Origin: Rhodoferax sp.
Lineage (GTDB): Bacteria; Pseudomonadota; Gammaproteobacteria; Burkholderiales; Burkholderiaceae_C
Length of the DNA: 38,285 nucleotides
Direction: 5' to 3'
Assembly (NCBI RefSeq): GCF_011391645.1
Contig: NZ_JAABQC010000015.1
Span: 1-38,285 of the forward strand
Within the stretch, counting starts at the first letter, position 1. Each line of letters starts with the position of its first letter. The notes under the pieces are model-generated. The model made no database searches. It saw nothing but the letters and a program-made list of their open reading frames with translations, and was not told the DNA's origin. The translations under genes were made by a program, and so were the position numbers. Below are positions 1 to 38,285 of the stretch, piece by piece.

Positions 1-140
1 GGCAGCGCAGCGCCAGTGGCGCCAGGTGCTGACTGAGCCACTGGCGCTGCGACGTTTTGGGCATGCGCCAGGCCCGGCAGCAGGGGCAGTGTCAGCGTCA
101 TGGCACTGACACCGATCACGATCAATTGCTTGACATTCAT
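1..140 (-). CDS. Exported protein of unknown function (N-terminus only, cut by window edge)
   Basis: Only the first 46 codons are in the window. They start at an ATG (138-140 on the minus strand) preceded by a purine-rich AAGGAAA ribosome site. The peptide begins MNVKQLIVIG, continues with a hydrophobic stretch, and reaches an AHA-Q junction near residue 28. That is a textbook Sec signal peptide with an AxA cleavage site, so the product should be periplasmic or outer membrane. The mature part seen so far is Ala/Pro/Gly-rich and looks like a flexible linker. It is transcribed divergently from zwf. No family can be named from this fragment. Confidence 0.6.
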   Translation of the reverse strand, partial: MNVKQLIVIGVSAMTLTLPLLPGLAHAQNVAAPVAQSAPGATGAAL

Positions 141-164
141 TTGCACTGTTTTTCCTTAGGTGAG

Positions 165-182
165 ATTTTGGGACCCCAAAAT
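165..182. promoter_or_regulatory. Perfect 8-bp dyad in the zwf-divergent intergenic region
   Basis: ATTTTGGG (165-172) and CCCAAAAT (175-182) are perfect inverted repeats separated by 2 bases. The dyad lies 25 bases upstream of the exported-protein start on the minus strand. It could be an operator or a small hairpin in the 5' leader. No U-tract follows, so a terminator is unlikely. Confidence 0.35.
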
Positions 183-266
183 TCACCGGGGTAGTTTATC
201 GAAGCAGGGTGCGGGTTGCGCTGCGAACGTAAAAAGGGACACCTAACGCACCCGACGGATGACCAA

Positions 267-312
267 AAGTTACCTGTTTGCTGAAAATTCATGAAACTAA
301 GTTACATTACGA
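267..312. promoter_or_regulatory. Candidate regulator sites upstream of zwf (AAGTTAC repeats)
   Basis: The heptamer AAGTTAC occurs at 267-273 and again at 299-305, 32 bp apart or about three helical turns. The second copy sits in GTTACATTAC, a partly palindromic element. A HexR-type regulator is encoded just downstream of zwf, and HexR proteins commonly control zwf, so these are reasonable candidate sites. The match to any published HexR motif is only partial. Function is inferred from position. Confidence 0.25.
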
Positions 313-360
313 GTTCTTTTTTTGGCCCCACATTGATTCACCCAGAATTTGATTGCCCAC

Positions 361-1815
361 ATGAGTTTTGACCTTGTTCTCTTCGGCGGCACCGGCGACC
401 TGTCCTGGCGCAAACTGATGCCCGCGCTGTTTCAGGCCTTCAAACACGGCACCCTGCCAGACGGGGCGCGCATCATTGGTGTCGGCCGCGACGACCTGAG
501 CGATGAGCGATACCGCGCCATGATCCAGACCCGCTTTGAACAGGTGGAACTGGTCAAGCGCCCCAACCCGGAAGAATTTTTGCGTTTTTCCAGCCTGCTG
601 GAATTTGTCAGCATGGACCTGTCCAAGCCCGAACACTACGCCTACCTGAAAAACAAACTGGCGCAGCGCCCGGCCGACAGCGTGGTCATGTACCTGGCCA
701 CGGCACCCGCGCTGTTCACCACCATCGTCGAACAACTGGCCGCGGCCGGCCTGAACACGCCGCAGACCCGGGTAGTGCTGGAAAAACCGCTGGGCCACGA
801 CCTGGCCAGCAACCGCGCCATCAACCACAGCGTGGCCCAGGTGTTCAGCGAAAAGCAGGTGTTCCGCATCGACCACTACCTGGGCAAGCCTGCTGTGCAA
901 AACCTGTTTGCGCTGCGTTTTGGCAACGCGCTGTTTGAGCCGCTGTGGCGCCGGGAGCACATTGCCAACATCCAGATCACCATCGCCGAAGAACTGGGCG
1001 TGGAAAAGCGCGGCGCGTTTTACGAGACCACCGGCGCGCTGCGCGACATGGTGCAAAACCACGCGCTGCAACTGCTGTGCGCCATTGGCATGGAGCCGCC
1101 GATCAACTCACACGCCGACGCCATCCGCGACGAAAAGCTCAAGGTGCTGCGCTCGCTCAAACCCTGGACCACCGAGACCCTGGCGCAGGATGTGATTCGC
1201 GGCCAGTACAGCGCCGGTGCCATTGCCGGCGTGGCGGTGCCGGGCTACCGCGAGGAACTGGGCGTGAGCCCGACCAGCCACACCGAAACTTTTGTCGCGC
1301 TGCGCACCGAAATCTCCAACTGGCGCTGGGCCGGTGTGCCTTTTTACATCCGCACCGGCAAGCGCCTGGCCGGGCGTGACGCGCGTATCGTGGTGAATTT
1401 CAGACCCACGCCACACGCCATTTTCAATTCGCAGATGGGCGACGCCAACCAGCTGGTGATCAACCTGCAGCCCAAAGACGGGCTGGAACTGCACTTGCTG
1501 GCGCAAGCCCAGGACAAGCGCCAGAACTCGAATATTCTGGCGCCAGTGCAACTGGACCTGGACTTTGACAAGCGCTTTGGCGGCGAGCGGGTCGGCGCCT
1601 ACGAGCGCTTGCTGCTGGACGTGATTGACGGGCGGCTGAACTTGTTTGTGCGCAGCGACGAGCAGGAAGAAGCCTGGCGCTGGGTCGAGCCCATCCTCAC
1701 CCACTGGCTGGCCGATGCGCAGGGCCCGAGGCCTTATGCCGCAGGAACCTGGGGCCCCAACGCCACCAGCACCATGATTGCGCGAGATGGTTTTTGCTGG
1801 AGCGAAGAGTGCTGA
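361..1815 (+). CDS. zwf: Glucose-6-phosphate 1-dehydrogenase
   Basis: It oxidises glucose-6-phosphate to 6-phosphogluconolactone with NAD(P)+, the entry to the oxidative pentose phosphate and Entner-Doudoroff routes, in the cytosol. The N-terminal dinucleotide-binding segment reads GGTGDLSWRKLMPAL, close to the family's GxxGDLxxRKLxPAL. EKPLGHDL follows near residue 140, and the substrate-site signature RIDHYLGK near residue 170 carries the catalytic His region. The C-terminal domain is intact, and 484 residues is the normal length. I chose the ATG at 361; an in-frame TTG at 349 would add four residues. A regulator of the RpiR/HexR type follows 90 bases downstream on the same strand, the arrangement expected for a sugar-phosphate-controlled unit. 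Confidence 0.97.
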   Translation: MSFDLVLFGGTGDLSWRKLMPALFQAFKHGTLPDGARIIGVGRDDLSDERYRAMIQTRFEQVELVKRPNPEEFLRFSSLLEFVSMDLSKPEHYAYLKNKLAQRPADSVVMYLATAPALFTTIVEQLAAAGLNTPQTRVVLEKPLGHDLASNRAINHSVAQVFSEKQVFRIDHYLGKPAVQNLFALRFGNALFEPLWRREHIANIQITIAEELGVEKRGAFYETTGALRDMVQNHALQLLCAIGMEPPINSHADAIRDEKLKVLRSLKPWTTETLAQDVIRGQYSAGAIAGVAVPGYREELGVSPTSHTETFVALRTEISNWRWAGVPFYIRTGKRLAGRDARIVVNFRPTPHAIFNSQMGDANQLVINLQPKDGLELHLLAQAQDKRQNSNILAPVQLDLDFDKRFGGERVGAYERLLLDVIDGRLNLFVRSDEQEEAWRWVEPILTHWLADAQGPRPYAAGTWGPNATSTMIARDGFCWSEEC

Positions 1816-1816
1816 A

Positions 1817-1892
1817 TTGCCCCCACGCTCGCCACTTCGTGTGCTTCGCTTCCCCCCGAGGGGGCCGTGCCTTGCTTGGGGCGGCCCGGCGC
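1817..1892. repeat. GC-rich extragenic repeat between zwf and hexR
   Basis: The spacer contains CCCCCACGCTCGCCACTTCG, then a TGTGCTTCGCTTCC stretch, then a C6-GA-G6-type palindrome at 1852-1864, then TTGGGGCGGCCCGGC. I recognise this pattern from memory as a dispersed extragenic element in Comamonadaceae genomes, where it often follows stop codons. Only one copy is visible here, so repetition is not shown by this window. The C/G palindrome could act as a weak hairpin between zwf and hexR. Confidence 0.5.
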
Positions 1893-1905
1893 TGGAGCAT
1901 TCCCC

Positions 1906-2754
1906 ATGCTTGACCGCATCAAGGCCTGCCTGCCCTCGCTGGCCCCCGCCGAGCAACGCGTGGCCAAACTGGTGCTCAGCGACCCGCGCAGTTTTGCGCT
2001 GTTGCCGGTGAGCGAACTGGCTGACCGCGCCCATGTGAGCAAACCCACCGTGGTGCGCTTTTGCCGCAGTGTGGGCTATGACGGCCTGAGCGATTTCAAG
2101 CTCAAACTGGCTGGCAGTGTGCGCGAAGGCGTGCCCTTTATTCACCGCAGCGTCGACATGGACGACAAAACCGGCGACATCATGGTCAAGGTCATCGACA
2201 ACACTGTCGCGGCTTTTTTGAAATACCGCAACGACGCGTCGGCCAGCGCCATTGAAAAAGCGGTGGATGCGCTGGTGGCGGCCTACAAGACGAGCCGGCG
2301 CATCGAGTTTTTTGGGGTTGGCAACTCGGGCGTGGTGGCACAGGATGCGCAGCACAAGTTTTTTCGGCTTGGCATCAACGGCGTGGCCTACAGCGACGGC
2401 CATATGCAGGTGATGAGCGCATCGCTGTTGCAGCCCGGCGACTGCGTTCTGGTGATTTCCAACTCCGGGCGCACCCGCGACCTGATGGACTCGTGCGACA
2501 TTGCGCGCAAAAACGGCGCCACCACCATCGTCATCACCGCCAGCGGCTCGCCCCTGGCCGCGGCGGGCGACATCCATGTGGCCGCTGATCACCCGGAAGG
2601 CTATGACCGCTACAGCCCCATGGTGTCGCGCCTGCTGCACCTGATGATCATCGACATCCTGGCCACCTGCGTGGCCTTGCGCATTGGCGGCGACAAATTG
2701 CAGCCCCTGTTGCGTGACATGAAAAACAATTTACGCAGCAAGCGCTACGCCTGA
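1906..2754 (+). CDS. hexR: RpiR/MurR-family transcriptional regulator, HexR type
   Basis: A 282-residue cytosolic DNA-binding protein. Residues about 1-77 form the RpiR-type helix-turn-helix; ELADRAHVSKPTVVRFCRSV is the recognition region. Residues about 120-255 form a SIS sugar-phosphate-binding domain (FFGVGNSGVVAQDA and ISNSGRTRDLMD, the SGxT-type phosphate loop). HexR represses central carbon genes including zwf and is released by 2-keto-3-deoxy-6-phosphogluconate in studied relatives. Adjacency to zwf supports HexR over other RpiR members. The start is ATG 1906 (MLDRIKACLPSL); a GTG at 1867 lies inside the extragenic repeat and is unlikely. It converges with the gtrA-like gene. The family call is firm; the HexR specificity is inferred. 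Confidence 0.85.
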   Translation: MLDRIKACLPSLAPAEQRVAKLVLSDPRSFALLPVSELADRAHVSKPTVVRFCRSVGYDGLSDFKLKLAGSVREGVPFIHRSVDMDDKTGDIMVKVIDNTVAAFLKYRNDASASAIEKAVDALVAAYKTSRRIEFFGVGNSGVVAQDAQHKFFRLGINGVAYSDGHMQVMSASLLQPGDCVLVISNSGRTRDLMDSCDIARKNGATTIVITASGSPLAAAGDIHVAADHPEGYDRYSPMVSRLLHLMIIDILATCVALRIGGDKLQPLLRDMKNNLRSKRYA

Positions 2755-2786
2755 CCGCAATGCGCCTCGGCGCACGGATTGTCGAG

Positions 2787-3155
2787 TCAGCGGCGAAAAG
2801 CCCAGAAGCGGCTCAGGACAAAGGTTTGCCCGGCGGCAAACACCAGCGCGATAAAAAGCGCCAGCAGGCTGGGCAGCGCCAGTCCGCGCAGCAACGCCAC
2901 AAATATGATTTCATTGCTGGCAAAGCCGGCCAGGGCGGTGATGCCAAAGCGGCGCAAACTGGTGGCCACGCTGGTGCCTGCATCCTTGAAGCTGAGCAGC
3001 CGGTGGCCGGCAAAGCTGACCCCAAAGGCAATCACAAATCCCAGCGCATTGGCCAACTCGGGCCACATGTGGGCTTGCGCCAGCGCAAAAACGACCATGT
3101 GCGCCACAGAAGCCGTGCCGCCCACCACCAAAAACCAGAAGGTGGAGGCCTTCAT
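2787..3155 (-). CDS. GtrA-like small membrane protein
   Basis: A 122-residue protein with four predicted transmembrane helices (about 5-27, 33-52, 68-90 and 93-114) and short charged loops. HRLLSFKD after helix 2 and the SRFWAFRR end match the GtrA/DPMS family, whose members assist transfer or flipping of polyprenyl-linked sugars across the inner membrane. The length is typical. It starts 19 bases after the holA stop on the same strand, so it may be the last gene of the leuS-lptE-holA unit. No glycosyltransferase partner is beside it, so the substrate cannot be named. Confidence 0.85.
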   Translation of the reverse strand: MKASTFWFLVVGGTASVAHMVVFALAQAHMWPELANALGFVIAFGVSFAGHRLLSFKDAGTSVATSLRRFGITALAGFASNEIIFVALLRGLALPSLLALFIALVFAAGQTFVLSRFWAFRR

Positions 3156-3174
3156 GCTTGGTCAGGCGCAGCCA

Positions 3175-4242
3175 TCACGTCCTGGCAGCAGGCTTTTGCC
3201 CGGCGCAGGCCCGGCACAGCCGCAGCGCCAGGCGTTGCAGTGCTTGCCAGGGGTCGACCGGCCAGTCCGGCCGTTTGAGACCTTTGACGACGCCGTCCAC
3301 CTGATGCGCCGCTTGCAGCAAATTCGCCAGCACGGCATCGCTCAGGCGCGGCACCACCCGCTCGAACAGGCGCTCCTTGTTGCCCCACACGCGTTGCTCG
3401 CGCAGGGCCATGGGCAGCGGGCTGCCCCGGTTGATGGCATCCTTGACGCGCTTCAGGGCACGAATGTCTTCAGCCAGGGTGTAGTGCACCAGCACCTCGG
3501 CCTCACCCTCGGCCTGCAGGCCATCAAGCATGCGCTGCACGCGTTCTGGCTGGCCTGCCAGCACCGCCTCGCTCAATTTGAAAACGTCATAACGTGCCAC
3601 GTTGAGCACCGCGCTCTCGATCTGCTCAAAGCCCAGTTCGCCCTCAGGGTGAAGCAGCGCCAGCTTCTGGATTTCCTGGTGCGCCGCCAGCAGGTTGCCC
3701 TCCACCCGGTCGGCAAAAAACTGCAGCGTGCGCTGGCCTTCCACGCCTGCCATCACGCGCTGGCCCTGCGCGGCCAGGCGCTGGGCAATCCATTGCGGCA
3801 AGGCGGCACGCTCCACCGGGCTCACTTCAAGCGTGACCCCGCCTTCCAGCGCGGCAAACCAGGCACCGGACTTGGTGGCGCGGTCCAGTTTTGGCAAGAT
3901 CACCAGTGTCAGCACGCTGTCATTGCCACGCGCCCGCTCGGCTAACTGTTGCAGCGCAACGCTGCCCTCCTTGCCGGGCTTGCCCGACGGGATGCGCAGT
4001 TCAAGAATCTGTTTGTCCGAAAACAGGCTCAGCGATCCGCCCGCCGCCAGCACCTCACCCCAGTCAAAGTGGGCGCCCGACACGGTGTGGGAACTGCGCT
4101 CGGCAAAGCCCTGCGCGCGTGCCGCAAGGCGAATGGCGTCAAGCGCTTCCTGAATCAGCAGCGGTTCATCACCATGCAGCGTGTAGAGACTTTTCAGGCC
4201 CTTTTGCAGATGCGCGGCAAGCGTTGCAGTCTGGACTTGCAT
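3175..4242 (-). CDS. holA: DNA polymerase III subunit delta
   Basis: The clamp-loader subunit that opens the beta sliding clamp during replication; cytosolic. It has 355 residues, near the usual 340-350. The N-terminal part (LKSLYTLHGDEPLLIQEALD) has the delta-subunit beta-binding and Walker-like fold opening. Further on come the SGAWFAALEGGVTLEVSPVE segment and ADRVEGNLLAAHQEIQKLAL, a recognisable HolA stretch. The C-terminal third is helical (LKRVKDAINRG). It begins 9 bases after lptE, the conserved leuS-lptE-holA order, and is probably cotranscribed with them. Confidence 0.95.
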   Translation of the reverse strand: MQVQTATLAAHLQKGLKSLYTLHGDEPLLIQEALDAIRLAARAQGFAERSSHTVSGAHFDWGEVLAAGGSLSLFSDKQILELRIPSGKPGKEGSVALQQLAERARGNDSVLTLVILPKLDRATKSGAWFAALEGGVTLEVSPVERAALPQWIAQRLAAQGQRVMAGVEGQRTLQFFADRVEGNLLAAHQEIQKLALLHPEGELGFEQIESAVLNVARYDVFKLSEAVLAGQPERVQRMLDGLQAEGEAEVLVHYTLAEDIRALKRVKDAINRGSPLPMALREQRVWGNKERLFERVVPRLSDAVLANLLQAAHQVDGVVKGLKRPDWPVDPWQALQRLALRLCRACAGQKPAART

Positions 4243-4251
4243 GGCACGGCG

Positions 4252-4800
4252 TCAGTCCAGCTGACCCGGCTTGACGGCCGCCAGCCGGCGCAGAATTTGC
4301 TGCACGATATCGGTCTGCATGTCGCGAAACAGCAGGGCTTCTTCAGCCTCCTTGGCCAGCGCGGCAGACTCGTTGTAGCTGATGTCGCGCCGCTGCGCGA
4401 TTTCTTCGTCCACGGTAATGGCCTTGCCCTTGGCCGTGCGCAAGCTCAAGCGCACGCGCAAGCGCAGCTGGAATTCACGCACCTGGCCCGACACGTTGAC
4501 GCCGATCACCACCTTTTCGCGCACTTCGTCGGCGACCGTCAGCACCAATTGCGCTGGCGTGCCGGGCGCATCGGCTGCCAGCACCTGCACGGCAGAACCA
4601 AAGGCGCTGCGCAGCTCCTGCGTGATGGCGCTGCCGGGGCTGGGCAGGATGGCAATGCTCTGAAACGCAAAAGTCTGGCTGCCACGCAACTTGAAGCCGC
4701 AGCCATGCAAACCGGTGCCGGCAGTCGCGATGCCGGCGATCTGAAGCAGTGCCCGGCGCGAGACGATCAATGCGTCAGCCATGTGGGGGAGTTGCTTCAT
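4252..4800 (-). CDS. lptE: LPS-assembly lipoprotein LptE
   Basis: An outer membrane lipoprotein that plugs the LptD barrel and helps insert lipopolysaccharide. It has 182 residues. The N-terminus has a positively charged region (SRRALLQ), a hydrophobic core and an LHGC lipobox with Cys34, followed by GFKLRG, the hallmark opening of mature LptE. The core contains the REFQLRLRVRLSL beta strands and a helical end (LLFRDMQTDIVQQILRRL). An internal ATG at 4782 (residue 7) would give a more typical signal-peptide length and may be the true start. Only 3 bases separate it from the leuS stop, so translational coupling is likely. Confidence 0.92.
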   Translation of the reverse strand: MKQLPHMADALIVSRRALLQIAGIATAGTGLHGCGFKLRGSQTFAFQSIAILPSPGSAITQELRSAFGSAVQVLAADAPGTPAQLVLTVADEVREKVVIGVNVSGQVREFQLRLRVRLSLRTAKGKAITVDEEIAQRRDISYNESAALAKEAEEALLFRDMQTDIVQQILRRLAAVKPGQLD

Positions 4801-4803
4801 GGC

Positions 4804-7503
4804 TCAAACCACCAGATTCACCAGACGGCCGGGCACCACAATCACTTTTTTGGGTGCCGCACCGTTGGCTATTTTTTGGAACATCTCATGCGCCATGGCC
4901 GCCTGCTCGATGGTGGCCTTGTCAGCGCTGGCGCTCACCACAATCGAGCCGCGCAGCTTGCCGTTGACCTGCAGCATGAGTTCAATTTGGTCCTGCACCA
5001 GGGCTGCTGCGTCCACCGTGGGCCAGGGCGCGTCGAGCAAATCGCCGAGTTGCCCGGCGTAGCCCAGCTCATGCCACAGCGCATGGGTGATGTGCGGTGT
5101 GGCCGGGTACAGGCAGCGCAGCAATATGCCAAAGCCTTCGATCAGCGCGACCTGCGCACCGGCACCGTCAGTCGCCTTGAAGTCCTCCAGGGCGTTGATC
5201 ATCTTCATGGCGCCAGAGACCACGGTGTTGTATTGCATGCGCTGGTAGTCGTAGTCCACCTGCCTGAGCACGGTGTGAAGCTCCAGCCGCAGGGCTTTGG
5301 CTTCCTTGCCGAAATCAGGCGTTTTCAAGGCGGCATCGGGCGCCATCGCCGCACTGATGAGGCCTGGGGCCGTGGCCGACAGCTTGACACCAAAGTTCCA
5401 CACCCGGCGCAAAAAGCGGTAGCTTCCCTCGACCGCGGCGTCGTTCCATTCCAGCGTGGCCTCGGGCGGCGCGGTGAACATGGTGTACAGGCGCGCCGTG
5501 TCGGCGCCGTATTTTTCGATCAGCTCCTGCGGATCAACACCGTTGTTCTTCGACTTGGACATGGTGCCGATGCCCTCGTAGTCGATGGCCGTGCCCACCG
5601 GCAACTCACCCACCGCGTTCTTCAGCCTGGCGCCGGTGGCCTTGCCGGTCTCGTCAAACACCTGCTCCACATCTGCGGGCCAGAAGTAGTCCTTGCCACC
5701 CTTGTCGGTGCGGCGCGAGTAGATGTGGTTGAGCACCATGCCTTGCGTGAGCAGCTTGGTGAAGGGTTCGTCCACCTTCACCAGCCCCAGATCGCGCATC
5801 ACCTTGGTCCAGAAGCGCGCGTACAGCAGATGCAGGATGGCGTGCTCGATGCCGCCGATGTACTGGTCCATCGGCATCCAGTAATCTGCACCCTCGGCCA
5901 CCATCTTGTCAGCGTTGTTGGGGTCGCAGTAGCGCATGAAGTACCAGGAACTGTCCACGAACGTGTCCATGGTGTCGGTCTCGCGCCGCGCCGCCTTGCC
6001 GCACACCGGGCAGGTCACACCGGCATGGAAGGCCTCGCACTTGTTCAGCGGGTTGCCCGAGCCGTCCGGCACCAGGTCCACCGGCAGCACCACCGGCAGG
6101 TCTTTTTCAGGCACCGGCACCGCGCCGTGCTCGTCGCAATGGATGATCGGAATCGGCGTGCCCCAGTAGCGCTGACGGCTCACGCCCCAGTCGCGCAGGC
6201 GCCAGGTCACTTTTTTCTCGCCCAGACCCAGCGCCACCAGATCAGCGGCCACCGCGGCCACGCAGTCCTTGAACAGCAGGCCGTTGTATTTGCCAGAGTT
6301 GACGGCCACGCCAGCGCCTTTTTCGGCATACCAGTCTCGCCAGACGGTCGTGTCGAAGACCTCGGTGCTGACAGCCACCACCGGCTTGATCGGCAAGTCG
6401 TATTTGAGGGCAAAGGCAAAGTCGCGCTCGTCATGCGCGGGCACACCCATCACCGCGCCGTCGCCATAACTCATCAGCACGTAATTGCCAACCCACACCT
6501 CCACTTGGTCGCCGGTCAGGGGGTGCGTGACAAACAGGCCGGTGGCCATGCCCTTTTTCTCTTGCGTGGCAAGCTCGGCCTCGGTGGTGCCGCCGTGCGA
6601 ACATTCCTGAATGAAGGCAGCCAATGCCGGGTTGCCGGCAGCCGCCTGCGTGGCCAGCGGGTGCTCGGCCGCCACGGCACAAAAAGTGACACCCATGATG
6701 GTGTCAACCCGCGTGGTGAACACGTACATGCGCCCGTCACCGATCAACGCGCCTGACGCGTCCTTGACATCATGGGTAAACGCAAAACGCACGCCCTCGC
6801 TCTTGCCAATCCAGTTCTCCTGCATCAGCTTGACACGCTCCGGCCAGCCGGGCATCTTGTCGCCGGTCACGTTGGCCAGCAGCTCGTCGGCGTACTGGGT
6901 GATGGCCAGGTAATAACCCGGAATCTCGCGCTTTTCCACCACCGCGCCGGTGCGCCAGCCCTTGCCGTCGATCACCTGCTCGTTGGCCAGCACCGTCATG
7001 TCGACCGGGTCCCAGTTGACCACCTGGGTCTTGCGGTAGGCAATGCCTTTCTCCAACATCTTCAGAAACAGCCACTGGTTCCACTTGTAGTATTCGGGCG
7101 TGCAGGTGGCGACTTCGCGGCTCCAGTCGATGGCCAGGCCCATGGCCTGCATCTGCTGCTTCATGTAGGCGATGTTCTCAAACGTCCACTGGGCCGGCGG
7201 CACGCCGTTTTTTAAAGCGGCGTTTTCAGCGGGCAGGCCAAAGGCATCCCAGCCCATCGGCATCAACACGTTGTAGCCCTGCATGCGCAATTGGCGCGTC
7301 AGCATGTCGTTGATGGTGTAGTTGCGCACATGGCCCATGTGCAACTTGCCGCTTGGGTACGGCAGCATGGAGCAGGCATAAAACTTCTTCTTGGGCTGGC
7401 CGTTGGCGTCGAGCGCGTTTTCAGTCACGCGGTAAGCGTCCAGCGCGGCCCAGTGGGCCTGGGCTGCGGGTTCTACATCTAGGTGCTGGTATTTGTCTTG
7501 CAT
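4804..7503 (-). CDS. leuS: Leucyl-tRNA synthetase
   Basis: Charges tRNA-Leu with leucine in the cytosol. It is a class I synthetase of 899 residues, slightly longer than the roughly 860 of E. coli. The HIGH-type motif is in [15 protein letters not shown] near residue 50. The CP1 editing domain spans about 225-420 ([15 protein letters not shown], then [15 protein letters not shown]). The zinc-like CPVCG lies near 505, and the KMSKS-type loop is [10 protein letters not shown] near 650. The anticodon-binding and C-terminal domains are complete. It starts at ATG 7503 and opens the leuS-lptE-holA-gtrA-like run; the 54-base gap from exbD leaves room for its own promoter. Confidence 0.98.
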
Positions 7504-7557
7504 GGCGGTCTGGGGAAGCGGCGCATGAGCCGCTGTGGCGTGAAATAAAAATCGATT

Positions 7558-7989
7558 TTAGGGTTTGCCCGCAGGTGCAGGCGCGTCGGCGACAAAGCCA
7601 ATGCGGTTCAAACCCGCCTTTTGCGCGGCGCCCATGACCTCGACGATGCGCCCGTAAGGCACAGACTGGTCGGCACGCAACAGCACCTCGGTCTGTGGGT
7701 TGGCCTGGGCCGACAGGGTGAGCTGGCGCGTCAGGTCAGCCAAGGCCACTGTCTGCTCATTCAGGTAGATCTGGCCGGTAGCGTCCATCACCACGGTCAC
7801 CGAACTGGGGGCGTCGCCCGCCGAAGCCGTGTCGGCTTTGGGCAAATCCAGCTTGATCGAGCTGACCAGCAGCGGCGCGGTGATGATGAAAATCACCACC
7901 AGCACCAGCATCACGTCAATCAGCGGCGTCATGTTGATGTCGCTCATGGGCGCTGCGCCCGAGGTTCGGTCCAGGCGGCCAAATGACAT
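7558..7989 (-). CDS. exbD: Biopolymer transport protein ExbD/TolR family
   Basis: A 143-residue inner membrane protein that couples the proton gradient, with ExbB, to TonB or TolA. A short cytoplasmic N-terminus leads to MSDINMTPLIDVMLVLVVIF, in which the Asp of PLIDVMLVL is the conserved proton-carrying residue in the single transmembrane helix. The periplasmic domain follows (EVLLRADQSVPYGRIVEVMG). I chose ATG 7989; upstream in-frame codons would read back into exbB. It follows exbB by 7 bases. No tonB lies nearby, so whether it serves TonB or a Tol-like function is not settled by context. Confidence 0.93.
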   Translation of the reverse strand: MSFGRLDRTSGAAPMSDINMTPLIDVMLVLVVIFIITAPLLVSSIKLDLPKADTASAGDAPSSVTVVMDATGQIYLNEQTVALADLTRQLTLSAQANPQTEVLLRADQSVPYGRIVEVMGAAQKAGLNRIGFVADAPAPAGKP

Positions 7990-7996
7990 GATGGCC

Positions 7997-8647
7997 TTAG
8001 AGCGCAACCGCCCGGGAACTGCCGAGTTCGCGCAGGTCGCGGGCAAAGCCTTCAAGCTCGGCTTCCAGGCGTGCCACCGCGCGACCAAACACGTTGTAGG
8101 CCAGCACCGCCGGAATCGCCACCACCAAACCGGCCGCGGTCATGATGAGTGCCTCGCCCACCGGGCCGGAAATCTTGTCGATGGTGACCTGACCCGCGCT
8201 GGCAATGCTCATCAGCGCGTGGTAGATACCCCACACCGTGCCCAGCAAGCCGACAAACGGTGCGGTTGCCCCCACTGTGGCCAGCAAGACCTGGCCTTGC
8301 TGAAGCTTGTTGAGCGCTGTGTGCAAGGCGTTGCGCAGCACACGCGTGAGCTGTTGCGCCCGGTCACCCGCGCTGGCCAGGGTTTGACTGGTTTCAAGGT
8401 TGGTGGCCAGCACCAGTGGCAGCACCAGCAACTCGCGGTCAAACGCGCTGATTTTCTGGACCGCTTCAGCCACTGAAGCCGATTGCCAAAACGCCGCAAT
8501 ACATCGCGCCACGTCGCCACTGGCGCGACGCAACAACCATGTTTTCCAGAAGATCACCACCCAACTGCCGACCGACATGGCCAGCAGCAACAGCGCCACC
8601 GAGCGCGCCAGGGCATCGCCTTGCAAAAATAGTTGTGCCAGATTCAT
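7997..8647 (-). CDS. exbB: MotA/TolQ/ExbB proton channel family protein
   Basis: A 216-residue inner membrane partner of ExbD forming the proton channel. Three transmembrane helices are visible: about 14-34, then in the second half [20 protein letters not shown] and [23 protein letters not shown]. These two stretches carry the family's GTVWGI and the Thr/Ala-rich channel motif. Its start overlaps the dapB stop by 4 bases and exbD follows directly, so dapB-exbB-exbD are probably translated in series. The pairing of dapB with this motor looks positional rather than functional. Confidence 0.93.
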
Positions 8648-9459
8648 TTGAGACTGAGCACATCAGCCATGTCGAACAAGCCCGCCTTGCGTCCGCTCAA
8701 AAAGCGCACGGCGCGCAAGCTGCCCTGGGCATAAGAAACCCGGCTGGATGACTTGTGGCTGATCTCGATGCGCTCGCCGGTGCCGGCAAACAGCACGGTG
8801 TGGTCACCCACAATGTCGCCGCCGCGAATGGTGGCAAAGCCGATGCTTGACGGGTCGCGTTCGCCGGTGACGCCTTGCCGGGCATACACCGCACAGTCTT
8901 TCAGGTCGCGCCCCAGCGCGGTGGCGATGACTTCGCCCATTTTCAGGGCGGTGCCCGAGGGCGCGTCGACTTTGTGACGGTGATGCGCCTCGATGATTTC
9001 AATGTCGTAACCCTCATTGAGGGCTTTGGCCGCCATCTCCAGCAGCTTGAGCGTGACGTTGACACCCACACTCATGTTGGGCGCCATGACGATGGCGATC
9101 TCTTTGGCGAGTTCGGCAATTTCAAGCTTTTGGGGCTCGCTGAACCCGGTGGTGCCTATCACGGCGTTCACGCCCAGTTCGCGACAGGCCTGCAAATGCG
9201 CCATGGTGCCCTCGGGGCGCGTGAAGTCGATCAGCGCCTGGGCATGGCTCAGGCCGGTGCGCAGGTCGGCGCTGATGGCGATCCCGCTGCTTAAGCCATA
9301 GGCGGCGGCCGGATCCATGCCAACCGCCGGACTGGTGGCCACATCCAGCGCTCCGCTGAGCTGGCAATCACCAGAGCGGCAGATCGCCTCGATCAGCATG
9401 CGACCCATGCGCCCGCTGGCACCGGCCACGCAAATGCGGTGAGATGTGGACTCTGTCAT
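8644..9459 (-). CDS. dapB: 4-hydroxy-tetrahydrodipicolinate reductase
   Basis: The NAD(P)H-dependent second committed step of diaminopimelate/lysine synthesis, feeding peptidoglycan; cytosolic. It has 271 residues, the normal length. The N-terminal Rossmann motif is [16 protein letters not shown]. The GTTGFSE loop is near residue 105. The catalytic signature [16 protein letters not shown] near 160-175 carries the His pair, the Lys and the substrate-binding GT. It lies 15 bases after bamE and overlaps exbB by 4 bases. Confidence 0.97.
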
Positions 9460-9474
9460 CGTTAAAACCGGAAA

Positions 9475-10017
9475 TCAGTTGGCAGAGCTTTCCAGCGGCG
9501 GATAGCTTGCTGGCAAGGGTGGCAACACCTTGGAGGCGGCAGCCTGAGGTGCCGCAGCCGTGGCGTTGAGGCTCTCTTGCGACATTTCCAGCACGGGCAC
9601 TGTGCCGCTCCTTTTGCCAGAATCGAGCGATGCCACAAATTCAGCCTCGCTTGGCAGCGGGTCGGCTTCAACCTTGCTCAAAAGGTCGCCGTTGAAGAAC
9701 ACCGTGACCCGGCGCGACTGCGTCTCGACACCCTGGCGCTTGAAAGTGAACACATAGTCCCAGCGATCCCCATGAAAAACACTGGTGAGCAACGGCGTCC
9801 CCAGAATATCGCGCACCTGCGCACGGGTCATGCCCTCCTTGAGCGCCGCAGCTTGCTCGCGCGACACAAAATTGCCCTGAACGATGTCAATTTTGTAGAC
9901 CGAGACCAGACCGACGACCTGATTGCTGGCCTGGTCGAGGCTGCCACACGCGGCCAGACCAAACAACAGAAAGCCTGACAAAGTCAAGCGGGCAGAACGA
10001 AGCAAGGACTTGGACAT
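9475..10017 (-). CDS. bamE: Outer membrane protein assembly factor BamE (SmpA/OmlA)
   Basis: A small lipoprotein of the BAM complex that inserts beta-barrel proteins in the outer membrane. From ATG 10017 it is 180 residues; a further in-frame ATG 30 bases upstream is less likely because it lengthens the signal peptide. The hydrophobic region ends in the lipobox LAAC (SGFLLFGLAACGS). The SmpA/OmlA fold follows (REQAAALKEGMTRAQVRDIL, then HGDRWDYVFTFKRQG). The C-terminal roughly 60 residues are Ala/Pro/Ser-rich and longer than in E. coli BamE, and have no clear domain. In many relatives the neighbour on this side is fur; here it is hprK, 89 bases away. Confidence 0.93.
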   Translation of the reverse strand: MSKSLLRSARLTLSGFLLFGLAACGSLDQASNQVVGLVSVYKIDIVQGNFVSREQAAALKEGMTRAQVRDILGTPLLTSVFHGDRWDYVFTFKRQGVETQSRRVTVFFNGDLLSKVEADPLPSEAEFVASLDSGKRSGTVPVLEMSQESLNATAAAPQAAASKVLPPLPASYPPLESSAN

Positions 10018-10106
10018 GGGCTGAGAGTGGGTAGCGAATAATCGGACCATTGTACTGGTTGCCCCCGGTTCAACCGACACGCCCTGCAGCCCCGCCCGGC
10101 CTGGCT

Positions 10107-11057
10107 TCAGGTGGATTCACTCATCGCCAGGCGATGGCGCTCAACAAAGTCTTTGTAGGTGTCGACCCCGCGCATTTGCAGAATCGTGTTGCGCACGGCG
10201 GCTTCCACCAGCACCGCAATATTGCGCCCGGCAACCACCTGGATCACCACTTTGCGAACCGGTACATCCAGCACATCCTGGGTCAGGGGCTCATAGGGAA
10301 GGCGCTCGTAATCCCGCTCCATGGTTTCGCGGCGGACCAGGTGAACGATCAACTGCAGGCGCTTTTTGCGGCGCACCGCGGTTTCACCAAAAATGCCGCG
10401 GATATCGAGCAGGCCAATACCGCGCACTTCCAGCAAATTGAGCAACAGGTCGGGGCAACGCCCCTCGATCGTGTCCTGGTTGATGCGGTAGAGATCAACC
10501 GCATCGTCAGCCACCAGGCCGTTGCCGCGCGATATCAGTTCCAGCCCCAACTCACTTTTGCCCAGGCCGGACTCGCCCGTGATCAGCACGCCCAGGCCCA
10601 GAATATCCATGAACACGCCATGCATGGTGCAGCGATCGGCAAAATGCTTGGACAGGTAGGCGCGCAGCACGTCGATGACAAAGGCGGACGAGCCGTCCGT
10701 GGAAAACATCGGGATCTGGGCACGCTCACACATGGACGACAGTGCCTCGGGCGCGATCTGGCCGTCCGCCAGCACCAGCACCGGGGGCTCCAGCGTCACG
10801 ATGCGGCCAATGCGACGGGCGCAGTCGTCAGGCGTCGCGTTGACAAGGTAGGCGACCTCGCGCTCGCCCAGTATCTGCACCCGGTAGGGATGAATGTAAT
10901 TGAGGTAGCCCACCAGATCGGCGCCCGAACGGGCCGCGCGCACCGCCACTTCGTCAAAGCGCCGCTCGGAGGCGCCCAGGCCTGCCACCCACTCCCAGTG
11001 CAAGCTGGCGCGAAACTCCTCAAAGAGCACGTCGGCGCTGATGACATTGGGCTTCAT
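10107..11057 (-). CDS. hprK: HPr kinase/phosphorylase
   Basis: A bifunctional enzyme that phosphorylates HPr on serine and reverses the reaction. In Betaproteobacteria it works with the nitrogen-type PTS rather than carbon catabolite control alone. It has 316 residues. The N-terminal DRTGG-like domain covers about 1-130. The Walker A loop GESGLGKS is at 161-168, His146 lies just before it, and [16 protein letters not shown] near residue 205-220 is the HprK/P signature. The C-terminal helices complete the hexamer-forming fold. It follows ptsN by 47 bases, so hpf-ptsN-hprK form a regulatory cassette. Confidence 0.96.
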
Positions 11058-11104
11058 GAAGAACGCTCCGGCTCAGATTTTTCGGGCAGAACCAGGCGAA
11101 TGGC

Positions 11105-11563
11105 TTACGCCGACTGCCAGATGGCAATGCGCTGGTACAAATCAGCGGCATCGCGGGATGTCAGGAGCTGTTCGCGCAGTGGCGCGTCGCTGAGCATTTC
11201 GGCAATTTCCGACAATATTTCAAGGTGTTTCTGCGTGGCAGCCTCTGGCACCAGCAAAAAAATCATCAGTCCGACCGGCTGCTCATCAGGCGCATCGAAG
11301 CCGATCGGCTGGGCCAACTGAAAAACCGCGGCCATCGGTGCCTTGAGCCCCTTGATACGACCGTGGGGTATGGCCACGCCGTGCCCCAAACCGGTGGAAC
11401 CCAGCCGCTCCCTTGAAAAAAGGCTGTCGGTGACCAGCGCACGACTCAAGCCATGCAGATTTTCGAACAACAAGCCCACCTCTTCAAAAGCTCTTTTTTT
11501 ACTTGAAACGTCCACTTGGACCAGTACTTGTTCAGCCGAAAGGATGGATGCGAGTCGATTCAT
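11105..11563 (-). CDS. ptsN: PTS IIA-like nitrogen-regulatory protein PtsN
   Basis: The cytosolic phosphoryl acceptor at the end of the PTS-Ntr chain, controlling potassium, nitrogen and envelope functions. It has 152 residues from ATG 11563. The active-site His is His67 in GLGHGVAIPHGRIKG, the standard EIIA-Ntr motif. A longer in-frame extension to 11617 runs back through the terminator hairpin and is unlikely to be coding. It lies between hpf and hprK; a terminator-like hairpin separates it from hpf, so its expression may depend on read-through or its own promoter. Confidence 0.95.
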   Translation of the reverse strand: MNRLASILSAEQVLVQVDVSSKKRAFEEVGLLFENLHGLSRALVTDSLFSRERLGSTGLGHGVAIPHGRIKGLKAPMAAVFQLAQPIGFDAPDEQPVGLMIFLLVPEAATQKHLEILSEIAEMLSDAPLREQLLTSRDAADLYQRIAIWQSA

Positions 11564-11599
11564 GATGTACTTTAAAGGTGCGCGATGAAAATTTGGCAC

Positions 11600-11629
11600 A
11601 AAAAAAGCCGCACACACTTGCGCGCGGCT
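11600..11629 (-). terminator. Rho-independent terminator or attenuator between hpf and ptsN
   Basis: On the minus strand, AGCCGCGCGC pairs with GTGTGCGGCT around an AAGT loop: a 10-bp stem with two G-U pairs, followed by seven U. It lies 15 bases after the hpf stop and 36 bases before the ptsN start. It should limit ptsN-hprK transcription relative to hpf. Confidence 0.8.
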
Positions 11630-11643
11630 GCCCAGATTTTAAA

Positions 11644-11973
11644 TTACATCAGGCGCTTGGCCGCGTCATGATGATGTGATTGCAAGCGGTCTTTGTGACG
11701 CACCACCTGACGGTCCAGCTTGTCAACCAGTTCATCCACCGCTGCATACAGGTCAGCATGGGCACTTTCAGCGAACAACTCGATGCCTTTGATGTGGATA
11801 TTGCACTCGGCTTTTTGGCGCCGCTCCTTTTCCTTCATGTTTTCCAGCGTCAGCAGCACCCTGACATCCACCACCTGGTCAAAATGCCGCTTAATTCGAT
11901 CCAGCTTGCTGGTCACATAACTGCGCAAGGCAGGGGTAACTTCCAAATGGTGACCACTGATCGTCAAGTTCAT
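11644..11973 (-). CDS. hpf: Ribosome hibernation-promoting factor (short HPF)
   Basis: Binds the 30S decoding region and inactivates ribosomes in stationary phase. At 109 residues it is the short form, lacking the dimerising C-terminal domain of long HPF. It opens [20 protein letters not shown], with the basic [13 protein letters not shown] helix, then the [18 protein letters not shown] helix and a His-rich tail. A strong AGGAGG ribosome site sits 6-7 bases before the ATG. In many proteobacteria rpoN lies just upstream; here the 341 bases upstream hold no rpoN and the next gene is divergent corA. Confidence 0.95.
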
Positions 11974-12314
11974 AAAAGCCTCCTAAAGCTCTTGGGTGTG
12001 AAAGCTGCCAGCGACGCTGGCAACCGGGAAAAAGTGTCGACTGACCATGTCATTGACTATGCTCCGGCTTAACGCATTTTGCAATTAATTTTTAATGATG
12101 CCATGCAGCATACTCCAGTTTTGACGGCGGCCGAATTGCCGCAAGGTGGGTGGCAATGCGATAATCGAGCGGTTGTCACGATGGCATTTTGACTGGCTGC
12201 GAGGCGCATGGACTCTCAGAATCGCCGGGTTCCAACATGCCAGCGCGCTACAGGGATTGAGCCCCGCCCACCCGACATAACGCTTGATGACCTACCTCTT
12301 TTGGGAGTGAGCGC
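11974..12314. other. Intergenic region between divergent hpf and corA
   Basis: 341 bases with no credible gene. It holds the hpf ribosome site and leader, a 17-bp perfect palindrome at 12006-12022, an AT-rich patch around 12070-12095 that is a likely promoter location, and a GGGAGTG ribosome site directly before corA. I found no sigma-54 promoter with correct spacing. Confidence 0.6.
12006..12022. promoter_or_regulatory. Perfect 17-bp palindrome in the hpf leader
   Basis: TGCCAGCG and CGCTGGCA flank a single central A. It lies about 33-49 bases upstream of the hpf ATG. With a one-base centre it is a poor RNA hairpin loop and looks more like a protein-binding dyad. The binding factor is unknown. 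Confidence 0.4.
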
Positions 12315-13301
12315 ATGCTCAATATCTTCACCCTCGCCAACGGCCGCCTGTTTCAGGAAGAGATCGAGTCTCTTGAAGAACTGTCGCGTTTCCAGCCGAT
12401 CTGGGTTGACCTGGAGTCGCCCACACTCGAAGAAAAGCGCTGGATCAAGCAGTATTTCGGGCTTTCGATTCCCGAGGACGCGATGGACGAGGACATTGAG
12501 GAATCGGCCCGCTTTTACAAGGAAGACAACGGCGAACTCCACATTCGCAGTGACTTTCTGGTGGCCGACGAAGACGATCCACACACCGTGCGGGTGGCTT
12601 TTATCCTGAACCTGGACAATGCCGAGCTCAAAAGCAAGGGCGTGCTGTTTTCGATCCACGACGAAGATGTGCCGGTGTTCCGGCTGCTGCGCATGCGTGC
12701 CCGGCGGGCTCCCGGCCTGATTGAGGACGCCAAGGAAGTCCTGCTCAAGCTGTTTGACGCCGACGCCGAATACTCGGCCGATACCCTCGAAGAGATTTAC
12801 GACGAACTGGAAAAAGCCAGTGCCAAGGTGCTCTCGGGCGACGTGACCGACGCGCTGGCCGGCGAGGTGCTGGGCGCCATCGCGCGCCACGAGGACATGA
12901 ACGGGCGTATCCGGCGCAACGCAATGGACACCCGGCGCGCGGTCAGCTTCATGATGCGCACCAAAATGCTCAACAGCGAACAGTTTGAAGATGCGCGGCA
13001 AATTTTGCGCGACATCGACTCGCTCGACTCGCACACGGCCTTTTTGTTCGACAAGATCAACTTTTTGATGGATGCCACGGTCGGCTTCATCAACATCAAC
13101 CAGAACAAGATCATCAAGATCTTCTCGGTGGCCAGCGTGGCGCTGTTGCCGCCGACCCTGATTGCCAGTTTGTACGGCATGAACTTCAAGTTCATGCCCG
13201 AGCTCGACTGGGCCATGGGCTACCCCTACGCGCTGGGCCTGATGCTGGCCAGCGCCCTGGTGCCCATGTGGTACTTCAGAAAACGCGGCTGGCTCAAATA
13301 G
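12315..13301 (+). CDS. corA: Magnesium/cobalt transporter CorA
   Basis: A pentameric inner membrane channel for Mg2+ (also Co2+ and Ni2+). It has 328 residues. The first ~260 form the cytoplasmic funnel, with long helices such as TLEEIYDELEKASAKVLSG. Two C-terminal transmembrane helices follow, joined by the periplasmic selectivity motif YGMN (Tyr287-Asn290) and the MPELDW loop. The protein ends in a basic RKRGWLK tail. The start is ATG 12315 after a GGGAGTG site. Its stop directly abuts the mtnN stop on the opposite strand. Confidence 0.96.
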   Translation: MLNIFTLANGRLFQEEIESLEELSRFQPIWVDLESPTLEEKRWIKQYFGLSIPEDAMDEDIEESARFYKEDNGELHIRSDFLVADEDDPHTVRVAFILNLDNAELKSKGVLFSIHDEDVPVFRLLRMRARRAPGLIEDAKEVLLKLFDADAEYSADTLEEIYDELEKASAKVLSGDVTDALAGEVLGAIARHEDMNGRIRRNAMDTRRAVSFMMRTKMLNSEQFEDARQILRDIDSLDSHTAFLFDKINFLMDATVGFININQNKIIKIFSVASVALLPPTLIASLYGMNFKFMPELDWAMGYPYALGLMLASALVPMWYFRKRGWLK

Positions 13302-14060
13302 TTATTTTTGCGGTCGCAACCTGATGAACTGGCCTACCACGGCCAGCGCATAGGGACTGGCCACCTGGTTGACAAAATCAGAAAAGTCCAGGTGCGCCTG
13401 GGCATCGGCCCGGTCTGAAATGGTGCGCATGGCGGCAAAAGGCACGCCGAAGTCATGGCACACCTGCGCCACCGCAGCGCCCTCCATCTCGACCGCCAGA
13501 GGCTCATGGCCGGCAGCCTGCAGGTCAGCGCGCATGAGCGCCGCCGCAGAAGGGTCGCAGACAAACTGGTCACCGCTGGCAATCAGGCCGCGGTGAATGA
13601 CGGGTGCCTCCAGCAGCAAACTGCGATGAAAATGCTCCCCCACGCCCGCCAGACCGGTCCGCGCGGCTTCCAGCAAGACAGCAGACAGCGAGGGGTCGCA
13701 GTCAAATGTCGAGCGTCCGTAGAGCGGTATTTCATAGCGGGGGAAAAGCGGCGCCGAGTTCAGGTCGTGCTGGATAAAGGCATCCGCCACCACCACGTCG
13801 CCCACCTTGACACCGGTTCCCACGCCGCCCGCCACGCCGGTGAAGAGCACGCTTTTGACCCCAAACGCCTCCACCAGCACTGTGGTGGTGGTGGCCGCGG
13901 CCACCTTGCCGACCTTGGTCAGCACCAGCACCACGTTCTGCCCCGCCCACTGGCCGCACCAGAAGGTGCGCCCGGCACGCTTGACACGTTGCGGGTTGAC
14001 CAGTTGCTCCAGCAAGCCCCGCTGCTCATCAAGCAGCGCGCTCATGATGGCCAGCGTCAA
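13302..14060 (-). CDS. mtnN: 5'-methylthioadenosine/S-adenosylhomocysteine nucleosidase
   Basis: Splits adenine from MTA and SAH in the methionine salvage and methyl cycle; cytosolic. It has 252 residues, slightly longer than the ~232 of E. coli. Early residues MSALLDEQRGLLEQL carry the proton-donating Glu region. FTGVAGGVGTGVKVGDVV is the nucleoside phosphorylase-fold glycine loop. VEMEGAAVAQVC near residue 195 binds the ribose, and RTISDRAD near 217 holds the catalytic Asp. It stands alone, converging with corA. Confidence 0.93.
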   Translation of the reverse strand: MTLAIMSALLDEQRGLLEQLVNPQRVKRAGRTFWCGQWAGQNVVLVLTKVGKVAAATTTTVLVEAFGVKSVLFTGVAGGVGTGVKVGDVVVADAFIQHDLNSAPLFPRYEIPLYGRSTFDCDPSLSAVLLEAARTGLAGVGEHFHRSLLLEAPVIHRGLIASGDQFVCDPSAAALMRADLQAAGHEPLAVEMEGAAVAQVCHDFGVPFAAMRTISDRADAQAHLDFSDFVNQVASPYALAVVGQFIRLRPQK

Positions 14061-14083
14061 ATGCGCCCCCCTGCCAATTGATT

Positions 14084-14184
14084 ATTCCGTTTCCAAATCA
14101 TTTGTGTCTAGGCGCGAAGCCGCAGGCAGTGCTGTAGCACGACAAGGCGAAGCAACAACGACACGGGTGATTTAGAAATGGAAT
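14084..14184. repeat. 101-bp imperfect palindromic extragenic element
   Basis: The arm at 14084-14108 (ATTCCGTTTCCAAATCA...) and the complement of 14160-14184 (ATTCCATTTCTAAATCA...) match at about 20 of 25 positions. The centre holds GTGCT-GT-AGCAC (14129-14140), so the whole element folds to a cruciform. It fills the gap between the fadD-type stop and mtnN, and its right arm touches the stop codon at 14184. The size and form suit a REP/MITE-like element; it may also act as a transcription barrier. Confidence 0.55.
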
Positions 14185-15857
14185 TATTTGCCACGCAGCT
14201 CACGCCGCAGAATCTTGCCGACCGGCGTTTTGGGCAGCTCGGCGCGGAACTCGACCACTTTGGGCTGCTTGTAGCCGGTGAGATTTTCCTTGCAGTAAGC
14301 CCGCACCTGCGCATCGGTAACGGTGGGGTCCTTTTTGACAATGACCAGCTTGACCGCCTCGCCGGTTTTTTCGTCTGGCATACCCACGCAGGCGCACTCC
14401 ATGATGCCGTCCATCTGCGAGACCACGTCTTCGAGCTCGGTCGGGAAGACGTTGAAGCCGCTCACCAGAATCATGTCTTTCTTGCGGTCCACTATTTTGA
14501 AATAGCCGCGGTCGTCCATCATGCCAATGTCACCCGACTTGAAATAACCGTCCGCCGTCATCACCTTGGCGGTCTCATCGGGGCGCTGCCAGTAGCCAGC
14601 CATCACCTGCGGGCCCTTGATGGCGATCTCGCCCGATTCACCCAGCGGCACCTCGTTGCCGTCGTCATCAAGCAGCTTGAGCCAGGTGCTGGGCACCGGC
14701 AGGCCGATCGTGCCCGAAAATTCGGTTCCGGTGACCGGATTGGCCGTGGCAATCGGCGAGGTCTCGCTCAGGCCATAACCCTCAACAATGGCGCAACCTG
14801 TTTTTTCCAGCCAAAGCTTGGCCACGGCACTTTGCACCGCCGTGCCGCCCCCGGCAGACACCCGCAGGCTGCTCCAGTTCACCTTGCCAAAATCGGGGTG
14901 GTTGGCGAGGCCATTGAACAGGGTATTGACCGCCGGGAAGAAATGGATCTTGTGTTTGGCCAGCTCGGTCAGCACGGCCGGGAAGTCGCGCGGATTGGGG
15001 ATCAAAATCAGCTTGCCGCCAACGCGCATCGACATCATCATGCCCACGGTAAAGGCAAAGATATGGTACAGCGGCAAGGCGCAGACCGTGTTCATTTGCT
15101 CCCCCGCCGGAATTTTTTTCAAGGCCGGGTCAAACCAGTCATCGGTCTGCAGCAGGTTGGCCACCAGATTGCGCTGCAACAGCACCGCCCCTTTGGAGAC
15201 ACCGGTGGTGCCCCCGGTGTACTGCAACACCGCCACATCGTCAGGCTTGATGACCACTTTTTTCAAGCTGCCGCTGCTGGCCTTGGCAATTGCCGCGTTA
15301 AAGCGCACCGCGCTGGGCAGGCTGAATGCGGGCACCATCTTTTTAACGTTGCGCACCACGTAATTCACCAGGGTGCCCTTGAGCAGGCCGAACTGGTCGC
15401 CCATGGCGCACAACACGATGTGCTTGACCGGCGTGGCCGCCAGGCATTTCTCGAGCGTGGCGGCAAAATTCTCCAGAATCACGATGGCCTTGGCCCCCGA
15501 GTCCTTGAGCTGGTGCTCGAGTTCGCGCGCCGTGTACAGCGGGTTCACATTGACCAGCGTGTAGCCGGCCCGCAGAATGCCGGCCACGGCGATGGGGTAC
15601 TGCAGCACATTGGGCATCATGATGGCAACCCGGTCGCCCTTGGCCAGACCCAGACTTTGCAGATAAACGCCAAAGGTCTGGCTCAATTCATCCACCTGCT
15701 TGTAACTTTGCTCCAGGCCCATGAAGCTGAAGGCAGGCCGATCGGCAAACTTCTTGAAGCTCTCCTCCATCATGTCGACCATGGAGGCATATCGGCTCAC
15801 ATCAATATCGGAGGGCACGCCCGGTGGATAGCTCTTGAGCCAGATGCGATCGGTCAT
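14184..15857 (-). CDS. fadD: Long-chain fatty acid--CoA ligase
   Basis: Activates fatty acids to acyl-CoA through an acyl-AMP intermediate, for beta-oxidation or membrane recycling. It has 557 residues. The AMP-binding P-loop is YTGGTTGVSKGA near residue 215. GYGLSET near 360 is the A5 motif. GDIGMMDDRGYFKIVDRKKD near 450 carries the A7/A8 adenylation residues, and the C-terminal Lys is in KTPVGKILRRE. The start is ATG 15857, preceded by GGAG; upstream codons pass through the leader. The FadD assignment within the ligase superfamily is from overall similarity; chain-length preference cannot be read from sequence. Confidence 0.9.
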   Translation of the reverse strand: MTDRIWLKSYPPGVPSDIDVSRYASMVDMMEESFKKFADRPAFSFMGLEQSYKQVDELSQTFGVYLQSLGLAKGDRVAIMMPNVLQYPIAVAGILRAGYTLVNVNPLYTARELEHQLKDSGAKAIVILENFAATLEKCLAATPVKHIVLCAMGDQFGLLKGTLVNYVVRNVKKMVPAFSLPSAVRFNAAIAKASSGSLKKVVIKPDDVAVLQYTGGTTGVSKGAVLLQRNLVANLLQTDDWFDPALKKIPAGEQMNTVCALPLYHIFAFTVGMMMSMRVGGKLILIPNPRDFPAVLTELAKHKIHFFPAVNTLFNGLANHPDFGKVNWSSLRVSAGGGTAVQSAVAKLWLEKTGCAIVEGYGLSETSPIATANPVTGTEFSGTIGLPVPSTWLKLLDDDGNEVPLGESGEIAIKGPQVMAGYWQRPDETAKVMTADGYFKSGDIGMMDDRGYFKIVDRKKDMILVSGFNVFPTELEDVVSQMDGIMECACVGMPDEKTGEAVKLVIVKKDPTVTDAQVRAYCKENLTGYKQPKVVEFRAELPKTPVGKILRRELRGK

Positions 15858-15903
15858 TATGAATACTCCACTTGTTAAGTTTAAAACTGGATTTTCACCC
15901 GGA

Positions 15904-15921
15904 TGTAAGCTTCTGTAAGCT
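15904..15921. promoter_or_regulatory. Tandem TGTAAGCT repeat upstream of the acyl-CoA ligase
   Basis: TGTAAGCT occurs at 15904-15911 and 15914-15921, exactly 10 bp apart (one helical turn), 47-64 bases upstream of the fadD-type start. This spacing fits a regulator binding two adjacent half-sites on one face. It is not an obvious FadR or PsrA motif. Confidence 0.3.
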
Positions 15922-15978
15922 GTGTTTTCCCTTATTTGCATAAAAACCGAGATTGGCGGCGCGCGCTGCAAAACCCAT

Positions 15979-16002
15979 AAAAAAAGAGGCCCGAGGGCCT
16001 CT
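15979..16002 (-). terminator. Rho-independent terminator after pntB
   Basis: On the minus strand AGAGGCC-CTCG-GGCCTCT forms a 7-bp GC-rich stem with a four-base loop, followed by a run of U. It begins 22 bases after the pntB stop and precedes the acyl-CoA ligase, separating the two transcripts. Confidence 0.88.
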
Positions 16003-16024
16003 TCAGAAGGGGTTCACCGGCCAC

Positions 16025-17467
16025 TCACGCCTTCAAGGCCGTCAGCACCTCATCGAGCATCTTCTTGGCGTCACCAAACAGCATACGGTTGTTCTCCTTG
16101 TAGAACAGCGGGTTGTCCACGCCCGCATAGCCGGAGGCCATGCTGCGCTTCATGACGATCGAGGTCTTGGCCTTCCAGACTTCGAGCACCGGCATACCGG
16201 CAATCGGGCTGCTGGGGTCGTCCTGGGCACCGGGGTTGACGATGTCGTTGGCGCCAATCACCATCACCACGTCTGTTTTCGGGAAGTCGTCGTTCAACTC
16301 ATCCATCTCGAACACGATGTCGTAAGGCACCTTGGCCTCGGCCAGCAACACGTTCATGTGGCCCGGCATGCGTCCGGCCACCGGGTGAATGCCAAAGCGC
16401 ACATTGACACCTTTTTCACGCAGGTGCCTGGTGATCTCGAACACCGTGTGCTGGGCCTGCGCCACCGCCATGCCATAGCCCGGAACAATGACCACGCTCT
16501 TGGCCTCGCGCAGCAGCTCGGCAGTCTCCGGGGCACTGATCGGGGTGACCTCGCCGGCGGGTTGCGCGCCGTCACCGGCTGGTTTCGGTGCGGCACTGGC
16601 GGTGCCAAAGCCGCCAGCAATCACGCTGATGAAACTGCGCGCCATGGCCTTGCACATGATGTAGGACAGGATCGCGCCGCTGGAGCCGACCAAAGCACCG
16701 GTGACGATCAGCAAGTCGTTGGACAGCATGAAACCGGTGGCAGCCGCAGCCCAGCCCGAATAGCTGTTGAGCATGGACACCACCACCGGCATGTCAGCGC
16801 CGCCAATGGCCATCACCATGTGAATGCCAAACAGCAGGGCGATCACGGTCATCACAATCAAGGGCAACATGCCGTCGGCGATGGTGTGGGCGTTGACGAA
16901 CTCGCGACCAAACCAGATCACCACCAGCAGCCCGGTCAGGTTCAGCCAATGGCGCCCCGGCAACAGCAGCGGGTTGCCACTGATGCGCCCGGAGAGCTTG
17001 CCAAACGCCACAACGGAGCCAGAAAAAGTCACCGCACCAATCAGGATGCCAATATAAATTTCGATCTTGTGGATCGACTCTTCAGCGGAGGTCAAGGGGG
17101 TGCTCTGGCCATCGACCCAGTGGAACGACGCCGTCGGATCGATGAAGGTGGCAATACCCACCAGCATCGCTGCCAAACCCACCATGCTGTGCATCAAGGC
17201 GACCAGCTCTGGCATTTGCGTCATCTGCACCGTGCGCGCCGCGTACAACCCGACACTGCCGCCCACCAGCATGGCGCCGACGATCCAGGGCAGACCGGCC
17301 CAGGTCACCTGCGGACCAAACACCGTGGCCAGCACCGCCAGCGTCATGCCGATCATGCCGTAGAGGTTGCCGCGCAAGGCGGTTTGCTGGTTGGACAGGC
17401 CGCCCAGGCTCAGAATAAACAGTATGGTTGCGCCGATGTATGCAACCGTGGCCAGACTTGAAGACAT
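16025..17467 (-). CDS. pntB: NAD(P) transhydrogenase subunit beta
   Basis: With PntA it forms the inner membrane proton-translocating transhydrogenase that makes NADPH from NADH. It has 480 residues. About nine hydrophobic helices fill the first ~260 residues (for example [36 protein letters not shown]). The soluble NADP(H)-binding domain III follows ([16 protein letters not shown], then [20 protein letters not shown]). The C-terminus ([13 protein letters not shown]) is canonical. A 57-base gap to pntA holds a 7-bp hairpin (GGACAGA at 17495 with TCTGTCC at 17510), perhaps tuning relative expression. Confidence 0.97.
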
Positions 17468-17524
17468 AGGTATCTCTTTTCTTAATCGGTCGAGGACAGA
17501 GCTGAAGATCTGTCCCCGAAGTCG

Positions 17525-19183
17525 TTACTTTCGGAACATGGCCAGCATGCGCTGGGTGACGGCAAAGCCGCCGAACATGTTGATGGCGGTGAGGACGATC
17601 GCCGCGGCAGCCACCCAGCTGATCAGGTCGTTGGGTCGATCAGCGGCGTTGGCCCAGGGCGAGACCTGCACCAGGGCGCCGATGGCAATGATGCTGCTGA
17701 TCGCGTTGGTCACGCTCATGAGCGGTGTGTGTAATGCCGGCTTGACGTTCCAGACCACCATGTAGCCGACAAAGCAGGCCAGCACGAACACCGTGAAGTG
17801 CGACAGAAATGCCGGTGGCGCGCTTGAGCCAATCAGCCAGAACAACGCGGCAGCCACGCCGAACATGATGGCCAGCTTGCTGCCGGCCATCGGCTCGGCG
17901 TCACCACCACCATGGCCATGCGCCTTTTTGGCGGCGGGCGCGGCGGCGGCCGGCTTGGCGGCTGGCGCGGGTGGCAGCTTGGGTGCCGGGGCGGGCCAGG
18001 TGACTTCGCCTTCCTTGATGACGGTCAGGCCGCGAATGGCGTCGTCTTCCATGTTGACGTTGACAACGCCATCCTTGGTCTTGCACAACTCCTCGGCCAG
18101 CCGAAACAGGTTGCTGGCGTACAGCGTCGACGACTGCTTGGCCAGCCGGCTGACCAGGTCGGTGTAGCCGACGATGGTCACGCCGTGCTTGACCACCGCC
18201 TGGCCGGGCTCGGTCAGCTCGCAGTTGCCGCCCTGCTCGGCGGCCATGTCGACGATGACACTGCCCGGCTTCATGCTCCTGACCATCTCGGCGGTGATCA
18301 GCTTGGGCGCGGGCTTGCCGGGAATGAGCGCGGTGGTGATGATGATGTCGACCTCACGGGCCTGCTTGGCGTACATCTCGCGCTGGGCCTGCTGAAAGCC
18401 CTCGCTCATGACCTTGGCGTAGCCGCCGCCGCCGGAGCCTTCCTCTTCAAAATCAACCTTGACGAATTCGCCACCGAGGGACACCACCTGGTCAGCCACT
18501 TCGGCACGGGTGTCGTTGGCGCGCACAATGGCGCCCAGCCCGGCCGCCGTGCCAATGGCCGCCAGACCGGCAACCCCGGCACCGGCAATGAACACCTTGG
18601 CCGGCGGCACCTTGCCCGCGGCCGTGATCTGGCCGTTGAAGAAGCGGCCAAAGGCATTGGCGGCCTCAATCACGGCACGGTAGCCGGCAACACCCGCCTG
18701 CGAGGTCAGGGCGTCCATCTTCTGGGCCCGGCTGAGCATGCGCGGCAGCGCGTCGATGGCCAGCACGGTCACTTCTTTGGCGGCGAGCTGCTGCATCAGG
18801 TCGGGGTTTTGCGCGGGCCAGACGAAGCCGATCAGGATTTGCCCTGCGCGCATCAGCGCGACTTCATCGGCGGTGGGGGGTCGCACCTTGAACACGATGT
18901 CGGAGCCTGACCACAAGGCGGCGGCCGAGTCGACCACGGTGGCGCCTGCGGCGCGGTAGGTGTCGTCGGAGCAATTTGCCGCATCACCCGCACCGGATTC
19001 GACGGCGACGGAGAAACCCAGCTTGATGAGTTTTTCAACCACCTCCGGTACCGTTGCGACGCGCTTTTCTTCGGGAAAAATTTCTCGCGGGACGCCGATT
19101 CGCTGCGCAGTTTTTATTGATGGCGTGGGGGATGGATCGGCAGGTTTGTCCGATAAGCCTTGAGTGGTGGCACCAGCTTGCAT
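17525..19183 (-). CDS. pntA: NAD(P) transhydrogenase subunit alpha (fused alpha1-alpha2)
   Basis: Holds the NAD(H)-binding domain I (residues about 28-405; RIGVPREIFPEEKRVA at the start, GAGVAGLAAIGTAAGLGA as the Rossmann loop). An Ala/Pro-rich, His-containing linker follows (about 410-440). The C-terminus has the transmembrane alpha2 part with roughly four helices (PPAFLSHFTVFVLACFVGYM, then SSIIAIGALVQVS). At 552 residues it is the fused E. coli-type form. The first ~27 residues (Gln/Pro/Ser/Thr-rich) precede the conserved start of the fold and are an unusual extension; a later start is not offered by a good ATG. It is first gene of the pntAB unit. Confidence 0.95.
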   Translation of the reverse strand: MQAGATTQGLSDKPADPSPTPSIKTAQRIGVPREIFPEEKRVATVPEVVEKLIKLGFSVAVESGAGDAANCSDDTYRAAGATVVDSAAALWSGSDIVFKVRPPTADEVALMRAGQILIGFVWPAQNPDLMQQLAAKEVTVLAIDALPRMLSRAQKMDALTSQAGVAGYRAVIEAANAFGRFFNGQITAAGKVPPAKVFIAGAGVAGLAAIGTAAGLGAIVRANDTRAEVADQVVSLGGEFVKVDFEEEGSGGGGYAKVMSEGFQQAQREMYAKQAREVDIIITTALIPGKPAPKLITAEMVRSMKPGSVIVDMAAEQGGNCELTEPGQAVVKHGVTIVGYTDLVSRLAKQSSTLYASNLFRLAEELCKTKDGVVNVNMEDDAIRGLTVIKEGEVTWPAPAPKLPPAPAAKPAAAAPAAKKAHGHGGGDAEPMAGSKLAIMFGVAAALFWLIGSSAPPAFLSHFTVFVLACFVGYMVVWNVKPALHTPLMSVTNAISSIIAIGALVQVSPWANAADRPNDLISWVAAAAIVLTAINMFGGFAVTQRMLAMFRK

Positions 19184-19348
19184 GAAGCGTCTCCTCGTTT
19201 GATTATGGTCAGGTTCAAGCTAACCGCGCGAGCTTACATCAGTTTTTTCCATTTATTTGAATGCAACAAACCTACACTTTGATGCATCTCAAACTTTTGA
19301 GTCGCGCGCAGGCGACGGGCAAATCTGCATTTTGCCGATAATCAAAGC

Positions 19349-19867
19349 ATGAGCATCCGATGGAAACCCAGCGCCACAGTGGCCGCAATCATTGAACAAA
19401 ACGGCAAATTTCTGCTGGTTGAAGAGCACACCCCGGAGGGCTTGCGCCTGAATAACCCAGCCGGCCACCTCGACGAGGGCGAGCGCCTGGAGGACGGCTG
19501 TGCGCGCGAGGCGCTTGAAGAAACCATGCATCTTTTTACACCCACGCATTTGCTCGGCGTCTACATGTCACGCTTTCAACGCCCGGCCACCGCCGACCAG
19601 GACCATGAGGACATCACCTACCTGCGTTTTGCGTTTTGCGGCACGCTGGGAGCCATGCAGGCGGGGCGCAGCCTGGACACGGGCATTGTGCGCACCCTGT
19701 GGCTGAGCCCGGACGAGATTCGCGCCAGTTCTGCGCGCCACCGCAGTCCGCTCGTCATCCAGTGCATGGAGGACTATTTGCGGGGCCAGCGTTATCCGCT
19801 GTCGCTGATTCATACCGACGCCGGCGTGATCGACCTGCAGCCCGTCGCCGGCGATGGCAGAGCATGA
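19349..19867 (+). CDS. nudJ: NUDIX hydrolase, NudJ-like
   Basis: A 172-residue cytosolic pyrophosphohydrolase. It resembles E. coli NudJ (nucleoside tri/diphosphates and HMP-PP) along the chain: [12 protein letters not shown] near the start, [11 protein letters not shown], and the ending [20 protein letters not shown]. The Nudix box GHLDEGE-x7[10 protein letters not shown] keeps the Gly, the first Glu and REALEE but has Met where the consensus has Gly after EEx. Its stop overlaps the mnmA start by 4 bases (ATGA), and nudJ-mnmA adjacency is also known from E. coli, which supports the assignment. Substrate is inferred. Confidence 0.9.
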
Positions 19868-20979
19868 GCGGCACAACAAAGCGGCAGCGCGTGGTGGTGG
19901 GATTGAGCGGCGGCGTGGACTCTGCCGTGACCGCCTGGCTGCTCAAGCAGCAGGGCCATGAGGTGATCGGCATCTTCATGAAGAACTGGGAGGGCGATGA
20001 CGACAGCGAGTTCTGTTCCTCCAACATCGATTTTGTCGATGCCGCCGCCGTGGCTGATGTGATCGGCATCGAGATCGAGCACGTCAACTTTGCCGCCGAG
20101 TACAAGGACCGGGTGTTTGCCGAGTTTTTGCGCGAGTACAGCGCCGGGCGCACGCCCAACCCCGACATTTTGTGCAACGCCGAGATCAAGTTCAAGGCCT
20201 TTCTCGACCACGCCATGCGCCTCGGGGCCGGAAAAATTGCCACCGGCCATTACGCGCGTGTGCGCGTCAATGCGGGCACCGGCTGCCATGAACTGCTCAA
20301 GGGGCTGGACCCGGCCAAGGATCAAAGCTACTTTTTGCACCGGCTCAACCAGAAGCAATTGGCCAACACCTGGTTTCCTGTGGGCGAATTGCTGAAAACC
20401 GAGGTGCGCCGCATCGCGCTGGAAATTGGCCTGCCCAACGCCAAAAAGAAAGACTCCACCGGCATCTGCTTCATTGGCGAGCGGCCGTTTCGTGAATTCC
20501 TGAACCGCTTTATTGCCAAGGAGCCCGGCCCGATCAGGAGCGACAAGGGTCACGTCATTGGCGAGCATGTGGGATTGAGTTTTTACACGCTGGGGCAGCG
20601 GCAGGGCCTGGGCATTGGCGGCCTCAAAGCCAAAGGGGCGCAGCGCGGTGGCGGTGACCACGCACCCTGGTTTGTGGCGCGCAAGGACATGGCAAGCAAC
20701 ACGCTTTGGGTGGTGCAGGGCCATGAGCACCCGTGGCTGCTGTCAAACGAACTCACGGCGCAGGATGCCAGTTGGGTCGCGGGCCAGCCGCCTGTTGCCA
20801 CAGCGCTGGCCGCCAAAACCCGTTACCGCCAGTTGGATGCGCCCTGCCGCCTGAGCGTTCATGCGGCTGACGCCTTCAGTCTGCAATTTTCTGAGCCGCA
20901 ATGGGCCGTCACGCCCGGCCAGTCTGCCGTGCTGTATGACGGCGAAGTCTGCCTGGGCGGCGGCGTGATCTCAGGCTAA
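19864..20979 (+). CDS. mnmA: tRNA-specific 2-thiouridylase MnmA
   Basis: Adds sulfur to U34 of Lys, Glu and Gln tRNAs using persulfide sulfur relayed from IscS. It has 371 residues. The PP-loop ATPase motif is [13 protein letters not shown] at about 13-25. The two catalytic cysteines are in [12 protein letters not shown] (near 106) and [13 protein letters not shown] (near 204). The C-terminal beta barrel follows ([11 protein letters not shown] to the end). I chose the ATG at 19864, which overlaps nudJ; the reading frame stays open further upstream but that is nudJ in another frame. It converges with the CsoR-family gene with a 4-base overlap of stops. Confidence 0.97.
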
Positions 20980-21266
20980 CCCAGGCGCGAAAGCAGGCTT
21001 TCCATGTCTTTGAGCATGGTGTCCATATTTTCCTTTTGCGCCGCGTCAGGCTCGACGCAAGTGGCCAGTTCTTGCGCCATGAAGCACATCGTCATGCGAA
21101 GGTAGGTGCTGTCGAGCGCCTTGCGCACGGCCGAGAACTGCTGGCCGATCTTCAGGCAGCTTTCGCCCTCTTCGATCATGCGCTGCACGCCTCGGATCTG
21201 GCCCTCGGCGCGCCGCAAGCGGTTCAGCACCTCGGTGCGGGCGGCTTCGTTGGTCAAGACGGTCAT
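20976..21266 (-). CDS. CsoR/CstR/FrmR-family (DUF156) transcriptional repressor, atypical cysteine set
   Basis: A 96-residue all-helical repressor. [24 protein letters not shown] is split here only to describe it: the [12 protein letters not shown] part is the DNA-contacting helix region and GESC holds the conserved Cys37. Family members bind Cu(I), Ni/Co, formaldehyde or sulfane sulfur through Cys37 and residues 25 (His) and 29 (Cys/His) positions later. Here those positions are Phe62 and Glu66, while Cys61 and Cys70 are present. A copper-CsoR or FrmR role is therefore unlikely; a thiol/persulfide sensor of CstR type using Cys37 with Cys61 or Cys70 is possible. It is last in the RND-SQR cluster, 29 bases after the DUF2892-type gene. 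Confidence 0.88.
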
Positions 21267-21295
21267 GCGCGGCTCCCAGGGTCAAGTGTTGGCAC

Positions 21296-21520
21296 TTAGT
21301 TGGCGCAGCCAACTTTTGACTCAGGCACACCCAGCTTTTTCAGGATGATGCCCAGCGGACAAAAATTGGTGAAGCCGGATTGAAACAGATTGGCGCCCAC
21401 AAAAGCGGTAAAGGCCAGCGCCCACTTGCTCACAAACAGCGGGCTGCCTTCGACCCCCAAAGCCAGGGAAATCATGATGAACAGGCCGGCAAAGACCAAG
21501 ATGTAACGTTGAACGGTCAT
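21296..21520 (-). CDS. DUF2892-type small inner membrane protein
   Basis: A 74-residue protein with two hydrophobic helices (about 5-24 and 33-52), then FTNFCPLGIILKKLGV, a conserved ending of the DUF2892/YgaP-like membrane domain. In other bacteria this domain is fused to or sits beside rhodaneses and sulfide-handling genes. Cys54 follows the second helix and Cys72 lies near the end. It lies 17 bases after the SQR-like gene. Function is unknown; a role in moving or anchoring reactive sulfur at the membrane is inferred from context. Confidence 0.85.
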   Translation of the reverse strand: MTVQRYILVFAGLFIMISLALGVEGSPLFVSKWALAFTAFVGANLFQSGFTNFCPLGIILKKLGVPESKVGCAN

Positions 21521-21537
21521 GGTAAAAACTCCTTTGA

Positions 21538-22824
21538 TTACTTGTTGAGACGATTGATGCCGAGCAAACCCATGATGTATTTTTCATAGATGGGCTCGGA
21601 GGTGCCTTTTTTCAGCTTGCGCATGAAATACTTTTCGTAGGCAATTTTGGCCAGGTGCACCCACTTGCCTTTCTTGAACCAGTTCACATTGCGCGGGGGA
21701 ATTTGCGGCAGGGCCACAAAGGCCGCGCCGGTGTCGCCCATGTCGGCCAGGCACACAGCGTTCCAGGTGCCCTTGGCCGTGGCCGGCTTGCCCGCCAGGT
21801 CGTCGGCGATGTTGTGGCAGATGGCGGTCATCATGCTTTCAATCATGTAGCCAGTTTTGGGGCAACCGGTCGGTACCGGCGTGACTTCCACCGGCGGAAT
21901 GGCCACGCATACCCCGGCCGAATAAATGTTGCGGTAGGCCTTGCTGCGCTGGAACTCGTCAATCAGAACCATGCCGCGCGGGTTGCACAAATTGGGTACC
22001 GCCGCCACGGCATCCACCCCCTTGAAGGCCGGCAGCATCATCGACAGCTTGAACGGCACTTCGTGGTCCTTGAGCGCGTTGCCCTGGTCATCGAGTTGCG
22101 TGGTGAACAATTTACCCGCCTCGACCTTGGTGGTTTTGGCGTTGGTGATCCACTTGACGTCACGGTTGCGAAACTCGGACTCCAGCATCGACTTGCTGTC
22201 ACCCACGCCCCCCAGCCCGAGATGGCCGATATAGGGCTCGCTGGTGACGTAGGTGATGGGCACCTTGTTGCGCAGTTTGCGGCGACGCAAGTCGGTGTCA
22301 AGAATCATTGTGAACTCGTACGCCGGGCCAAAGCAGCTCGCACCCGGCATGGCACCGACCACGATCGGGCCAGGGTTCTTTAAAAATTCTTCGTAGTCGG
22401 CAAAGAAGGCCTGCGCGTGATCCACATGGCAAATGGAATGGGTAAAACCGCCGCCACCCGACTTTGCCGGGCCAGCACCCGCCACCTCGTCAAAGGCCAG
22501 CTTGGGGCCGGTGGCGATCAGCAGATAGTCGTAATCCAGTGTCTCACCGTCCAGCAAGGTCAGTTTGCTGGCATCGGCGTCGATGTGGGTAACCGCCTTG
22601 CCAATGAAGCCGATCTTTTTGCGCGCCAGATAGGGCGCAATCGGCAGGGTGACGGCCTCTCGCTCGCGCCAGCCCACCGCAACCCACGGGTTGCTGGGCA
22701 CAAACTGAAAGTAGTCGGTGCTGTTGACCACCGTGATGCGATGCTCCGGGGGCAGCATTTCCCGCAGTTCGTAGGCGGCTGGCATGCCGCCGATCCCTGC
22801 ACCCATGATGACGATGTGAGCCAT
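21538..22824 (-). CDS. sqr: Sulfide:quinone oxidoreductase-like FAD flavoprotein
   Basis: A 428-residue FAD-dependent oxidoreductase that likely oxidises sulfide to sulfane sulfur and passes electrons to quinone at the membrane face. The FAD Rossmann motif is IVIMGAGIGGMPAAYEL. LIATGPKLAFDEV is the second conserved ATG motif. PGASCFGPAYEF (Cys164) and PTGCPKTGYMIES (Cys321) match the redox-active cysteine pair of SQR; Cys132 is a third. YSAGVCVAIPP is near the FAD-contacting C-terminal motif. The end has amphipathic basic segments (FMRKLKKG) suited to membrane docking. It follows the RND pump by 24 bases. The exact SQR class is not assigned; flavocytochrome c dehydrogenase is less likely as no cytochrome partner is present. 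Confidence 0.9.
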   Translation of the reverse strand: MAHIVIMGAGIGGMPAAYELREMLPPEHRITVVNSTDYFQFVPSNPWVAVGWREREAVTLPIAPYLARKKIGFIGKAVTHIDADASKLTLLDGETLDYDYLLIATGPKLAFDEVAGAGPAKSGGGGFTHSICHVDHAQAFFADYEEFLKNPGPIVVGAMPGASCFGPAYEFTMILDTDLRRRKLRNKVPITYVTSEPYIGHLGLGGVGDSKSMLESEFRNRDVKWITNAKTTKVEAGKLFTTQLDDQGNALKDHEVPFKLSMMLPAFKGVDAVAAVPNLCNPRGMVLIDEFQRSKAYRNIYSAGVCVAIPPVEVTPVPTGCPKTGYMIESMMTAICHNIADDLAGKPATAKGTWNAVCLADMGDTGAAFVALPQIPPRNVNWFKKGKWVHLAKIAYEKYFMRKLKKGTSEPIYEKYIMGLLGINRLNK

Positions 22825-22848
22825 GTCCTGTCTCCTGAATAGTTAACG

Positions 22849-25800
22849 TTAATGAGTCTTGCCAAGCACAACCGGCGCATCTGTGCGCGCCTCCATACGG
22901 CGCCGGTACAGCGCGTAATACAACACCGGAATCACCACCAGCGTGAGCAGGGTGGACACCAGAATGCCAAAAATCAGGGAGATCGCGAGCCCGTTGAAAA
23001 TCGGGTCATCCAGAATGAAGAAGGCACCGATCATGGCCGCCAGCCCGGTCAGGGCGATGGGTTGCGCGCGCACCGCGGCCGACTGCACCACCGCCTCCTT
23101 GAACGCCACGCCCTGCGCCACCTGCAGCTCGATAAAGTCCACCAGCAAGATGGAATTGCGCACGATGATGCCCGCCAGCGCGATCATGCCGATCATCGAG
23201 GTGGCGGTGAACTGCGCGCCCAGCAGGGCATGGCCCGGCATGACGCCAATGATGGTGAGCGGAATCGGCGCCATGATCACCAGCGGGGTCAGATAGCTCC
23301 TGAACTGCGCCACCACCAGCAGGTAGATCAGGATCAGGCCCACACCGTAGGCCGCGCCCATGTCCCGGAAAGTGTCATAGGTGATCTGCCACTCACCGTC
23401 CCACTTGATTGAATACTGGCGAAACGGGTCGCTGGGCTGCGAGATCCAATACTCGCCCAGTTCGCCCGTGCCTGGCAACGCCGCCGCCTGCAACTTGTCA
23501 CGGATGGCAAACAAACCATACAACGGCGAGTCGAGCTTGCCCGCCATGTCACCAAAGACGTAGCTGACCCCCTGCAGATTCTTGGTAAAGAAAGGCTTGT
23601 CGATAACACCTGTTTCCACCTGCACCAACTCTGACAAGGGAACCATCTGGCCATTGGCAGCGCGCAAAGGCATGGCCAGAATGGCATCCAGCCCCACCTG
23701 GTCGCCCAGCGGCAACTGCAGCCGTACCGGCACCGGGTACTTGGTGTGGCCGTCATGCAAAAAGGCGGCATCCACCCCGCTGAGCGCAATGGCCGCCGTC
23801 TGCGCCACCATTGCCACCGGAATCCCCAGGGACTCGGCACGCTGACGGCGCACCCGCAGGTAGGCGCGTGGCGCGTCATCCTTGAGCGAGGTGTCCACGC
23901 CCACAATGTCGGGTGTGGCAATAAAGGCTTGCGCCACCCGGCGCGCCAGCGCCTGGCGCCCGGCCTCATCCGGGCCATAAACCTCGGCCACCAGCGGCGA
24001 CATCACCGGGGGACCTGGCGGCACTTCGACCACCTTGACAAGGGCATGGTGGTGCGCGCCAATTTTCTCCAGCGCCGGTCGCAAGCGCTGGGCAATGGCG
24101 TGGCTCTTGTCGCTGCGGTGCTGCTTGTCGACCAGGTTGACCTGCAAGTCGCCCTGCTCGGCATCGGCGCGCAGGTAATACTGGCGCACCAGACCATTGA
24201 AAGTGATCGGCGAAGCCGTGCCGGCATAGGCCTGCAGGTTCAGCACCTCGGGTTGCTGCGCCAGATACGCGCCCAGCTCATGCAGGGCGGCGGCGGTGTT
24301 TTCAAGCGGCGTGCCGGCCGGCATTTCGACCACCACCTGGAACTCGCTCTTGTTGTCAAAGGGCAGCATCTTGAGCACCACCCACTGCACCAGCGTCAGG
24401 CCGACCGACAGCAGCAAGGCCACCAAAATGCCCAAAAACAGCAGCCAGCGCTTTTTGGCACTGTTCAAAAATGGCGTCAGCGCAAAGGTAAACAGTCGCT
24501 GCAGTTTGGGGCCCAGCCCGGAGGGCGCCGCCGTGGCATCGCCGTGCTTGTGCTGGGGCATGACCTTGAGCGCCAGCCAGGGCGTCACGGTGAACGCAAT
24601 GACCAGCGAAATCGCCATGCCCAGGCTGGCGTTGATCGGGATCGGGCTCATGTAGGGGCCCATCAAACCGCTCACAAATGCCATGGGCAGCAAGGCCGCG
24701 ATCACCGTCAGCGTGGCCAGAATGGTGGGGCCACCCACTTCATCCACGGCGGTCGGAATGATCTCGCGCAGGCTGCGCTCGGGATACAGATTTTGGTGGC
24801 GATGGATGTTTTCCACCACCACAATCGCATCATCGACCAGAATGCCGATGGAAAAAATGAGCGCAAACAACGACACCCGGTTCAGCGTGAAGCCCCAGGC
24901 CCAGGAGGCAAACAGGGTGGCCATCAGCGTCAGGATCACGGCGACGCCCACAATCACGGCCTCGCGCCGGCCCAGCGCAAAACCCACCAGCAGAATCACC
25001 GAGCCGGTGGCAAATGCCAGTTTCTGGATCAGCTTGTTGGCTTTGTCCGCCGCTGTTTCACCGTAGTCCCGGGTGATGGTGGTTTGGATGTTGCCGGGGA
25101 TCACGGTGTTGCCGAGTTCCTGCACCCGCGCGCGCACCGCGCGCGACACATCCACGGCATTGGTGCCCGGCTTTTTGGTCACCGTCAGGGTCAGCGCCGG
25201 ATAGACACCACCGGCAGCCACGCCCTCGTCAGCCACCGGCCCGTGCAAGGGCGCAGCCGCCCCTGGCGTGTACCAGACATAGCGCTGCGGCAATTGCGCG
25301 CCGGTCTCAATGCGCGCCACTTCCCGCAGGAACACCGGCAGGCCTTTGCTGACGCCCACCACCAGGTCGCCGACATCTTGCGCCGAGCGCAAAAATTCGC
25401 CCGTTTCCACGCTCAGCATCTGCCCGCCGGGCACCTGCGAATCGAGCACGGCACCCGAGGGCATGCTGACGTTGGCAGCTGCCAGCGTGGCCTTGAGCGA
25501 CAGCACATCGACCCCGCGCTCGCGCAGCCGCACCGGATCCAGCCACACATTCACGGCCCGGTCCGGCCCGCCGATGGACTGCACTTCGCGGGTGCCCGGC
25601 ACACGCTTCAATTCTGCCTCGAGCGTGTTCGCCACCCGCTCCAGGTCGACGGCCGGCAGGGCGTCCTTGCTCCACAAAGTCACCGCCAGCACCGGCACAT
25701 CGTCAATGCCCTTGGGCTTGACGATGGGCGTGAGTGTGCCGAGTTCGCGCGGCAGCCAGTCCTGGTTGGCGTTGAGCACGTCATACAGGCGCACCAGCGC

Positions 25801-26142
25801 CTCGGTGCGTGGCACGCCCACCTTGAACTGCACCGTGATCACCGCCAGGCCGGGGCGCGCCACCGAATAGGTGTGTTCAATACCGGCAATCTGGCTGAGC
25901 ACCTGCTCGGCCGGACGCGCCACCATGTTGTGCACATCCGCGCTGCTGGCCCCTGGGAAAGGAATCAGCACGTTGGCCATGGTGACGTTGATTTGCGGCT
26001 CTTCTTCACGTGGCGTCACCAGCACGGCAAACAGGCCCAGCAGCAGCGCCACCAAGGCCAGCAAGGGCGTGATGGCGTTGAGCTTGAAAGCCCGCGCCAT
26101 GCGCCCTGAAATACCCAATGGGGAATTGTTCGACATGCTCAT
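22849..26142 (-). CDS. RND efflux transporter permease (AcrB/HAE-like)
   Basis: A 1097-residue inner membrane proton-driven pump. The pattern is one N-terminal helix (ITPLLALVALLLGLFAVLVT), a large periplasmic loop, six helices, a second large loop (about 590-910) and six more helices. The TM4 motif GILVDDAIVVVENIH carries the paired Asp of the proton relay, so it should be active. PREEEPQI after helix 1 is typical of this subfamily, not of CzcA heavy-metal pumps. The ending is SLIFGILVSTLLTLVVIPVLY. It follows the adaptor with a 1-base gap. Substrate unknown; linkage to sulfide oxidation suggests sulfur compounds or toxicants formed with them. Confidence 0.93.
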   Translation of the reverse strand: MSMSNNSPLGISGRMARAFKLNAITPLLALVALLLGLFAVLVTPREEEPQINVTMANVLIPFPGASSADVHNMVARPAEQVLSQIAGIEHTYSVARPGLAVITVQFKVGVPRTEALVRLYDVLNANQDWLPRELGTLTPIVKPKGIDDVPVLAVTLWSKDALPAVDLERVANTLEAELKRVPGTREVQSIGGPDRAVNVWLDPVRLRERGVDVLSLKATLAAANVSMPSGAVLDSQVPGGQMLSVETGEFLRSAQDVGDLVVGVSKGLPVFLREVARIETGAQLPQRYVWYTPGAAAPLHGPVADEGVAAGGVYPALTLTVTKKPGTNAVDVSRAVRARVQELGNTVIPGNIQTTITRDYGETAADKANKLIQKLAFATGSVILLVGFALGRREAVIVGVAVILTLMATLFASWAWGFTLNRVSLFALIFSIGILVDDAIVVVENIHRHQNLYPERSLREIIPTAVDEVGGPTILATLTVIAALLPMAFVSGLMGPYMSPIPINASLGMAISLVIAFTVTPWLALKVMPQHKHGDATAAPSGLGPKLQRLFTFALTPFLNSAKKRWLLFLGILVALLLSVGLTLVQWVVLKMLPFDNKSEFQVVVEMPAGTPLENTAAALHELGAYLAQQPEVLNLQAYAGTASPITFNGLVRQYYLRADAEQGDLQVNLVDKQHRSDKSHAIAQRLRPALEKIGAHHHALVKVVEVPPGPPVMSPLVAEVYGPDEAGRQALARRVAQAFIATPDIVGVDTSLKDDAPRAYLRVRRQRAESLGIPVAMVAQTAAIALSGVDAAFLHDGHTKYPVPVRLQLPLGDQVGLDAILAMPLRAANGQMVPLSELVQVETGVIDKPFFTKNLQGVSYVFGDMAGKLDSPLYGLFAIRDKLQAAALPGTGELGEYWISQPSDPFRQYSIKWDGEWQITYDTFRDMGAAYGVGLILIYLLVVAQFRSYLTPLVIMAPIPLTIIGVMPGHALLGAQFTATSMIGMIALAGIIVRNSILLVDFIELQVAQGVAFKEAVVQSAAVRAQPIALTGLAAMIGAFFILDDPIFNGLAISLIFGILVSTLLTLVVIPVLYYALYRRRMEARTDAPVVLGKTH

Positions 26143-26143
26143 C

Positions 26144-27211
26144 TCACTTTGCCGCGCTGGCGGCGGGCTGGGCTCCTGCCAGGCCGCCGCGCACCGGCTC
26201 CAGCGCCACCCGGTCGGCTTCGCTCAGGCCGGCCAGCACTTCAATGCCTTGCGCGCCGTGCTCGGCACCCAGGCGAATCGCCTTGAGTGCAAAACCCTGG
26301 CCCGACACCACATACACGGCGGTCAGTTCGCCGCGGCGCAGCACCGCCGCCGCAGGAATCAGCAAACGCTGCGACTGGCCGGCGGCAAAGCGCACCCGCA
26401 CCTGCTGCCCCGGCAGCAAGCCGCTGGCGGCGCTGGCAGGCAATTCGAGTCGCCACTCAATGGTCTGCGACACCGCATCTGCCGTTGGCAAATGGCTGCT
26501 CTGGCTGGGCCGGATCCATTGCGGCGACCCGTCTGCCGCGCGCACCTGCACCTCCACCAGGGCGCTGCCCTGCACCAGTGCCGAGCGGGAAACCGGCACC
26601 TGCACGACGGCCCGCAAGGGCAGGGGCGCATACAGCGTCAACAACGGCGTGCCCGGAACAGCCAGGTCACCCGCCTCAGAGAGCGTTTGCAGCACAAAGG
26701 CATCAAACGGCGCCGTCACCCGGGTAAAACCCTGCGACAAACCCGACAGCTTTTCACCCGCGCTGGCCTGGTCGCGGCCCGCTTGCGCTGATTTGAGCTG
26801 GGCATCGGCCGTGTCCATGGCCGCCTTGCTGACAAAGCCCTGGGCCAGCAGCTCGCGAGTGCGGTCAAAGTTGGCCTGCGCGTTGCGCAGTTCGGCCTGC
26901 GCCTGGGCGGCCTGCGCCCGGCTGCGCTGCACGCCGGTCTGGGTTTCACTGTCGTCGATGGTGGCCAGCAACTGCCCGGCACGCACCGGGTCACCCGCCT
27001 TGACGGCGAGCGTGACAATGCGGCCCGAGGCCTGCGCCGACACCGTGCTTTGCTTGACCGGCTGCACCACGCCATCCATCTCAAACCCGCTGCCCACGGC
27101 GGCAAGCTTCACCGCCGCCACAGGCACCTGCGGCGGCGTCTGGGCGTTCAAGGGCGGCACTGCCAGGGCCATGAGAGCAACCAATGCACCCAATAAAAAA
27201 GACTGTCGCAT
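26144..27211 (-). CDS. RND efflux periplasmic adaptor subunit (MFP)
   Basis: A 355-residue adaptor bridging pump and outer membrane channel. A Sec signal peptide (MRQSFLLGALVALMALA... ending near PLNAQ, residue 24) has no lipobox Cys, so it is probably not a lipoprotein. The lipoyl/barrel-sandwich half-motifs are VSAQASGRIVTLAVKAGDPV near 58-77 and TRVTAPFDAFV near 165. An alpha-helical hairpin rich in Ala/Gln sits between them (RAQAAQAQAELRNAQANF). The beta-barrel and membrane-proximal domains follow. It is first gene of the five-gene cluster, so no TolC-like protein is encoded with it here. The start has an AAGGAAG ribosome site. Confidence 0.93.
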   Translation of the reverse strand: MRQSFLLGALVALMALAVPPLNAQTPPQVPVAAVKLAAVGSGFEMDGVVQPVKQSTVSAQASGRIVTLAVKAGDPVRAGQLLATIDDSETQTGVQRSRAQAAQAQAELRNAQANFDRTRELLAQGFVSKAAMDTADAQLKSAQAGRDQASAGEKLSGLSQGFTRVTAPFDAFVLQTLSEAGDLAVPGTPLLTLYAPLPLRAVVQVPVSRSALVQGSALVEVQVRAADGSPQWIRPSQSSHLPTADAVSQTIEWRLELPASAASGLLPGQQVRVRFAAGQSQRLLIPAAAVLRRGELTAVYVVSGQGFALKAIRLGAEHGAQGIEVLAGLSEADRVALEPVRGGLAGAQPAASAAK

Positions 27212-27226
27212 AAAGCTTCCTTCAAG

Positions 27227-27264
27227 ATACTCCGGTTAGTATATTTGAATACCCCCACCAGTAC
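27227..27264. promoter_or_regulatory. Two dyad-like sites in the RND-SQR cluster promoter
   Basis: ATACT-CCGGTT-AGTAT (27227-27242) is a 16-bp site with perfect 5-bp arms. A second 16-bp site, ATACCCCCACCAGTAC (27249-27264), has similar A/T-rich ends and a C-rich core. Their starts are 22 bp apart, about two helical turns. A/T flanks around a C/G core are typical of CsoR/CstR-family operators, and a member of that family ends this cluster. The first site overlaps a minus-strand TATACT (-10-like) at 27238-27243. No good -35 is seen. Binding by the linked repressor is inferred. Confidence 0.5.
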
Positions 27265-27286
27265 TTGAGAAAACGCAATAAACCAT

Positions 27287-27325
27287 AAAAAATCCCCGGA
27301 AAATCAAAGACCTTCCGGGGATTTT
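27287..27325 (-). terminator. Rho-independent terminator after ssb
   Basis: On the minus strand, AAAATCCCCGGAA (from 27325) pairs with TTCCGGGGATTTT (to about 27289) across a 10-base loop and is followed by U-rich sequence. It starts about 20 bases after the ssb stop and insulates ssb from the RND-SQR promoter. Confidence 0.87.
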
Positions 27326-27344
27326 CGGGATCGGGTTGTCGGGT

Positions 27345-27845
27345 CTAAAACGGAATGTCGTCGTCCATGTCATCAAAACCGCTGGGCGGCCGCGCCGCAG
27401 GGGCTGCGGATGCGGCCGCGCGCGCTGGCGCCGCCGCCGGTCGTGCCGGCGCGGCTGCCGGGCGTCCGTAGCCGCCGTCATCGTCGCCATGGCTGGGCTC
27501 GCCCATACCCTGGCGACTGCCAAGCATTTGCATTTGGTCGGCGCGGATTTCGGTAGTGTATTTTTCTACGCCGTCCTTGTCGGTCCACTTGCGAGTGCGC
27601 AAGCTGCCCTCAACGTAAATTTGCGCGCCCTTGCGCAGGTATTGCTCCACAATTTCCGCCAGCCGACCATTGAAAACGATGCGATGCCATTCGGTGGCTT
27701 CTCGCATCTCATTGCTTTGCTTGTCTTTCCATTTGTCGGTGGTGGCAATGGTGACGTTGGCCACGCGGTCGCCATTGGGGAAAGACCGCACTTCCGGATC
27801 ACGTCCGAGGTTGCCCACAAGAATCACTTTATTGACAGATGCCAT
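27345..27845 (-). CDS. ssb: Single-stranded DNA-binding protein
   Basis: Binds ssDNA in replication, recombination and repair. It has 166 residues from ATG 27845 ([20 protein letters not shown]), the standard SSB opening. The OB fold covers about 1-112 ([15 protein letters not shown], then [15 protein letters not shown]). An Ala/Pro-rich linker and the acidic tip ending DDDIPF, the docking site for partner enzymes, complete it. An ORF extension to 27884 lacks family similarity. It lies 87 bases after the MFS gene and near divergent uvrA; an ssb-uvrA neighbourhood is common. I see no LexA box here. Confidence 0.97.
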
Positions 27846-27932
27846 GCTTGCTCCTTTGAATGTTGCGGCGCACCAGACCTGCACCGGGCGGACGAACCGC
27901 GATGTTTCAGTTTAGCCGCCTTTTGCCGGTTT

Positions 27933-29153
27933 TCAATGACCACGCCCGGCCTGTGTCTGCATCGGCCATGCCACCAGCAGCCACGCCAGCATCAACCCCG
28001 CACACACCGCAAACAGGCTGTTGGCGCCACCATGCTTCATGAGCCAGCCGCCACCCATGCCGCCGGCAAAAAAGCCCAGCGACTGCAAGGTGTTGTAGAC
28101 GCCAATGGCGGCGCCACGACTCTCAGCGGGCGCCACGCGGGTCACGATACTGGGCTGGCTGGCCTCCAGCACATTGAAGCCATAGAAAAACACAAACAAC
28201 AGGGTTCCCAGCAGTGCAACGCCCGGCATCGCGTCCACCTGCGTCCACAGCCCGGCCAGCACCAGAACAATCAAGCCGATTGAGGTCAAAAACACAGCGC
28301 GCAGGTAACCCCGCCTTTCCAGTTGGAACAGGCTGCCGCCCATCACCACAAACGAGCCCAGCACTGCGGGCAAGTACACCTGCCAATGGTCCTGGCGCGC
28401 CAATCCGGCCTGCACCAGCATGGCCGGCAGGGCCAGCCACATGGCCAACTGCACCGCGTGCAGCACAAAAACACCAAAATTCAGCCGCAGCAATGCCGCC
28501 GAATGCAGCACATCGGCCAGGCGCCCGCGCGGCAAGTTCTTGTGTTGCACGGGCTCTGCGGGCACCCACCAGATCACCGCCGCCACACCCAGCAGCGCCA
28601 GCGCCCCGGTCAGGGCAAAAATACCCACCAGCCCGATCCAGCCCGCCAACACCGGCGCGGCCACCAGCGACAGGGCAAACATCAAACCGATGCTGGCCCC
28701 CACCATTGCCATTGACTTGGTGCGCACGATGTCGCGGGTTTGATCCGCCAGCAGCGCCGTCACAGCTGCCGACACGGCGCCCGCCCCCTGCACGGCACGG
28801 CCAATGGCCAGCCAGGTGAGCGACGGCGCCCACGCCGCCAGCAGGCTGCCGACGGCAAACACCAGCAGGCCAAAGACAATCACGGGTTTGCGGCCCAACC
28901 GGTCTGATGCCAGGCCATATAAAAACTGCAGCATGGCCTGCGTCAGGCCATAGATGCCCATGGTCAGCCCGACCATGGCCGCGTCGTCGCCACCGGGGTA
29001 ACGTGCCGCCTCGATGGCAAACACCGGCAAAATCAAAAACAGCCCCAGCATGCGCAAGGCAAATATGGAGGCCAGGGAAAAGCTGGCGCGCCGCTCCAGC
29101 GCCGTCATGGCGGTCGCGGTTTTGGCGCTGGCAGACGCCAGTGGCGCGTTCAC
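27933..29153 (-). CDS. Major facilitator superfamily transporter
   Basis: An inner membrane secondary transporter with about 12 helices over 406 residues. LASDRLGRKPVIVFGLL near residue 75 is the MFS loop 2-3 motif, and FALRMLGLFLILPVFAIEA is helix 1. AVQGAGAVSAAVTALLADQT holds the TM4/5 region typical of drug-proton antiporters. The start is uncertain: GTG 29153 has a GGAG some 13 bases upstream, while ATG 29108 gives a shorter 391-residue protein with no clear ribosome site. It lies upstream of ssb and divergent from uvrA, a conserved layout in related bacteria. Substrate unknown. Confidence 0.88.
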   Translation of the reverse strand: MNAPLASASAKTATAMTALERRASFSLASIFALRMLGLFLILPVFAIEAARYPGGDDAAMVGLTMGIYGLTQAMLQFLYGLASDRLGRKPVIVFGLLVFAVGSLLAAWAPSLTWLAIGRAVQGAGAVSAAVTALLADQTRDIVRTKSMAMVGASIGLMFALSLVAAPVLAGWIGLVGIFALTGALALLGVAAVIWWVPAEPVQHKNLPRGRLADVLHSAALLRLNFGVFVLHAVQLAMWLALPAMLVQAGLARQDHWQVYLPAVLGSFVVMGGSLFQLERRGYLRAVFLTSIGLIVLVLAGLWTQVDAMPGVALLGTLLFVFFYGFNVLEASQPSIVTRVAPAESRGAAIGVYNTLQSLGFFAGGMGGGWLMKHGGANSLFAVCAGLMLAWLLVAWPMQTQAGRGH

Positions 29154-29268
29154 ATCTGACAAGGGCTTCTCCGAAATCACAAGCTCAACCCGATGGGCTG
29201 GAAGCCGTGCATTGTCCCTGATTATGGGCAAATGCCTGGCCGACCCACAGCCGCATGAAATCAGTCGG

Positions 29269-29338
29269 GTGATGCGCTTTGCGGAGGTCAAGGCGGAGTC
29301 CGCGCAGCGGACGGGGGACACGTAGCAAAGCGCATCGC
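29269..29338. repeat. Nested palindromic element between the MFS gene and uvrA
   Basis: GATGCGCTTTGC (29271-29282) and GCAAAGCGCATC (29325-29336) are perfect 12-bp inverted repeats. Inside them GTCCGC-GCA-GCGGAC (29298-29312) forms a second hairpin. The structure is that of a REP-type extragenic palindrome. It lies in the 296-base gap shared by two divergent promoters, so it may separate or affect them. The rest of the gap shows no gene. Confidence 0.6.
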
Positions 29339-29449
29339 CCGGCTGATTGGGACGGCGCCCTGGCCGCCCAAGGCCGGCCGGACGCCGCCATTGGCTATCA
29401 TGGCGGGTTGTCCGGTGCATTCCTGCCGTATTTTTTGAGCCCCCTTACC

Positions 29450-32506
<3,057 letters not shown>

Positions 32507-32620
32507 TCCGGTTGCATCCTGTAGGAGCGGCCTCCAGAATGTCTGGCATGACAGCCAAATGAACTCAATTGGGAATAGACTGTTGCGCGCAGCAACCCGG
32601 TATTTCAGGAGACAAAAAAA

Positions 32621-34588
32621 ATGCACACCCAGTTCGATGACCTGCAGGCCACCGGCGCGCGCCGCAACAAGGTGGTCAGCGCGTTTGATGCCGTGCGCCT
32701 GATCCACGATGGCGACACCGTGGCCACCGGCGGTTTTGTCGGCATTGGTTTTGCCGAGGAAATTGCCGTGGCGCTGGAAGCCCGCTTTTTGCAAACCTTT
32801 GAGGAAACCGGCCAGGGTGCGCCGCAAAACCTCACGCTGGTCTATGCCGCCGGCCAGGGCGACGGCCAGAGCCGGGGCCTGAACCACTTTGGCCATGATG
32901 GTCTGGTGCGCCGTGTCATCGGCGGCCACTGGGGGTTGGTGCCCGCGCTGCAGCAATTGGCCGTTGACAACAAGATTGAGGCCTACAACCTGCCCCAGGG
33001 CGTGATCACCCACCTGTTTCGCGACATAGCCGCGGGCAAGCCGGGCACGCTCACGCATGTCGGGCTCGACACCTTTGTCGACCCGATCCATGGCGGCGGC
33101 AAGATCAACGCCTGCACCCAGGAGGACCTGGTGCGCCGGATGAACATCGACGGCAGGGACTACCTCTTTTACAAGGCGTTCCCGATCCATGTGGGCATCA
33201 TTCGCGCCACCACCGCCGACCCCGACGGCAACCTGAGCATGGAGCGCGAGGCCCTCACGCTTGAGGCACTGGCCATTGCCATGGCGGCGCGCAACAGCGG
33301 CGGCATCGTGATTGCGCAGGTGGAGCGGCTGGCCGAGCGCAACACCCTGCACCCGCGCAGCGTCAAGGTGCCCGGTGTGCTGGTGGACGCGGTGGTGGTG
33401 GCCACCAACCCGGCGCACCACATGCAAACCTTCAGCGAGGCCTACAACCCGGCCTACTCCGGCGAGATTCGTGTGCCCGTGGATTTGATCGAGCCCATGG
33501 CCTTGAGCGAGCGCAAGGTGATTGCCCGGCGCGCCGCACTGGCGCTCAAGGCCAACAGCGTCGTCAACCTGGGCATTGGCATGCCCGAGGGGGTGGCCAC
33601 CGTGGCCGCCGAAGAAAAAGTGTTTGACTTGCTGACCCTGACCGCCGAGCCCGGCGTGATTGGCGGCATTCCGGCGGGTGGCCTGAGCTTTGGCGCCGCC
33701 ATCAACGCGCAGGCGGTGATTGACCAGCCCAGCCAGTTCGACTTTTATGACGGCGGCGGGCTTGACGTGGCGGTGCTCGGGCTGGCCCAGGCCGACGCCG
33801 AGGGCAACTTGAACGTCAGCAAATTCGGCCCCAAACTGGCCGGCGCGGGCGGTTTTATCAACATCAGCCAGAACGCCAAAACCGTGGTGTTTGTCGGCAC
33901 CTTCACCGCGGGCGACCTGCAACTGGGCATTGCCAACGGGCGCCTGCACATTCACAGCGAGGGCACCCAGCACAAGTTTGTCCGGCAAGTGACGCACCGC
34001 ACCTTCAGCGCGCGCGAATCGCGCCGGCGCGGCCAGCATGTGCTGTATGTCACCGAGCGCTGTGTGTTCCAGCTGGCCGGCACGCCAGACGCCCCGGTGA
34101 TGGAACTGATCGAGTTGGCGCCCGGCGTGGACCTGGAGCGCGATGTGCTGGCGCAGATGGACTTTTGCCCGCTCATCAGCCCGCAGCTCAAAATGATGGA
34201 CGCCGCCCTGTTCGCCGACAAACCCATGGGCCTGCGCGTGCGCCTGCTGGCCACGCCGCTGGCCGAGCGGCTGGAGCTCGACACCGCGCACCGGCTGCTG
34301 TTCATCAACTTCGAGGGGCTGGCGGTGGACAACATGGACGACATCAACGCCATCAAAGCCCAGGTGACCGCGCTGCTTGAACCGCTGAAAGAACGTGTGG
34401 CGGTGGTGGCAAACTACGACAGTTTTACCATCGCACCGGCGCTGATTGATGCCTACACCCTGATGGTGCAGCAGCTCAAACGCCGCTTTTACAGCCGGGT
34501 CACGCGTTACGGCACCGGCGGTTTTCTGAAAGCCCGGGCCGCCGCCAGCGGCTCACCAGACCAGACCCTGGATTTAAGCAATATCTGA
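32621..34588 (+). CDS. Fused acyl-CoA:acetate/3-ketoacid CoA-transferase (YdiF-like) with C-terminal extension
   Basis: Moves CoA between short-chain acids through a glutamyl-CoA intermediate. The alpha-like half spans about 15-270 ([18 protein letters not shown] is the glycine loop) and the beta-like half about 295-520. The probable catalytic Glu343 is in [14 protein letters not shown], after [10 protein letters not shown]. At 655 residues it is about 120 longer than E. coli YdiF; the extra part (about 530-655) has [20 protein letters not shown] and [11 protein letters not shown] and is not part of the transferase core. The ribosome site is CAGGAGAC. The last 15 bases overlap the pyrF 3' end. 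Acetate/propionate or ketoacid substrates are likely but not settled. Confidence 0.88.
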
Positions 34589-35413
34589 ATCTGAACGCGC
34601 CGCCTGCAACAGGGCACGCGTTTTCAGGGCCTCCTGGCGCGCCACCTGCGCAAAGTCGGCGCCGCTGGAGGCATACAAAATGGCGCGCGAAGAATTCACA
34701 ATGATCGGCGCGTCAGCACGCCAGCCCGCCTTGACGGTGGCCAGGGCATCGCCCCCCTGGGCGCCCACGCCCGGAATCAACAAGGGCAGCGTGGGCGCCA
34801 GCGCGCGCACCCGCTCGATCTCGGCCGGGTAAGTGGCGCCCACCACCAGCCCCAGCTGGCCGTTCAGGTTCCACGGCCCCTGCGCCAGTTGCGCAATATG
34901 CTCGTACAGCAGGGGCTGGCCCGCCAGGCTGGCCAGGCGCTGGTTCTGAAAATCATCGCCACCCGGGTTGGACGTGCGGCACAGCAAAAAAGCCCCCTTG
35001 CCGTGGTACTTCAGGTAAGGCTCAATGCTGTCAAAACCCATGAAAGGCGACAGCGTGACCGCGTCGGCCCCGTAGCGCTCAAAAGCCTCTTTGGCGTATT
35101 GCTCGGCGGTGCTGCCAATGTCACCGCGCTTGGCGTCCAGAATGATGGGCACTGCCGGCGCGGCGCGGCGCATGTGCGCCATCAGTTGCTCCAACTGGGC
35201 CTCGGCCCGGTTTGCCGCAAAGTAGGCAATCTGCGGCTTGAAGGCGCTCACCAGGTCGGCTGTGGCGTCCACAATGGCGGCACAAAAATCAAAAATCTTG
35301 CTGGCATCACCCCGCATGGCGGCAGGGAATTTGGCCGGCTCGGGGTCCAGCCCGACACACAGCAGGGAGCCGTTTTGGCGCTCGGCATTGCGCAACATGT
35401 CTAGAAAATTCAT
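34574..35413 (-). CDS. pyrF: Orotidine-5'-phosphate decarboxylase
   Basis: The last step of UMP synthesis; cytosolic. It has 279 residues from ATG 35413. [10 protein letters not shown] near the start, [13 protein letters not shown] with the first Lys, and [16 protein letters not shown] near 105 (the Asp-Lys-Asp catalytic array) are all present. PGVGAQGGD near 220 and NSSRAILYA bind phosphate. The length and [15 protein letters not shown] form place it in the longer, type-2 PyrF group rather than the ~240-residue E. coli type. It is transcribed alone and converges with the CoA-transferase. Confidence 0.96.
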
Positions 35414-35499
35414 GGCGCGATTGTATGAAGCGCGGCCGCCAGCCACGGCCAGCCGTTCAGTGTCCTAAACTGCAGGCCTCACACCTGCTGAATTGCCCC

Positions 35500-36466
35500 A
35501 TGCGCTCCAACGAATTCCCCGACAACGACGAAGACAGCCCGTTCACGCCCGCCGAGCGCGCAAGCGCTGCGGCGCGCTCCACCTGGGTCAGCGTGGCCGT
35601 GAACCTGGTGCTGAGCATTGCCCAGATTGCGGTTGGCATCGTGGCCAAATCACAAGCCCTGATTGCCGACGGCATCCACACCCTGTCTGACCTGGTGGCC
35701 GACTTTGTGGTGCTGTTTGCCAACCACCACAGCCAGAAAGATGCCGACGCAGACCACCCCTACGGCCATCAGCGCTTTGAGACCGCAGCCTCTTTGGTGC
35801 TGGGCGTGCTGCTGCTGGTGGTGGGGCTGGGCATGCTGTGGTCAGCCGCTGGCAAGCTGCAAGACCCCGGCTCGATCGCCACCGTGCACATCTCGGCCCT
35901 GTGGGTGGCCGGGGCTGCGCTGGTGGGCAAGGAACTGCTGTTTCGCTACATGCTGAACGTTGCCAAAAAGGTCAAGAGCAGCATGCTGGTGGCCAACGCC
36001 TGGCACGCCCGCTCGGACGCCGCGTCGTCGCTGGTGGTGGGTCATCGGCAACCTGATGGGCTACCCCATTCTTGACCCGATTGCCGCCGCCATTGTGGGC
36101 TTCATGGTGACCCGCATGGGCTGGAATTTTGGCTGGGACGCACTGCACGACCTGATGGACCGCGCCGTTGATGACGTTGAGGTGCAGGCCATTCGCCAGA
36201 CCCTCATCGACACCCCGGGCATCAGCAATGTGCACGACGTGCGCACCCGCAAAATGGGCGACATGATTGTGGTTGACGCGCACCTGGAGGTGGACGCCGA
36301 CCTGAGCGTGGAGCAGGGCCACGACATTGCCGTGGCCGCCCGCAACCGGGTGCTGCAACGGCACCGGGTGATCAACATGATGACGCATGTGGACCCCTAC
36401 AAACGGCCCGACCGGGACCATGAGGCGCCCAGACTGCCGGATTCAGGCAGCAGCGGGGGCGTTTAA
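35500..36466 (+). pseudogene. Cation diffusion facilitator (CDF) transporter, frameshifted
   Basis: An efflux transporter for Zn2+, Fe2+ or similar ions, broken in this sequence. Frame 1 from ATG 35500 (MRSNEFPDNDED) encodes TM1-TM4, with the metal site HTLSD and then HARSDAASSLVV. It then reads GHRQPDG and stops at 36075. From about 36040 the matching continuation is in the next frame: VIGNLMGYPILDPIAAAIVG (TM6), then the cytoplasmic domain to a stop at 36466. A 1-base insertion or a loss of about 8 bases near GGTGGTGGG (36034-36042) explains it; comparison with the family favours a short loss, since TM5 is about 3 residues too short. Sequencing error is possible. Confidence 0.85.
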
Positions 36467-36467
36467 A

Positions 36468-36528
36468 GCCAGCCTACCAAACGCCTGCAGCGGCAGCGAC
36501 GAACAACATGCTGCGGCGTTTGGCTGGC
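36468..36528. repeat. Bulged inverted repeat after the CDF gene
   Basis: GCCAGC-CTAC-CAAACGCC (36468-36485) pairs with GGCGTTTGGCTGGC (36515-36528) apart from a 4-base bulge. It lies between the CDF stop and higA. There is no U-tract, so it is a weak terminator candidate and may be a decayed extragenic palindrome. Confidence 0.35.
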
Positions 36529-36580
36529 GATTGAGATACTTGTATCGATCGGAAACGTCAGTCGCGGGCCTTCTTGAAAA

Positions 36581-36607
36581 ATTAATTGGAATCTGACCCC
36601 AATTAAT
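36581..36607 (-). terminator. AT-rich hairpin after higA
   Basis: On the minus strand ATTAATTGG pairs with CCAATTAAT around the loop GGTCAGATT, then U-rich sequence. It starts 10 bases after the higA stop, so it probably ends the higBA transcript. The loop motif GGTCAGATTCC is one I associate with REP-type palindromes next to transposase genes; that link is from memory. Confidence 0.55.
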
Positions 36608-36616
36608 CAAGGTCGC

Positions 36617-36922
36617 TCAGGCAGCCAGCGCCAAAGGTTCAATTTCGGCCTCGATCTGTTGGGCCTTGTCGCGCTCAGCAAGTTTGAGGTCATACATTTG
36701 TTGCAGATTCAGCCACGACTGCGCATCGCCACCAAAATATCGCGCCAGCCGCAACGCGGTGTCAGGCGTCACGCCGCGCCGCTCCAGCACAATGTCATTG
36801 ATCCGTCCGGCGGGCACATGCAACGCCTTTGATAGCGCATTGGCACTCATACCCAATGGCTTCAAATAGTCTTCACGCAGGAACTCACCTGGGTGAATCG
36901 CACGCATGCCGTTTTTAATCAT
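36617..36922 (-). CDS. higA: HigA-family antitoxin (XRE-type HTH)
   Basis: A 101-residue DNA-binding antitoxin. IHPGEFLREDYLKPLGMSAN is the family hallmark, followed by ALSKALHVPAGRINDIVLER (the helix-turn-helix) and RLARYFGGDAQSWLNLQQMYDL. It should neutralise HigB and repress the operon. It lies 24 bases after higB, so the toxin gene is first, as in most higBA pairs. The acidic C-terminus (QIEAEIEP) may be disordered. Confidence 0.93.
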   Translation of the reverse strand: MIKNGMRAIHPGEFLREDYLKPLGMSANALSKALHVPAGRINDIVLERRGVTPDTALRLARYFGGDAQSWLNLQQMYDLKLAERDKAQQIEAEIEPLALAA

Positions 36923-36946
36923 CTTGCCCTCCGTGGCACAAAAAAG

Positions 36947-37225
36947 TCAGTGGTAATCAACAATTTCAACATCACAAGGCCCCTCTGCAGTCCAAACGAA
37001 GCAAACGCGCCACTGCTGGTTGATGCGGATGCTGTACTGCCCCTCTCGATCATGCGTTAGCCTTTCAAGATGGTTACCGGGTGGCGACCTTAGAAACTCC
37101 AAGGTCATGGCAGCCGCCAGCTGTGTCAACTTGCGCTCAGCGACATCCCGGATATTGGCAAAACGCCTGGACTTGCCTGTTTCAAAAAGCAATTGCGTGT
37201 CAGGGCATTTGAAAGACTGAATCAT
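36947..37225 (-). CDS. higB: HigB-family toxin (RelE/ParE superfamily mRNA interferase)
   Basis: A 92-residue ribosome-dependent mRNA endonuclease. MIQSFKCPDTQLLFETGKSR, LRSPPGNHLERLTHDREGQYSI and RINQQWRVCFVW are conserved HigB stretches. The Arg/His/Tyr set expected in the active cleft is present (ERLTHDREGQYSIRIN) and no truncation is seen, so it may be functional. Expression starts from a promoter at 37234-37262 with an almost leaderless message. Confidence 0.93.
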   Translation of the reverse strand: MIQSFKCPDTQLLFETGKSRRFANIRDVAERKLTQLAAAMTLEFLRSPPGNHLERLTHDREGQYSIRINQQWRVCFVWTAEGPCDVEIVDYH

Positions 37226-37233
37226 AAGTTATC

Positions 37234-37262
37234 ATCATATACCGCTTGCCGGTAAACAGCAA
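37234..37262 (-). promoter_or_regulatory. higBA promoter with HigA operator in the spacer
   Basis: On the minus strand TTGCTG (37257-37262), a 17-bp spacer and TATGAT (37234-37239) make a good sigma-70 promoter. The spacer holds TACCG-GCAAG-CGGTA (37240-37254), a perfect 5-bp dyad suited to HigA autorepression. The predicted start is within 1-3 bases of the higB ATG (37225). Confidence 0.6.
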
Positions 37263-37288
37263 GTCAGAGCCTTGTCCATGTCAGCAGT

Positions 37289-37331
37289 AAATAGAACTGT
37301 CCGGTTTGATAGCAAATAGATTGTCCGCTTT
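37289..37331. mobile_element. Probable insertion-sequence end (tandem transposase-binding repeats)
   Basis: AAATAGAACTGTCCGGTTT (37289-37307) and AAATAGATTGTCCGCTTT (37314-37331) are near-identical direct repeats 25 bp apart, lying downstream of the transposase. Tandem TGTCCG-containing repeats at this place are likely the IS terminus; the outer boundary is near 37289-37297. The other end is outside the window. Confidence 0.5.
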
Positions 37332-37344
37332 CTATTGATTAAAT

Positions 37345-37399
37345 GCGATGGCTGCAAAGCAGTGAAGGGCGTAGCCCGAAGCGGCTTTGCAGCCATCGC
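37345..37399 (-). repeat. 16-bp perfect inverted repeat after the transposase
   Basis: GCGATGGCTGCAAAGC (37345-37360) and its exact complement (37384-37399) enclose a smaller GGGC-GTA-GCCC stem (37368-37377). It lies 20 bases after the transposase stop, inside the presumed IS. It could be a terminator protecting against read-through (AATGC then AATCA follow, without a U-tract) or a subterminal IS structure. Confidence 0.55.
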
Positions 37400-37418
37400 G
37401 CGGTTCATACTGAGGGCC

Positions 37419-38285
37419 TCAAGCGAGAAGCCGCTGCACCTCCTTGGGCTTGACGGGTAAGCCCTTGGCGTCGTACGCCGCCAACTTGCGTGGTCCATGA
37501 AACAGCGCCAGTGTGGCGTCCACATAGCGATGAACTCGCACAGAGGTGCGCACATAGTGGTAGCGATACTCGTCAGCGGGAATCTGCAGAGTCAGGCCTT
37601 CAAAGTGCACACAGTTGTCGTTATCGACCTTGCGATCATGTTGCTCACACAGGATGTCGGGCAAGTAGCCATGGATAAAAGGCACATAGGCCGATCCCTC
37701 CAAGGTGCTGGCAACAGCAAACTCCCGGTTGTGGGCTGCCCGGTAGACCTGCTCCAAATACAGATTGGCACTGTTCATGTCCGTGATCCCGGCACGGGCG
37801 AGTTCCTGCGGTAGTCGCCCCTGGTGCGTCTGAAACGCCCGTTCACTGCGTCCACGGGCCTCGGGCGAGTACGCTGCCACGTGAGAGATACCCAACTGCT
37901 TGAGCGCCCGCCCGACCTCGGTCAGATTGACCTTGTCTACCTTGCCGCCTGCCTCAGGGGTGGTGAAGTAATGACTGCCCCGGTCGGTGTACAGACTGGC
38001 AAACAAGCCGTAACGCGCAATGGTCTGGCCGATGCCGTGAAAGCTCGATGCCGTCCCCTCCTGATCGCAAAAGAACATGCTGGTGTGTTCGCTGGTTGCA
38101 TCATCCATGGTGACCACCAGGTCCCATACGGCGTTGGGCACCCAGCGGTGGGTGCTGGCATCCTGGTGGATCATCATGCCTGCCAGGGGCATGCGCTCGC
38201 GCTTGATGCGGTGTTTGCCCCGGCGTTTGCTGGCCTTGATCACACCGGCTCCCTGCAGCACGGTCTTGATCCAGCTGTAGCTGCG
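37419..38285 (-). CDS. DDE transposase, ISNCY/rve integrase type (N-terminus beyond window)
   Basis: 289 residues are visible and the frame stays open to the window edge (YSWIKTVLQGAGVI, with no start needed at 38261). The retroviral-integrase catalytic Asp is in VWDLVVTMDDATSEH, the second Asp in SLYTDRGSHYF and the Glu in SPEARGRSERAFQ, so the DDE triad is complete. The C-terminal region has VHFEGLTLQIPADEYRYHY and ends at a stop at 37419. In an intact element a helix-turn-helix N-terminus would lie just outside. The family name is from motif recall. Confidence 0.88.
   Translation of the reverse strand, partial: RSYSWIKTVLQGAGVIKASKRRGKHRIKRERMPLAGMMIHQDASTHRWVPNAVWDLVVTMDDATSEHTSMFFCDQEGTASSFHGIGQTIARYGLFASLYTDRGSHYFTTPEAGGKVDKVNLTEVGRALKQLGISHVAAYSPEARGRSERAFQTHQGRLPQELARAGITDMNSANLYLEQVYRAAHNREFAVASTLEGSAYVPFIHGYLPDILCEQHDRKVDNDNCVHFEGLTLQIPADEYRYHYVRTSVRVHRYVDATLALFHGPRKLAAYDAKGLPVKPKEVQRLLA

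Follow-up and report, generated by a model that had tools for sequence, protein, structure and literature searches.

Five adjacent genes on the minus strand, coding for an RND periplasmic adaptor, an RND permease (the pump), a sulfide:quinone oxidoreductase (SQR), a DUF2892 membrane protein and a CsoR-family repressor, form a block in the window, by which we mean the whole stretch of 38,285 nucleotides of Rhodoferax sp. DNA that was analysed. The block is likely one operon, and its reading as one unit with its own repressor, already put forward in the initial annotation, is supported at the level of sequence, since a predicted operator is conserved among relatives and single in the assembly, which encodes one CsoR-family protein. 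This five-gene unit is real but not unusual. Its role as a sulfide defence, combining sulfide oxidation with export of the resulting sulfur species or of a sulfide-derived toxicant, is held here with slightly better than even confidence.

Sulfide oxidation yields sulfane sulfur, which is sticky and toxic; how it leaves the cell is unsettled, and for most RND pumps the natural substrate is unknown. A pump family that neighbours genes for sulfide handling while the repressor varies (CsoR in this block, ArsR in others) would lend itself to a direct test in cultured bacteria, which would address both matters.

The five genes and their products

The ORF coordinates and Pfam matches (HlyD_3/HlyD_D23, ACR_tran, Pyr_redox_2, YgaP-like_TM and Trns_repr_metal, by gene) bore out the five genes, their order and the gaps of 1, 24, 17 and 29 bases given in the initial annotation. 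The features, all on the minus strand, are the following:

27288..27326, minus: hairpin resembling a terminator, following the upstream ssb gene; stem of 18 pairs with a T-rich tail
26144..27211, minus: RND periplasmic adaptor (membrane fusion protein), 355 aa, no Cys; Pfam, NCBIfam and PDB match
22849..26142, minus: RND permease, 1097 aa, no Cys, paired Asp437/Asp438; Pfam ACR_tran, 472.5 bits
21538..22824, minus: SQR, 428 aa, Cys132/Cys164/Cys358; match to the A. ferrooxidans SQR 3sz0
21296..21520, minus: DUF2892 / YgaP-like TM membrane protein, 74 aa, Cys54; Pfam PF11127, 39.9 bits, cut-off 25.3
20976..21266, minus: CsoR-family repressor, 96 aa, Cys37, Cys61 and Cys70; Pfam PF02583, 77 bits

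The block is limited upstream by the hairpin with its T-rich tail behind ssb and downstream by the convergent mnmA gene. As a class, terminator-like hairpins were not enriched in the region (8 observed, 7.2 expected).

The adaptor scored 178.4 bits against the NCBIfam model RND_mfp (cut-off 94.9), and its best PDB match was 6vej, an RND membrane fusion protein. The Asp437/Asp438 pair was preserved in 94 of 94 aligned sequences, the window's own counted, and the combination of an ACR_tran permease bearing this TM4 pair with an adaptor identifies an RND tripartite pump; no outer-membrane channel gene was present in the five-gene block, and the pump reached no cut-off of the NCBIfam subfamily models. 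The EEEPQI stretch reported earlier was located within the pump. Cysteine was lacking in 85 of 95 HMM-trimmed sequences of the pump family and in 55 of 79 untrimmed ORFs, versus 2 of 33 control pumps, a comparison whose p value is no independent test and is disregarded, as the controls include the window's own pump (L093) and two apparent wrong frames (L179 and L181) and many of the remaining ones resemble one ortholog group in length and score.

The SQR was related over its whole length to the A. ferrooxidans enzyme 3sz0 (E 2e-174, residues 2-427), one of several Acidithiobacillus ferrooxidans SQRs with which it shares the conserved cysteines. Cys132, Cys164 and Cys358, which we take to be the redox set of the A. 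ferrooxidans-type SQR, presumably type I, align with cysteines in 3sz0 and were each preserved in 55 of 56 aligned sequences, while Cys306 was found in 56 of 56. The initial annotation had pointed to Cys164 and Cys321: both residues exist and the former is conserved, but Cys321 does not belong to the conserved cysteines of SQR, being shared by 2 of 56 aligned sequences (the window's is one of the two) and replaced by Ala in the A. ferrooxidans SQR. Cys321 was rejected as a redox partner, with Ala or Thr at this position in 53 of the 56.

In the DUF2892 protein, Cys54 was invariant (51 of 51 aligned sequences, the window's own counted).

The repressor satisfied the CsoR/RcnR family profile, with a predicted three-helix CsoR fold, and is the sole CsoR-family protein encoded in the assembly. 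Cys37 was found in 45, Cys61 in 44 and Cys70 in 32 of 45 aligned sequences; among the 118 closest homologs, however, 117 have Cys70. The earlier assignment to a CsoR/CstR family thus held for the CsoR family and not for copper CsoR, and CstR identity is doubtful. Among the C-H-C ligands of copper CsoR, Cys37 is kept and the place of the His is taken by Phe62 in an ungapped structural match to 6ahx (8-67 to 17-76) or by Glu66 in a gapped HMMER alignment; copper CsoR identity was rejected, as neither alignment places a His there. The doubt about CstR arises because its literal cysteine spacing is absent from the sequence: the Staphylococcus aureus CstR of the cst operon, likewise a CsoR-family repressor of sulfide-oxidation genes with a two-cysteine sensor, carries C31/C60 (C-X28-C), whereas the most conserved pair of the window's repressor is Cys37/Cys61 (C-X23-C), and Cys37/Cys70 gives C-X32-C. 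The second CstR cysteine falls on Cys70 in the gapped alignment versus Glu66 in the ungapped structural match. In structural matching of the repressor, a family missing from the results is uninformative. The gene order and the operator place the repressor gene beside sulfide-oxidation genes, as in CstR systems, and their repression is predicted. It is likely that the repressor senses reactive sulfur.

Candidate promoter and operator ahead of the adaptor gene

The region preceding the adaptor gene holds, judged from pattern counts, a conserved candidate operator of CsoR type that sits inside the putative promoter:

27261..27266, minus: candidate -35, AAGTAC, placed by eye with a 17-base spacer to the -10
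27249..27263, minus: operator site 1, TACTGGTGGGGGTAT (TAC-N5-GGGGTAT), overlapping the -35/-10 spacer; from pattern counts
27238..27243, minus: candidate -10, TATACT, following operator site 1 in many relatives
27227..27242, minus: operator site 2, inverted repeat ATACT-N6-AGTAT; from pattern counts

A sigma-70 scan listed no minus-strand promoter ahead of the adaptor gene, nor this candidate -35, whose counterpart in many relatives reads TTGTAC or ATGTAC. The palindrome score for TACCCC/GGGGTA reached at least 10 in 12 of 28 loci of the window's pump branch versus 2 of 61 others, and did not single out the window, which scored only 9 (p 0.375); for this reason the form TAC-N5-GGGGTA was adopted. 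This form, picked after viewing the same upstream regions in which it was counted, was present at 23 of 29 loci of the branch versus 2 of 63 others. Operator site 2 was found at 13 of the 29 loci and at 0 of the 63, and it overlaps site 1 in L015 and L020. The combined 37-base pattern matched the window with 0 mismatches and was found in 0 of 100 shuffles. At up to two mismatches it occurred at one place in the assembly, where the match was exact, and a reversed control pattern at two mismatches also gave one.

Recurrence in relatives and known systems

Similar blocks recur across Burkholderiales in many species, which answers the earlier call for a search of the five-gene order in other genomes; a strain-specific gene order was rejected, and this recurrence argues that chance does not explain the arrangement. 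Among the named pumps, 62 loci had complete flanks: an adaptor was found at 61, DUF2892 at 53, SQR at 20, an outer-membrane channel at 17, a rhodanese at 10 and a thioredoxin at 9, which marks adaptor, pump and DUF2892 as the constant part and SQR as an optional, recurrent passenger. None of 30 control loci of ordinary RND pumps had SQR or DUF2892 in flanks of at most 1.5 kb per side. The slot of SQR in the gene order differed by branch of the pump tree, with three branch-specific slots, the third branch of the neighbourhood table (24 rows) not being one side of a reduced-tree branch.

Within the set distances, SQR was absent beside 42 of the 62 named pumps, a count in which L051 (SQR 5.2 kb upstream) and L059 (a 31-bit SQR fragment) were scored as lacking it and the SQR truncated at the edge of L071 did not enter the SQR total. 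In a 78-pump tree comprising 77 named pumps and the window's, with SQR state known for 63, presence and absence changed at least 17 times, which suggests that the linkage between SQR and pump has often been lost or remade. Among the genomes of 100 relatives, 52 carried pump and SQR, 13 the pump only, 6 SQR only and 29 neither, and 43 of 62 SQR loci lay within 4 kb of a same-strand pump ortholog, counts that leave out a 47% identical SQR in G087 and, for matches that were split or ran into a contig end, the second piece. These neighbourhoods and the co-occurrence support the proposed link of the pump to sulfide genes. Since SQR is missing beside so many pumps and from the pump-only genomes, what the pump transports may differ from what SQR produces.

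In other branches of the pump family, ArsR genes take the place of CsoR; in the neighbourhood table a CsoR gene counted as absent when it lay over 6 kb from the start of the pump, as at L012, L128 and L129. Two ArsR neighbours were compared with solved structures, and both best matched 3pqj, a 'biofilm growth-associated repressor' that is presumably BigR. Repressors of the SqrR/BigR/YgaV type are sulfane-sulfur regulators of a family other than the window's CsoR, and available passages of PMC12423496 place them near sqr, pdo, rhodanese and RND pump genes, the pumps being listed as their targets by gene neighbourhood. Passages of PMC10318464 and PMC5480029 name no RND pump in CstR operons; the present block has one.

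Published work on Azospira suillum PS already describes an operon that joins SQR, RND pump and adaptor and is expressed under H2S: by the passages of PMC5358917, its four genes, Dsui_3440-3443, encode these three proteins and one of unknown function, are highly expressed under H2S-oxidising conditions and give a Bar-seq fitness signal. According to the same passages, deletion of SQR alone or of the four genes left H2S oxidation unchanged (0.49 vs 0.50 mM/h for the whole operon). Compared by description, the two systems share SQR, pump, adaptor and one further gene, and differ in that the Azospira SQR lies between pump and adaptor and no CsoR is named in those passages, whereas here SQR follows the pump. 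The Azospira-like order MFP-SQR-RND-DUF2892 was also found at L039, L062, L065 and L151-L154, with L054 cut off after the pump. The pump beside SQR, described as unusual in the initial annotation, is therefore not so: it recurs across Burkholderiales and has a published precedent (PMC5358917).

Proposed function and alternative explanations

As a sulfide defence, the block would work as follows. In the absence of reactive sulfur, both operator sites of the promoter before the adaptor gene would be occupied by the repressor, whose gene lies 6 kb away. A rise of sulfane sulfur (persulfide or polysulfide) would make Cys37 react with Cys61 (or Cys70) of the partner subunit, by analogy with C31 and C60' of CstR, and the DNA would be released. 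All five genes would then be expressed, which by the gene order includes the repressor and would close a negative feedback loop. SQR, which has the conserved cysteines of its family, would convert sulfide into sulfane sulfur while reducing quinone. The adaptor and pump, joined by an outer-membrane channel encoded elsewhere, would likely expel a sulfur product, polysulfide or other, which the invariant Cys54 of DUF2892 might present to the pump. Export of sulfur species or of a sulfide-derived toxicant is the likely function of the pump, its substrate being putative, and cells with the block are predicted probably to expel a sulfur by-product besides oxidising sulfide.

Neither rhodanese nor persulfide dioxygenase is encoded in the window, as noted earlier, nor on its contig: none of the genome's 10 rhodanese matches and 3 dioxygenase-like matches lie there. 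The fate of the sulfane sulfur had been called open on this ground; the absence from the window stands, but a candidate, a dioxygenase-rhodanese fusion gene, is present on another contig, and the view that sulfane sulfur has no outlet was rejected. Judging by its family, the fusion protein would oxidise the sulfane sulfur remaining inside. Several findings count against the sulfide-defence explanation: the unchanged H2S oxidation of the Azospira deletion mutants, the pumps and genomes lacking SQR, the missing outer-membrane channel gene and the weak spots of the operator patterns given above. In addition, TTHA1953, a sulfur regulator of the CsoR type, still bound DNA when NaHS was present (PMC10318464).

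A narrower proposal is a dedicated sulfane-sulfur exporter, in which polysulfide formed by SQR at the membrane would pass as a persulfide on Cys54 of DUF2892 to a Cys-free pump under a new C-X23-C CsoR-family sensor, the pump having shed its own cysteines to escape modification; we put it forward tentatively, as a rather unlikely case. Export of metal ions or metal-sulfide complexes accumulating under sulfide, with SQR linked through the sulfide-metal effect, is unlikely: the Azospira authors proposed metal sulfide export by pumps raised under H2S (PMC5358917, in the passages available) and CsoR-family repressors are frequently metal sensors, but Phe62 or Glu66, by alignment, stands in the repressor where copper CsoR has its His, pump and adaptor lack Cys, and the pump scored 214.8 bits against the CusA/CzcA heavy-metal subfamily model (NCBIfam TIGR00914), below its cut-off of 701.45.

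The pump is of the AcrB-like RND kind, and sulfane sulfur is reported to act on MarR, MexR and MgrA, which repress genes for antibiotic resistance (PMC9495516); both would fit a broad-range pump for lipophiles such as organic persulfides, damaged quinones or toxicants from sulfide-poisoned respiration, sulfur export not being its job. Such a role is improbable, the ties of the pump family to DUF2892, SQR, rhodanese and thioredoxin being tighter than a general pump requires. That the genes are neighbours by chance or hitch-hiking, with no common function, would be consistent with the gain and loss of SQR beside the pump; it is nevertheless very improbable, given co-location repeated in three different slots with tight spacing and a single conserved candidate operator ahead of the first gene.

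The block, its surroundings and the SQR

The assembly harboring the window comprises 2.74 Mb in 167 contigs and is 93% complete, the window being one of these contigs. The initial annotation had described a five-gene minus-strand block, and this was borne out, since all five ORFs were found and each was backed by Pfam. The block and its downstream neighbor are arranged as follows:

26144-27211 (-), RND adaptor
22849-26142 (-), RND pump
21538-22824 (-), SQR
21296-21520 (-), DUF2892 protein
20976-21266 (-), CsoR-family repressor
19636-20979 (+), mnmA (tRNA 2-thiouridylase), downstream of the block, convergent with the repressor gene, stop codons overlapping

The five genes are probably cotranscribed. 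The block is preceded by ssb, with a hairpin and a T-rich tail. An ORF of the cluster to which MnmA belongs was also convergent behind the unit in five other loci (L009, L010, L015, L026 and L029), a recurrence attributed to shared synteny of close relatives. By eye, two long ORFs at 16025-19183 (-) resemble PntB and PntA, subunits of NAD(P) transhydrogenase, and a Nudix-like ORF lies at 19349-19867.

The SQR matched the Acidithiobacillus ferrooxidans enzyme (3sz0) over its whole length (E 2e-174), and Cys132, Cys164 and Cys358, each opposite a cysteine in 3sz0, were conserved in 55 of the 56 sequences aligned, the window's among them. Of the two residues previously named, Cys164 thus belongs to the conserved set, whereas Cys321 is a cysteine in only two of the 56, one being the window's own. 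No second close SQR was found in this genome, where three further matches were obtained, the one listed being 29% identical over 121 residues. Some relatives carry another flavoprotein with a weak match to the SQR profile (49-75 bits), placed between DUF2892 and the repressor in loci L128 and L129 and after DUF2892 in L126.

Spread of the unit and position of SQR

One hundred genomes (60 of the same genus, including the window's own, and 40 of the same order) were each searched with SQR and with the pump, an ortholog being counted at about 60% identity or above and partial contig-end matches being included. Both orthologs were found in 52 genomes, the pump alone in 13, SQR alone in six and neither in 29; kinship among the genomes inflates the significance of this co-occurrence (Fisher), so these counts are taken as description. 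In 43 of the 62 SQR loci the pump lay on the same strand at most 4 kb away, with SQR immediately behind it in 33, and several of the other 19 stand at contig ends. Neither SQR nor DUF2892 was found within 1.5 kb on either side of control RND loci (0/30, drawn from 40 genomes, three with flanks shortened by contig ends).

Five of the six genomes with SQR but without a pump ortholog carry a 40-43% identical pump (G005:C185, G045:C45, G074:C1, G092:C28 and G093:C7; the exception is G049), perhaps representing a sister family. The G074 copy (L155) has SQR, DUF2892 and a low-scoring match to an outer-membrane channel nearby.

A scan of named genomes returned at least 80 pump loci, of which 80 were annotated with profiles built from these loci, the neighbor families being confirmed by Pfam on ten examples. 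Among the matches listed, the nearest named relatives of the window pump were Rhodoferax MAGs, and the 62 named loci with full flanks presented an adaptor in 61 cases, DUF2892 in 53, SQR in 20, an outer-membrane channel gene in 17, rhodanese in 10 and thioredoxin in nine. The regulator within the set distance of these 62 listed pumps was ArsR in 30, CsoR in eight, both in one, and none was found in 23.

The window's branch of the pump tree (29 rows) and a second branch (34 rows) had supports of 100 and 99, respectively, in a reduced tree of 78 rows, and SQR, where present, occupied one slot per branch among the named loci and the window. The window's branch follows the order RND-SQR-DUF2892 (SQR present in nine, absent in 10, state unknown in three, counting named loci and the window). 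In the second branch SQR stands behind DUF2892, often separated from it by channel or thioredoxin genes (10 with, 14 without, six unknown), and in a further set of 21 loci its slot is between adaptor and pump (four, 12 and five, respectively). Eight deeper loci outside these sets (L072-L074, L078, L079, L083, L085 and L087) scored no SQR, and at the distant pump L155 the layout is of a fourth kind, SQR and DUF2892 preceding the pump. SQR presence required at least 17 changes on the tree (63 rows of known state). These branch-specific slots and state changes indicate, at the level of gene content, that adaptor, pump and DUF2892 are the constant unit, to which SQR was repeatedly added or from which it was lost. 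No description of pump and DUF2892, rather than SQR, as the constant part was found in the literature searched.

The window pump and adaptor lack cysteine, as do 85 of 95 family pumps (HMM-trimmed sequences), and Cys54 of DUF2892 was kept in 51 of 51 aligned sequences. In the window's branch, DUF2892 and the repressor are separated by an OsmC-like gene in L111, L130, L131 and L133, and a SLAC1-like channel gene follows DUF2892 in L012, L014, L019, L021, L022, L023, L024 and L043 (Pfam check on L019); the SLAC1 family includes sulfite exporters. The pump of L037 (4401-7619) is split into two adjacent ORFs, either because the gene is disrupted or through an error in sequencing.

Putative operator and repressor

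Upstream of the adaptor, positions 27263-27227 read TACTGGTGGGGGTAT-TCAAAT-ATACT-AACCGG-AGTAT. By eye, a -35-like and a -10-like element can be recognized; operator site 1 spans their spacer, and site 2 is an inverted repeat overlapping the -10-like element. CsoR-family operators are described as pseudo-palindromes carrying a G or C run, the Mycobacterium tuberculosis operator overlapping both -35 and -10 (PMC10318464). The motif TAC-N5-GGGGTA preceded the adaptor match in 23 of the 29 loci of the window's branch vs two of 63 others (300 bases searched, 156 in L025; the L018 copy on the reverse strand alone), and occurred elsewhere in the same loci five times in 1.50 Mb. Since the motif was chosen after viewing these regions, the test lies in the contrast with other branches and background, not in the within-branch count. 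Site 2 was found in 13 of 29 loci vs none of 63, overlapping site 1 in L015 and L020. Site 1 plus ATACT, allowing up to two mismatches, occurred at one place in the assembly, the window's (no mismatches), and a reversed control pattern also at one. The only CsoR-family protein in the assembly is the window's repressor, which would bind this predicted operator and repress the block.

Among aligned repressors, Cys37 was kept in 45 of 45, Cys61 in 44 and Cys70 in 32, L043 having Ser at position 61. Cys37 and Cys61 are present in all 118 closest 96-residue homologs and Cys70 in 117, so close relatives retain three cysteines. In a HMMER alignment with a four-residue gap, the second Cys place is taken by Cys70 and the His place by Glu66. 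The predicted model superposed on 6ahx over 60 residues at 2.2 Å (8-67 to 17-76, equal ranges) equates Phe62, the residue next after Cys61, with the His place and Glu66 with the Cys place. As His is missing under both alignments, a copper CsoR was excluded. CstR has a C-X28-C pair, whereas this repressor lacks a literal one and its second Cys place (Cys70 or Glu66) depends on the alignment, so that its assignment to CstR is doubtful. Distant CsoR-family genes were found divergently beside pumps of other branches:

L051, 6078-6371 (-), distant CsoR-family gene
L057, 5841-6314 (-), distant CsoR-family gene

Both products keep the 24-residue Cys spacing without a third Cys at the place of Cys70, which favors Cys37/Cys61 as the working pair in these sequence comparisons.

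The neighbors of the repressor and its replacement by ArsR in other branches suggest that it senses persulfide. For two ArsR neighbors tested, 3pqj was the top match and HlyU and YgaV entries ranked lower; the second match of one was 6o8k-6o8o (SqrR). Many other ArsR neighbors of the pump family have a different cysteine layout, as read from their sequences.

Known systems and sulfane sulfur

The initial annotation regarded an SQR-linked RND pump as unusual; this does not hold, given the 20 of 62 listed named pumps with SQR and an association already in print. Azospira suillum PS carries an operon for a protein of unknown function, a cation/multidrug efflux pump, SQR and an RND adaptor, which was conspicuous in Bar-seq fitness data and strongly expressed under H2S-oxidizing conditions (PMC5358917). 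H2S was oxidized as before when SQR or all of the operon had been deleted, and the authors proposed that metal sulfides are exported by efflux pumps whose levels rise under H2S (PMC5358917). A 2025 paper counts RND pumps among the genes probably controlled by ArsR regulators of the sulfane-sulfur type (PMC12423496). Unchanged oxidation together with a fitness signal would fit a protective unit rather than the main sulfide sink. The probable cargo of the pump is a sulfur species or a toxicant derived from sulfide. A CsoR-run version with a two-site operator and conserved Cys37/Cys61 was not found in the literature searched.

The window indeed lacks a dioxygenase or rhodanese, as previously noted, but the fate of the sulfane sulfur, then left open, has a candidate elsewhere in the genome. 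A 370-residue protein on contig C147 (L201, 521-1633) matched the BpPRF dioxygenase-rhodanese fusion 5ve3 (E 7e-58), as well as ETHE1 (4chl) and rhodanese chains, a second dioxygenase-like protein is encoded on C112 (L200, 1486-2103), and rhodanese matches in this genome total 10.
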